A DNA stretch of 46,058 nt from Pseudomonadota bacterium (GTDB taxonomy: Bacteria; Chloroflexota; UBA6077; JAJPHF01): the NCBI GenBank assembly GCA_021325365.1, contig JAJPHF010000175.1:1-46058 (forward strand), written 5' to 3'. The first letter of the stretch is position 1; each line of letters starts with the position of its first letter. Positions 1-46,058 of this stretch are shown here, in pieces. Made by a program: the position numbers and the translations under genes. The notes below the pieces were generated by a model. The model saw only the letters and a list, made by a program, of their open reading frames with translations. It had not been told where the DNA came from and made no database searches.

Positions 1-900
1 CAGCACGTCGTGCTGAACTACTCGACGCGCGGCAACGGCCAGGCGGGCATGTGGCTCGTCCACGAGGGCGGCTTCCTGCGCGAGCTGGGCGTGGACGAGG
101 AGCTGGTCAACGTCGCGGCCACGTCGCGGATCATCGCGGCCATGCTCACGGGCGAGGTGAATCTGAGCAGCATGGACCCTGGCGCCAGCATCCTGGCCAG
201 CGTCGAGGGCATCGACATCGTGCTGCTGGCGGCGGGCGGCAACCGGCCCAGCCTGTCGGTCGTCACTCAGCCTAGCATCGACGAGCCGGCCAAGCTGCGC
301 GGCAAGAGCCTGGCGATCACGCGCCTGGGCACCTCGACCCACACGGCCGCGCTCCTCGCGCTCAACCTGTGGGGCCTGGCGCCCGACCGCGACGTGGCGC
401 TGCGCCAGCTGGACCAGCCGGAGGCGATCTGGGCGGCGCTGGAAGCCAAGCAGGTGGACGCCGCGATGATGGGCGTCTCGACGAAGATCCTGGCGCTGCG
501 CGAGGGCTACCGCGAGCTGATCAACCTGGCCACGGCCGGCCCGGAGTATCCGCAGGTCACCGTGAACGGGCTGCGCTCGTGGGTGGACGCGAACCAGGAA
601 GCGGTGCGCCGCTTCGCCCGCGCCTACACGCAGGCGCGGCAGCGGCTGCGGACGGACAAGCCCTGGGCGCTGGGCGTGTTCCAGAAGTACCTGGACACGG
701 ACGACGCGGAGACGCTGGAGGCGTTCTACGACGAGGTGGTCGCCTGCTGCGGCCCCGTGCCCTACGTCACCCAGGAGGGCACCGCGCGGCTGCTAGCCGA
801 CCTCGCCCGCACCGAGCCGCGCCTGGCCGGCCGCCAGCCCTCCGAGTGGATCGACGACCGTTTCCTGCGCGAGGTCGAGGCCGCAGGCTACCCGCGCTAG
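1..900 (+). CDS. ABC transporter substrate-binding protein, NitT/TauT (SsuA/THI5-like) type, 5'-partial
   Basis: The frame is open from base 1 (Gln-His-Val before the GTG at 10), so the N-terminus with its signal peptide lies outside the window. The visible 299 residues have the fold of NMT1/SsuA-type periplasmic binding proteins: a YSTRGNGQAGMW segment in place of the usual first strand, then GGFLRELGVDEELV, and a C-terminal half in which the lines DANQEAVRRFARAYTQA and TDDAETLEAFYDEV recur in family members. Such proteins deliver small organic ligands to an ABC importer; the ligand cannot be told from sequence. No permease or ATPase gene follows. The stop overlaps by a few bases the stop of the convergent HTH gene. 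A truncated relative lies at 3483-3878 and another full relative at 37517-38590. Confidence 0.88.
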   Translation, partial: QHVVLNYSTRGNGQAGMWLVHEGGFLRELGVDEELVNVAATSRIIAAMLTGEVNLSSMDPGASILASVEGIDIVLLAAGGNRPSLSVVTQPSIDEPAKLRGKSLAITRLGTSTHTAALLALNLWGLAPDRDVALRQLDQPEAIWAALEAKQVDAAMMGVSTKILALREGYRELINLATAGPEYPQVTVNGLRSWVDANQEAVRRFARAYTQARQRLRTDKPWALGVFQKYLDTDDAETLEAFYDEVVACCGPVPYVTQEGTARLLADLARTEPRLAGRQPSEWIDDRFLREVEAAGYPR

Positions 901-1088
901 CGGATTTCCTGCAGCTTCGCGCGGGCCTGGCCGATGTTCTCCACCCCCACTTTCGTCCAGACCTGGCGCACGAGCTGCCGCGCCTCCCAGGTCTCGAGGC
1001 CCAGCTGCTCGGCGATCTCGCTCTCGGCAACGGGCACCGCCGACATTTCGAGCACGCGCCGCTCGGTCTCCGTCAGTTCGGGCGCCAT
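897..1088 (-). CDS. Stand-alone LuxR/GerE-type helix-turn-helix protein
   Basis: A 63-residue protein starting MAPELTETERRVLEM. It matches the C-terminal DNA-binding domain of NarL/LuxR regulators: the LTxxERxVL start, then EIAEQLGLETWEARQLVRQVWTK... with the recognition helix, then VGVENIGQARAKL. There is no receiver or ligand domain, so any signal must come through a partner. I chose ATG 1088 because GGGAG lies about 7 bases upstream of it; the frame is open to 1124 but that extension has no domain content. The last bases overlap the end of the binding-protein gene (shared CTAG). A decayed longer regulator is possible, but the HTH core looks intact. Confidence 0.68.
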   Translation of the reverse strand: MAPELTETERRVLEMSAVPVAESEIAEQLGLETWEARQLVRQVWTKVGVENIGQARAKLQEIR

Positions 1089-1190
1089 CGGCTGCTCCCA
1101 GGTTTCAGCGTGCTCACGGACCACTCGCCTGTCGGCGCAGCGCCTGCATACGCCGCTGCGGGGCCGCGACGCGAGAAGTGTACCAGCCGG

Positions 1191-2855
1191 TCAGTACCCC
1201 ACGGCCTGGCCGTCCTTGCGAGGGTCGGACGCGCCGGCGTAGACGCGGCTCGCCGGGTCCACCTGGATCGCCTGGTAGCCGCCGTACACGCCCGGCGCGC
1301 GGGCCAGGCGGTGGCCCCGCGCCGCTAGCTCTTGCAGCACGTCCGGCTCGAACCCCGCCTCGATGGCGACGACGTTCGCCGCCTGGAAGTGGTGGCAGCG
1401 CGCCACGTCGCCGGCCGCCTGCACGTTCATGCCGAAGTCGATCAGGTTCACGAGCATCTGGACGTGGCCCTGCGGCTGCATGTCGCCGCCCATTACGCCG
1501 AAGGCCAGCCAGGGACGCCCATCGCGCATGACAAAGGCGGGGACGAGCGTGTGGTAGGGTCGCTTGCCAGGTTCGATGCGGTTGGGGTGCGCCGGGTCGA
1601 GCGAGAAGAGGGCGCCGCGGTTGTGCAGCAGGATGCCCGTGTCGCCCACCCCCACGCCGCAGCCAAACAGACCGTACAGACTGTTGATGAGCGACACGAC
1701 GTTGCCCCAGCGGTCGGCCGTCGCCAGGTACACCGTGTCGCCCGCGCCCGGCCGGGGCCGCGAGAGGCCGGCGCCGAGGCCCGCGGCGACCGGCCCGGCC
1801 GCGCGGCGCGGGTCGATGCGGGCGCGCTGCCGGGCGGCGTACTCCTTGGCGATCAGCTCGTCGGTCGGCACCGGCCCAAAAGCCGGGTCGGCAAGGTAGG
1901 CGTCCAGGTCGGCGTAAGCTAGCTTCTTCGCCTCGATCAGCAGGTGCCAGTAGTCGGCCGCGGTGGGGCCGAGCGCCGCGAGGTCGTAACCCTCGAGCAC
2001 GTTCAGCATCTGCAGCGCGGCGATGCCCTGCGTGTTCGGCGGCAGCTCGTAGACCTCGTGGCCGCAGTAGCTGGTGTGAATCGGCTCGACCCAGGTGGAG
2101 GTGTGAGCGGCGAGGTCGTCCCGCGTGAACAGGCCGCCGAGCGCCCGCGATTTGGCGACGATCGCTGCGGCCAGCTCCCCCTGGTAGAAGGCGTCGCGGC
2201 CCTCTCGCGCCAGCAGGCGCAGCGTGCGGCCGAGGGTGGGACAGGCGAACACGCTGCCGGCCCGCGGCGCGCGGCCGCCCGGCAGCCAGGTGCGCGCGGC
2301 GTCCGCGTCGGCGACGAGCGCGCCGGCGCTCTCCTCCCACTGGCTGGCGATGATCTCGCTCACGGGGAAGCCCTGCTCGGCGTAGGCGATGGCGGGCTGC
2401 AAGACCTCGGTGAAGGTCAGCGTGCCGGCCCGCCGCAGGAGCTGGTCCCAGCCGTCGACGGTGCCGGGTACGGTGGCCGCGTGGATGCCGCCGCCGGGCA
2501 TGTGCCGCAGGCCGCGGCGGGCGAAGTAGTCGGTGGTGGCGCCGCTGGGGGCGCGGCCGCTGCCGTTCAGGCCGAGCAGCCCGCCCTCGCGCGCCAGGTA
2601 GACGATGGCGAACACGTCGCCGCCGATGCCGGTCATCATCGGCTCGACGACGTTCAGCACGGCGGCCGCGGCCACGGCGGCGTCGACGGCGTTGCCGCCC
2701 TCCTGCAGGATGCGCAGGCCCGCCTGGGCGGCGAGCGGCTGGCTGGCGGCGACAAGGCCGTTCCGCGCCAGCACCGGCGAGCGCGTCTGCCGCGCCCACC
2801 CCGCCTCCCGCTCCCCCGGCCACCACTGCCACTGCTGCACGTTTGCCCTCGCCAC
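1191..2855 (-). CDS. ggt: Gamma-glutamyltransferase family protein
   Basis: A 554-residue member of the gamma-glutamyltranspeptidase family, which are Ntn-hydrolases that self-cleave into two subunits and move the gamma-glutamyl group of glutathione or related amides. Conserved blocks seen: GLVAASQPLAAQAGLRILQ, GGNAVDAAVA (residues 53-62), GIGGDVFAIVY, SGRAP, VPGTVDGWDQLL and the small-subunit start GDTVYLATADRWGN. Thr374 in that last block is the expected nucleophile. NSLYGLFG and GMNVQAAGDVARCHH follow. I see no clear signal peptide from GTG 2855, so it may be cytoplasmic as in several bacterial homologues that act as acylases or YwrD-type enzymes. The substrate is not decidable. The gene stands alone, convergent with nothing close. 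Confidence 0.9.
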   Translation of the reverse strand: MARANVQQWQWWPGEREAGWARQTRSPVLARNGLVAASQPLAAQAGLRILQEGGNAVDAAVAAAAVLNVVEPMMTGIGGDVFAIVYLAREGGLLGLNGSGRAPSGATTDYFARRGLRHMPGGGIHAATVPGTVDGWDQLLRRAGTLTFTEVLQPAIAYAEQGFPVSEIIASQWEESAGALVADADAARTWLPGGRAPRAGSVFACPTLGRTLRLLAREGRDAFYQGELAAAIVAKSRALGGLFTRDDLAAHTSTWVEPIHTSYCGHEVYELPPNTQGIAALQMLNVLEGYDLAALGPTAADYWHLLIEAKKLAYADLDAYLADPAFGPVPTDELIAKEYAARQRARIDPRRAAGPVAAGLGAGLSRPRPGAGDTVYLATADRWGNVVSLINSLYGLFGCGVGVGDTGILLHNRGALFSLDPAHPNRIEPGKRPYHTLVPAFVMRDGRPWLAFGVMGGDMQPQGHVQMLVNLIDFGMNVQAAGDVARCHHFQAANVVAIEAGFEPDVLQELAARGHRLARAPGVYGGYQAIQVDPASRVYAGASDPRKDGQAVGY

Positions 2856-2897
2856 CGCCGCGCTCCTCGCCTTCGCGGCCGCGCTCGACCAACGGGG

Positions 2898-3158
2898 TTA
2901 GTCGCGATAGGCGTCCTTGCGGGCGACCACGCGCGCGACGAGCGCGGTGCCCGTGGCGTTGTCTAGCTCCATGATGACCCGCCAGCGGCCGACGCGCAGC
3001 CGCCAGCGGTTACCGCTCCCGGCGAGCTTCGCCATGTCCAGCGTACCGAATTCATGCGGCAGGCGGTCGAGAGCCGCCGCAATTGCGGCCTGGTCGCGCG
3101 CTGGTAGCCTGTGTAGCTCCCGACGGGCGCGAGCCGAGAACTCTAATCGCCAGGGCAT
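2898..3158 (-). CDS. RelE/ParE-family type II toxin
   Basis: An 86-residue basic protein. MPWRLEFSARARRELHRLP is the typical first strand and helix of RelE/ParE toxins, and WRLRVGRWRVIMELDNATGTALVARVVARKDAYRD matches the core RVGxYRVxYxI...V.RVxHRxxAYR block ending in the catalytic-type basic residues. RelE members cut ribosome-bound mRNA and ParE members poison gyrase; sequence alone does not separate these here. Its start overlaps the end of the upstream antitoxin gene by 16 bases, the usual co-translated arrangement. Confidence 0.85.
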   Translation of the reverse strand: MPWRLEFSARARRELHRLPARDQAAIAAALDRLPHEFGTLDMAKLAGSGNRWRLRVGRWRVIMELDNATGTALVARVVARKDAYRD

Positions 3159-3406
3159 TCGGCCTCGCGATGCAGCTCCTCACGCACCATTTCCCAGGGA
3201 ATCGTCTCGCCCCGCTCGAACTCCGCCCGCGTCTCGGCGAGGGCGGCGAGGTCCTCGTCGTCCAGCGGCTCGTCGTCGACGGGCGCCGTCATGAGGAAGC
3301 GGAGGAACGGGTCGTCGCGCAGGGCGGCCAGCCGCTCCTCGGCCATCTCAAGCAGCTCGTCAGGTAGCTCGTCTAGTAGCTGGTGTAGCGCCTGGCGCGT
3401 CGTCAT
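3143..3406 (-). CDS. Antitoxin partner of the RelE/ParE-type toxin
   Basis: An 87-residue acidic protein, first gene of a two-gene unit with the toxin at 2898-3158. The N-terminal part (LHQLLDELPDELLEMAEERL) resembles the helix found in many small antitoxins paired with RelE toxins, and the acidic C-terminal half (DDEPLDDEDLAAL...ERGETIPWEMVREELHREA) looks like the toxin-wrapping tail; TIPWEEVRAEL-like ends are common in such partners. No full HTH or AbrB fold is obvious. A strong Shine-Dalgarno (GGAGGGAGAG) lies about 7 bases before ATG 3406. Identification rests mainly on gene order and acidity. Confidence 0.8.
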   Translation of the reverse strand: MTTRQALHQLLDELPDELLEMAEERLAALRDDPFLRFLMTAPVDDEPLDDEDLAALAETRAEFERGETIPWEMVREELHREAECPGD

Positions 3407-3482
3407 GATGGCTCTCCCTCCGGGCGACGGCGGCGCCGCGCCCCGACCTGCCTAATGGTAGCGCGCCGGGCCGAGGGCCGCG

Positions 3483-3878
3483 CTACTCGCCGTAGCGGGC
3501 GCGGAGCGTGTCGAAGAAGCCGCTGGCCTCCAGCTCGCGGACGAGCCGCGTGTCCACGAACTGCTCGGGGCGGGCATCTTTGGCCGCCGGGTGGCGGCTC
3601 TCGTTCAGCACTGTCTGGATGCCTTCCAGCGTGGGATAGGGCACGCGCTCCAGGTAGTGCAGCGCATATAGCTCCCACGTCTCCTCGAGCAGCTCCGGGT
3701 CGTCACTCTGCGCGAACTCGGCGAGCACCTTCTGCGTGAACGCCTTGTCGGCGCGGTAGAGGTAGATCGCCTCCATGTACGCTTGCAGGAAGCGACGCAC
3801 TACGTCCTCGTCGGAGCGCAGGTAGCTGCCGACAACGTTGATCGTGGTGTGCTGGTAGGGGATGCCGAGCGCGCCCAC
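3483..3878 (-). pseudogene. Truncated NitT/TauT-type substrate-binding protein gene (C-terminal part only)
   Basis: The 131-residue frame corresponds only to the C-terminal third of an SsuA-like binding protein: IPYQHTTINVVGSYLRSDEDVVRRFLQAYMEAIYLYRADK, then a LLEETWELY segment, then TLEGIQTVLNES and the ending EQFVDTRLVRELEASGFFDTL, close in style to the end of the gene at 1-900. Reading upstream in frame from GTG 3878 meets TGA within about 15 codons, and there is no signal peptide or first lobe. A perfect 11-base inverted repeat (3902-3928) sits in that upstream part, at the apparent breakpoint. I treat it as a remnant; expression as a small protein is unlikely to be functional. Confidence 0.72.
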
Positions 3879-3901
3879 GTCTACGCTGTGCGACTCGCGC
3901 C

Positions 3902-3928
3902 ACCTCGTCGCGGTTCACGCGACGAGGT
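3902..3928. repeat. Perfect 11-base inverted repeat at the break of the binding-protein remnant
   Basis: ACCTCGTCGCG at 3902-3912 and its exact complement at 3918-3928 are separated by GTTCA. There is no T-run, so it is not a classical terminator. Confidence 0.7.
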
Positions 3929-3972
3929 CGGCGGAGTTGTTCGCTCGCCCCGCGTACTGGCACGGGCCACGC

Positions 3973-3978
3973 TATAGT
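3973..3978 (+). promoter_or_regulatory. Possible -10 box (TATAGT) for the DUF2270 gene
   Basis: TATAGT stands out in GC-rich DNA 39 bases before GTG 4017. No good -35 hexamer is seen at 16-18 bases upstream, so this is weak. Confidence 0.3.
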
Positions 3979-4016
3979 ACCGGCTAAGCAGCGACGCGGA
4001 CGGCGCGGAGGAGGGC

Positions 4017-4781
4017 GTGCAACAGGTGAAGCAGGAAGGCGTCAGGCGCGCGGGGAACCCAGCCGGACTCTCGGCCGGCGTCGATCAGCGCGCGTCGGAG
4101 TCGCCGGGGGCCGCGCCGCCGGCGGGCGCCGACCCACGCTCGGCCACCGCCGTCAATGCGCTCGTCCACCTCTACCGCGCCGAGGTAGGGCGCCTCACCG
4201 CCTACCGCACCCGCCTCGATACCACCACGAGCTGGGCCATCACCACGTCGGCGCTCGTCGCTACGTTTGCCTATGGCAACCAGCAGAACCCGGCCGCGGC
4301 ATTCCTGTTCCTGATGCTCTGCGATTACTTCTTCCTGCACCTAGAGGCGCGCCGCTTCATCGCCTACGAGGCCAGCCGCTACCGAGTCCACCTGCTGGAG
4401 CGCTGCTTCTACGGCGAGGTTCTCGGCGCGGAGGGCGACTCCCAGTGGGCCGCCCGCCTGCTGGAGGCGCTCCGCAACCCCAGCCCCACGATCAGCCCCT
4501 TCGGCGCGGTGGGCTGGCGGCTGCGCCGCAACTACCTCTGGATCTTCGCGCTAGTGCTGCTCGCCTGGATCGGCAAGCTCCACCTGGCCGGCCCGCCCAG
4601 CTGGGACCCCGGCACGCTCGCGGCGCGCGCCCGCGTCGGCGACATCCCCGCCTGGCTGGTGATCGTGGGCGTGGGCGCGTTCTACGTGTACCTGCTGCTC
4701 GTCACGGCCGCGGCCCACCACGTCTACCCCCGCGGCGACGAGGACGCCCGGCACATGGAAGAGGGCCTCGCCGTGCAGTAG
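4017..4781 (+). CDS. DUF2270 integral membrane protein
   Basis: 254 residues. The block LVHLYRAEVGRLTAYRTRLDTTTSWAITT is the hallmark of the DUF2270 family, followed by LEARRFIAYEASRYRVHLLE and RRNYLWIFALVLLAW. Four membrane segments are predicted by eye: about 70-88, 92-110, 172-190 and 212-233. The first 45 residues are a Pro/Ala-rich cytoplasmic extension. The biochemical role of the family is not known to me. GTG 4017 has GAGGAGGG immediately upstream, rather close; GTG 4026 is an alternative start. It is transcribed away from the pseudogene and convergent with the MmgE/PrpD gene. Confidence 0.85.
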   Translation: MQQVKQEGVRRAGNPAGLSAGVDQRASESPGAAPPAGADPRSATAVNALVHLYRAEVGRLTAYRTRLDTTTSWAITTSALVATFAYGNQQNPAAAFLFLMLCDYFFLHLEARRFIAYEASRYRVHLLERCFYGEVLGAEGDSQWAARLLEALRNPSPTISPFGAVGWRLRRNYLWIFALVLLAWIGKLHLAGPPSWDPGTLAARARVGDIPAWLVIVGVGAFYVYLLLVTAAAHHVYPRGDEDARHMEEGLAVQ

Positions 4782-4790
4782 CATCGCCGG

Positions 4791-4880
4791 ACGCCGTCCC
4801 CGGGGGTGCAGGGTAGTGGCGCTGGCAGGATTCCGCGCCACACCCCGCCGGGGGCCTGGGGGTGTCCCCCCACCTGCCCT
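4791..4880. repeat. G/C-run palindromic repeat element between convergent genes
   Basis: The gap between the DUF2270 and MmgE/PrpD genes is filled by runs of C and G that can fold on themselves. GGGGGCCTGGG at 4850-4860 is followed by TCCCCC at 4865-4870. The same 11-mer with a following TCCCCC occurs at 45672-45692, so this is a dispersed element that may also end transcription of both genes. Confidence 0.5.
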
Positions 4881-6308
4881 TCATTCCCTCAACACCTCAA
4901 ACCCCGCAGGATTGGGGGGCGGCGGGGGCGCTCCCGCCGCCTCGCTCACCAGCGCGAGCAGCGGATCGAGGGTGGGCGCCGCGGGAAGAGCGGCACAGGC
5001 GGCGAGCAGGCGCTGCCCGCCCGCCGGCCCGAGGGCGCCGGCCAGCAGGTCGTCGAGCTTCGCGACGAGGTCCGCGTCGCCGAGCGGGGCGTCGGGGTGG
5101 CCGTGTGGCTGCGCGACCGCCGCCCTGCGCTCCGAGCCGTCCCGCAGCCGCACGACCACCTCGCAGCCGATCAGCCGCCGCTCGACGTAAGCCCGCTGGC
5201 GCTCCGGCGTCTCGATCAGCCGTACCCGCCCCATCAGCGCCCGCACGTCCGGCGCCTGCCACGGCGCGTCGGCGTAGTCGGCGGGCGTGAGGCGCCCGCG
5301 CAGCAGGGCCAGCGCCACCACGAAGGGGGTACTGTGGTCGGCGTCCTCGTGCGAGGCCGGCGCGTAGGCGTGCGGCGCGGCGTGGACCCCGCCGCACACG
5401 CCGGCGTGGCCGTAGACGGTCACGGCCTCGACGTGCTCAGCGCGCACGCCTTGCGCGTGCAGCGCCAGCGTGGCCTCCACGGCGCCTTGCAGGAGGTACT
5501 GCGCCGGGTAGCGCTTGACGATGTGGCGGTCGAGCGTCCACGTCCGACCCAGGCGATCGACGGGCACGGCCTCGGGCGCGCACCCCAGCTGCCGCAGCAT
5601 GACCTCCAGCGCGTCGGGCGGCGCGGTGACGCCCTCCGCCGCCAGCTCGACGGCCTCGACGGCGCGCTGCCCCACCAGCCCGGGCGCCACGGACTTCAGG
5701 GCCGTCACCGGCACGTCGGGCCGCAGCCACGACTGCAACGCCTGGCCCGTCGTGCCCGCCATCGAGGTCGCCGCCACCGCCTCCGCGAGCGACCGCCCGT
5801 GCAAGCGCGCGAGCGGGGCGGGCAAGGCCCAGATGAGCGGCGTGACGGGATGCCAGCCACGGCCCCGCCAGTCCGCGGCGTCGGCGACGAGCGCCTGCAG
5901 CTCGTACGCGGCGATTACGGCGCTCAGCAGCGCGGCGCCGCTCGCGCGGGCCACCTCGGCGGCGCCGAGCAGGGCGGACAGCGCGTCGCTGAAGTGGCCG
6001 CCGTCGCGGCCGCCGGGCGGCGGCAGGTAGAGGTCGTTGGCGTCGAGCAGGCGCAGCGCGGTGCCGTTGGCGAGCGCGGCGAGCGCGGGGGTCGCGCGGC
6101 CGCCGACCAACAGCGTGGCGCGCGCGGCCGCGGGCGCCGACTGGCGGCGGGCGTAGACGGCCAGCCGCCGCGCCAGCGGCTCCCCGCGGGCGCCGAGCGC
6201 GCAGGCCAGCCCGTCGGCCACGAGCCGCGTGGCGCGGCGCACCTCGGCCGCCGGCACGTCGCCGAGCCGCAGCCCGAGCGCGAACGCCGCCATGCTCTGG
6301 GTGAGCAC
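4881..6308 (-). CDS. MmgE/PrpD family protein
   Basis: About 475 residues, the usual family length. The family includes 2-methylcitrate dehydratase, cis-aconitate decarboxylase and similar lyases or epimerases acting on small carboxylates. Matches: the LTQSMAAFALGLRLGDVP start, LVADGLACALGARGEP, ANGTALRLLDANDLY where the family has NG(T/A)..H..D.DD, GHFSDALSALLGAAEVA, the AATSMAGTT segment and LKSVAPGLVGQRAVEAVELA. The usual His-Ala-Leu of that strand is modified, so activity on methylcitrate should not be assumed. I chose GTG 6308 because family members begin at this point; GTG 6320 would start inside a palindromic repeat, and ATG 6293 is also possible. No prpB or prpC genes accompany it. 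Confidence 0.85.
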   Translation of the reverse strand: MLTQSMAAFALGLRLGDVPAAEVRRATRLVADGLACALGARGEPLARRLAVYARRQSAPAAARATLLVGGRATPALAALANGTALRLLDANDLYLPPPGGRDGGHFSDALSALLGAAEVARASGAALLSAVIAAYELQALVADAADWRGRGWHPVTPLIWALPAPLARLHGRSLAEAVAATSMAGTTGQALQSWLRPDVPVTALKSVAPGLVGQRAVEAVELAAEGVTAPPDALEVMLRQLGCAPEAVPVDRLGRTWTLDRHIVKRYPAQYLLQGAVEATLALHAQGVRAEHVEAVTVYGHAGVCGGVHAAPHAYAPASHEDADHSTPFVVALALLRGRLTPADYADAPWQAPDVRALMGRVRLIETPERQRAYVERRLIGCEVVVRLRDGSERRAAVAQPHGHPDAPLGDADLVAKLDDLLAGALGPAGGQRLLAACAALPAAPTLDPLLALVSEAAGAPPPPPNPAGFEVLRE

Positions 6309-6310
6309 GG

Positions 6311-6427
6311 AACCCCTCACCCCCTGCCCCCCTCTCCCCCGCAGCGGAAAAGGGGGAGAACGCCAGTGCCGCCCCGCCGGAGAGTCCCCCGTCCCCTTAT
6401 GGGGGAAGGGGGGTTGGGGGGAAGGGG
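6311..6427. repeat. Palindromic C-run/G-run repeats between the MmgE/PrpD and M28 genes
   Basis: Two foldable units: 6311-6360 (CTCACCCCCTGCC, CCTCTCCCCC and a later GGGGGAG) and 6385-6427 (TCCCCCGTCCCC against GGGGGAAGGGG). Read on the minus strand, the first unit carries the same GAGAGGGGGGCAGGGGG tract as the element inside the anti-sigma gene at 30442-30482, so both belong to one family. They fill the whole gap between two minus-strand genes. Confidence 0.65.
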
Positions 6428-6431
6428 TCTG

Positions 6432-7439
6432 CTACCCCGCGTTGTAGAGGGTGCGCAGCACCACCTGGCCCACGGCCGCCAGGCTGTCGGGCGAGCACTT
6501 GTCGGGCGTGTCTTCGAGCGTGTGCCACCAGCTATTGTGGGGGCCGTAGCTGAAGTCGATGAGGTCGATCATCGGCAGGCCCGCGTCGAGGATCGGCACG
6601 TGATCGTCCAGAATGGCGGCGCCCACCGTGTTCTCGAACTCGGGGCGACCAAGCTGCTCCGCCGCCTGCCACACGCGGTCGTTGACCGCGCCGGCGCGCA
6701 CTTGCGACTGCGCCTCCCGCGGAATGTGCAGGTCGCGGTCGCCGATCATGTCCAGCAGGATGCCCCAGGCCGGGCGCTCGGGCACCATGTGCTGCGCCCA
6801 GTAGCGAGAGCCCAGGAACATCGCGTCGACGCCCGGCCCGTAGTCCTCGCCGTCGAGCATCAGGAGGATGACGCCCACGGGGGGCGGCGCGGCCTGGAGC
6901 ACGCGCCCCACTTCCAGCAGCACGGCGACGCCCGATGCGCCGTCGTTCGCGCCAGGGATGGGCGTGTCCCGATTCGCGGGGTTCGGGTCCTGGTCAGCCT
7001 GTGGGCGGGTGTCCCAGTGCGCGGCGAGCACCACCTTGCCCGGCTGGTCGGGGCCGAACACACCGAACACGTTGGTCATGTTGAGCGTCTTGCCCCGGAC
7101 GTCCCAGGTAAAGTCCTGTACGTCCACGCGGTCGGTCGCCGCGCGCAGCTCGCGCAGCATGTACTCGCGGATCGTATCGTGGCCGGGCATGTTCGGCACG
7201 CGCGGCCCCGCGTTGACCTGGTTGACCAGATCGTCCCAGGCCCGACTGGCGTTGAACGCCGCCTCCTGCCCGAGCAGGCGGCTGGCGCCCGGCCGCGGCA
7301 GGCCGACGCGGGCCAGCAGCTCGCTGCTCGTGGCGTGGGCGACGAGCGGCGCGGCCACCAGCCCGGCCCCGAGCGTTAGCACGAACCGCCGGCGGGTCCA
7401 GTCCGAGTGCGACGGCGTTGGGGCATCCGATGACGCCAT
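6432..7439 (-). CDS. Tat-exported M28-family protein resembling glutaminyl-peptide cyclotransferase
   Basis: 335 residues from ATG 7439, which has GGAGGTG 8 bases upstream; the frame is open further but without homology. The N-terminus has a twin-arginine signal (TRRRF, residues 15-19, then a hydrophobic stretch to AHA). The M28 zinc-site series is complete: His141 in AHWDT, Asp166 in GANDGASG, Glu198 in LDGEDYG, Asp230/Asp234 in LLDMIGDRD and His306 in WWHTLED. The DDHVPIL...GLPMIDLIDF segment and the WWH before the last ligand are the style of glutaminyl cyclases, which form N-terminal pyroglutamate, rather than plain aminopeptidases. It is probably extracytoplasmic. It could still be a peptidase. 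Confidence 0.87.
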   Translation of the reverse strand: MASSDAPTPSHSDWTRRRFVLTLGAGLVAAPLVAHATSSELLARVGLPRPGASRLLGQEAAFNASRAWDDLVNQVNAGPRVPNMPGHDTIREYMLRELRAATDRVDVQDFTWDVRGKTLNMTNVFGVFGPDQPGKVVLAAHWDTRPQADQDPNPANRDTPIPGANDGASGVAVLLEVGRVLQAAPPPVGVILLMLDGEDYGPGVDAMFLGSRYWAQHMVPERPAWGILLDMIGDRDLHIPREAQSQVRAGAVNDRVWQAAEQLGRPEFENTVGAAILDDHVPILDAGLPMIDLIDFSYGPHNSWWHTLEDTPDKCSPDSLAAVGQVVLRTLYNAG

Positions 7440-7695
7440 GACGCCCACCTCCAAGCTGGCGCGTGCGCGCGCCACGACCGCGGCGGCGCTCGCCCCAGTG
7501 TAGTGCATCGGCGCGGCCGCGCGCAGAGAAAGCGGCAGGCCATTCGCCGCCGCCCCTGGCCCCGGGCTCCGCGCCGCGCCAGCAGGCACGCTCCTTGCAG
7601 CGCCGCCGGCCCGGCGGCCCAGGTGCGTACCCGATCGGTGCGCCGCCGCACGGGCACGAGCAAGCGGACGCCGCGGCGCGCCGCCCGCTGGGAGA

Positions 7696-10092
7696 GTGCG
7701 AGTGGGTTCTACGGCAGTGCTGTCGGCAACGCGGGGACGGCTGCGCCTGCGCTACGCGGCGCTCGTGCCGCCGCACGGGAATGACCTTACCGCGCTGCCC
7801 GGCGTGCTGGCGGTGGCCACCTACCCGCGTAGCGGCTCGCTGGTGGTGCGCTTCGACCCGGCGCGCACGTCCGCCGACGCGATCCTCGCCGCGCTCGACG
7901 GCGCCGTCGGGGCCGGCGGCGCGGCGCTTCTGGCCGCCCGCGCGAATGGCCAGGTCGCGGCGCACGGGCAGCGGCCGCCGCGCACGCCGCGGGCCGACGG
8001 CGGCGCGGCCGCACGCGCGCCCGCGCCCGCGGCGCCCACTCACCTGGGGCACGACCACACGCACCAGGACGGCTCGCTGACGGGCGCGGTAACACGGCTG
8101 GCGGTCGGCGCCGCGGTCCTGGCGGTCCTCGTCCTGCGCCGGCTGCTGCTCGGCCGCGCGGCTACCACGCCGCCCGCGCGCTTCGCCGTGGCGGGTGGCG
8201 TGCTCGGCCTCGTAACGGGCTACCCCTTCTTCAAGGGCCTCGTCCGAACGGTCACTGGGCGCCAGGGGCTGGATACCGACACGCTCGTCGCGGTCGCCAC
8301 GCTCGTGTCCATCATCATGCGCGAGAGCATCATCGCGCTGGTCGTCCTCTTCCTGCTGAACCTGGGCGAGCTGCTCCAGGCGCTCGTGCTGCGGCGCACC
8401 CGCCTCGCCATCCGCGCCCTGCTTGTCGACCAGGGGGATGCCTGGGTGGTCCTGGAAGGCGCTGAGGTGCGCACGCCGGTCGACCAGCTCCGGCCGGGCG
8501 ACGTGGTCGCGGTCTATCGCGGCGATCGCCTGCCCGCCGACGGCGTCGTGGTCGAGGGCGAGGGCGCTGTGAACGAGGCGCCGATCACGGGCGAATCGCT
8601 GCCCAGCTACAAGCACCCGCCCGCGGCCGTGTGGGCGGGGACGATCGTCGAGTCGGGGGCGCTGCGCTTCCGCGTGCAGCGCGTGGGCACCGAGACGGCC
8701 GTGGGGCGCCTGATCGAGCGGGTGGAGGAGGCCGAGGAGCTGCGCGCCCCCATCGCTACCCTCGGCGAGCGCTTCGCCCGCCGCTTCGTGCCGTTCTCGT
8801 TCGCGCTGGCCGCCGCGGTGTTCCTCGTCACGCGGGATGCCCGCCGCGCCATGACGATGCTGCTCGTCGCCTGCCCGTGCGCCGCCGGGCTCAGCACGCC
8901 CACCGCCGTGAGCGCGGCCATCGCCAACGCGGCCCGTCGCGGCGTGCTTATCAAGGGCGGCACCCATCTGGAGGCGGCCGGCCAGATCGACGCCGTGGTG
9001 TTCGACAAGACCGGCACCCTCACCGTCGGCCTGCCGCGTGTGTCCATGGTCTACAGCCTTCAGGACGACGTGGCGCCCGAGGCCGTGCTGGCGCTCGCCG
9101 CCAGCGGCGAGTTCCACTCCAAGCACCCGCTGGCCCTCGCCGTCGTGCGCCACGCCGAGGAGCGCGCGATCGAGATCCCCACCCACGAGGAGTGCGAGGT
9201 CCTGGTCGGCCAGGGCGTGCGCGCGGACATGCAGGGCAACCGCATCCTCGTCGGCAGCGACCGGCTGCTGGAGCAGTTTGGGCTGGCGCCCCCGCGCCGC
9301 GGCAGCCAGCTCGCGGCGCGGCTCAGCCGCAAGGGCGAGACGCCGCTCTACCTGGCCTTCAACGACCGCGTGCTCGGCGTGCTGGGCATCGCCGACCAGC
9401 TCCGTCCCGAGTCGGCCGCCGCCCTGGCCGCCATCCGCGCCGCCGGCATTCGGCGCATCGTCCTGCTGACCGGCGACACGCGGGTCGTGGCCGACGCGGT
9501 GGGGCGCCGCCTCGGGCTGCCCGCCGCCGACGTGCGCGCCCGCGCGCTGCCCGAGGACAAGTACGCAGTGGTGCGCGAGCTGCAGGAGGCGGGCTACCGA
9601 GTTGCGATGGTGGGCGACGGCATCAACGACGCGCCGGCGCTGGCGGCGGCCGATCTCGGCATCGCCATGGGGACGGCGGGCAGCGACGTGGCCATCGAGG
9701 CCGCCGACCTGGCGCTTGCCGGCAACGACATTCGCCAGGTGGCGAGCGTGGTCTACCTGGGCCGCGCGACGCTCGGCGTGATCCGCGAGAACTACGGCCT
9801 CTCGATCGGCGTCAACAGCCTCGGCATCGTGGTGGGCGCCTTCGGCGCCTTGAACCCGCTCGTGGCCGCCGTGCTGCACAACCTGTCCAGTCTGGCCGTG
9901 CTCGCCAACTCGGCCCGGTTGATCCGCTATCATGACCCGAGCACGCAGCTACCCCGGCGGCGCGCGCGCGCCGCGCCACCCAGCGCCTCGGGGGAGCCAA
10001 CGACGGTCGTTACGCTCCACGCTCCGAAGAGCAGGCGCCTCCCCGGACAGACGCGCACGGCGCGGCGCCGGCCCGCGCCACGGCCGGACTAG
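7696..10092 (+). CDS. ctpC: Heavy-metal P-type ATPase, CtpC-like (Mn/Zn export)
   Basis: 798 residues with all P1B-ATPase marks: TGES 298-301, membrane motif CPCAAG 393-398, DKTGT 437-441, SEFHSKHP-like HP (477-478), TGD 592-594 and GDGINDAP 640-647. The stretches ANAARRGVLIKGGTHLEAAG, IPTHEECEVLVGQGV and VLHNLSSLAVLANSARLIRY are those of mycobacterial CtpC, an exporter of Mn or Zn. Position 5 of the motif is Ala instead of the usual Val/Leu. The N-terminal 70 residues look like an HMA fold without CxxC, followed by a linker with HLGHDHTH (116-123), likely metal binding. The start is GTG 7696 or GTG 7702. A small PacL-like gene follows, and regulators of XRE and Fur type lie just beyond. Confidence 0.92.
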   Translation: MRVGSTAVLSATRGRLRLRYAALVPPHGNDLTALPGVLAVATYPRSGSLVVRFDPARTSADAILAALDGAVGAGGAALLAARANGQVAAHGQRPPRTPRADGGAAARAPAPAAPTHLGHDHTHQDGSLTGAVTRLAVGAAVLAVLVLRRLLLGRAATTPPARFAVAGGVLGLVTGYPFFKGLVRTVTGRQGLDTDTLVAVATLVSIIMRESIIALVVLFLLNLGELLQALVLRRTRLAIRALLVDQGDAWVVLEGAEVRTPVDQLRPGDVVAVYRGDRLPADGVVVEGEGAVNEAPITGESLPSYKHPPAAVWAGTIVESGALRFRVQRVGTETAVGRLIERVEEAEELRAPIATLGERFARRFVPFSFALAAAVFLVTRDARRAMTMLLVACPCAAGLSTPTAVSAAIANAARRGVLIKGGTHLEAAGQIDAVVFDKTGTLTVGLPRVSMVYSLQDDVAPEAVLALAASGEFHSKHPLALAVVRHAEERAIEIPTHEECEVLVGQGVRADMQGNRILVGSDRLLEQFGLAPPRRGSQLAARLSRKGETPLYLAFNDRVLGVLGIADQLRPESAAALAAIRAAGIRRIVLLTGDTRVVADAVGRRLGLPAADVRARALPEDKYAVVRELQEAGYRVAMVGDGINDAPALAAADLGIAMGTAGSDVAIEAADLALAGNDIRQVASVVYLGRATLGVIRENYGLSIGVNSLGIVVGAFGALNPLVAAVLHNLSSLAVLANSARLIRYHDPSTQLPRRRARAAPPSASGEPTTVVTLHAPKSRRLPGQTRTARRRPAPRPD

Positions 10093-10118
10093 TCGTCGGT
10101 CCCTGATCGAACCCACTG

Positions 10119-10138
10119 GTGTTGTAAGCTCATAACAC
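10119..10138. promoter_or_regulatory. Imperfect 20-base palindrome upstream of the PacL-like gene
   Basis: GTGTT at 10119 and AACAC ending at 10138 flank a core with central AGCT; 16 of 20 positions are symmetrical. It is AT-rich for this region and lies 50 bases before the GTG start, as an operator could. Confidence 0.4.
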
Positions 10139-10188
10139 GCGGCGCGCGGGACTACCCAGTCATTTCACGTCGGCAAGGAGGTGCGCTC

Positions 10189-10458
10189 GTGGGGCTTCAC
10201 ATTGGCGTTGGCGGCCTGATCGTTGCAGGGCTGAGCGGCACCGCGGCCGGCATCGCTCTCGGTCGGGTGGGGCGCTCGCTGCTCGTGGCCGGCACGGCCC
10301 AGGCCATCCGACTCAACCGGGAGGTGCAGGCGCTGGCCGAAGAGGCGCGCCTGAGCCTGGAGGACATCACGGCCGAGGCGCGCGAGCGCGCCGGCGAAGC
10401 GCCCGCGACGAGCCAGGGGCCGACGGCGCTCCACGGCGAGCAGGGCCAGCATTCCTGA
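10189..10458 (+). CDS. Small membrane protein, PacL-like (DUF1490/DUF5132 style), partner of the CtpC-like ATPase
   Basis: 89 residues. Residues 5-35 form one membrane segment (GVGGLIVAGLSGTAAGIALG...), and 40-70 are an amphipathic charged helix, LNREVQALAEEARLSLEDITAEARERAGE. In mycobacteria, the gene next to ctpC encodes PacL1, a one-pass membrane protein with the same Glu/Ala-rich EDxxAEAxERxGE-type helix that scaffolds the pump. This similarity is from memory, not a search. The C-terminus has two His residues (HGEQGQHS) instead of the Asp/His metal motif of PacL1; the pump itself carries HLGHDHTH. An ideal AAGGAGGTG lies 6-8 bases before GTG 10189, 96 bases after the ATPase. Confidence 0.75.
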   Translation: MGLHIGVGGLIVAGLSGTAAGIALGRVGRSLLVAGTAQAIRLNREVQALAEEARLSLEDITAEARERAGEAPATSQGPTALHGEQGQHS

Positions 10459-10530
10459 GGCGATGCCGCCAGCCTGAGTCGAGCGGGGTGCGGCCAGCTG
10501 CCCGTCCGCCAACCGTGCTGCGCGCTAGCC

Positions 10531-10577
10531 GGGCGCGGCCGGCGCCCCGCGGGAGTCTTGCCACGCCCCCGGGGGCG
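10531..10577. terminator. Two GC-rich hairpins between convergent genes
   Basis: GGGCGC/GCGCCC at 10531-10547 (5-base loop) and the 14-base palindrome CGCCCCCGGGGGCG at 10564-10577 lie between the converging PacL-like and XRE genes. There are no T-tracts, so a terminator role is inferred from position only. Confidence 0.4.
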
Positions 10578-10636
10578 GCTCCCCGGTCGCTCTAGCGCGC
10601 GAGGGTCGGCTCGCCCCCGCGACGGTAATGCTCCGC

Positions 10637-10894
10637 CTACCGCCCTCGCGGACCGGGCGCGGCGAGGCTCTCGCCTGGCCTTGGGGTCGCCAGCGAGCCC
10701 ATCACGTTGGCGAACTCATCCACGCTCTGGGGCTCGACCGCCAGCGCCTGGGCCAGGAGGCGGATGACGCGAAAACTGGGCCGGGTGCGCCCGGCTTCCA
10801 CCAGGTAGACGGTACTCGGCGAAACGCCGGCTTGGTGCGCCAGCTCCCGAATGGTCAACAGCCGGTCCACGCGCGCTTGCCGCAACGATGCCAT
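10637..10894 (-). CDS. XRE-family helix-turn-helix regulator
   Basis: 85 residues from ATG 10894. Residues 3-63 are a lambda-repressor/Cro-type HTH: LRQARVDRLLTIRELAHQAGVSPSTVYLVEAG, then RTRPSFRVIRLLAQALAVEP. The remaining 20 residues are a Pro/Gly-rich tail with no domain. The much longer open frame upstream is a shadow with no homology. It converges on the PacL-like gene and lies between the metal pump and the Fur-type gene, so it may control the metal module, but nothing in the protein suggests metal binding. An AT-rich promoter-like stretch precedes it. Confidence 0.85.
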   Translation of the reverse strand: MASLRQARVDRLLTIRELAHQAGVSPSTVYLVEAGRTRPSFRVIRLLAQALAVEPQSVDEFANVMGSLATPRPGESLAAPGPRGR

Positions 10895-10962
10895 ACCCGT
10901 AGCCCTCGAACCGAACACTCGTTGCCCGGGCGCGGGCGACGATAAAGCGTTCGCCACAATTG

Positions 10963-10973
10963 TACCTGATTCA
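10963..10973 (-). promoter_or_regulatory. AT-rich element, possible -10 or operator of the XRE gene
   Basis: On the minus strand this reads GGTACAATTGT, containing TACAAT, about 70 bases upstream of ATG 10894. The identical 11-mer occurs upstream of the Fur-type gene at 11662-11672. It could be a shared -10 box or an operator half-site. Confidence 0.4.
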
Positions 10974-11136
10974 TACCCTAACAGGACAGTACGCGCACGG
11001 CTACAGCCAATTATGGAGATCCTGTGTAGATCCGCGTGTGGCGTCCGCGGCTCAGGCGGCGGGCGGCGAGCCCGGCGCGCGGTCCCTCTCCCGGCCGGGC
11101 GGCGGCGCTCGGGTCCGTGCCCCTCCGGGGTGGCGC

Positions 11137-11571
11137 TCAGCCGGCGCCGCCCTGGCAGGCCTGGCAGGTGCCGAACACCTCGACGTGATGGCCCGCCGGC
11201 TGGAAGTGCGCCTCGCGGGTGATCGTGCGCAGCGCCCGCTCGACGGCGCCCGCGACGATGGAGGTGACCTGCCCGCACGACGTGCAGACGAGGTGGTGGT
11301 GGTGCTGACGGGCGCAGAACGTGTAGCTGTGGCACTGCACGTCGCCGTGCAGCCGCTCGAGCAGCCCCGTCTGGACGAGCAAGTCGAGCGCGCGGAACAC
11401 GGTGGCACGGCCGATGCCGCGCGGCGCCAGCTCGTCCACCAGCTCCCGCGCCGTGAACGGCGTCGTGCGCGCCGCGATCGCCTCGGCAATCGCCACGCGG
11501 GTGCTCGTGTGGCGGTAGCCCTGCGCGGCTAACTGCTGCAAGAGCAACTCAGCGCGCGAATCGTCGGCCAC
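11137..11571 (-). CDS. Fur-family metal-responsive regulator, probably Zur-like
   Basis: 144 residues from GTG 11571 (GTG 11574 also possible). The winged-helix half reads LLLQQLAAQGYRHTSTRVAIAEAI, then FTARELVDELAPRGIGRATVFRALDLLVQTGLLERL. The metal half has HHHHLVCTSCGQV (His90-93, Cys96, Cys99) and a C-terminal CQAC (Cys136, Cys139), the two CxxC pairs that hold the structural zinc of Fur/Zur proteins. Acidic residues after VERAL and the HH at 128-129 complete a sensing site. Zur-type is preferred because of the neighbouring CtpC-like pump and lack of iron genes, but Fur, Mur or PerR cannot be excluded. The longer frame to 11799 lacks homology. Confidence 0.88.
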   Translation of the reverse strand: MADDSRAELLLQQLAAQGYRHTSTRVAIAEAIAARTTPFTARELVDELAPRGIGRATVFRALDLLVQTGLLERLHGDVQCHSYTFCARQHHHHLVCTSCGQVTSIVAGAVERALRTITREAHFQPAGHHVEVFGTCQACQGGAG

Positions 11572-11661
11572 CACCTCTGCTCGCCTTCCGCGAAATACGG
11601 CGGCTGGCCCAGCCGCCGCACGGCCGCCTCCCCAGCGGCGCCCCTGCCCGCTGCCAGTAAA

Positions 11662-11672
11662 CAATTGTACCG
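11662..11672 (-). promoter_or_regulatory. Possible -10 or operator of the Fur-type gene
   Basis: Minus strand GGTACAATTGT, identical to the element before the XRE gene, about 90 bases before GTG 11571. It contains TACAAT and the 8-base palindrome ACAATTGT. Confidence 0.4.
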
Positions 11673-11792
11673 CGCGCGCCGCGCCGTCTCCCAGACCACG
11701 CCCCGTCGCCGCCAGCCGGGGTCGGACACGGCCACCTGGAGGCTGCTGCCCCACAGGGATCCGCAGGGCGGCGTTCACCGCCCGGCTGTCGG

Positions 11793-11821
11793 TCGGCACG
11801 CGCCCCGCACGCCGCTATGAT
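11793..11821 (+). promoter_or_regulatory. Possible sigma-70-type promoter of the TolB-like gene
   Basis: TCGGCA at 11793-11798 and TATGAT at 11816-11821 are spaced by 17 bases. The hexamers match the consensus at 4 and 5 positions. The hairpin at 11849-11881 would lie in the transcribed leader. Confidence 0.4.
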
Positions 11822-11848
11822 GGCAAGCGTGGCGGTCGTCCTGCTATC

Positions 11849-11881
11849 GTTCGCCGTCGCGCCGCGGGCGCGACGGCGAAC
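11849..11881. repeat. Perfect 13-base-pair hairpin in the leader of the TolB-like gene
   Basis: GTTCGCCGTCGCG at 11849-11861 and its complement at 11869-11881 flank CCGCGGG. A similar hairpin with a CCCGCGGG centre is at 14941-14971. Confidence 0.65.
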
Positions 11882-11943
11882 GGCGCAGCACCACCGCGGG
11901 CCACGCCGGAACATGAGACAGTAGCCGCCAGGAGTTGCCCGGC

Positions 11944-12978
11944 ATGTTCGGTTTCGTGCGGCTCACATTCGGCGCCGCCCTCCTGCTGGCGCTCGTGGCG
12001 CTGGGGCTGCTGCGCCCGGCCGCCGCCCAGGACGCGGCCCGCCCGGTCGGGCGCATCCTCGTGCCGCGCGACGCGGCCGTCTGGACGGTGCAGGCCGCCT
12101 CGGGCGCGGAACAGCTGGTGGCCAGCAGTCCGGACCAGGGGCCGATCCTCGACGCGGCGCTCTCCCCCGACGGTCAGCAGGCCGTGTACGCCCGGATCGC
12201 CGTGACGGGCGAGCTGGGCAGCGCCCTGTACGTCGTCCCCGCCAACGGCGGCACGCCCCGCCTGCTGCTCGACCACGATGCGCCCGGCGCGATGCTCACC
12301 ATGCCGATCTGGGCCGCGGACGGCGCGAGCATCCTATACACCTACACGCCCTACGCGGTAGGGACGAGCGGCCCCGACGCCGAGCCGCGCGTCGAGCGCA
12401 TCCGTCCCGACGGCAGCGGGCGCGAGGTGGTGGTGCGCGAGGCCACATCGCCCGCGCCCTCGGCCGACGGCCAGACCCTCGCCTACCTGCGGTCCACCCG
12501 CGTCGGCGACGCGCTCTGGCTCGCCGACGCGACCGGCGCGAACGGGCGCGAGCTGGTGCCCGACAGCCGCTTCCTGAGCCTCGCCTACCCGCGCCTCAGC
12601 CCCGACGGCACCCAGGTCGCCTTCGCCGCCACGGTGGACCTCGCCACGCCCTCCGCCCCCTCCGGCCCGTATACCCCTCCCGGCCCGACCGGCCCCACCG
12701 GTCCATCGCTGCCCCGCACGCCATTCGCCTGGCACCCCGCGCCCGGCGCCATGCACGGCCTCCCGTGGGACATCTGGCTCATCGGCACGGATGGCAGCGG
12801 CCTCCGCCGCCTGACCTACATGGCCGAGGACGACCCCTCGCTGGCCTGGTCGCCGGACGGACGCTGGCTCGCCATCCAGGGCGGCTCCGGCCTTACCCTG
12901 GTCGAGGTCAGCAGCGGCCACACCGAGCGGCTGTCGCGCGAGGCGGCCTTCGGCGCCATTGACTGGGGCCGCGAGTAG
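11944..12978 (+). CDS. Exported TolB-like beta-propeller protein (PD40 repeats)
   Basis: 344 residues from ATG 11944 (GGAG 9 bases upstream). A signal peptide covers about residues 1-29 (hydrophobic FGAALLLALVALGLL, ending AAAQ). Several PD40/WD40-like strands follow: LSPDGQQAVYA, WAADGASILYT, SADGQTLAYLR, LSPDGTQVAFA and WSPDGRWLAIQ, with GLRRLTYMAEDDPSLAW near the end. A Pro/Gly-rich loop (about 239-262) interrupts the propeller. Such proteins are binding or scaffold proteins on the cell surface; there is no enzyme signature and no tol genes nearby. Confidence 0.85.
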   Translation: MFGFVRLTFGAALLLALVALGLLRPAAAQDAARPVGRILVPRDAAVWTVQAASGAEQLVASSPDQGPILDAALSPDGQQAVYARIAVTGELGSALYVVPANGGTPRLLLDHDAPGAMLTMPIWAADGASILYTYTPYAVGTSGPDAEPRVERIRPDGSGREVVVREATSPAPSADGQTLAYLRSTRVGDALWLADATGANGRELVPDSRFLSLAYPRLSPDGTQVAFAATVDLATPSAPSGPYTPPGPTGPTGPSLPRTPFAWHPAPGAMHGLPWDIWLIGTDGSGLRRLTYMAEDDPSLAWSPDGRWLAIQGGSGLTLVEVSSGHTERLSREAAFGAIDWGRE

Positions 12979-12996
12979 GCAGCGCCGCGCGGGAGA

Positions 12997-14907
12997 TCAG
13001 CGGCCGCGCAGGGCGCGCGGGCGCTTGCGGCGCCCCGCCAGCGGCGCGGGGCGGCCGCCGGGCGCGAGGAAGGGCAGGCCCAGCGCCAGCACGGCGACCG
13101 CCAGGGGCAGCGCCGCCGCCGTGCCGCTGGGGTTGTGGAAGGCGCCGGCCTCGGCGATCGGCAGGTCCAACGAGCCGCTCACGTCGTCGCGCCCGGCGCG
13201 CCGCACCACCGCCTCGATCCCCCAGTCGCCCGCCATCGAGAAGGCGCTCGTGGACAGCCGATAGTGGCCGTCGCCGCTGGGACTCAGGCGCTGCTCGAAG
13301 GTACCCATGTCCATCTCGTGGTGGGTGAAGCGCAGGGTGATGCGCTGGACGTCGGGGAGTGGCTGCCCGGCCGCGAGCACGGCCGCGTCGACGGTATTCA
13401 GGCCGGCGACCCCGGGCGCTACGCGGAGCTGCACCTGCACGTCCTCGGCTCGCAGCGTGCGAGCTAGGCCCTCCGCGCGCACCACGTCGCGCGCCGGCTC
13501 CAGGCTGGTGAGCACGCCCACGACCGCCAGCACCGCCACGCCCAGCCCCACCTCGGCGGCCACCGCCCGGCGCAGCGCCCGCGCGGTGGCCGCGAGCGCC
13601 GGCGCGGCGTCCGGCGCGCGCGGCGCCGCACGGGCAGCCAGGCCCACGCGCGGGGTGACGACGCGCAGGTTGAAGGCGCCGAGCGCCAGCAGGAAGAGCA
13701 CGAGCCCCAGTTTCACCAGCAGGGCCTGGCCATAGGTGGTGCCCAGGAGCGCCTCCCAGTCGCCGATCTCCGCCCACGCCTGATAGAGCCCCGTGACCGC
13801 CAGGGCCGCGACGCTGGCAATGGCCCAGGTGGAGAACCGCGGCAGCAGCGCGGCGAGCGTGGCAGCGCGGAGCGGCGCGGGCAGCGCGCCGAGTGCGGCG
13901 GGGAGCGCCACGACGATCTGCACGAGGCCGCCGAGCCAGATCGCCGCCGCGGCCAGGTGCGCCCAGTCGGCGCCGAGCGCCAGGATGGTGCCGGGCGCCG
14001 TGGCGGCCGCGTGGCTGGTGGCGCTCTGCGCCGCGAGCAGCCCCGCCCCGAGGCCGAGGCCCAGCAGCCAGCCGCGGTGGTCCACGGCGACGGCGGGGCG
14101 CCGCAGCCGTAGCGCCAGCGCGCCGAGCGCCACGACGCAGGCTACACGGCCCGCCCAGATCGCCGCGTAGCGCGTGGCGAACAGCGCGCCCAGCGGCGCG
14201 CCGAGCGCCTGCCAGGGCTCCACGTCGGCCGCGGCGGCCGCCTGCACGACCAGCGCGAGCACGGCGGCGCCGAGGCCCAGACCGGCGGCCCCGGCCGCCA
14301 CCCCCAGCCCCCGGCGGCGGCCGGCCTCCCACGCGGCCGCGGCCGCCGCCGCGTCCTCGGGCGCGACCAGCCGCAGCGCGCCGCCCAGCACGCGCGGCAA
14401 GAACACGAATGGCCCAACCAGTACGACGGCGGCCAGCAAGCTCAGCCAGCGGCTGACGATCGCCCAGGGACTGGGGGGCGCGCCGCCGGCCTCGGTCCCC
14501 GGCAACGCCACCGGCGCGGGCGTCTGGTCGAGGCCCACGGTGAAGGGGAAGGCGCCGCGCGCCACGTGGCCGTCGACCGCCGAGACGGTCTTCCAGGCGA
14601 CCGAGTAGGTGCCGGGAGACAGGTCGCCCAGGCCGACGACGAGCGCGCGCGCGCTGCCCGGCAGCGCCGCCAGATTGTCGCGGTCCACGCGGTGGCGCGC
14701 GCCGTCGTAGACGCGCAGCTCGCTGAAGCGCAGCTCGGCGTCCTCGGTAAACCAGACGCGGACCTCGCTCGGCGCCCGCGCGAGGATGGCGTTTGGCGAG
14801 GGGTCCGAGCGCTCGTAGGTCGCGTGGGCCATGGCCCGGCCCGGCGCCGCGCCCAGCACGAACGCCACGACGACGAGGCCCAGCGCGCCGCGCAGCCCTC
14901 GACGCAC
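12997..14907 (-). CDS. CopC-CopD-YtkA fusion, copper resistance membrane protein
   Basis: 636 residues from GTG 14907 (GGAGG upstream). A signal peptide ends AMA, leaving His28 as the new N-terminus (HATYERSDPSPNA). The CopC domain runs to about 125 with Asp112/His114 in SAVDGHVARG; N-terminal His plus this Asp-x-His form the Cu(II) site in CopC proteins. Residues 148-470 are a CopD-type membrane domain with about eight helices and His299 and His317 (DWAHLAAAAIWLGG). A YtkA-like domain with RITLRFTHHEMDMGTFEQ at 522-539 follows, then a last helix (598-615) and a basic tail. It probably takes copper across or delivers it to the membrane. It is the shorter paralogue of the gene at 17414-19744 and lacks the cytochrome. 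Confidence 0.92.
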   Translation of the reverse strand: MRRGLRGALGLVVVAFVLGAAPGRAMAHATYERSDPSPNAILARAPSEVRVWFTEDAELRFSELRVYDGARHRVDRDNLAALPGSARALVVGLGDLSPGTYSVAWKTVSAVDGHVARGAFPFTVGLDQTPAPVALPGTEAGGAPPSPWAIVSRWLSLLAAVVLVGPFVFLPRVLGGALRLVAPEDAAAAAAAWEAGRRRGLGVAAGAAGLGLGAAVLALVVQAAAAADVEPWQALGAPLGALFATRYAAIWAGRVACVVALGALALRLRRPAVAVDHRGWLLGLGLGAGLLAAQSATSHAAATAPGTILALGADWAHLAAAAIWLGGLVQIVVALPAALGALPAPLRAATLAALLPRFSTWAIASVAALAVTGLYQAWAEIGDWEALLGTTYGQALLVKLGLVLFLLALGAFNLRVVTPRVGLAARAAPRAPDAAPALAATARALRRAVAAEVGLGVAVLAVVGVLTSLEPARDVVRAEGLARTLRAEDVQVQLRVAPGVAGLNTVDAAVLAAGQPLPDVQRITLRFTHHEMDMGTFEQRLSPSGDGHYRLSTSAFSMAGDWGIEAVVRRAGRDDVSGSLDLPIAEAGAFHNPSGTAAALPLAVAVLALGLPFLAPGGRPAPLAGRRKRPRALRGR

Positions 14908-14940
14908 GCTGCCTCCGCCCCACCGGCACGATCGCCGCCC

Positions 14941-14971
14941 CGGGTCGCCGCCCCGCGGGCGCGGCGACCCG
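14941..14971. repeat. Hairpin with 11-base arms upstream of the CopC-CopD gene
   Basis: CGGGTCGCCGC at 14941-14951 pairs perfectly with 14961-14971; the loop contains CCCGCGGG-type sequence. It lies between the divergent copper genes. Confidence 0.65.
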
Positions 14972-14997
14972 CTAGCAGCAATAGTACGCTCCGGCGG

Positions 14998-15030
14998 TAG
15001 GGCGCGGCTACCAATGGTTGCCGCGCCCTA
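14998..15030. repeat. Second long hairpin between divergent copper genes
   Basis: TAGGGCGCGGC at 14998-15008 pairs with 15020-15030. The inner ACC/GGT extends the stem after one mismatch around a loop of AAT. It could be an operator or a transcript structure for either gene. Confidence 0.6.
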
Positions 15031-15086
15031 GTCGGTACGGTAGAGTAGGCCGGAGGCGCCGCTGAGGCGCGCGTGGAAGGCTGACC

Positions 15087-15551
15087 GTGGTACGCTCGTG
15101 GGTTGACCAGCTCCGGCCGCTGCTCATCGTCGGGCTGTTGCTCACCCTGCCCGTCGTCTGCCACAACGAGACGGCCGTCGTGATCCTGACCGCGGCCGCC
15201 GCCGGCCATGAGCACCAGCACATGATGGCGGAGGCCGCCGGCGAGCCCCAGCCGGCGCGCGCGGCCCACCACCACGCCGCGGCTCACGCGCACGCGGCCT
15301 CGGCGCCCGCCGCCAGCGCGCTCGCGCTGGTCCACGCGGGTTCCCCCGCGCCATTTCCGTGGCGCGCGTACCAGGCGACCCCGCTGGCCCAGAGCCTCCC
15401 CGCGGCCACGGACGGCATCGTCCTGGCGGACACGCTCGACCTGACCGCGCCCGTCGCGCTGTCCAGCCCGCTCGGGGGCGTCGACGCCGCCGCGCCGGCC
15501 CCCCAGCGCCGGGCGCCTCCGGCCCCACCCCCCCGCGCCTTCCTCGGCTAG
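15087..15551 (+). CDS. Small His-rich exported or membrane-anchored protein of the copper cluster
   Basis: 154 residues from GTG 15087 with GGAAGG upstream. One hydrophobic segment (residues 8-38) is followed by HEHQHMM (41-47) and HHHAAAHAHA (61-70), an obvious metal-binding stretch. The second half is Pro/Ala-rich and ends in QRRAPPAPPPRAF. I do not recognise a named family; the layout (short signal/anchor, CHxxxA near the membrane, His-rich loop, Pro-rich C-terminus) resembles small DUF2946-like proteins found beside copper genes. It is the first plus-strand gene of the cluster and likely binds copper outside the membrane. This is inference from composition and position. Confidence 0.65.
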   Translation: MVRSWVDQLRPLLIVGLLLTLPVVCHNETAVVILTAAAAGHEHQHMMAEAAGEPQPARAAHHHAAAHAHAASAPAASALALVHAGSPAPFPWRAYQATPLAQSLPAATDGIVLADTLDLTAPVALSSPLGGVDAAAPAPQRRAPPAPPPRAFLG

Positions 15552-15631
15552 CGTCCCTTACCCGCACGCTGGGGGGCGCCGTGAGGTTCACGACCCACCC
15601 CGAAACCCGAGTGACGAGGCACTAGCTTGCG

Positions 15632-15658
15632 CCCGGCCGCGCCTCCGCGGCCGCCGGG
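15632..15658. repeat. GC-rich imperfect hairpin between His-rich and CopC-domain genes
   Basis: CCCGGCCGCG at 15632-15641 pairs with the CGCGG and CCGGG blocks at 15646-15658, with three extra bases in the right arm. The 230-base gap around it (15552-15781) shows no gene. Confidence 0.45.
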
Positions 15659-15781
15659 CCAATCCAATCTCGCGCGCGGCGTCCCCGCCCAGCCCCGCCG
15701 CCCCCACACCCTGGGTAGCCGGGCAGGCCACGGGGATGGGTGAGACAAGACGCCGCGTGCTAGCGCGACGAGGAGGAACGA

Positions 15782-16597
15782 ATGCGCTTTACCCTGTTCC
15801 GCGTGCTCGCCGGGCTCAGCCTGGCCACGATGATGCTGATCGGAGCGCCACGGGCGGCCTCCGCCCACGCGCGCTACGACCACTCCGATCCCGCCGGCGA
15901 CAGCGTCGTGCCCACCGCGCCCACCCAGGTCCAGGCCTGGTTCACCGAGGGCGTGCGTAGCCAGGGCAGCAGCCTCCAGGTGACGGACGCCGCGGGCAAC
16001 CGTGTGGACAACAACGACGGCCAGGTGGACCTCAACGATCCGGACCGCAAGCGCATGTTCGTCTCGCTACCGCCGCTGCCGGACGGCGTCTACACCGTCA
16101 ACTGGGTCACCGTCTCGGCTGACGACGGCGACCAGGCCGAGGGCAGCTTCCGCTTCGGCGTGGGCGTCAACACCGTGCTGCCCCCGCTGCCCGCCGGGGG
16201 CCCGGTCCCAACGATCTCCATCGCCAACACGACCGTCAACGGCCACGAGGTGCGGCTACACGTGAACGTCGAGGGCGCCACGCTGGGCATGCCGGCGAGC
16301 GGCGACATGGACATGAGCGCGGGTGGCATGGCCAACATGAGCCAGGACGTGATGAACGGCGGCGCGGGCCAGCCGGGGATGGCGGCCGGCGGCATGGCGA
16401 CGGCGCCCGGCGCGCTGCCGCAAGGCCACCTCCACGTCTATGTGGACGGCGTGATGCTCCAGATGGTGTACCAGCCCGACGTCGTGCTCACGGACGTGCC
16501 GTCGGGCACCCACCAGGTGCGGGTCGAGCTATCGAACAACGCGCACCAGGACTGGAATCCGCCCGTCATGGCGACCACGACGGTTGTGGTCCCGTAG
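15782..16597 (+). CDS. Exported CopC-domain protein with Met-rich insertion
   Basis: 271 residues; GAGGAGGAACGA directly precedes ATG 15782. The signal peptide ends AASA (residue 28), giving N-terminal His29 (HARYDHSDPAGDS). A CopC fold covers 29-128: VQAWFTEGV, LQVTDAAGNRVD, YTVNWVTVSADDGDQAEGSFRFGV. Where CopC proteins have Asp-Gly-His, this one has Asp115-Gly-Asp117, so the second His of the Cu(II) site is missing. Residues 170-205 carry eight Met (MDMSAGGMANMSQDVM...), typical of Cu(I) binding. The C-terminal domain has GHLHVYVDGVMLQMVYQ and SGTHQVRVELSNNAHQDW, a pattern seen in extracellular proteins with a YtkA/DUF4399-like fold. It is a likely periplasmic-side copper carrier for the downstream membrane fusion. 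Confidence 0.88.
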   Translation: MRFTLFRVLAGLSLATMMLIGAPRAASAHARYDHSDPAGDSVVPTAPTQVQAWFTEGVRSQGSSLQVTDAAGNRVDNNDGQVDLNDPDRKRMFVSLPPLPDGVYTVNWVTVSADDGDQAEGSFRFGVGVNTVLPPLPAGGPVPTISIANTTVNGHEVRLHVNVEGATLGMPASGDMDMSAGGMANMSQDVMNGGAGQPGMAAGGMATAPGALPQGHLHVYVDGVMLQMVYQPDVVLTDVPSGTHQVRVELSNNAHQDWNPPVMATTTVVVP

Positions 16598-16606
16598 CCA
16601 TACCGG

Positions 16607-16641
16607 CCGTGGCGGCGGCGCGGGCCGCGCCGCCGCCACGG
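16607..16641. repeat. Perfect 17-base-pair hairpin before the 223-residue protein gene
   Basis: CCGTGGCGGCGGCGCGG at 16607-16623 is exactly complementary to 16625-16641 with a single G between. The right arm ends at the Shine-Dalgarno GGAGAGG of the next gene, so folding could affect its translation. Confidence 0.7.
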
Positions 16642-16654
16642 AGAGGAGCGAGCT

Positions 16655-17326
16655 ATGCACCGCCTCGCACGCCTGGTCGGCATCGTCGCCCTGACGGGGC
16701 TAGCGCTAAGCTTCCTTGCGCCCGCCACTGCCAGCGCCCACGAGCGCCGCACCGTGGCCGGCACCTACCAGTTCGTCGTCGGCTTCCTGAAGGAGCCGGC
16801 GCTGGAGGGCGACCCGAACGGCATCGACCTGCGGGTGAGTACGGCCGACGACCAGCCCGTCGAGGGGCTGGAGCAGACGCTCAAGGCCGAGGTCATTGTC
16901 GGCGGCGCCACCCTGCCGCTGCAGCTCACGCCGCGCTTCCGCACGCCGGGCGCCTACGACGGCGACTTCGTGCCGACGCGGCCGGGCACCTACATCTTCC
17001 ACTTCAGCGGCACCGTCAACGGCCAGCCGGTCGACGAGCGCTTCGAGTCCGGGCCAGGCCGCTTCAACGACGTGGAGGCCGTGGCGCCGCTCCAGTTCCC
17101 CGACAAGGTGCCCGTCGGCGCCGACCTGCAGCAGGCGCTTGCGGCAGCGAATAGCCGCGCCGCCACTGCCACCACGCTCGCCGTGATCGGGCTGGTGGCC
17201 GGCCTGGCGGGGCTGGCGCTCGCGGCCTGGGCGCTGCTCAGCCGCCGCGGCGCCGCAAGCCCGGCGCCGCGCACGGTCCCGACCGCCGCGCCCCCGGCGC
17301 CGGCGGCTTCGCAAGAGCGTCTCTAA
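16655..17326 (+). CDS. Exported, C-terminally anchored protein of unknown function in copper cluster
   Basis: 223 residues from ATG 16655 (GAGAGGA upstream). A signal peptide ends ATASA, leaving His29-Glu-Arg-Arg as N-terminus. Residues 30-150 look like an all-beta domain: VAGTYQFVVGFLKEPA, NGIDLRVS, QPVEGLEQTLKAEV, GAYDGDFVPTRPGTYIFHFSGTVNG, ESGPGRFNDVE. One C-terminal helix (about 173-195) and an Arg/Pro tail follow. The VEGLE and GTYIFHF...G pattern suggests an immunoglobulin-like, YtkA/CopC-type fold. No named family is recognised; homologues beside copC genes are known to me only as hypothetical proteins. The free N-terminal His and the neighbours suggest copper handling at the membrane surface. 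Confidence 0.8.
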   Translation: MHRLARLVGIVALTGLALSFLAPATASAHERRTVAGTYQFVVGFLKEPALEGDPNGIDLRVSTADDQPVEGLEQTLKAEVIVGGATLPLQLTPRFRTPGAYDGDFVPTRPGTYIFHFSGTVNGQPVDERFESGPGRFNDVEAVAPLQFPDKVPVGADLQQALAAANSRAATATTLAVIGLVAGLAGLALAAWALLSRRGAASPAPRTVPTAAPPAPAASQERL

Positions 17327-17333
17327 CAACACG

Positions 17334-17378
17334 CCCGGGCGCGGCGCGTTGGGCTCCGCTCGACGCGCCGCGCCCGGG
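17334..17378. repeat. Perfect 16-base-pair hairpin between copper genes
   Basis: CCCGGGCGCGGCGCGT at 17334-17349 pairs exactly with 17363-17378 around a 13-base loop. It starts 7 bases after the upstream stop codon. There is no T-tract; it may attenuate or stabilise the transcript. Confidence 0.7.
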
Positions 17379-17413
17379 GGCCACCGCGCCAGCACGGACG
17401 AACGGAGGCGAGC

Positions 17414-19744
17414 GTGCGACGATTCACTCACCTGGGGCTGGCCGCGCTAGCCGCGACGCTGCTCGTCCTCGGCTCGGCGCGCGGCGTGGCGGCCCACGCG
17501 AACTACGAGAAGTCCGACCCGCCCGCGAACGCCATTCTGGCACAGCCGCCGAGCCAGATCCGGGTGTGGTTCAGCGAGCAGCCGGAGCCGCGCTTCAGCG
17601 AGCTGCAGGTCTTCGACTCGTCGCGCCAGCGCGTCGATCGCGGCAATCTGTCGCCCGTGCCGGGCGACGACCGCGCGCTCGATATCGGCCTGCAGGATAA
17701 CCTGCCCCCCGGCACCTACACCGTCACCTGGAAGACCGTCTCCGCGGTGGACGGCCACACGGCGCGCGGCGCGTTCCCGTTCACCGTCGGCCTCGACCAG
17801 ACCCCGGCGCCCATGGTCTTGCCGCAGGGCGCCGATCTCGCCGCCACCTCGGCGACGCCGTGGTCGGTGACCAGTCGCTGGCTCTCGCTGCTCACCGCCG
17901 TGCTGCTGGCCGGCACCTTCCTGTTCCTGCCGCTCATCCTCGGCAGCGCGCTCCGCGCTGTCGCCCGCGGCGAGGACGCCGAAAGCGCCGCCGCCGCCTG
18001 GGGGGCGGGCCGCCGCCGCGGCCTGCAGCTGGCGGTGGCCGCCGCCATCGCCGGGCTCCTCGTCGGCGTCTACGCCCTGCTCGTCCAGGCCGGCAGCGCC
18101 GTCGACAAGCCGCCCTGGGAAGCCTTCGGCGCCCCGCTCGCCACGATCCTGGGCACGCGCTACAGCGTCCTCTGGGCGGTGCGAATGCTCGCCGTCGCGG
18201 CGCTCGGCGGGCTCGCCTGGTACTTGCAGCGGCCCGGCATCACCGCCCGCTTCAGCGGCTGGTGGGCCGGCCTCGCCCTCGGCGGCCTGCTGCTGGTGAC
18301 GATCAGCCTGAACAGCCACGGCGCCGCGGCCCAGGAGTGGACGGTGGTGGCGGTGGCTGTGGACTGGGTCCACCTCATCGCCACGACCATCTGGATCGGC
18401 GGGCTCGCGCAGCTCGTGGTGGCGGTGCCGGCCGCGCTCCCCGCGCTCGGCGGCACGGGGCGCGGCCGGCTCCTCGCCGCCGTGATCCCGCGCTTCTCCA
18501 CCTGGGCGCTGGGCGCCGTCGGCGCCCTGGTCATTACGGGGCTGTACCAGACCTGGCTGGAGGTCGGCGGGCCGGACGCGCTGACGGCCACCCCCTACGG
18601 CCAGACGCTGATCGTCAAGATCGCCCTGCTCGTGCCGCTCCTCGCGCTCGGCGCCGCCAACCTGCTCGTGCTCAGCCCGCGCGTCGCGAAGGCCGTCGAG
18701 CGGGGCAGCCGCGCCGCCGTCGGGCGCCTGGGCGGGCTGGAGCGTCTCTTCCGCCTGGCGGTGCTCGCCGAAGTGGCGCTCGGCGTCATCATCCTGGGCG
18801 TCGTGGGCGTGCTCACCAGCCTGGAGCCGGCGCGCGACGCGATTCGCGAGCAAGGCGTCGTCCACACCGTCCAGGTGGGCGACCTGCGCGCCGTGGTGCG
18901 CGTGGCGCCCGGCGAGGCCGGCCTGAACACCTTCGACGTGGCGCTCTCGCAAGGTGACCAGCCCGTGAGCGATGCCCAGCGCGTTACACTGCGCTTCAAC
19001 CACACGCAGATGGACATGGGCGTCAGCGACTTGCAGCTCGCCCCGGTCGGCGACGGCCACTACCGCGCCGTGGGCGGCACGCTCTCCATGAGCGGCACCT
19101 GGGACGTGCAGGTGATCGTGCGGCAGGCCGGCCGCGACGACGAGCAGGGCGCCCTGACGGTCACGGCCCTCGATCCGAACCAGGCGCAGGCCCAGAGCGG
19201 CGCGGCCCCTGGCAGCAGCGGCGAGCCGCCCACGCGCCTGATCGTCGGCGGCGTGGTGCTGGCGCTCGGCGTGCTCTTCCTGATCGACGCCGTGCGGCCG
19301 TCGCGGCGCCGCCGCCAGTCAGCCACCGTCGCGCTCGGCTGCGTGGCCGCCGTGGTGGGGCTGAGCCTGGCGACCGCCGCCGCCCTCTACCCCACGGGCG
19401 GCGACGTGGTGATCCCCAACCCGGTACCCCGCAGCCAGGCGTCGATCGCGCGCGGCCAGGAGCTGTACCAGCAGAACTGCGTCATCTGCCACGGTCTGAA
19501 CGCGCGCGGCGACGGTCCGCTGGCCGCCAGCCTCAACCCGCGGCCGGCCGACCTGCGCCTGCACGTCTCCCAGCACACCGAGGGGCAGCTGTGGACGTGG
19601 GTCAGCGACGGCTTCCCGGGCAGCGCCATGCCCGCCTTCCGCAGCACGCTGAGCGACGAGGACCGCTGGAACATCATCAACTACCTGGAGTCGCAGTACG
19701 GCGCCACCGCGAGCAACGGCGCGGCCGCGCCGCCCGGCTCCTGA
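17414..19744 (+). CDS. CopC-CopD-YtkA-cytochrome c four-part fusion
   Basis: 776 residues from GTG 17414 (GGAGG 5 bases upstream). Order: signal peptide to VAA (27); CopC domain 28-125 with N-terminal His28 and Asp113/His115 (SAVDGHTARG); CopD membrane domain about 150-470 with His302 and His320 (DWVHLIATTIWIGG); YtkA-like domain about 485-588 with RVTLRFNHTQMDMG; two helices at 609-626 and 637-660; then a mono-haem cytochrome c domain 675-763 with CVICH (689-693) and axial Met739 in GSAMPAF, ending DEDRWNIINYLESQYG. The first 585 residues are about as long as, and similar to, the minus-strand paralogue. The cytochrome may pass electrons to or from copper, for example at an oxidase; this is inference. 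Last gene of the plus-strand cluster. Confidence 0.93.
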   Translation: MRRFTHLGLAALAATLLVLGSARGVAAHANYEKSDPPANAILAQPPSQIRVWFSEQPEPRFSELQVFDSSRQRVDRGNLSPVPGDDRALDIGLQDNLPPGTYTVTWKTVSAVDGHTARGAFPFTVGLDQTPAPMVLPQGADLAATSATPWSVTSRWLSLLTAVLLAGTFLFLPLILGSALRAVARGEDAESAAAAWGAGRRRGLQLAVAAAIAGLLVGVYALLVQAGSAVDKPPWEAFGAPLATILGTRYSVLWAVRMLAVAALGGLAWYLQRPGITARFSGWWAGLALGGLLLVTISLNSHGAAAQEWTVVAVAVDWVHLIATTIWIGGLAQLVVAVPAALPALGGTGRGRLLAAVIPRFSTWALGAVGALVITGLYQTWLEVGGPDALTATPYGQTLIVKIALLVPLLALGAANLLVLSPRVAKAVERGSRAAVGRLGGLERLFRLAVLAEVALGVIILGVVGVLTSLEPARDAIREQGVVHTVQVGDLRAVVRVAPGEAGLNTFDVALSQGDQPVSDAQRVTLRFNHTQMDMGVSDLQLAPVGDGHYRAVGGTLSMSGTWDVQVIVRQAGRDDEQGALTVTALDPNQAQAQSGAAPGSSGEPPTRLIVGGVVLALGVLFLIDAVRPSRRRRQSATVALGCVAAVVGLSLATAAALYPTGGDVVIPNPVPRSQASIARGQELYQQNCVICHGLNARGDGPLAASLNPRPADLRLHVSQHTEGQLWTWVSDGFPGSAMPAFRSTLSDEDRWNIINYLESQYGATASNGAAAPPGS

Positions 19745-19783
19745 GTGGCGGGCCCGGCGTGGCGCCCCGTCGTCCAGCCTTCG

Positions 19784-19858
19784 CTAAGCACTCAGCCCAG
19801 GTTGGTGTGGATGCTGGGCTTCGCCAAAGGTACACACCAGCGTGGGCTGGCAGCTTAG
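19784..19858. terminator. Long interrupted hairpin between convergent genes, likely bidirectional terminator
   Basis: Three arm pairs nest in register: CTAAGC with GCTTAG (19784-19789 / 19853-19858), AGCCCA with TGGGCT (19794-19799 / 19843-19848) and TGGTGTG with CACACCA (19803-19809 / 19833-19839). The structure reaches the TAA of the response-regulator gene and follows the copper cluster. Confidence 0.6.
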
Positions 19859-20538
19859 GCCTCGTCGCGGAAGCGATAGCCGACGGCCGGCTCGGTACGG
19901 ATGTACGTCGGCCGGGCGGGGACCGGCTCGATCTTGCGCCGTAGCTGCGCGATGAACACGCGCAGCATGCGCGCGCTATCCTGGTAGCCCGGCCCCCACA
20001 CGGCGGCGAGCAGCGCGCGGTGCGTGACGACCTTGCCGGCATTCGCCATGAGGTAGCGCAGGATGTCGTATTCGGTCGGCGTCAGGTGCACGGGGGCGCC
20101 GCGCAGCGTGACCACGCGGCGCGCCTGATCGAGCCGCAGCTCGCCGCTCTCCAAGACCGGCGAGGGCGACGCCCCGGCGCGCCGCAGCGCCGCGCGGATG
20201 CGCGCCAGCAGCTCGTCCATCCCGAACGGCTTGGTCAGGTAATCGTCGGCGCCGAGATCGAGCGCCTGGACCTTGTCGCGCTCCTGGCCCCGCGCCGACA
20301 GGACGATGATCGGTACCGGGCTCCAGCGGCGCAGCTCCTGGCACACTTCCAGACCGTCGAGGCCCGGCAGCACGAGGTCGAGGATCACCACCTCCGGGCG
20401 CGCGTGCGTCGCCAGGGCCAGCGCCTCCTCGCCGGAAGCCGCCACCTGCACCTGGTACCCGTGACTGGCCAGCCCCACCCGCAACGCGCGGCGAATCTGT
20501 GGCTCATCGTCGACGACTAGCACCCGCGGGCCGTTCAC
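19855..20538 (-). CDS. OmpR/KdpE-type response regulator
   Basis: 227 residues from GTG 20538. The receiver domain (4-120) has Asp10-Asp11 (VVDDEP), phospho-acceptor Asp54 (VILDLVLPGLDG), Ser/Thr in VLSARG and Lys in LTKPF. The OmpR winged helix (130-225) shows LTPTEYDILRYLMANAGKVVTHRALLAAVWGPGYQ and RPTYIRTEPAVGYRF; the HRALL..VWG..Y and vGYRF wording is that of KdpE. No kdpFABC genes are in the window, so the target is unknown. Its start overlaps the kinase gene by 35 bases, kinase first. It lies tail to tail with the copper cluster, which makes copper control possible but unproven. Confidence 0.9.
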   Translation of the reverse strand: MNGPRVLVVDDEPQIRRALRVGLASHGYQVQVAASGEEALALATHARPEVVILDLVLPGLDGLEVCQELRRWSPVPIIVLSARGQERDKVQALDLGADDYLTKPFGMDELLARIRAALRRAGASPSPVLESGELRLDQARRVVTLRGAPVHLTPTEYDILRYLMANAGKVVTHRALLAAVWGPGYQDSARMLRVFIAQLRRKIEPVPARPTYIRTEPAVGYRFRDEA

Positions 20539-21703
20539 GGATCGCCGGCTCCTGCCCCTCGCCCTCGATCGGAAGGCGAACCGTAAAGATGCTGCCCCCG
20601 CCGGGCCGCGGCGCGCAAGTCACCTCACCCCCGTGCGCCTGGGCCAGCCCGCGCGCGATAGCCAGCCCCAGACCGCTCCCCGGCGCGCGGCTGCCCGGCG
20701 CGGCCCGATAGAACTTGTCGAAGATGCGCTCCGCCTCGCCGTCCGGGATGCCCGGTCCCCGATCGGCCACCTCGATGCGCAGCTGGCTACCCAGCGCGCC
20801 GGCCGTCAGCTCCACCGGCCCATCTGCGGGCGAGTACTTGAGCGCGTTGTCCACCAAGTTCGTGACGATCTGCTCCACCATGACGTAATCCAGCCGGGCG
20901 AGCGGCAGCGCCTCCGCCACGCTCAGGCGCAGCCGCTCGCCCGGCCGGTCCAGCCGCTCCGCCACCCCGGCCAGGATCTCCTCGACGTCGTGCCAGTCGC
21001 GCAGCGGTTGCAGCATGCCGGCGTCGATCCGCGAGAGGTCGAGCAGCCGCGCCACGAAGCGCGTCAGCCGGTCGGTCTCCTCGTCGATCGTACAGAGCAG
21101 CATCTGGCGCTCCTCCCGGTCCAGGTCCACCCGCGCGTCGAGCAAGCTCGTGACGGCCGCCTTGATCGAGGTCAGCGGCGTGCGCAGGTCGTGCGAGACC
21201 GACGACAGCAGCGCGGCGTGGAGCTGCTCCGTCCGCCGCAGCACCTCCGTCTCGCGCGCCGCCTCCTCGGCCCGCTGCCGCTCGGCCATCTCGCGCTTCA
21301 GCTGCGCCTGCGCCGCGTGCAGCCGACGGCGCGTCCGCACCCACACCTGCACGCGCGCCAGCAGCTCGTTGTAGTCGACCGGCTTCGTGACGTAATCGTC
21401 GGCCCCGGCCGCGAAGCCCGCCTGGCGCTCCTTCTCGCCCGCGAGCGAGGTGAGCATGATGACCGGCAGGTAGGCTTCGCGCTCCGCAGCGCGCAGCCGC
21501 CGGCACAGCTCGAGCCCGTCCACCCCCGGCAGCATGACGTCGAGCAGGACCAGCTCGACGTCGCCAGCCGCGATGCGCGCGAGCCCGCTCGCGCCGTCCT
21601 CGGCGACCTCGACAGCGTAGCCCGCCGTCTCCAGCATCAGCCGCAGCACCTCCGCGGCGGGCGGCTCGTCCTCAACGAGTTGAATTACCGGCGCCGACTG
21701 CAT
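20504..21703 (-). CDS. Receiver-histidine kinase hybrid with N-terminal receiver and KdpD-like kinase core
   Basis: 399 residues from ATG 21703. Residues 5-120 are a receiver domain (EDEP, Asp55 in LLDVMLPGVDG, TSLAGEKERQAGFAAGADDYVTKPVDYNELLARV). A coiled coil (122-160, QAQLKREMAERQRAEEAARE) leads to HisKA with the phospho-His171 in SVSHDLRTPLTSI, then HATPase with N-box QIVTNLVDNALKYSP, G1 DRGPGIPD, F-box IFDKFYRA and G2 GSGLGLAIARGLAQAHGG. The kinase half is KdpD-like, but the usual KdpD sensor and membrane part are absent. It is therefore a soluble kinase whose input is phosphorylation of its own receiver, as in cyanobacterial hybrids. It is co-transcribed with the regulator at 19855. Confidence 0.9.
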   Translation of the reverse strand: MQSAPVIQLVEDEPPAAEVLRLMLETAGYAVEVAEDGASGLARIAAGDVELVLLDVMLPGVDGLELCRRLRAAEREAYLPVIMLTSLAGEKERQAGFAAGADDYVTKPVDYNELLARVQVWVRTRRRLHAAQAQLKREMAERQRAEEAARETEVLRRTEQLHAALLSSVSHDLRTPLTSIKAAVTSLLDARVDLDREERQMLLCTIDEETDRLTRFVARLLDLSRIDAGMLQPLRDWHDVEEILAGVAERLDRPGERLRLSVAEALPLARLDYVMVEQIVTNLVDNALKYSPADGPVELTAGALGSQLRIEVADRGPGIPDGEAERIFDKFYRAAPGSRAPGSGLGLAIARGLAQAHGGEVTCAPRPGGGSIFTVRLPIEGEGQEPAIRERPAGASRRR

Positions 21704-21786
21704 GCGCAGCCCCCCCTTGGTTCCAGCACTCGACGCGACAGCGACCGCCGCCGCGCGAGCCCCCTGCGCTCGGGTGATGAATTGAG

Positions 21787-21816
21787 AATATGCAGCGAAG
21801 GGCGGTACCGTGTCAA
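21787..21816 (-). promoter_or_regulatory. Probable promoter of the kinase-regulator operon
   Basis: On the minus strand TTGACA (21816-21811) and CATATT (21792-21787) are spaced by 18 bases, about 85 bases before ATG 21703. Its -35 is one arm of an inverted repeat shared with the divergent promoter. Confidence 0.55.
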
Positions 21817-21833
21817 TGACCGCTGGCCGGCGG

Positions 21834-21862
21834 TTGACACCGCCGGCCGCCGCGTCTATCGT
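21834..21862 (+). promoter_or_regulatory. Probable sigma-70-type promoter of the amidohydrolase operon
   Basis: A perfect TTGACA (21834-21839), a 17-base spacer and TATCGT (21857-21862), 66 bases before the GTG start. GTGTCAA at 21810-21816 and TTGACAC at 21834-21840 are an inverted repeat joining this and the divergent promoter. Confidence 0.65.
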
Positions 21863-21927
21863 ACCCTCGGGACAGGGAGCGACAGGCGCGGGGCGCCCCG
21901 CGCCGCCCGCCGCGCAGGAGAGGTGCC

Positions 21928-23025
21928 GTGAACAGCCAGCTCATCGTCGACGCCGACGGACACGTGCGCGAGTCCGACCGCGAGATCTTCGCCTACTTGC
22001 CCGAGCCCTACGCCGGCAAGGAGGCGTTGTTCGCGGCCTCGTTCTTCCCGACGCTCGACGGCTTCCACCGCGCCGCGACGAAAGTGCTCGACGGCAAGGG
22101 CCGCGCCGTCGCCAACCCCAGCGGCGCCGACTGGCTGGCCTACCTCGACGAGACGAACATCGCCGTGTCGGTGCTGTTCCCCACCGCCGGGCTCGGCTTC
22201 GGGCTGATCCAGGACCCCAACTGGGCGGCGGGGCTGGCGCGCGGCTACAACGACTGGCTGCACGACCGCTACCTGCGCGCCAACCCGCGGCGCCTCAAGG
22301 GCATGGCGCTCCTGCCGCTCCAAGACCCGCCGCGCGCCGCCGCCGAGCTACGGCGTGCCGTCGGCGACCTCGGCATGGTCGGCGGCATCCTGCCCGCGAA
22401 CGGGCTCGCCGAGGCCTATGGCCACCGCTCCTTCTGGCCCGTCTACGAGGCGGCCCAGGAGCTGAACTGCGTGCTGGCGGTCCACGGCGCGTCGATCCAG
22501 GGGCTCGGGCTGGAGCGGCTGCGGCGGCTGATCGAGGCGCGCACGCTGTCCCACGGCTTCAGCCAGATGGTGCAGATGACCAGCATGATGTTTGGCGGCG
22601 TGTTCGACGCCTTCCCGCGGCTGCGCGTGGCCTACTGCGAGGCGGGCAGCGGCTGGGCGCCCTACCTCCTGGAGCGGCTGGACCTGGAGTGGGAGAACCG
22701 CGGCGCCCAGGCGCCCGAAATCCAGGCGCCGCCCAGCGCGCACCTCCAGAGCGGGCGCATCTTCATCCACGCCGAGCTAAAGGAGCGCGGGCTGGCGACC
22801 GCCGTGCAGGCGCTCGGCGGCGACGTGTTCTTCGCCGCCTCCGACTTCCCGCACGAGCCGAAGCACGAGTTCCTGGAGAACCTCGCCTACTTCGAGGCGC
22901 GCGCCGACGTGCCCGCCGACGTGAAGCGCAAGATCCTCTGGGACAACCCGATCCGCATGTACGCGCTCGACGAGGCCGACGTGCGCGCCGCCGCCAGCCA
23001 GCCCGCGGCCGCCGGCGCGCGGTGA
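21928..23025 (+). CDS. Amidohydrolase_2 family metal-dependent hydrolase/decarboxylase (COG2159, ACMSD-like)
   Basis: 365 residues; AGGAGAGG lies 4-10 bases before GTG 21928. The TIM-barrel marks of the amidohydrolase-2 group are seen: VDADGHVRES at the start (usually DxHxH; here only the second His remains), DRYLRANPRRLKGMALLPLQDPPRAAAELRRAV, a VHGAS strand, FPRLRVAYCEAGSGWAPYLLERL and FFAASDFPHEP, where the Asp is the catalytic acid. Family members act on aromatic or amino-muconate semialdehyde carboxylates and related rings. The next gene, 9 bases on, is an isochorismatase-fold protein, so the pair probably works on one catabolic substrate. Confidence 0.85.
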   Translation: MNSQLIVDADGHVRESDREIFAYLPEPYAGKEALFAASFFPTLDGFHRAATKVLDGKGRAVANPSGADWLAYLDETNIAVSVLFPTAGLGFGLIQDPNWAAGLARGYNDWLHDRYLRANPRRLKGMALLPLQDPPRAAAELRRAVGDLGMVGGILPANGLAEAYGHRSFWPVYEAAQELNCVLAVHGASIQGLGLERLRRLIEARTLSHGFSQMVQMTSMMFGGVFDAFPRLRVAYCEAGSGWAPYLLERLDLEWENRGAQAPEIQAPPSAHLQSGRIFIHAELKERGLATAVQALGGDVFFAASDFPHEPKHEFLENLAYFEARADVPADVKRKILWDNPIRMYALDEADVRAAASQPAAAGAR

Positions 23026-23034
23026 GGAGGCGCC

Positions 23035-23745
23035 ATGCGCGGCAAGATACCCTGGCAGCCCCCGCGCGAGGACCGCTACGTCATCAGCGAGTGGGAGATC
23101 GAGCCGCGCGCCACCGCGCTGCTGCTCGTCGACCTGCAAGTCGCCCACCTCGACCCTGACCGCGGCCTCGGCCGGCGCTTGCAGGCGCACCCCGCGCAGC
23201 ACGCCTATTACTATGGCCGCGTGCGCGACGTGGTGCTGCCGAACGTCGCGCGCCTGCAAGCCTTCTTCCGTGAGAACGGCCTGCAGATCATCTACACGCG
23301 GCTGGGCCTACAGACCGCCGACGGCCGCGACCTGGCGCCCTGGAGCTGGCAGGCCGCCGCCCAGCAGGCCGCGCCCGCCGCGCCGCCACGCTACCCGCCC
23401 GGCGCTCCCGAGCGCGAGCTGTGGCCGACCCTGGCGCCCCGCCCCGACGAGCTGGTCCTCGACAAGATCGCGCTCAGCCCGTTCAACAGCACCGCCCTCG
23501 ACCAATACCTGCACAACATGCAGATCGAGAACCTGGTGGTGGCCGGCGTGCTGACCGACGCCGCGGTCGAGACGACGGCGCGCGACGCGGGCGACCGCGG
23601 TTACTCCACGATCGCCGTCGAGGACGCCTGCGCGGCGCTCGCGCCCGAGCACCACGCGACCACTTTCGCCACCGCCTCCTGGTACGTCGGCAAGACGACC
23701 GCCGAGGTGCTGGAGCAGGTCGGCGGCCTGTTGCGCGCGGGCTAG
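23035..23745 (+). CDS. Isochorismatase-fold (cysteine hydrolase-like) protein lacking the catalytic Cys
   Basis: 236 residues from ATG 23035, with GAGGAGG before it. The fold is clear: ALLLVDLQVAH (Asp33), VARLQAFFRENGLQIIYTRLG, ELVLDKIALSPFNSTALDQYL (Lys144), LVVAGVLTDAAVETTARDAGDRGY and VEDACAAL. In active members the block reads GVxTNxCVExTA; here Ala177 stands where the nucleophilic Cys should be, while Asp33 and Lys144 are kept. It may be a non-hydrolase (binding or other chemistry). It is translationally close to the amidohydrolase (9-base gap). Confidence 0.87.
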   Translation: MRGKIPWQPPREDRYVISEWEIEPRATALLLVDLQVAHLDPDRGLGRRLQAHPAQHAYYYGRVRDVVLPNVARLQAFFRENGLQIIYTRLGLQTADGRDLAPWSWQAAAQQAAPAAPPRYPPGAPERELWPTLAPRPDELVLDKIALSPFNSTALDQYLHNMQIENLVVAGVLTDAAVETTARDAGDRGYSTIAVEDACAALAPEHHATTFATASWYVGKTTAEVLEQVGGLLRAG

Positions 23746-23775
23746 CACCGGCCGCTCCAAGGCGCTAAAAGGATA

Positions 23776-24414
23776 GTGCATCTTCTCGGCTTGAGGATTC
23801 CAGGGAAGCTCCTGGTGATCTTACCTCTCGCCTTTGCTGCGGCGTGCCCACTCGTGGCCATCCTATCGATGGTTATTAGCGATGAGACTCTCTACTATCC
23901 ATGGCACAATGTTCACTCCCCACGACCGCTCTCTGATGCGTTGGCATCGTCAACTCTGCTTCTGCCCTGCCTCACGGCCATCTTTTTGGCCTGGTGGGGA
24001 CCGCGACCAAGGAGTCGACCAGGAAGACTCTTCCTTGGAGCAATCCTTGTTTGGTGGATTGCGTGGATCGGTGCCTGTCGGATGGACTACCGCTGGGGCT
24101 GCATCGGCTTCCCACCGCCCGATCAGCTCTACCTTTGCAACGCTACGGATGGCGAGGTCATTTACTACCCCCATCCTGCCGGTCCCGGCTATCCGCCCGA
24201 CACGCGGGTCGGTGGGTACTTGGCCGCCCGTCGCGGATCTATATTGCTGGGGCGACCATCACCAGGGGGGCCGCTACGCATAGAAGCGGTCAACGCGAAA
24301 ACCGCACGCCCCGATTTGACGACGTCGGCGATCTTCTGCGAACAGTACGCAGCGGACGATCTTGTTCGAGTGCGAGGGCGGATCGACATCGTTGATGGAG
24401 CGGTGAGCTGCTAA
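23776..24414 (+). CDS. Membrane protein of unknown function in a lower-GC island
   Basis: 212 residues from GTG 23776 (AAAAGGA upstream). Three membrane segments by eye: 11-35 (LLVILPLAFAAACPLVAILSM), 56-74 (STLLLPCLTAIFLAWW) and 84-101 (LFLGAILVWWIAWIGAC). The exported part has paired Cys (CRMDYRWGC, LYLCNAT, IFCEQY) and a small C-terminal beta-rich stretch. No family is recognised. Base composition and codon use are visibly less GC-biased than in all neighbours, with mixed third positions, so it may be a recent arrival. Overlapping frames at 23834-24283 and 23994-24395 are less protein-like. Confidence 0.6.
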   Translation: MHLLGLRIPGKLLVILPLAFAAACPLVAILSMVISDETLYYPWHNVHSPRPLSDALASSTLLLPCLTAIFLAWWGPRPRSRPGRLFLGAILVWWIAWIGACRMDYRWGCIGFPPPDQLYLCNATDGEVIYYPHPAGPGYPPDTRVGGYLAARRGSILLGRPSPGGPLRIEAVNAKTARPDLTTSAIFCEQYAADDLVRVRGRIDIVDGAVSC

Positions 24415-24522
24415 CGATATCACCGCAACCGCGTATTGCTACGGTAGTTCGCCCCGGTGTCTGGAATACGCATAAGAGTCGCGGTGTAGGAAGCAGGCGG
24501 GGTGGGGTGAAGGGAGGCAGCC

Positions 24523-25614
24523 ATGCAGGCCGCGGTGCTGCACGGAGGGAACCAGCCGCTGACGATCGAGGAGGTGGGCTTGGCGGCGCCGCGCGTGGGC
24601 GAGGTGCGCGTGCGGGTGATGGCGACGGGGCTCTGCCACAGCGACCTGCACTTCCTGGACGGCCTGCGCGACGGCCCGTACCCCATGATCATGGGCCACG
24701 AGGGCGCGGGCGTCGTCGAGGCGGTGGGGCCGGGCGTCGCCGAGGTGGCCGTGGGCGACCACGTGGTCCTCTCGTTCTGCGGCAACTGCGGCCGCTGCCC
24801 CGCCTGCCTGCGCGGCGAGGCCGTCATCTGCAGCGGGCACCAGGGCTCGCGCCACCTGCCACACGACGGCACGGCGCGCGCCACCCTGCGCGGCGAGCCG
24901 CTGTACGTCATGACGCGCCTGGGCACCTTCGCCGAGCACCTCGTTTGCCCGGCCGAGCAGGCGATCCCCATTCGCCGCGACGTGCCGTGGGAGGTGGCCG
25001 CGCTCATCGGCTGCTCGGTCACGACCGGCGTCTGCGCCGTGACCAACGCGGGCGGCGTGCGGCCGGGCCAGTCGGTCGCGGTGATCGGCTGCGGCGGCGT
25101 CGGGCTGAACGTGGTGCAGGGCGCGCGGCTGGTGAGCGCCGAGCCGATCATCGCCGTGGACACGCTCGACAACAAGCTGGCGTACGCGCGCGCGTTCGGC
25201 GCGACCCACGTCGTGAACGCCAGCCGCGAGGACGCCGTCGCGGCGGTGCGCGACCTCACGGGTGGCGGCGCGGACTACGCTTTCGAGGTGATCGGCCTGC
25301 CCGCCACGATGGAGCAGGCCGTCGCCTGCATCCGCCCGGGCGGCAAGGCGGTCGTCGTCGGCATGGCGCCACTGGGCGCCCGTATCAGCATCGACCCCTA
25401 CCTGCTCGTGTTGCAGCAGAAGACGCTACAGGGCACCTTCTACGGCAGCGCCTACCCCCGGCGCGACATTCCTCGCCTGGCCGACCTCTACAAGACAGGC
25501 CACCTCGACCTCGACGCGCTCGTCTCGCGGCGCTACACCCTGGCGCAGATCAACGAGGGCTTCGCCGCCCTCAAGGCCGGCGAAGGCGCCCGCGGCGTAG
25601 TCAGCTTCGCCTAG
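24523..25614 (+). CDS. Zinc-dependent alcohol dehydrogenase (class III / NDMA-type style)
   Basis: 363 residues from ATG 24523 (GGGAGG upstream). MDR family with both zinc sites: catalytic Cys38, His59-Glu60 (GHEGAGVVEAVG) and Cys164 (IGCSVTTGV); structural Cys89, Cys92, Cys95, Cys103 in CGRCPACLRGEAVIC. The Rossmann motif GCGGVGLN (189-196) and Asp213-type acidic residue in VDTLDNKL favour NAD. LGTFAEHLV and LxRRYTLAQINEGFAALKAGEGARGVV fit the zinc alcohol / formaldehyde (mycothiol or glutathione) dehydrogenase subgroup. The natural alcohol is unknown. It is followed by a repeat-filled gap and a cytochrome c gene. Confidence 0.9.
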   Translation: MQAAVLHGGNQPLTIEEVGLAAPRVGEVRVRVMATGLCHSDLHFLDGLRDGPYPMIMGHEGAGVVEAVGPGVAEVAVGDHVVLSFCGNCGRCPACLRGEAVICSGHQGSRHLPHDGTARATLRGEPLYVMTRLGTFAEHLVCPAEQAIPIRRDVPWEVAALIGCSVTTGVCAVTNAGGVRPGQSVAVIGCGGVGLNVVQGARLVSAEPIIAVDTLDNKLAYARAFGATHVVNASREDAVAAVRDLTGGGADYAFEVIGLPATMEQAVACIRPGGKAVVVGMAPLGARISIDPYLLVLQQKTLQGTFYGSAYPRRDIPRLADLYKTGHLDLDALVSRRYTLAQINEGFAALKAGEGARGVVSFA

Positions 25615-25652
25615 CGCCGGATCATACAGGCCGTTCGGCTAGGAGCGGCGGC

Positions 25653-25733
25653 GCCTGGGAGTCCGGGCGTCTCGCCCACTATGCCGGCATCGGCGCAACC
25701 GGCGAGGCGGCCGGGACAGCCGCACTCCCAGGC
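25653..25733. repeat. Composite inverted-repeat element with 10-base ends
   Basis: GCCTGGGAGT (25653-25662) and ACTCCCAGGC (25724-25733) are perfect inverted ends. Inside is a short hairpin GGGCG/CGCCC (25665-25677). It occupies the gap after the alcohol dehydrogenase gene and resembles a small non-autonomous mobile or REP-type unit; no target duplication was found. Confidence 0.55.
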
Positions 25734-25880
25734 CGTCCCCTTCACCGAGCAGGTCGGCTGAACAGGCACCACGGCTGGGCACCCCCGCGCGGCCGTGATA
25801 GCCTGGAGTGACGGGCGTCGTGCGCCGAGCGCTTGTCCCGCAGCGGCCACGATGTTGACTCTCACTACGGAAGGAACTAC

Positions 25881-26384
25881 GTGCGAGGTCTGCGGTCGTC
25901 GGCTGCTCGAACCCTGCTCGCCTGGCTCGGCCGCGGGGCGGCAGGGGACGAGCCCCTGCCCTGCATCCGTTGTTGTTTCTTGCGGCGGCAAGCGCCCCCT
26001 CGGGCCGCGCCCTCTGCGATCGTGGCTGTGGCGCTCGCCCTGGCCCTGAGCGCCTGCGCGGCAGCGGGGGGCGGCGCGGCGCCGCCCCCCGACGCCACGC
26101 CCGGCATCGGCGACGCGGCCACCGGGAAGGCGCTCTTCTCGGCGAAGGCCTGCAACGGCTGCCACCGCGTGTCGGGCGAGATCGACGGCGGCGTGACCGG
26201 CCCCGACCTCAAGGGCTTCGCCAGCCGCCCAACCATCGCGGGCGCCGTGCCCAACACCCCGGAGAACGTCTGGCGCTGGCTCGCCGACCCGCAGCGCCTC
26301 AAGCCCGGCACCGCCATGCCCCGCCTGCCCCTCACCGCCCAGAACCTCGACGACCTCACGGCCTACCTGGAGACGCTGAAGTAG
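25881..26384 (+). CDS. Mono-haem c-type cytochrome, probable lipoprotein
   Basis: 167 residues from GTG 25881, which has GGAAGG 6 bases upstream. The haem domain covers the last 90 residues: GDAATGKALFSAKACNGCHRVSG with CNGCH, GPDLKGFASRP, WRWLADPQRLKPGTAMPRLPL with axial Met, and LDDLTAYLETLK. Before it a hydrophobic run AIVAVALALALSAC looks like a lipoprotein signal with lipobox Cys. The first 33 codons after GTG are not signal-like and include a copy of the CTCGT-centred palindromic repeat (25936-25960); the true start may be TTG 25980 (MRRQAPPRA...), placing the repeat upstream of the gene. An electron-transfer partner role is likely, but the oxidase or dehydrogenase is unknown. Confidence 0.78.
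   Translation: MRGLRSSAARTLLAWLGRGAAGDEPLPCIRCCFLRRQAPPRAAPSAIVAVALALALSACAAAGGGAAPPPDATPGIGDAATGKALFSAKACNGCHRVSGEIDGGVTGPDLKGFASRPTIAGAVPNTPENVWRWLADPQRLKPGTAMPRLPLTAQNLDDLTAYLETLK
25936..25960 (-). repeat. CTCGT-centred palindromic repeat, copy 1
   Basis: Minus strand GGCAGGGG-CTCGT-CCCCTGCC plus GCCC. All 25 bases equal copy 3 at 45486-45510. It lies within or just upstream of the cytochrome reading frame. Confidence 0.75.
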
Positions 26385-26472
26385 CCCCGCTCGACAGGCG
26401 CCGCGCGGTGCCCCTACACTACCGACAGGCCCCGCGGCGCGGCGCACGATCGCCGCGGGCCGCGCGCAGAGG

Positions 26473-28095
26473 ATGGAGAACGTGGCGACGCGCGTCATCA
26501 TGCCCACGCTCGGCCTGACGATGGAACAGGGCACGGTCGCCCGCTGGCTCAAGCGCGAGGGCGACCGGATCGAGCGCGACGAGCCGCTGTTCACCGTCGA
26601 GACCGACAAGGCCACGCTCGACGTGCCGGCCCCCGCCGGCGGCGTCCTCGCTCGCGTGCTCGTGCCCGAGGGCGGCACTGTGCCCGTCCTGGAAACCATC
26701 GCGATCATCCTCGCCCCCGACGAGGGGCTGCCCGACGAGCTGCTGAGCCCCGCGGGCGCCACCCAGGCCGCCGTCGGCCCAGACGCCGCCGATGTCGTCA
26801 GCCCCGCCGCGCCCGCCGCTGCGGCCGCGCCCACGGCGCCGCCCGCCAGCGTCGCCGCAAGCCCGACGCCGGCAGGGGCTCTTGCGCCCCCCCAGCCCCC
26901 CGCTGCCGGCGGCAGCCCGGCGACAAGCACAAGCCCCGGCCCGGTAACGGTGCGCCCGGGGCGCAGCGTGCTCGAAGAACGCGGCGTGGCCGCGGCGCCG
27001 GGCGGCGCGCGCCGCGGCTGGCCCGCCTCGCCCCGCGCGCGCCGTGCGGCGGGCGAGCTAGGGGTGGACCTGGCGACCGTGGAGGGCACCGGCCCCGGCG
27101 GGCGCATCGTCGAGGCCGACGTGCGCCGCGCCGCCGCCGGCCAGGCCGCCGCACCACGCGCCCGCGTCTCGCCACTCGCCCAGCGGCTCGCCCTGGAGCT
27201 GGGCGTCAACCTGGCCGCCGTCGCCGGCAGCGGCCCCGGTGGCCGCATCACCCGCCAGGACGTGGAGGCCGCCGCCCGCGCCGCCCCGGCCGCGTCCACC
27301 GCCCCGCCCGCCGCGCCGCCGCCTCCCGCACCGGCAGCCGCCCCGCCCGCTCCCGCCCCAGCAGCGTCAGCGCCGGCAATGCCTCAGCCGGCCGCTCCGG
27401 CCGCACGCGGCGGCCGGCTCGCCGCGCTCAGCCGCCTGCGCCGCGTGACCGCCGAGCGCATGGCCGCGTCGGCGCGCAGCGTGGCGCGCGTCACCCTGTT
27501 CGCCGAGGTGGACTTCGCTGAGGCCGTCCGCTTCCGTGCCCAGCTCGCGCCCGAGTTCGAGCGCCGCTACGCCGCGCGCCTGACCTACGACACGCTGGTC
27601 GCTCGCGCCTGCGCCCTCGCGATGGCCGACCACCCCGCCATGAACGCGCACTGGACCGATGACGGTCCGCTGCTCTTCGAGCAGGTGGACGTCGGCGTGG
27701 CCGTCGCGCTGCCCGAGGGCCTGACCGTACCGGTGGTGCGCGACGTGGCGCGGCGGCCGCTCTGGGAGGTGGCGCGGAGCGTCAACGACGTGGTGGCCCG
27801 CGCCCAGGAGGGGCGGCTCGGCCCCGAGGACTTCGGCGGCACGTTCACCATCACCAATCTCGGCATGTACGGCGTCGAGGGCTTCACGCCGATCGTGAAC
27901 CCGCCGGAGGTCGGCATCCTGGGCGTGGGCGCCATCCAGCGCAAGCCGGTCGAGGCCGACGGCGCGGTGGTCGTGCGCGAGCGACTCGTGCTCAGCCTGG
28001 CCTTCGACCACCGCGCGATCGACGGCGCGCCCGCCGCCGCCTTCCTCGCCCGCGTCCGCGAAGCCCTGGAAAAGCCATATATCCTACTAACGTAG
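26473..28095 (+). CDS. 2-oxoacid dehydrogenase E2 (dihydrolipoamide acyltransferase) with two E3/E1-binding domains
   Basis: 540 residues from ATG 26473 (GTG 26482 possible). The lipoyl domain (5-82) has lipoyl Lys46 in ETDKATLDVPAP. Then a Pro/Ala linker, peripheral-subunit-binding domain 1 at about 185-222 (SPRARRAAGELGVDLATVEGTGPGGRI), a second at about 232-268 (SPLAQRLALELGVNLAAVAGSGPGGRI), a second long Ala/Pro linker and the catalytic acyltransferase core 315-540 with GTFTITNLGMYGVEGFTPIVNPPEVGILGVG and the active-site His513/Asp517 in FDHRAIDGA. It transfers an acyl group to CoA in a pyruvate, branched-chain or acetoin dehydrogenase complex. E1-alpha follows; E1-beta and E3 genes are not in the window. 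Confidence 0.92.
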   Translation: MENVATRVIMPTLGLTMEQGTVARWLKREGDRIERDEPLFTVETDKATLDVPAPAGGVLARVLVPEGGTVPVLETIAIILAPDEGLPDELLSPAGATQAAVGPDAADVVSPAAPAAAAAPTAPPASVAASPTPAGALAPPQPPAAGGSPATSTSPGPVTVRPGRSVLEERGVAAAPGGARRGWPASPRARRAAGELGVDLATVEGTGPGGRIVEADVRRAAAGQAAAPRARVSPLAQRLALELGVNLAAVAGSGPGGRITRQDVEAAARAAPAASTAPPAAPPPPAPAAAPPAPAPAASAPAMPQPAAPAARGGRLAALSRLRRVTAERMAASARSVARVTLFAEVDFAEAVRFRAQLAPEFERRYAARLTYDTLVARACALAMADHPAMNAHWTDDGPLLFEQVDVGVAVALPEGLTVPVVRDVARRPLWEVARSVNDVVARAQEGRLGPEDFGGTFTITNLGMYGVEGFTPIVNPPEVGILGVGAIQRKPVEADGAVVVRERLVLSLAFDHRAIDGAPAAAFLARVREALEKPYILLT

Positions 28096-28193
28096 CCGTC
28101 AGCCGTCAGCTATCAGCCGTCAGCCGTCAGCCGGGAGTATCATCCGTGCTGATAGCTGACTGCTGACTGCTGATAGCTGACGGCTGATAGCTG
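28094..28193. repeat. Heptamer-based inverted repeat array between E2 and E1-alpha genes
   Basis: 28094-28132 is five 7-base units of AGCCGTC or AGCTATC type in tandem plus a part unit. 28148-28193 carries the complementary units GCTGAC, GCTGATA and GACGGCT. The arms can pair over more than 35 bases around a 15-base loop. It starts at the E2 stop codon and ends at the Shine-Dalgarno of E1-alpha (GGAGG at 28194-28198). Confidence 0.8.
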
Positions 28194-28201
28194 GAGGCCG
28201 C

Positions 28202-29170
28202 ATGGCCGACTTGCCGTTGCCGCGCGAGCAGCTCATCCAGATGTATCGCCAGATGTGGGCGATTCGCCACTTCGACTCGCAGGTCATCAAGCTGTTCATG
28301 GAAGGGCTGATCCGCGGCTCGACCCACGCCTACCTCGGCATGGAAGGCGTGGCGGTGGGCGCCTGCGCGGCCCTGCGCGCCGACGACTACATCACCAGCA
28401 CGCACCGCGGCCATGGCCACTGCATCGCCAAGGGCGGCCGCCTCGACCTGATGATGGCTGAGCTACTGGGCAAGGCGACCGGCTACTGCAAGGGCAAGGG
28501 CGGCTCGATGCACATCGCCGACCTCGACGTGGGCATCCTGGGCGCCAACGGCATCGTCGGCGGCGGCGTGGGCATCGCCACCGGGGCCGGCGCGTCGGTC
28601 CGTCTGCGCCGCAGCGGCCAGGTGGTCGTCTGCTTCTTCGGCGACGGCGGGCTGGTGCAGGGCGTGCTGCACGAGGCGATGAACCTCGCCGCGCTGTGGA
28701 AACTGCCCGTAATCTACTTGTGCGAGATCAACCAGTACGCGCTCGCCACGCCGATCAGCGAGGAGTTCGGCATCCCCGACGCAGCCGCCTGGGCGCGGGG
28801 CTACGGCATCCCCGCCCACGAGGTGGACGGCCAGGACGTGCTGGCGGTGTACCAGGCGACGGCCCAGGCCGTCGAGCGCGCGCGGCGCCTCGACGGCCCC
28901 AGCTTCCTCGCCTGCAAGACGTACCGCTACGCCGGCCACAACGTCGGCGACCCGGAAGAGTACCGCACGAAGGACGAGGTCGCGGCGTGGCGCGAGCAGG
29001 ACCCCATCGCCCGCTTCGACGCGGTGCTCGCCGCGCACGGCATCCTCGACGCGGCCGCCGCCCAGCAAGTCGCCGCCGAGGTGGAAGCCGAGGTCGACCG
29101 CGCCGTCGCCTTCGCCCGCGAGAGCCCCGAGCCCGACGAGGCCACCCTCTACGAGGACGTGTACGCCTAA
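28202..29170 (+). CDS. Thiamine-diphosphate dehydrogenase E1 component, alpha subunit
   Basis: 322 residues from ATG 28202 (GGAGG upstream), the usual alpha-subunit length. The ThDP/Mg motif is GDGG...N: FGDGGLVQG (Gly147-Gly149) to Asn177 in CEINQYALATP. THRGHGHCIAKGG, GKGGSMH, GANGIVGGGVGIATGA, VDGQDVLAVY and TYRYAGHNVGDPEEYRTKDEVAAWREQDPI are standard for pyruvate or acetoin dehydrogenase alpha subunits. It forms alpha2beta2 E1 with a beta subunit that would have to be encoded elsewhere. It is separated from the E2 gene by the long inverted-repeat array. Confidence 0.92.
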   Translation: MADLPLPREQLIQMYRQMWAIRHFDSQVIKLFMEGLIRGSTHAYLGMEGVAVGACAALRADDYITSTHRGHGHCIAKGGRLDLMMAELLGKATGYCKGKGGSMHIADLDVGILGANGIVGGGVGIATGAGASVRLRRSGQVVVCFFGDGGLVQGVLHEAMNLAALWKLPVIYLCEINQYALATPISEEFGIPDAAAWARGYGIPAHEVDGQDVLAVYQATAQAVERARRLDGPSFLACKTYRYAGHNVGDPEEYRTKDEVAAWREQDPIARFDAVLAAHGILDAAAAQQVAAEVEAEVDRAVAFARESPEPDEATLYEDVYA

Positions 29171-29434
29171 CGCAGCGGACGATTCGGTCTAGCCATTGGG
29201 GCCTCGCCTTGCCGCCAGAATCAGCGCCCGATCCGCTCAACGCCGCCAAGTCCTCAACGTGCCGTTTTACGGGTGCGACAGGTTCGTGACCCGCCAGGTG
29301 ACAGCAGGTCGGGAAGCACAGCGGCGCCGTTCGATGCGCGCGTGACCCCCAACGCGAGTGTAAGAAAACCCGGGGCAGCGGTGTTGTAAGGAGTGGGTGG
29401 CGCCAGGGGCGCCCCTGACGCGCGGAGTGCAAGC

Positions 29435-29995
29435 GTGTTGACCAACGCCGAGCCCGCGGCCTCCACGGTGGACCTAACCGCGCGCTTCGACGCCTTGTTC
29501 GAGCGGCTCTACCCGGGGCTGTTCGGGCTGACCTACCGTGTGCTGGGCGACCAGCTCGAGGCCGAGGACGTCTTGCAGGAGGCCTTCTTGCGCCTGACCG
29601 ACGCCCCCATCCTGGCGCGCCCCGACGACGAGGTGGCCGCCTGGCTGCGCCGGGTGTGCCTGAACTTCAGCGCCAACCGCCGCCGCGACGCTTACCGCGC
29701 GCGGCAGCGCCTGGAGCGCGTCGGCCGCCTGGACCTGGCGGACGCCTCGGCCACGAGCAGCGGCCCGGCCGCCGAGGCGGAGCGCCGCGAGGCACAGGCC
29801 GAGGTGCGGCGGGCGCTGGCGTGCCTGCCGGAGCGGCAGCGCGACTGTTTGCTCTTGCGTCACTCGGGCTACTCGTACACGGAGATCGCGGCGACGCTGG
29901 AAGTCGCTGTCGGCTCGGTGGGCGTGCTGCTCGCCCGCGCCGAGCGCGCCTTCCGCGCCGCCTACGAGGAGAGGCGCCATGACGACTTGTCCTGA
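29435..29995 (+). CDS. ECF-type RNA polymerase sigma factor
   Basis: 186 residues from GTG 29435 (GGAG 7 bases upstream; an in-frame GTG at 29393 is too close to its AAGGA). Region sigma-2 is at about 20-90 (LFERLYPGLFGLTYRVLGDQLEAEDVLQEAFLRL, then VAAWLRRVCLNFSANRRRD) and sigma-4 at 122-175 (VRRALACLPERQRDCLLLRHSGYSYTEIAATLEVAVGSVGVLLARAERAF). There is no extra C-terminal domain. It directs transcription of its own regulon, probably including itself. The stop codon region overlaps the anti-sigma gene by 17 bases, so the pair is translationally coupled. Confidence 0.92.
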   Translation: MLTNAEPAASTVDLTARFDALFERLYPGLFGLTYRVLGDQLEAEDVLQEAFLRLTDAPILARPDDEVAAWLRRVCLNFSANRRRDAYRARQRLERVGRLDLADASATSSGPAAEAERREAQAEVRRALACLPERQRDCLLLRHSGYSYTEIAATLEVAVGSVGVLLARAERAFRAAYEERRHDDLS

Positions 29996-31364
29996 CCTGG
30001 GCGGCTGGCGCGCCTGGCTCGACGGCGAGGCGCCCGCCGACGCGCCCGATCCCACCACCCACCTCGCGGCCTGCCCGGGCTGCCGCGCGGTCGTGGACGA
30101 CCTGCGCGTGCCGGCGGCCGTGACCGCCGCGGCGCTCGACATGCTGGCGCCGCCCGCGCCGGCCAGCGTCGCCCTCGCTCGCCAGCGCCTAGCCTGGGCC
30201 CAGGCCGCCACGCGGCCCGCGGACCAGGCGCCGGCGCCTGCGCCCGCCGCAAGCGCAGCCGCGGATGCGAGTATCCCGTTCCCCTCGCCTCAGAAGAGCG
30301 GACAGCAACCCTCGCCATATACGGCAGTCCAGGACGAGTCCGTCCCTCCCCCTCTCCCCTTGGGAGAGGGTCGGGGTGAGGGCGTCTCCCTCGTGCCCCC
30401 GCTCCCCCTGGCAGAGCGCCGGGCTGAGGGCCCGCCCGCGTCCTCCCCCTCTCCTGAGGGAGAGGGGGGCAGGGGGGTGAGGTCCGCCTCTCCCCCCGCG
30501 CCGGCGGCCGCCTGGCGGCGCCGCTGGCGCGGGGCCGCGGCCGGCGTCGCTGCCGCGCTCGCCCTGACCCTGCTCGTCGGTACGCCCGGGGGGCGTACCG
30601 CGACCGCGCAGTTCCTGGCCCAGTTCCGCAGCCAGCGCTTCGCCGTCGTCGCCATCGAGCCCGGCCGCGACCGCGGCAGCCTGGCGTTCCTGAATCACCT
30701 GGGCAGCCTGCAGGGCGGCCCCCGGGCGCGCGCGGCCGCCGAGACCGTGGCCTCCGTCGCCGAGGCAAGCCAGCGCGTCGGGTTCCCCGTGCTGCAGCCC
30801 GATCCCGCGACGCTGCCCGCCGGGCTGGCGCCCACGCCAAAGATCCAGGTCTGGCCGGCCAGCGAGATCCGCTTCACCTTCGACCGTCAGAAGGCGCAGG
30901 CCTACTTCCAGGCCACCGGCCACCCCGAGGTCAGCCTGCCCGCGCGGTTCGACGGCGCCTCGCTGGTCGTCGCCGTCCCGGCGGCTGCCTTCCTCGAGTA
31001 CACTGCTCCCGGCAACAGCCAGATGCTGGTGGTCGGCGCGGCGCGCGAGCTGGAGGTCGGCGTCGAGGGCAACGTCTCGCTCGACGAGCTGCGCGACTTC
31101 CTCCTCGGCCTGCCCGGCCTGCCGCCGGACACGGTGCGCCAGCTCCGCGCCATCCAGGATTGGCGCACGACGCTGCCCATCCCCGTGCCCGTCGACCAGA
31201 TCGCCTGGCAGCCCGTCACCATCGCGGGCGGCCCGGGCCTCCTGCTGGCCGACAACACCGGCGTCGGCAGCGGCGCCCTGTGGCAGCGGGACGGCCGCGT
31301 CTACGGCGTCGCCGGCACCGCGCGCGCGGCGGAGATCGAGCGTGTCGCCAACAGCCTCCGCTGA
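29979..31364 (+). CDS. Zinc-type anti-sigma factor with in-frame palindromic-repeat insertion
   Basis: 461 residues from ATG 29979. The N-terminus has the ZAS pattern His28...Cys32-x-x-Cys35 (HLAACPGC), which binds zinc and the ECF sigma factor. One membrane helix is at about 184-201 (GAAAGVAAALALTLLVG). The exported part (202-461) has a DUF4367-like stretch, VGFPVLQPDPATLPAGLAPTPKIQV, and an ending TARAAEIERVANSLR. Residues 123-168 between the sigma-binding part and the membrane helix are encoded by palindromic repeats (PLPLGEGRGEGV and PSPEGEGGRGVR wording). Such linkers tolerate insertions. It holds the sigma factor of 29435-29995 at the membrane until a signal arrives; the signal is unknown. 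Confidence 0.87.
   Translation: MTTCPDLGGWRAWLDGEAPADAPDPTTHLAACPGCRAVVDDLRVPAAVTAAALDMLAPPAPASVALARQRLAWAQAATRPADQAPAPAPAASAAADASIPFPSPQKSGQQPSPYTAVQDESVPPPLPLGEGRGEGVSLVPPLPLAERRAEGPPASSPSPEGEGGRGVRSASPPAPAAAWRRRWRGAAAGVAAALALTLLVGTPGGRTATAQFLAQFRSQRFAVVAIEPGRDRGSLAFLNHLGSLQGGPRARAAAETVASVAEASQRVGFPVLQPDPATLPAGLAPTPKIQVWPASEIRFTFDRQKAQAYFQATGHPEVSLPARFDGASLVVAVPAAAFLEYTAPGNSQMLVVGAARELEVGVEGNVSLDELRDFLLGLPGLPPDTVRQLRAIQDWRTTLPIPVPVDQIAWQPVTIAGGPGLLLADNTGVGSGALWQRDGRVYGVAGTARAAEIERVANSLR
30344..30482. repeat. Palindromic repeats inside the anti-sigma coding sequence
   Basis: Unit 1: CCCTCTCCC (30350-30358) pairs with GGGAGAGGG (30362-30370). Unit 3: CCCCCTCTCC (30445-30454) pairs with GGAGAGGGGG (30459-30468). 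A degenerate unit lies between. All keep the reading frame. The tail GGGGGCAGGGGGGTGAGG matches the element at 6311-6360 in reverse. Confidence 0.75.
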
Positions 31365-32304
31365 GCGCCCCGCCGCGCCCGCCGCCCCGGTCGCCGCGCC
31401 GGCCGTCGAGACGGTCGGGCTACGCAAGGAGTACGGCGGCAAGGTGGCGCTGCACGACCTGTCGCTGCGCGTGGCGCCCGGCGAGGTGTTCGGCTTCCTC
31501 GGGCCGAACGGCGCCGGCAAGACCACGACGGTGAAGATCCTGACCGGGCTGGTGCGGCCCACGGCAGGCGCCGCGCGCCTCTTCGGCCAGCCCGCCGCCG
31601 ACCCCGCCGCGCGCCGCCGCATCGGCTACCTGCCCGAGAGCTTCCGCTTCCACGACTGGCTGACCGGCGAGGCCCTCCTCGACTTCCACGGCCGCCTGGC
31701 CGGCCTCTCGGCCGCCGAGCGCCGCCGCCGCATCCCCGCCGTCATTCAGCGCGTCGGCCTCGCGGGGCGCGGCGGCGATCGCCTGCGCGCCTACTCCAAG
31801 GGCATGACCCAGCGCATCGGCCTCGCCCAGGCACTCCTCGCCGAGCCCGCGCTGGTGCTGCTCGACGAGCCCACCTCGGCGCTCGACCCCGTCGGCCGCC
31901 GCGAGGTGCGCGACCTCATCCGCGGCCTGCGCGCCGAGGGCGTCGCCGTGCTGCTGAACTCGCACCTGCTCACCGAGATCGAGCTGGTGTGCGACCGCGT
32001 GGCCATCGTGGACCGCGGCCGCGTGGTGCGCGAGGGGGCGCTGGCCGACCTGCTGGGCCGCGTCTCCGAGATCCGCCTCACGCTCGACCGCGTCGATCCG
32101 CCGCTGCTCGCCGCGCTGCGCCGCCACGGCGAGGCGCTGGCCGTGGACGGCGCGACCGTCGTGCTCGGCGTGCCCGATCTGGAGGTCGCGCCGGCCGTCG
32201 CCGAGACCATCGTGCGCGCGGGCTATCGTCTATACGGCCTGGTGCCCGTCCAGCGCTCGCTGGAGGACGTGTTCGTGAGCCTGGTCGAGGGCGGCGACCA
32301 GTGA
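31342..32304 (+). CDS. ABC transporter ATP-binding protein (CcmA/NatA type)
   Basis: 320 residues from GTG 31342 with GGAG 7 bases upstream; the start overlaps the anti-sigma gene by 23 bases. Walker A GPNGAGKTTT, signature YSKGMTQRIGLAQALL, Walker B LVLLDEPTSALDP, switch His in LNSHLL. The C-terminal 90 residues (VSEIRLTLDRVDPP...ETIVRAGYRLYGLVPVQRSLEDVFVSLV) are typical of export-type ATPases. It pairs with the membrane protein that starts at its stop codon. It is probably in one operon with the sigma and anti-sigma genes, so the ECF system may control this exporter. The substrate is unknown. Confidence 0.92.
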   Translation: MSPTASAERPAAPAAPVAAPAVETVGLRKEYGGKVALHDLSLRVAPGEVFGFLGPNGAGKTTTVKILTGLVRPTAGAARLFGQPAADPAARRRIGYLPESFRFHDWLTGEALLDFHGRLAGLSAAERRRRIPAVIQRVGLAGRGGDRLRAYSKGMTQRIGLAQALLAEPALVLLDEPTSALDPVGRREVRDLIRGLRAEGVAVLLNSHLLTEIELVCDRVAIVDRGRVVREGALADLLGRVSEIRLTLDRVDPPLLAALRRHGEALAVDGATVVLGVPDLEVAPAVAETIVRAGYRLYGLVPVQRSLEDVFVSLVEGGDQ

Positions 32305-33155
32305 CCGCGCTAATCATCGCCCGCTTCACGGTGCAGGAGGCCATCAGCCGCCGCCTGGTGCTCGCGGGCGCGCTCATCAGCCTGGCGTTCGTCGTGCTGT
32401 TCGCGCTCGGCTTCACCTTCCTCTATGGGCTCGCCGCGCAGAACGCCCGCGGCGACCCGACCGCGAGCGTAACGCTCGTCATGGCCGGCACGCTGCTCAC
32501 GGTGCTCGGCCTGTACGCCGTCTACTTCCTGTCCAGCTTCCTGGCGCTCTTCTTATCGGTGGGCGCCATCTCGGGCGAGATCGACGCCGGCACGCTCCAC
32601 GCCATCCTCGCGCGCCCGCTGCGCCGCGCCGAGTTCGTGCTGGGCCGCTGGCTGGCCTACGCTGGGCTGCTCGCCGTCTACGTGGCCGTCATGGCGACGC
32701 TCCTGCTGCTCGTCGCGCGGCTCGTCGCCGGCTACGAGGCGCCCGACGCGCCCCGCGCCATCGCGCTCATGGTGCTCGGCTCCGTGCTGCTCCTCACCGT
32801 TAGCCTCTTCGGCAGCACGCTCCTGTCCACGCTCGCGAACGGCGTGGTCGTCTTCTCGCTGTTCGGGCTGGCCTGGCTGGCCGGGATCATCGAGGTGGTG
32901 GGCAGCGCGCTGAACAACGCGGCCACGGTGAACCTCGGCATCGCCATCAGCCTGCTCGTGCCGAGCGACGCCGTCTGGCGCGGCGCGTCCTACTACCTCC
33001 AGGCGCCCGCCTTCCTGGCCGCCATCGGCAGCCGCGTCGCCCTCCCCTTCGCCGCCAGCGCGCCGCCCACCCCCGCCCTCGTCATCTGGGCGCTCGCCTA
33101 CCCCCTCGTCTTCCTCGCCGCCGCCATCCTCGCCTTCCGCCGCCGCGACCTCTAG
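32301..33155 (+). CDS. ABC transporter permease (ABC-2 type)
   Basis: 284 residues from GTG 32301; start and the stop of the ATPase gene overlap as GTGA. About six membrane segments: 22-46, 60-88, 120-141, 155-178, 180-200 and 255-278. The block FLSVGAISGEIDAGTLHAILARPLRRAEFVLGRWLAY is the conserved cytoplasmic loop of ABC-2 permeases (NosY-like). It works with the ATP-binding protein just before it as a half-transporter or dimer. The gene ends the sigma operon; no further gene follows on this strand for 220 bases. Confidence 0.88.
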   Translation: MTALIIARFTVQEAISRRLVLAGALISLAFVVLFALGFTFLYGLAAQNARGDPTASVTLVMAGTLLTVLGLYAVYFLSSFLALFLSVGAISGEIDAGTLHAILARPLRRAEFVLGRWLAYAGLLAVYVAVMATLLLLVARLVAGYEAPDAPRAIALMVLGSVLLLTVSLFGSTLLSTLANGVVVFSLFGLAWLAGIIEVVGSALNNAATVNLGIAISLLVPSDAVWRGASYYLQAPAFLAAIGSRVALPFAASAPPTPALVIWALAYPLVFLAAAILAFRRRDL

Positions 33156-33190
33156 AGCAGCATGCAGGCTAGCTGAGCGGTCAGCGTCTC

Positions 33191-33215
33191 GTAGGGGCGG
33201 CTCTCGTGGCCGCCC
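33191..33215. repeat. CTCGT-centred palindromic repeat, copy 2 (diverged)
   Basis: GTAGGGGCGGC, CTCGT near the centre and GCCGCCC. It shares the layout but not the arm sequence of copies 1, 3 and 4. It lies in the gap after the permease gene. Confidence 0.5.
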
Positions 33216-33339
33216 GCGGCCCGCAGGCCGCAGCCCCCAGTCGGCCGACGGCTCAGTGTCGCTGCAAGCCACTGTAGTCGGGCCGCCCTGCCCCCGGGCG
33301 CTGGCGATGCAATCGCCGACCAGCCTGACGAGCAGTCTG

Positions 33340-33345
33340 TATACT
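33340..33345 (+). promoter_or_regulatory. Possible -10 box (TATACT) of the stress-protein gene
   Basis: TATACT lies 32 bases before ATG 33377. A weak -35 candidate (CCGACC, 33316-33321) is 18 bases upstream. Confidence 0.45.
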
Positions 33346-33376
33346 GAGCCAGGCAACAGCTCTGGGGAGGCAACGA

Positions 33377-33898
33377 ATGGCAGAGCAAAGCGTGATCGGC
33401 ACCTATGACTCGATGGACGAGGCGGACGCCGCCGTGCGGAAGCTCGTGGAAGGTGGCTTCCCGGCGACCCAAGTCTCGGTGCTCGCGCAGAATCTCCAGT
33501 CCCAGAAGCAGGTCCACGGCTTCATCACCACCGGCGACGTGGCCAAGGTCGGCGCGGGGACCGGCGCCTGGGTCGGCGGCCTGTTCGGCCTGCTCACGGG
33601 CGTCGCCCTCGTGTTCGTGCCCGCGGTCGGCCCGCTGCTGGTGGCCGGGCCGTTCGCCGCGTCGCTGCTTGGCGGCATCGAGGGCGCGATCGCGGGCGCC
33701 GGCGCCGGCGGCCTGCTCGGCGCGCTGGCCGGGGTGGGCGTCTCCAAGCAGCACATCGTCAAGTACGAGGACCAGCTGAAGGCCGGCAAGTACCTCCTCC
33801 TCGCCCAGGGCAGCGCGGCCGACGTGGCGCGCGCCCAGAGCATCCTCCAGACGACCGCGCCCGCCGAGCTGACCGCCCACAGCGCGGCCCCTGCCTGA
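33377..33898 (+). CDS. General stress protein 17M/YflT-like protein with glycine-rich membrane-like centre
   Basis: 173 residues; GGGGAGG precedes ATG 33377. The N-terminal 50 residues (SVIGTYDSMDEADAAVRKLVEGGFPATQVSVLAQNL) match the ferredoxin-like repeat of the YflT/general-stress 17M group. The centre (60-120) is Gly/Ala-rich and hydrophobic (GAGTGAWVGGLFGLLTGVALVFVPAVGPLLVAGPF), and the C-terminal part has VSKQHIVKYEDQLKAGKYLLLAQGSAADVARAQSIL, a second copy of the fold. Family members are induced by heat, salt or nutrient stress; the molecular role is unknown. Single-gene unit. Confidence 0.83.
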   Translation: MAEQSVIGTYDSMDEADAAVRKLVEGGFPATQVSVLAQNLQSQKQVHGFITTGDVAKVGAGTGAWVGGLFGLLTGVALVFVPAVGPLLVAGPFAASLLGGIEGAIAGAGAGGLLGALAGVGVSKQHIVKYEDQLKAGKYLLLAQGSAADVARAQSILQTTAPAELTAHSAAPA

Positions 33899-34027
33899 CC
33901 AGCTGCTCCCCTACCTTGACGCCGCGCCGCCGGGCCGGTATCGTGGCCTCGCCACGGTCCGGCCGGGGGGCGGGCGGCGCCTCGCGGCGGCAGACGACCG
34001 GCGGCGACACGCGCAGGAGGACACCCC

Positions 34028-35056
34028 ATGAAGATCGTCGTCTACGGTCCCGAGCGCCGCGTCGGCGCGCTAGTAGGCGATCAGGTCGTGGACCTGAACC
34101 GCGCCTACGCCAAGTACCTGGCCGAGAAGCAGGGCGAGAGCCGCGCGGCCGCCCTGGCCGCCGCGGTGGTGCCCGCCGACCTGCAAGGGCTGGTGGAGAG
34201 CGGCGCCCGCGGCCTGGAGGGCGCGCAGCAAGCGCTCGACTACCTGAACGGCGGCGCGCAGGACCAGGCCGGCCTCGACGGCGCGACGATCGTGCGCCCG
34301 CTGAGCGCCGTCAAGCTACAGGCGCCTGTCCCCGGCCCCGGCAGCCGCATCGCCTGCGGCGGCGCCAACTACGCCAAGCACAGCGCCGGCATGCGCCGCA
34401 ACCAGGGCACCGAGGTGACCGAGCAGGAGGTCTACGACGCCGCCCGTCGCGACGGCCAGTGGGGCTTCTGGAAGATCAGCCGGCCCATCCTCGGCCCCGA
34501 CGACACGCTGACCTATCCCAGCCGCACGAAGATGCTCGACTACGAGGGCGAGTGCGCCATCATCATCGGCAAGAGCGGCCGCAACATCGCGCCGGCCCGG
34601 GCGCGCGACTACTACTGGGGCGTCACGCTGTTCGTCGACTGGAGCATCCGTGACGACCGCGGTACGCCGCGCACCATGAGCTACAATCTGGGCAAGAACT
34701 TCGACGGCAGCACCGCGATCGGCCCGTGCATCGTCGTCGGCGAGCTGGATCCCGAGAACATCCCCGTCGAGACGAAGCTGAACGGCGAGGTGCGCCAGAG
34801 CTACAGCACCAGCGAGATGATCTTCACCTTCCCCGAGATCCTGGAGTACCTGTCGCGCGACTTCACCTTCCTGCCCGGCGACGTCGTCAGCGGCGGCACC
34901 GGCGCCGGCACGGCGATGGACTCCAGCCGCCGCGACGCCGAGGGCAAGATCGCGCTCGACCGCTTCGTGAAGCCGGGCGACACCCTCGAAGTGTCCTCGC
35001 CCGGCATCGGTACCCTCCGCAACAAGGTCGCCGCCCCCGCCGCGGTCGCCGTCTAG
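34028..35056 (+). CDS. Fumarylacetoacetate hydrolase family protein
   Basis: 342 residues from ATG 34028 with AGGAGGA upstream. The N-terminal 95 residues are the small FAH domain. In the C-terminal domain the metal-binding acids are in order: Glu173 and Glu175 (DYEGECAIIIGK) and Asp204 (LFVDWSIRDD). ACGGANYAKHSAGM supplies the usual catalytic-region His118. FPEILEYLSRDFTFLPGDVVSGGTGAGTAMDSS and FVKPGDTLEVSSPGIGTLRN follow the family. These enzymes split C-C bonds of acylpyruvates or act as dehydratases and decarboxylases in aromatic catabolism. The substrate is not determined. Confidence 0.9.
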   Translation: MKIVVYGPERRVGALVGDQVVDLNRAYAKYLAEKQGESRAAALAAAVVPADLQGLVESGARGLEGAQQALDYLNGGAQDQAGLDGATIVRPLSAVKLQAPVPGPGSRIACGGANYAKHSAGMRRNQGTEVTEQEVYDAARRDGQWGFWKISRPILGPDDTLTYPSRTKMLDYEGECAIIIGKSGRNIAPARARDYYWGVTLFVDWSIRDDRGTPRTMSYNLGKNFDGSTAIGPCIVVGELDPENIPVETKLNGEVRQSYSTSEMIFTFPEILEYLSRDFTFLPGDVVSGGTGAGTAMDSSRRDAEGKIALDRFVKPGDTLEVSSPGIGTLRNKVAAPAAVAV

Positions 35057-35084
35057 CGCCGCCGCCACGCCGCAGCGGCCCCGG

Positions 35085-35113
35085 TCCCCATGCACCGTCT
35101 GCGTGCGTGGGGA
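35085..35113 (+). terminator. Hairpin after the FAH gene
   Basis: TCCCCA-T-GCAC pairs with GTGC-G-TGGGGA (one G-T pair, 7-base loop), 29 bases after the stop codon. There is no T-run. Confidence 0.45.
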
Positions 35114-35292
35114 TCGGAGCGCCCGGCGTCCGCGGCGCCCGCGCTTTCGCCCGCCGAGGGGCCCCGCGACTCGCGGCGCTCCACGGTGTAACCCGAAGGA
35201 CAATTACTGGCGACAGTACCTTTGGGCCGTACTACTTTGCAGGTCGCGACGAGCGGCGCTCCGCTCGCATTCACGCGACAGGAGGACGACCA

Positions 35293-35943
35293 ATGGCCTG
35301 GCAAGCGGCGAACCGGGCAGCCCGTCCGCTCCTGGCAGCACTCTTCGCGAGCATCCTCCTCGGCACGCCGGCCCGCCCCGTGACAGCGCAGCAAGTCCCG
35401 CCCGCCCCCGACCCGGTCGCCGTCACCCTCGATCCCGCGACCACGGCGCTCGTGATCCTCGACGTGACCGAGCAGACGTGCAGCCCGCAGCCCAGCTGCA
35501 CCCAGGGCATGGTGCCGCGCATCGCCGCGCTGCTCGGCCGCGCCCGCCCGGCCGGCGTCTACGTGGTGTACTCCGTGCCCCCCAGCGGCTCGCCGGTGCT
35601 CCCCGAGGTGGCGCCCGCGCCCGGCGATCCCAGCTTCGTCGGGCAGGCGCAAGACCGCTTCTACAACAGCAACCTCGACGACCTGCTGCGCCCGCGTGGC
35701 ATCAACACGCTGATCCTCGTCGGCTGGCGCGAGAACGGCTCGGTGCTCTACACCTCGGTCGGCGCCACGCTGCGCGGCTACACCGTCGTCGTCCCCGTGG
35801 ACGCCACCTCGGCCGCCCAGGACTACGACATCGCCATCGGGCAATACCAGATGCTCACCCAGCTCAACAGCAACCCGACGAACGAGCCGCTGCGGCCCGA
35901 CGCCGTCACTCTCAGCCGCACCGACCTGATCACCTTCCAGTAG
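35293..35943 (+). CDS. Exported isochorismatase-fold protein lacking the catalytic Cys
   Basis: 216 residues from ATG 35293 (AGGAGGA 8 bases upstream; the long open frame before it is a shadow). The signal peptide is about 1-33 (RPLLAALFASILLGTPARPVTA). Core: TALVILDVTEQTCS (Asp57), RIAALLGRARPAGVYVVYSV, QAQDRFYNSNLDDLLRPRGINTLILVGWRENGSVLYTSVGATLRGYTVVVPVDA. The expected Cys is Ser150 (ENGSVL), and the usual catalytic Lys before RF is Gln or Asp. I recall exported relatives with the same wording, which suggests a distinct non-hydrolytic subgroup. No partner gene is obvious; a multicopper oxidase gene follows 113 bases later. Confidence 0.82.
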   Translation: MAWQAANRAARPLLAALFASILLGTPARPVTAQQVPPAPDPVAVTLDPATTALVILDVTEQTCSPQPSCTQGMVPRIAALLGRARPAGVYVVYSVPPSGSPVLPEVAPAPGDPSFVGQAQDRFYNSNLDDLLRPRGINTLILVGWRENGSVLYTSVGATLRGYTVVVPVDATSAAQDYDIAIGQYQMLTQLNSNPTNEPLRPDAVTLSRTDLITFQ

Positions 35944-36056
35944 GCGAATCCCTCGCCACGACGGACGGAATCGCCCACCATATGGCACCGGCCCACTGAC
36001 GGACCGCAGGCCGCGCGGGCAACCTGACCGCGCCTGTGCACCAAGGGAGACAGACT

Positions 36057-37442
36057 ATGAACGTCGTGTCTCGCCGCCTCAACCGTCGCACCTTGCTCGC
36101 GCTCGCGACCGTCGGGCTCGGCGGCATCGCCCTGCCGGTCGGGGCGGAGGCCTGGGTTCGCACGGCCCGCCACCCGCCCGCCGCGGTCCCCGCGCCCGCC
36201 CCGCCGCTCGCCGGCCTCCCGACGGGGCCGCCGCCGGCCGAAGGCGTCGAGGTCACCTTGACCGCGACCTCCACCGCGGTCGCCCTCGACGGGGCGACCG
36301 TGCCGCTGAGCTTCGACGGCACGTTCCCCGGCCCGCTCCTTCGGTTCCACGATGGCGATCACGTGCGGCTCACCTTCGTCAACCGCCTCGACGCGATGAC
36401 CAACCTGCACCTTCACGGGCTGCACATTCCCCCCGCCGTCGACGACCCCTTCGTCCACCTCATGCCCGGGGAGTCGCGGCTGTACGAGTTCACCGTCCCG
36501 GCCGGCGCAGCCGGGACTTACTGGTACCACCCGCACGAGCACGGCGCGCTGGAGGCCCAGATTCGCGGCGGCCTGGTGGGGCCGCTCGTCATCGCCGGGC
36601 CGCCGGACGATCTGCCCGAGCTACAGGCGGCGCAGGACGAGCTGCTCGTGTTCACGGCCCTGGGCGGTCGAGGCCGGGGAGCCGGCGGGGTGCTGGTCAA
36701 CGGCCGCCCGCAGGCGACGGCAACGGCCACTAGCCCAACCGTCCGCCTGCGGCTGCTCAATGCTAGCGCCGACACCTTCCTCCGCCTCGGGCTCGAGGAG
36801 CTGACAGCGCACCTCGTCGCCACCGACGGCGGCTTCATCGCCGAGCCGGTGCCGCTGGACGAGATCGCGCTGGCCCCGGGCGAGCGCGCCGAGGTGCTCG
36901 CCCAAGTCAGCCAACCAGGCAGTTACGGGCTCACGGCCCTCCCGTTCGGCGCCTTCGGCCGCGGCGGCGGGGTCGGCAGCGCCGCGCCAGTCTGGACGTT
37001 AACCGTCGCCTCGGCCATGAGCCCCGCGCCGCTGCCGCGCACCCTGGCGACCGTCCCACCGCTCGATCCCGCCGATGCCGTGGCCACGCGCCGCATCGTG
37101 CTCGACGGCGGGTTCCGCATCGACGGCCAGCGGTTCGACGAGGACCGCGTCGACGTGCAGGCGCGGCTCGGCACGTTGGAGGTCTGGGAGATCGAGAACG
37201 CGAGCGGTCAGCGCCACGCCTTCCACCTGCACACCTATTCGTTCCAGGTGCTGGCGCGCAACGACCAGCCAGAGCCGTATGCGGCCTGGCGCGACGTCGT
37301 GGCCCTTCCGCCGGGCGACCGGGTGCGCCTCGCCATCCCGTTCGCCGACTTCGGCGGCAAGACCGTCTTCCACTGCCACGTCGCGCGGCACAACGACCGG
37401 GGCATGATGGCCGTGCTGGAAGTGGCGGTCCCGACGAGCTGA
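36057..37442 (+). CDS. Exported multicopper oxidase (two- or three-domain laccase/CueO type)
   Basis: 461 residues from ATG 36057 (AGGGAGA upstream). A twin-arginine-like signal (NRRTLLALATVGLGG) starts the protein. Copper ligands: HLHGLH (118-123), WYHPHEH (156-162), HAFHLHTYSF (387-396) and the type-1 block HCHVARHNDRGMM with His439-Cys440-His441, His445 and axial Met450. VLVNGRPQA and the ALAPGERAEVLAQ blocks are typical. The type-1 to type-2/3 electron path Cys440 is intact, so it is probably active on Cu(I), Mn(II) or phenols outside the cell. It lies 16 kb from the copper cluster. Confidence 0.92.
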   Translation: MNVVSRRLNRRTLLALATVGLGGIALPVGAEAWVRTARHPPAAVPAPAPPLAGLPTGPPPAEGVEVTLTATSTAVALDGATVPLSFDGTFPGPLLRFHDGDHVRLTFVNRLDAMTNLHLHGLHIPPAVDDPFVHLMPGESRLYEFTVPAGAAGTYWYHPHEHGALEAQIRGGLVGPLVIAGPPDDLPELQAAQDELLVFTALGGRGRGAGGVLVNGRPQATATATSPTVRLRLLNASADTFLRLGLEELTAHLVATDGGFIAEPVPLDEIALAPGERAEVLAQVSQPGSYGLTALPFGAFGRGGGVGSAAPVWTLTVASAMSPAPLPRTLATVPPLDPADAVATRRIVLDGGFRIDGQRFDEDRVDVQARLGTLEVWEIENASGQRHAFHLHTYSFQVLARNDQPEPYAAWRDVVALPPGDRVRLAIPFADFGGKTVFHCHVARHNDRGMMAVLEVAVPTS

Positions 37443-37516
37443 GCGCCGGCCGCGCTGGGCGAGGCGGGACGCGGGCCGCCCCAGCCCCCGCCCGAGCGCG
37501 CCGCGCCGCCCGCCGC

Positions 37517-38590
37517 TCAGCGGCCGGCGTACAGGCCGTCCACGTAGCCGCTCTGCTTGATCCGCTCCAGGTACTGGTTGTCGTAAAAGTCGCTCGGCGC
37601 CGCCGTCTTCGCGGCGGGCCGGTCGGAGGCCTGCAGCTGCGCCACGATGGCCGCCTCGGGCACGAGCTGGTCGCGGCTCCAGGTCGGCTCGTAGGCGTCG
37701 TAGGTCGCGCGCAGCGCCTCCTGGTCATCGGTGCGGAAATACTTCGCCAGCACGTCGATAGCGGTCTGCGGCTCCGCATGCGCGGTCGCCACCCCGCGCA
37801 GGTACGGCCGCAGGAACTGCTCGATCACCGCCGCGTGGCTGCTGGCGTACTCCCCGCGCACGATCATGCCCGCGCCGAAGTACGGCACGTCGAGCTGGCC
37901 CAGGTCCAGCAGCATCGTGCGGCCCTGCTTGATCGCCTGCACGTCGCGCGGCGGCGCGCTCATCGTCGCGTCCGCCAGCCCCGCCATGAACGCCTCGAAC
38001 GACGCGTCGTTGTTCCCCGCGTACAGCATCGACACGTCGGTGTCTGGGTTCAGCCCGCTCAGCTCCAGCGCCTTCCGCGTGCCGTAGAAGCCCATCGATC
38101 CCGGCCGCGACGCCGATAGCGTCTTGCCCCGCAGGTCCTGCACGCTCTGGATGCCGGGGTTCGCGACGAGCTTGAACACCAGCCGCGTCTGCACCCCGGC
38201 CACGTAGCGCGTGACGGGACTGCCGTACTCCAGGTTGACGTCGATGCCCTCCGGGCCGACGATGGCCAGCGCCACGTCGTCCGCGAGCAGCGCCTGCATC
38301 GCCGCGCTCGCGCCGAGGAACACCGCCTCCAGGTCGAACCCCGCCTCGCGGAAGTAGCCCTGTTCCAGCGCCACCCAGAACGGCGTCGTGTTCGCGCTGA
38401 GCGCCGAGTAGGCGAACCGCAGCGGGACCGGCGCGGCCGGCGCGCTCGGGGCCGTGGCCACCGGCGGCACCGTGGCGCTGGCCGCCGTGGGCGCGGGCGC
38501 GGGCGGCGCGGCCGCGGGCGTGGGCGCACACGCCCCGCCGACCAGCCCCAGGGCCGCCGCCAGCAGCACCATCAATCCCACGCTGCGCAT
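37517..38590 (-). CDS. ABC transporter substrate-binding lipoprotein, NitT/TauT type
   Basis: 357 residues from ATG 38590. A lipoprotein signal ends at Cys21 (LVGGACAP), followed by a Pro/Ala/Thr linker to about 57. Then the SsuA/THI5-like fold: LRFAYSALSANTTPFWVALEQGYFREAGFDLEAVFLG, GIQSVQDLRGKTLSASRPGSMGFYGTRKALELSGLNPDTDVSML, EAFMAGLADATMS and a C-terminal DQLVPEAAIVAQLQAS..YDNQYLERIKQSGYV. It is anchored outside the membrane to feed an ABC importer whose genes are not in the window. It is convergent with the multicopper oxidase. It resembles the gene at 1-900 and the remnant at 3483-3878. Confidence 0.9.
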   Translation of the reverse strand: MRSVGLMVLLAAALGLVGGACAPTPAAAPPAPAPTAASATVPPVATAPSAPAAPVPLRFAYSALSANTTPFWVALEQGYFREAGFDLEAVFLGASAAMQALLADDVALAIVGPEGIDVNLEYGSPVTRYVAGVQTRLVFKLVANPGIQSVQDLRGKTLSASRPGSMGFYGTRKALELSGLNPDTDVSMLYAGNNDASFEAFMAGLADATMSAPPRDVQAIKQGRTMLLDLGQLDVPYFGAGMIVRGEYASSHAAVIEQFLRPYLRGVATAHAEPQTAIDVLAKYFRTDDQEALRATYDAYEPTWSRDQLVPEAAIVAQLQASDRPAAKTAAPSDFYDNQYLERIKQSGYVDGLYAGR

Positions 38591-38657
38591 CGACCTTCCC
38601 CCCGGTTGCTCGCGTCGTACCTGGCGCCGGCTGAGCCGCTAGATCCGCCGGCCCCCT

Positions 38658-38686
38658 AACATGCCACCCATTACCGGTCCTGTCAA
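38658..38686 (-). promoter_or_regulatory. Probable promoter of the binding-lipoprotein gene
   Basis: On the minus strand TTGACA (38686-38681), a 17-base spacer and CATGTT (38663-38658), about 70 bases before ATG 38590. Confidence 0.55.
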
Positions 38687-39208
38687 CCGAGTCGGTGCCC
38701 TTCTAGCCCGCGGCTTCCAGGCCGCCGGGTACGATCGGCACGGTGGTGCCGCCGCCGCCCTGGAGGCTGCGACAGTTGGGCAAGGCGCTGATCAGCACCT
38801 TCCTCGGAATCAGCGCGAATTGTTGCAAATGTGGCCACCAGCTCATTGATTGGGTTTCGGCCCAGTCTATCGCCCTCCCTATATTTAGCGCCTACGTACG
38901 TGCTGCGAACGCTGCCAGCGCATTGTGCTACGCCTCGGCGACTCTTTCGGCGCAATGCGATCTGTTACCGCCCCAGCAGCCCCTGTAACCGATCATTCTC
39001 GCAGATCGTTCCCGCTTGATGCTTGCCGCTGCGGCACGTCTCTGCTCTAAGACAATTCTATGTTACTTGCGCGAAGTTCGCGGTAACGCTCGCCATTCTC
39101 GTCCGTTTAGCTGGTTATCCTCGCCACACCCCACATAAGGGTGTAACAGAACGGCGGCGAGGACGGGATTCCGGCCCGCAGGCCGGATGGCTCGCGAGGA
39201 GGCGAGTG
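38687..39208. other. About 520-base intergenic region, partly lower in GC, without a recognised gene
   Basis: From about 38810 to 39150 the DNA is visibly less GC-rich than its surroundings. Short frames here (38743-38988, 38831-39019) look like chance. A 7-base hairpin (TCCGGCC/GGCCGGA, 39170-39187) lies in the leader just before the Shine-Dalgarno of the next gene. Confidence 0.5.
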
Positions 39209-40852
39209 ATGCGCACGCGACGGTCCACCGGTATCGTGCCGCTCGTAGTCGCCGTAAGTCTGCTCCTCTGGCCGCTCGGAGGGGGCGCCCCAGGCGTCGC
39301 CAACGCCGTCGGCGCCTCGCCCGACGCGCCGGCGTCCCTCCTGCACGCCGGGTCAACCAACGCCGTCCAGGGCCAGAACCTCACCACGCCGATCCCCGAC
39401 GCGGGCTTGCAGACGCTCACGGAGATCACCGTCCCCGGCTGGACCTCGGCGAACGCCACCACCGACATCCTGTCCTTTGACCCGGTGCGGCTCGTCATGT
39501 ACTTCCCGGACCGGGTGAACAACGCCGTGGACGCCATCGATACCGGCACGAACACGCTGCTCGGCATGATCCCCATGCCCCCCGACTGCGTCAACGTCAT
39601 GACGGCGCGTGGGCATGCTTGCCCTAGCGGCGTCCAGGTGGCCCCGGACCTCCGCAAGCTGCTGGTCACCGACCGGGGGAGTCGCATCTTCATCTTTGAT
39701 ATCAGCGGCACGCCCGTACCGCAGTCGATCCAGACCACCCTCACGCTCCCCAACGGCGCCAGTGGCGCCGACGAGCTGGACTACGATCCGCTCAACCACC
39801 GCGCCTACGTCAACAACGGCTCTGGCGCCTTCCCGCCCCCGGTCGGGCCGTTCGAGACCACGGTCGTGGACGTGGTGCGCAATGTCGTCCTCGGCGCGAT
39901 CCCGCAGGTCGCGGCCCTCGAGCAGCCGCGCTTCAACCCCGTGGACGGGTTCATCTACAACAACGTTAGCGGCCTGTCCCAGACGCAGCGCATCGATCCG
40001 GCGCGGGGACGCGTCGGGGAGGTCGTGGCGACCTTCGCCATCACGGCCTGCCCCAGCGGCGCGACCGGCATCGACATCGATCCCGTGAGCGACGTCGCGG
40101 TGCTGGCGTGCGGCGCGCCCGACCCGGTCCCGGTCTTGGACTTGACCACCGGGACGATCCGCCAGACCTTCCCACAGATCACCGGCGCCGACGGGATGTA
40201 CTTCAACAACAACACCCGGCGCTGGTATCAGGCGAACAACAGCAACACCAACCCGAACGCCGACACGTGTCCAGTCGATACCATCGACGCGGGCAACCTG
40301 GTGCCGGTGGTCGGCGTGTTCGGAGCCGCGAAGGGTGGCGGCCGCGCCGTCAGTTTGATCGGCGTCCAGTGCTCGGTCGCCAACGGTCACAGTCTCGGCG
40401 TAGACCCGATCCACAACAACGTCTACGTGCCGGGCAAGGCGTTCCCCGCGAACGGGGGGCCGCCGGGCGTGGCCGTGTTCCATGACCCGAGCCCCTCGGC
40501 CCAGCGGCCGGTGAACCGGGCCCAGGCCGACCTCCAACCCCTTTCCGGCCAGATCGTCCAGGGGCAGGTGACGTTCCAGAACCAGGGGCGGGTGGTCTCC
40601 GCCAGCGTGAAGTACATCTCGCGCGAGGCCCCTTCCGAGCTGGTCATCACGACGACGGTCGGCAATGAGGTGGTGCGCTGCGCCGATGCCGACCCCGGGC
40701 GCGAGCGCGACGAGGGCCGCAACGAGCTGGCGATCTGCCAGGGTCACATCATCGGGGCGCCGCTGATTCGCGGCGTGGTGCTGTTCGGGGTCGCCGGCAA
40801 GCTCTTCGCGAGCGGGACCATCCACCGCGGCGCCGGCGAGCCGGACGACTAG
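39209..40852 (+). CDS. Large exported beta-propeller protein (YncE/SMP-30-like)
   Basis: 547 residues from ATG 39209, with GAGGAGG 6 bases upstream; the frame is open from 39023 but that part has no signal. Signal peptide about 1-33 (STGIVPLVVAVSLLLWPLGG...ANA). Repeats typical of a seven-bladed propeller: LSFDPVRLVMYFPDRVNNAVDAIDTGTNTLLGMIP, VAPDLRKLLVTDRGSRIFIFD, LDYDPLNHRAYVNNGSGAF, PRFNPVDGFIYNNVSG, GIDIDPVSDVAVLACG, LGVDPIHNNVYVPGKAFP. Eight or more Cys occur. A 90-residue C-terminal beta domain (SGQIVQGQVTFQNQGRVV...) ends the protein. It is a surface or secreted binding protein of unknown ligand. Confidence 0.82.
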   Translation: MRTRRSTGIVPLVVAVSLLLWPLGGGAPGVANAVGASPDAPASLLHAGSTNAVQGQNLTTPIPDAGLQTLTEITVPGWTSANATTDILSFDPVRLVMYFPDRVNNAVDAIDTGTNTLLGMIPMPPDCVNVMTARGHACPSGVQVAPDLRKLLVTDRGSRIFIFDISGTPVPQSIQTTLTLPNGASGADELDYDPLNHRAYVNNGSGAFPPPVGPFETTVVDVVRNVVLGAIPQVAALEQPRFNPVDGFIYNNVSGLSQTQRIDPARGRVGEVVATFAITACPSGATGIDIDPVSDVAVLACGAPDPVPVLDLTTGTIRQTFPQITGADGMYFNNNTRRWYQANNSNTNPNADTCPVDTIDAGNLVPVVGVFGAAKGGGRAVSLIGVQCSVANGHSLGVDPIHNNVYVPGKAFPANGGPPGVAVFHDPSPSAQRPVNRAQADLQPLSGQIVQGQVTFQNQGRVVSASVKYISREAPSELVITTTVGNEVVRCADADPGRERDEGRNELAICQGHIIGAPLIRGVVLFGVAGKLFASGTIHRGAGEPDD

Positions 40853-40861
40853 GGACCGGCC

Positions 40862-40906
40862 GGGGAGGGCGCGGGGCACGCTTGCAACGACGCCCGCGCC
40901 CTCCCC
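40862..40906 (+). terminator. Strong GC hairpin after the YncE-like gene
   Basis: GGGGAGGGCGCGGG (40862-40875) pairs perfectly with CCCGCGCCCTCCCC (40893-40906), 17-base loop, 10 bases after the stop codon and between convergent genes. No T-run. Confidence 0.6.
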
Positions 40907-41110
40907 CACCGTAGCGTCGCCGGCCGGTGGATGACGAGGATCGCCCTCTTACGGCGTACGGACGGACGGGACGCGTGACCCGCCGCGCCGGCTGGGCGGG
41001 CCGCCCGGCCGGCGGCCGACCTTGCCGCTGCAGGCCGCTAGGTGCGCGCTGGCACCGCCGTCCTATAGGTCTGTTCCCGCCCAACCCACACTCTGGCCCG
41101 AGCCGGAGGC

Positions 41111-44100
41111 TTAGAAGGCGCTCGGCCCGCCGCCGGCCAGCGTTGGCCAGTCGCCGCAGCGGTCCACGACCGTGAACGAGGCCGTCGTCGCCTGCCCGGC
41201 CGTCGCGCGCCGCACCGTGAACGTCGTCTGCGGCACGCCCGGCGGCGGCAGCGTCACCGTGAAGGCGCCGCTGCGGCCCGTCTGCCCGCCCACATCGATC
41301 AGCTCGTTGCTGGAGGGCCGCGGGTCGCCGAAGCGCAGCGCCAGCAGCAGGTTGTTCGCGCCGCTCGCCGTCACCGTGACCTGCAGGCTGCCCGGCGCGC
41401 CTGGCGCGGTCGTGACGGCCACGCTGGGGCGCGGCGTGCAGCTCACCGGCAGCAGCGTGGCTGTGGCGGTCGGCGTCGCGGTCGCCGTGGCCGTCGCCGT
41501 GGCGGTCGCCGTCGCGGTGCCGGTCGCCGTCGCGGTCGCCGTGACCGTCGGCGTGGCCGTCGGCCCCAGCGTCGGCGTGGGCGTGGCGTCGTTCAGCTTG
41601 CTCAGGAAGGCGTCCAGCCCCCCCGCGCTCCCCGGCTGCCAGGGATTCCGCAGCGGAAAGTCCGTCGCCTGCGTGAAGCCCGCCACGTAAGCGTTGCCGC
41701 TGCCGTCCACGGCGATGCCCAGCCCCGCCTCGTCCACCTGCGCGCCGGCGCTGCTGCTGCCGCCCAGATAGGTCGAGTACACCAGCCCGTTCCCCGTCGC
41801 GTTCAGCTTCGTCACGAACACGTCCGAGCCCTGCCCGCTCGTCAGCGTCGCCTGCAGCGGGTCCTGCGTGGGGAAGTTGCTGGCCCGCGTGTAACCCGTC
41901 ACGTACGCGCTGCCCGTCCCATCCACGGCCACGCCCTGCGCCGCCGTCTCGCCCAGCCCGCCGAGCAGCGCCGAGTACACGAGCGGTCCACTCGGCCCGA
42001 GTTTGGTGACGAACGCGAAGTCGCCGCAACAGTAGCCAAAGACCGCCGTCCGCGGAAACTGCGTCGAGAGCGCGCGGCCGGCCACGTAGGCGTTCCCGGC
42101 GCCGTCCACCGCAATCGCCCGGCCAACGTCCAGGTCGTCGCCGCCCAGGTAGGTCGAGTACACGTAGCCGTTCCCCAGAGCATTCAGCTTCGTCACGAAC
42201 ACGTCCGGGCACGGCGCGCTGAAGCCATTGCTGCCGCAGCGCGCGCGGAAGCCCCCGCCGTAGCTCTGCACGGCGTTCAGCGTCGGGAAGTTCGCGGAGT
42301 ACGTCTCGCCCGTCACGTAGGCGTTCCCCGCGGCGTCCACGGCAACGGCCCGGCCCCGATCGACGTCCCCCCCGCCCAGGTATGTCGAGTACACCAGCGC
42401 CGAGCCTTGCGCGTTCAACTTCGTCAAGAACGCGTCGTTCAGCCCCGCCGGCGACGACTGCACCCCGCCCACGACCGGAAAGTTGGTCGACAGCGTCTCG
42501 CCCGTAACGTAGGCGTTGCCCCCGCTGTCGACCGCGATGCCGTAGGCCACGTCGCCGCCGTTGCCGCCCAGGAAGGTCGAGTAGGTCAGCGCCCCGCCCG
42601 GGCTGAGCTTCGCCACGAACGCGTCGAGCGGCGGGCTAGTCGGCTCCGTGCTGATCGTGCGGGCGTAGGCGCCCGCCGTGGTAGGGAAGTTCGCCGAGCG
42701 CGTGTACCCCGCGACGTAGGCGTTCCCGCTCGCGTCCACCGCGATGCCGAAGGCCTCGTCGTCGTTGCTACCGCCCAGGTACGTCGAGTACGCCACGCTG
42801 CCGAACGCGCTGAACTTCGTCACGAACGCGTCGAAGGAGCCACCGCCGTAGGCGCTCTGGCTGGCGCTCAGCGCCGGGAAGTTCGTCGAGGCCGTCGAGC
42901 CAGCGACGTAGGCGTTGCCCGCGCCGTCCACGCCGACGCCAAAGGCCACGTCGGCGCCACTGCCGCCCAGGTACGTCGAGTACACCAGCACCGGGTCGAT
43001 CACTAGCGGCCGGCCCCGATCGTACTCCCCGACCACGAGCCCCACCGCGGGCAGCATTCCCCCCGCCGCCCCCGCCATCCGGTCCGTACGCTGCGCGCCG
43101 TCCTCGTCTGTAGGACCGCTGCTTGCCACGCCCTGCCCGGTCGCCCGCTCGGCCGGTATCGCGGCGCTGCCTGGTGTCCCCCGCTCGGTCATCCCCTCGG
43201 CCGGTGCCGCGGCGCTTGCCGCCTCTGCTACCTCGTCTGCCACCCCCCAGCGCACGACATAATCACCCGCGACTTCTCGCCGGGCACCGTCGATCTCCTG
43301 GTAGATCCGGGGCTTGCGCTGCCGCAGCTCCCCGCCGCCCACCTCCAGCACCAGGTCGCCGTCCGCATCCACCGCCACGCGGTCCGCCCCCGCGAAGCGC
43401 AGCCGAATCCCGCCCGGATCGGCCCCCGGCGCCACCACGAAGTCGTACTCCAGCTGCCCCTCGCGGCCGTAGTAGACCAGGTCCACACCGTCGTATACAT
43501 CGTGGTAGCGCACCCGTGCGTAAGTCGGGAGGTTCGTGCGCCAGCGCGCGGGATCGCTGCCCAGATAGTAGTGGGCGACGCCCGGCAGCGGCTCCTCGCC
43601 CGTGCTCGCCGGCGCCGCGTTCGCGCCAACCAGCTGCATCCGCAGCGCGGTCGCGGCCGGCGCCTTCTCCCCGTCGGCGCCACCCGCCGCGAGCGACACC
43701 CGGCGGCCGTCCGGCAAGACAACCGCCGCTCCCGCAGCGGCCGCCGGCGCCCCCAGGCCGCTGTCCGCCACGGGAGCCGCAGCGGCGACACCGCCCTTCC
43801 CGTCCGGACCGGTGTCCGGCGCACCGGTCGCCACGACGGCAGGGGCAACGCCGACCGTCGCGCCCCGGCCACCATCCGCGGCCGTCGTGCCCGCGCCGCC
43901 ATCCGTCACGGCGGCAGTCGCGGCAGCCGCCGTCGCGCCCGCGCCGGTATCGACCGCCCCGGCCGCCGCGACGGCGCCATCCCCCCCGGCGCCCGCCCGC
44001 AACCCCAGGACCGCCTCGCTCGCACCCAGCAACAGCGAGTAGCCCGCGCCGCGCGCCACGAACCGCGTGGCCGCGTCGGCCTGGCCCAGGTTCGGCTCGA

Positions 44101-44392
44101 AGCGCAGCGGCAACCCGTCATAAACGCGCCGCATGCTCGCCGCCGCCGCCTGCGCCCCCGCCGCCCCTGCCGCCAGCCCCTCGCCCGCCGGCGCCATTCC
44201 CAGCGTCCGCACGCCCGCCGCCGGCGCCGCCCGCGCCACCTGCGCGCCCGCCGCCGGCCCCGCCGGTGCGCCGGCCGCCGCCTCGCTCGTCGGTCCCGGC
44301 AGCCCGTTCGCCCCCGCCAGCACCAGCGCCACCAGCGCCGCGATCGCCCCCGCCCGCCGCCGGCCGCCGCGCCCCAGGCCCCCACCCGCCAT
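41111..44392 (-). CDS. Very large exported SBBP-repeat beta-propeller protein
   Basis: 1093 residues from ATG 44392 (GGGGAGGG upstream); the frame extends to 44770 without homology. Signal peptide about 1-38 (RRAGAIAALVALVLAGANGLPG). Next the domain found before SBBP repeats: LPLRFEPNLGQADAATRFVARGAGYSLLL, THxTYARVRYHDVYDGVDLVYYG-like block, LEYDFVVAPGADPGGIRLRF. It is interrupted by an Ala/Gly/Asp low-complexity insertion (about 43690-44000). Then eight or so SBBP repeats of the VYSTYLGGSGxDxAxGIAVDxxGNAYVxGxTxSxNFP type (41600-43000). A Thr-Pro/Thr-Ala linker (41440-41590) and a 120-residue C-terminal beta domain (SLQVTVTASGANNLLLALRFGDPRPS) follow. Likely a cell-surface protein; no enzyme motif is seen. 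Confidence 0.9.
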   Translation of the reverse strand: MAGGGLGRGGRRRAGAIAALVALVLAGANGLPGPTSEAAAGAPAGPAAGAQVARAAPAAGVRTLGMAPAGEGLAAGAAGAQAAAASMRRVYDGLPLRFEPNLGQADAATRFVARGAGYSLLLGASEAVLGLRAGAGGDGAVAAAGAVDTGAGATAAAATAAVTDGGAGTTAADGGRGATVGVAPAVVATGAPDTGPDGKGGVAAAAPVADSGLGAPAAAAGAAVVLPDGRRVSLAAGGADGEKAPAATALRMQLVGANAAPASTGEEPLPGVAHYYLGSDPARWRTNLPTYARVRYHDVYDGVDLVYYGREGQLEYDFVVAPGADPGGIRLRFAGADRVAVDADGDLVLEVGGGELRQRKPRIYQEIDGARREVAGDYVVRWGVADEVAEAASAAAPAEGMTERGTPGSAAIPAERATGQGVASSGPTDEDGAQRTDRMAGAAGGMLPAVGLVVGEYDRGRPLVIDPVLVYSTYLGGSGADVAFGVGVDGAGNAYVAGSTASTNFPALSASQSAYGGGSFDAFVTKFSAFGSVAYSTYLGGSNDDEAFGIAVDASGNAYVAGYTRSANFPTTAGAYARTISTEPTSPPLDAFVAKLSPGGALTYSTFLGGNGGDVAYGIAVDSGGNAYVTGETLSTNFPVVGGVQSSPAGLNDAFLTKLNAQGSALVYSTYLGGGDVDRGRAVAVDAAGNAYVTGETYSANFPTLNAVQSYGGGFRARCGSNGFSAPCPDVFVTKLNALGNGYVYSTYLGGDDLDVGRAIAVDGAGNAYVAGRALSTQFPRTAVFGYCCGDFAFVTKLGPSGPLVYSALLGGLGETAAQGVAVDGTGSAYVTGYTRASNFPTQDPLQATLTSGQGSDVFVTKLNATGNGLVYSTYLGGSSSAGAQVDEAGLGIAVDGSGNAYVAGFTQATDFPLRNPWQPGSAGGLDAFLSKLNDATPTPTLGPTATPTVTATATATGTATATATATATATATPTATATLLPVSCTPRPSVAVTTAPGAPGSLQVTVTASGANNLLLALRFGDPRPSSNELIDVGGQTGRSGAFTVTLPPPGVPQTTFTVRRATAGQATTASFTVVDRCGDWPTLAGGGPSAF
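41465..41575. repeat. Short tandem repeat coding for a Thr-Ala/Thr-Pro linker
   Basis: On the plus strand the unit GTCGCCGTGGCC/GTCGCCGTCGCG varies in near-hexamer steps. Its minus-strand translation is a Thr-Ala run inside the SBBP protein. Such tracts can vary in length. Confidence 0.75.
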
Positions 44393-44678
44393 CGTCGCCC
44401 TCCCCAGCGCGCGGCCTCTACCTCCCGGGAATCGATGGGCCGCGTTGCGCGGCCCCATCATACACAGTTCGCGCGGCTCGTGGGCAACGGGCACGCGGCG
44501 GGGAATCGGCCTCCTCTCCGTCCAGACCGTCGAAACCGTCAACGAATCCGCCCGGCACCGCCAGCGCCCCCGCGACATCTTCAGCGCAAGCCGCGCCCCC
44601 AACTGGCGCAACCGCCTCACACCTCGACGCTGGCCAGTCGCAGCATGGAAACCGCCCTCGAATGGGGGTGGACGGGGC

Positions 44679-45092
44679 TTACGGCTCCTGCCGCGTGATG
44701 CCGGGGATGCGATCAAAGTCGCGATCGAAGCTGTAAACGCTGGGAGCTCTCGTGCGCTCAACATGGGCAACGATCAGCGCGTCGGGGAAATCGAGGTTTG
44801 TGGAGCCATAGAGGCTGAGCGCTCGAATATACAGGCGTTTGCTCGGCAGCTTCACGCCTTTCAGACGGACGAATCGGGTCAGATATGCCGCGATGTCCTG
44901 TCGCGGCAAGTTGTACAGCGCCCAGGACGACAGCACTTGCACCGCTTCAACAAAGACCGCTTCACAAGTCGTGGCAGTCGCGGTGCCCAGTTCGAACTGG
45001 TCCATCAGGAGCGCGGCGCGCTGGCCTTGCTGGGGCTCATCGCGGGTGATGTAGCGGATGAGCACGTTCGTGTCGACGTAAGGCGGCGTCAA
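44679..45092 (-). CDS. PIN-domain toxin (VapC family)
   Basis: 137 residues from ATG 45092. PIN-domain acids: Asp7 in YVDTNVLIRYIT, Glu44 in TCEAVFVEAVQVL, Asp101/Asp105-type residues in STNLDFPDALIVAHVE, and SFDRDFDRIPGI at the end. Such toxins are Mg-dependent RNases, often cutting tRNA or rRNA. Its start overlaps the end of the AbrB-type antitoxin gene by 4 bases. The C-terminal part is read toward the start of the SBBP gene. Confidence 0.9.
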   Translation of the reverse strand: MTPPYVDTNVLIRYITRDEPQQGQRAALLMDQFELGTATATTCEAVFVEAVQVLSSWALYNLPRQDIAAYLTRFVRLKGVKLPSKRLYIRALSLYGSTNLDFPDALIVAHVERTRAPSVYSFDRDFDRIPGITRQEP

Positions 45093-45361
45093 GGCCGATC
45101 AAGTCCCTCGGTCGCTGCCCGCCCCGCGTGCTCCTCAGCGGCAATCTCCGTGATCTCCGCCCAGGTCCGCGCCGGGGTGAGCGCCGGCACCGACTGGTAG
45201 AAGTCCCGGATCGAGGTCCGCGTGGGCCGCAGCTTCACCGCGTCGCCCTCAACGGCCACCGTCACCGTGTCTCCCTCCTTGATCCCGAGACTCCGTCGAA
45301 TGGCCGCTGGAATGGTCACCTGTCCTTTCCGAGTGACCACGGTCACCATCTCCGCTGCCAT
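45089..45361 (-). CDS. AbrB/SpoVT-type antitoxin (VapB-like)
   Basis: 90 residues from ATG 45361 with GGAGGA about 7 bases upstream (GTG 45364 also possible). The swapped-hairpin AbrB DNA-binding domain is at 6-47: VTVVTRKGQVTIPAAIRRSLGIKEGDTVTVAVEGDAVKLRP. The rest (TSIRDFYQSVPALTPARTWAEITEIAAEEHAGRA) is the toxin-binding tail common in antitoxins of PIN toxins. It likely represses its own operon with the toxin at 44679-45092. Confidence 0.9.
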   Translation of the reverse strand: MAAEMVTVVTRKGQVTIPAAIRRSLGIKEGDTVTVAVEGDAVKLRPTRTSIRDFYQSVPALTPARTWAEITEIAAEEHAGRAATEGLDRP

Positions 45362-45485
45362 CACCCGTCCTCCGACACGCCACTACACCCGGTCTTAGTG
45401 TACGACACCCGCTCGGGAGCCGTCCGGCCGGGGCTGCCATCCGACCGCGCCTGCCGCCTTCGCCGCCGCGTGCCAACGAAGGTAA

Positions 45486-45510
45486 GGCAGGGGCTCGTCC
45501 CCTGCCGCCC
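45486..45510 (+). repeat. CTCGT-centred palindromic repeat, copy 3
   Basis: GGCAGGGG-CTCGT-CCCCTGCC plus GCCC, identical over 25 bases to copy 1 (25936-25960, minus strand). Confidence 0.75.
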
Positions 45511-45601
45511 GACCGGGCCGGTTGCGGTCCCCTACTCCGGCGAGCACGAGGCGGCCCGGCCGGCGTTGCTGCTGTCCTCCATCATGGCAAAGGCGAGGTA
45601 G

Positions 45602-45626
45602 GGCGGGGACTCGTCCCCCGCCGCCC
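45602..45626 (+). repeat. CTCGT-centred palindromic repeat, copy 4
   Basis: GGCGGGGA-CTCGT-CCCCCGCC plus GCCC; it differs from copy 3 at three positions, two of them a paired change that keeps the stem. It lies 116 bases from copy 3 in the same direction. Confidence 0.7.
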
Positions 45627-45671
45627 GGCCGTCGCCATCAGGATCAAGCATCCTGAAAACCGCGCCAGGGA

Positions 45672-45692
45672 GGGGGCCTGGGACTCTCCCCC
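45672..45692 (+). repeat. G/C-run element related to 4850-4870
   Basis: GGGGGCCTGGG followed after four bases by TCCCCC, as at 4850-4870. Confidence 0.45.
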
Positions 45693-46058
45693 GGACCCCG
45701 CGCCCCCCGAAATCGCCTATATCAGTAGACGCCCCATCATCCACACCGGAGGTGCCCCGCCGAACAGCCAGCCAGGTTTCCTCGCCCGAGCCACCCGAGC
45801 GGGGCCACCGGCCCTCCCCCCTTCCCTTTCGGCTGCGACGCGGAATACCGCCAGCGCCGCTGGGCGGGGGGTCAGGTCTCGGCCGTCCCAGGCGCGGCCG
45901 CCCGCTCCCACCCGTCGCGGCCCTCCCAGATGCCGGGCCCCTGCCCAGGTGCAGGCCGGCCCCATCGCTCCGCCCGGCCGCGACTATGTCCCGGCACCAA
46001 GGAAGCGCCTGCTCCGCGCACCGCCCGGCGGCCTGACGTCCCCGCCGGGACCACCCGG

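Follow-up and report, generated by a model that had tools for sequence, protein, structure and literature searches.

The copper importer YcnJ of Bacillus subtilis, in which CopC, CopD, and YtkA domains follow one another in a single chain that ends with YtkA (PMC13344008, PMC12362106), supports heme-copper oxidases. It is active under copper limitation, histidines of both its CopC and its CopD domains are required to support an oxidase, and in the current model the copper is present as Cu(I) in the cytosol (PMC13344008). Reduction of copper during its passage through the transporter was left open in a 2025 study (PMC12362106), and a 2026 paper refers to "no known reductases" associated with YcnJ, while naming CcoG as a reductase elsewhere (PMC13344008). 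CcoG is a cupric reductase that serves oxidase biogenesis, namely cbb3 assembly (PMC13344008), and for a PepSY_TM protein of another bacterium, copper reduction in support of oxidases was recently proposed (PMC13038864). YtkA/CtaK proteins, in turn, aid the assembly of CuA (PMC13344008, PMC9145763).

A second relevant system is cytochrome c552 of Thioalkalivibrio paradoxus, a free periplasmic protein and partner of a beta-propeller copper enzyme, thiocyanate dehydrogenase, from which electrons flow to the haem (PMC9456337). In the published model, which draws on docking, NMR shifts, and the effect of pH, its His83 forms a hydrogen bond with the 7-propionate of the haem and lies on the electron path that leads there from the enzyme's copper (PMC9456337).

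Here, we analysed a window of 46,058 nucleotides (the whole stretch of DNA under study) in which one gene encodes a protein resembling YcnJ. Whereas YcnJ ends with YtkA, this protein continues with a hairpin of two helices followed by a haem c domain. The gene and its parts are as follows.

17414..19744, plus strand: fusion gene, CopC-CopD-YtkA-(two TM helices)-cytochrome c, 776 aa (domain profiles, homologues, AlphaFold2 model)
17414..17494, plus strand: predicted signal peptide, residues 1-27 (hydrophobic segment 4-27), leaving His28 N-terminal
17495..17788, plus strand: CopC domain, residues 28-125, Cu(II) ligands H28, D113, H115, no Met (Cu(II)-only type)
17855..18829, plus strand: CopD membrane domain (PF05425), residues 148-472, with invariant H302 and H320
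18854..19168, plus strand: YtkA domain, residues 481-585, with H530, M533, M535, and M559 in this member
19232..19387, plus strand: two-helix membrane hairpin, residues 607-658, helices in the AlphaFold2 model, basic loop
19412..19711, plus strand: cytochrome c domain, residues 667-766
19478..19492, plus strand: haem attachment motif CVICH, residues 689-693 (C689, C692, and H693 in 69/69 fusions)
19562..19576, plus strand: His717 and His721, proposed copper-haem electron relay (69/69 fusions)
19628..19630, plus strand: axial haem ligand Met739 (69/69 fusions)

The initial annotation had described a CopC domain with a free N-terminal His, a CopD domain, a YtkA-like domain, and a haem c domain with CVICH and Met739 within 776 residues, and this description was borne out by the reading frame and Pfam. 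The frame is unbroken (776 codons, GTG start, stop at 19744), and matches above the Pfam cut-offs were obtained for CopC (residues 28-125, 73.4 bits), CopD (356-467, 73.4 bits), YtkA (489-567, 42.7 bits), and, in the C-terminal part, Cytochrome_CBB3 (677-758, 51.7 bits) and Cytochrom_C (678-760, 47.4 bits); the CopD part also matched NF033808, below the cut-off of that model. The AlphaFold2 model of the whole protein has a pLDDT of 88.5 and a pTM of 0.84; any fold resemblance of its CopD membrane bundle to membrane subunits of cytochrome bd or ACIII is tentative. As in YcnJ, CopC, CopD, and YtkA stand in this order in one chain (Pfam and fold matches), and the CopC domain has the N-terminal His, Asp, and His of a Cu(II) site (H28, D113, H115; predicted binding). 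His28 is predicted to be the mature N-terminus, as it follows a hydrophobic leader ending in AA, and since the CopC domain of this member lacks Met, only a Cu(II) site would be expected. The counterpart of the functional CopD histidine of YcnJ (H295) is presumably H302 or H320, which align with H135 and H154 of Escherichia coli YebZ, respectively. The CVICH motif and Met739, shared by 69/69 fusions, agree with the definition of a class I cytochrome, in which CxxCH is followed by a sixth ligand about forty residues downstream (PMC9456337). The hairpin probably holds the cytochrome outside, on the same side as CopC, a sidedness supported by homology. Its two hydrophobic segments (found in 58/69 fusions) and basic loop (residues 626-634, with five K/R and no D/E) fit a haem c on the exported side according to the predicted topology.

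A frameshift or assembly join between residues 590 and 670, which the initial annotation had named as one finding that would undo its description, was sought and not found. Third-position GC is 0.96-0.98 across residues 551-750 and is even through the suspected junction, the protein cluster of the fusion holds two member sequences from two contigs, and homologues P0002-P0020 are 60-83% identical over 95-100% of the query. In a search of ~5.8 billion proteins with the fusion (7989 candidates scored, 240 past the threshold, best 120 of 240 examined), 69 of the 120 matches listed combined CopC, CopD, and cytochrome c. A further search with residues 590-776 added 15 such clusters, giving 84 among the matches listed. 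A fusion with 62% identity is encoded at locus L001, in a MAG titled Chloroflexi bacterium, and 301 genomes from the phylum of that MAG were sampled. CopC-CopD-type matches occurred in 193 of these genomes, and the match reached the cytochrome end in at least 51 (counted by eye among the matches listed, and including G058, where the match begins inside CopD, and G169, G270, and G003, each with one in-frame stop). Given the 84 clusters and the at least 51/301 genomes with a match through the cytochrome, the chain is not an assembly join, and we regard the probability that a frameshift or a join of two genes produced it as negligible. No plasmid-borne copies were found in a plasmid collection at an E-value of 1e-20.

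Where an organism is given, the source names of the fusions are Chloroflexota, including Dehalococcoidia, SAR202, and Herpetosiphonaceae, although most rows are unnamed. Pfam recognised YtkA (PF13115) in only 24 of the 69 CopC-CopD-cytochrome c clusters, so the strict four-family layout is a subset; despite this, the YtkA residue W563 is invariant in 69/69 rows of alignment A2. CopD with cytochrome c and without CopC was seen in thirteen further clusters (some possibly fragments), two of them with PF00578.

Residues likely to handle copper and haem were compared in alignment A2, with 69 rows drawn from the 84 clusters; most of those omitted are unusually long or near-duplicates of others. The CopC ligands (H28, D113, H115), four CopD residues (H302, H320, K402, E453), the haem residues (C689, C692, H693, M739), and two further cytochrome histidines, H717 and H721, are each present in 69/69 aligned fusions. 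The last two are likewise invariant in alignment A1, whose 33 rows include four that A2 lacks. The YtkA residues vary, with H530 in 22/69, M535 in 29/69, and M559 in 29/69. A hand-over of Cu(I) to YtkA therefore cannot be general, and the idea of a general route by which CopC supplies a conserved Cu(I) site of YtkA is weakened.

The distribution of the His pair (H717 and H721) was followed in an alignment of the fusion domains, 124 cytochrome segments from loci found with two sequence patterns (PRPADLRxHV and PG[ST]AMPAF; best 80 of 138 loci), and 30 segments from other proteins. Among these best 80 of 138 loci, the pair occurs in 27 of 32 segments from CopD-type loci (L001-L027, L031), a share inflated by the first pattern, which contains H717, and in 0 of 92 segments from 51 loci without CopD (that is, with none found by blastp in the retrieved flanks, as opposed to genome-wide). 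Cytochromes with H717 and without CopD would also be favoured by PRPADLRxHV, and none was established. The 69/69 count is unaffected by this bias since its rows come from protein searches. Among the 32 segments are those of L021 and L022, both with the pair, although no CopD was seen at L022 and L021 is cut by a contig end. Five segments lack the full pair: L020, the leading member of the two tandem cytochromes at each of L023, L025, and L027, and a COX2-like cytochrome at L014 that is separate from the fusion. In the segments from other proteins the pair was found in 8/30, namely in the CopD proteins P0076, P0123, P0127, and P0137 and the free-standing P0160-P0163; the CopD protein P0142 has only the second His.

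The best PDB match of the fusion sequence is T. paradoxus cytochrome c552 (7o9u, 9vr0). By residue count along the phmmer alignment, H717 of the fusion pairs with His83 of c552 and H721 with His87, so that both histidines are present in c552. The same count yields Cys55, Cys58, His59, and Met103, in agreement with the published numbering (PMC9456337). Unlike the cytochrome of the fusion, c552 is joined to neither CopC nor CopD.

Cytochromes encoded by separate genes were also found beside copper genes. They adjoin CopC-CopD genes at L023 (together with a SCO1 gene), L024, and L027 (together with a PCuAC gene), and at L025 a separate cytochrome adjoins a CopC gene cut by the contig end. At L120, the CopC-CopD-YtkA frame stops and a different frame, overlapping it, encodes the cytochrome; this may reflect either overlapping genes or a frameshift. 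In a quick tree built from 222 cytochrome domains, with few columns, numerous weak forks, and some labels assumed, the CopD-linked label needed three changes compared with a shuffled mean of 74.4; L021, L022, and P0160-P0163 (the last four without context) were labelled as CopD-linked. Based on this tree, the CopD-linked cytochromes may have a single origin. In a tree of the first three domains from 114 proteins, the cytochrome label needed four changes compared with a shuffled mean of 35.6, and at least two when judged by well-supported branches.

Neighbouring genes in the window are as follows.

11935..12978, plus strand: PD40 (TolB-like) propeller protein
12997..14907, minus strand: CopC-CopD-YtkA paralogue without cytochrome, 636 aa, 54% identical to the fusion
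15782..16597, plus strand: separate CopC protein (PF04234), 271 aa, with a Met- and His-containing extension
16655..17326, plus strand: HERR partner gene, 223 aa, predicted N-terminal His29 after a signal peptide, beta-sandwich, C-terminal helix

The paralogue is nested among fusions on the three-domain tree, and it has therefore likely lost the cytochrome after duplication; both a haem-bearing and a haem-free form are thus encoded in the cell. HERR was considered as a cytochrome-specific partner and rejected, as a separate cytochrome was clear in only 3 of 20 loci where HERR stands beside a CopC-CopD-YtkA match not reaching a cytochrome (several of these stretches end early at a contig end). 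In those three (L123, L125, L126), the cytochrome lies 0.7 to 2.5 kb on, on the same strand, with H-x3-H in place by eye; L120, described above, also belongs to the 20. Membership of HERR in DUF1775/YcnI was likewise not upheld, with no Pfam or NCBIfam match at an E-value of up to 0.1; the absence of YcnI from the matches listed for the fold comparison excludes nothing. Foldseek placed a filamin domain, an oligosaccharyltransferase, and DUF4426 chains first for the HERR model and CrdA twelfth (E-value 3.5e-3), and CrdA led only in a second comparison with VIA-align.

Relatives of the PD40 propeller (the loci concerned being L002, L003, L005, L007, L017, and L022) follow the fusion at 5 of the 20 fusion loci, PD40 (PF07676) is part of the same chain in the long fusions P0043 and P0050, and His274 of the PD40 protein, in a motif like AHGIPWDLW, is invariant in nine aligned sequences. 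By analogy with c552, which works with a propeller enzyme, this protein could be a further copper or electron partner. A small His-rich ORF with a hydrophobic start (15087-15551, plus strand) lies between the two copper gene sets. Also near the copper genes are a P-type ATPase (7696-10092, plus strand), which has a CPC motif and an N-terminal stretch rich in His, and a Fur-family regulator (11137-11799, minus strand). Of the window ORFs, 20 were scanned, and none was recognised as a multicopper oxidase.

The likeness of the fusion to CcoG is confined to the proposed role: neither the CcoG family (TIGR02745) nor its domains matched the fusion at an E-value of up to 0.1. CopD is joined to a cytochrome of the same lineage on the tree in P0076, P0137, and P0142, but these proteins lack CopC and have an extra C-terminal redoxin part. 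That part matches PF00578 in P0076 and P0142 and looks alike by eye in P0137, and the proteins end in EHVH or AHVH; the source of P0142 is named as Rokubacteria. Three proteins (P0147, P0149, P0150) combine a related haem c domain with PF03239, which we take to be the FTR1 iron permease family. FTR1-type systems oxidise iron. On this annotation, such proteins also join a metal permease to a related haem c and present a parallel case for iron, but the permease belongs to another family and the His pair is absent. The initial annotation had raised the possibility that the four-part layout is common and already characterised. Common it is, as the 84 clusters indicate, but no description of a CopC-CopD-cytochrome fusion was found in the titles and abstract starts of open-licence literature, a limited claim given that subscription papers mostly lie outside it. 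The individual parts are known; what is new is their union in a four-part chain, together with the His pair that is invariant in its cytochrome.

We tentatively favour a reading in which the fusion is a copper uptake protein of the YcnJ type equipped with a redox module of its own, acting in the direction of reduction, and give it a probability of roughly 0.48. CopC, outside the membrane, would bind Cu(II) via the N-terminal His28, Asp113, and His115, and the haem, with the respiratory chain as its electron source, would exchange one electron with the copper through His717/His721 at the haem edge. Electrons would most likely move from haem to copper, converting tightly held Cu(II) to Cu(I), and the Cu(I) would go onward via CopD into the cell and/or via YtkA to an oxidase being assembled. 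Homology supports Cu(II) binding by CopC and copper import by CopD, while electron transfer between copper and haem, its direction, and the target of delivery are inferred. The earlier suggestion that copper handling and electron transfer are coupled in this protein gains support from the His pair (69/69 compared with 0/92), the modelled role of His83 in c552, and the separate cytochromes neighbouring copper genes; which way the electrons would run is less secure, and so are the approach of haem and copper to within electron-transfer distance and the link to a copper oxidase that had also been suggested. A haem c and a dedicated His pair in one chain fit the vacancy of a copper reductase, CcoG having been found in 1/301 genomes, and the COX1 family in 47 of the 51 listed fusion genomes is in keeping with this reading. 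A more specific version, in which respiratory electrons pass through haem c and H717/H721 to the CopC copper and reduction itself releases the copper to CopD, appears rather doubtful.

The direction of electron flow is the weak point of the reduction reading. A haem with His/Met ligation is a mild reductant, and Cu(II) held by CopC should be difficult for it to reduce. Because of this, and because electrons in c552 travel the opposite way, from copper to haem, removal of Cu(I) would be needed to pull the reaction. Also speaking against reduction are the second copy in the window (12997-14907), which has no cytochrome, and the genome sample, in which at least 51 of 193 matched genomes reach the cytochrome and many have a protein without it. 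The variable YtkA residues, the incomplete pair in L020, in the leading tandem cytochromes of L023, L025, and L027, and in P0142, and the near-equal frequency of COX1 in genomes without the fusion also count against this reading. The opposite direction, in which the haem takes electrons from Cu(I), CopC captures the resulting Cu(II), and the electrons proceed to a terminal oxidase, would serve detoxification or Cu(I) uptake. Such a cuprous oxidase would match the flow from copper enzyme to haem in the closest solved cytochrome (PMC9456337), the related haem domains joined to PF03239 in P0147, P0149, and P0150, and the presence of a Cu(II) site alone in this CopC. We nonetheless consider it unlikely, as YcnJ works under copper limitation, supports oxidases, and yields cytosolic Cu(I) in the model (PMC13344008), and as the window ORFs scanned include no recognised multicopper oxidase.

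Two further explanations give electron transfer to copper a lesser part or none. In the first, the cytochrome would act as a guide to a heme-copper oxidase (or its CuA subunit), bringing the copper protein to the usual docking place of cytochrome c for copper delivery, with electron transfer secondary. The part of YtkA/CtaK proteins in CuA assembly (PMC13344008, PMC9145763) and the SCO1 or PCuAC genes beside the split form are consistent with such docking, as is the COX1 family, found in 47 of the 51 listed fusion genomes (both counted by eye among the matches listed). However, COX1 is nearly as frequent in genomes without the fusion (203/250), a difference too weak for it to serve as a predictor of the cytochrome, and docking would leave the invariant His pair, missing from 92/92 segments without CopD seen, unexplained; we therefore judge this explanation quite unlikely. 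Very unlikely, in our assessment, is a membrane-tethered shuttle between complex III and an oxidase whose place in one chain with copper proteins would be incidental. An ordinary class I cytochrome fold and matches to ACIII and bc1 cytochrome subunits are what such a shuttle would display, but its presence would not account for the His pair, for the separate cytochromes that neighbour CopC/CopD genes in other genomes, or for the clustering of CopD-linked cytochromes on the tree (three label changes compared with 74.4).

Reduction of copper by the tethered haem, if it occurs, would extend copper homeostasis by a branch of electron transfer in a phylum whose sampled genomes have the COX1 family in 250/301 cases and CcoG (TIGR02745, E-value up to 1e-10) in 1/301. 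A haem tethered to the copper protein turns the question of reduction in YcnJ into a single-protein assay, for which the invariant His717 and His721 offer two point mutations. The more specific version, in which reduction itself releases the copper to CopD, would, if true, be a built-in cupric reductase standing in for CcoG in Chloroflexota and possibly a general answer to how a Cu(II)-binding CopC supplies a cell that uses Cu(I).
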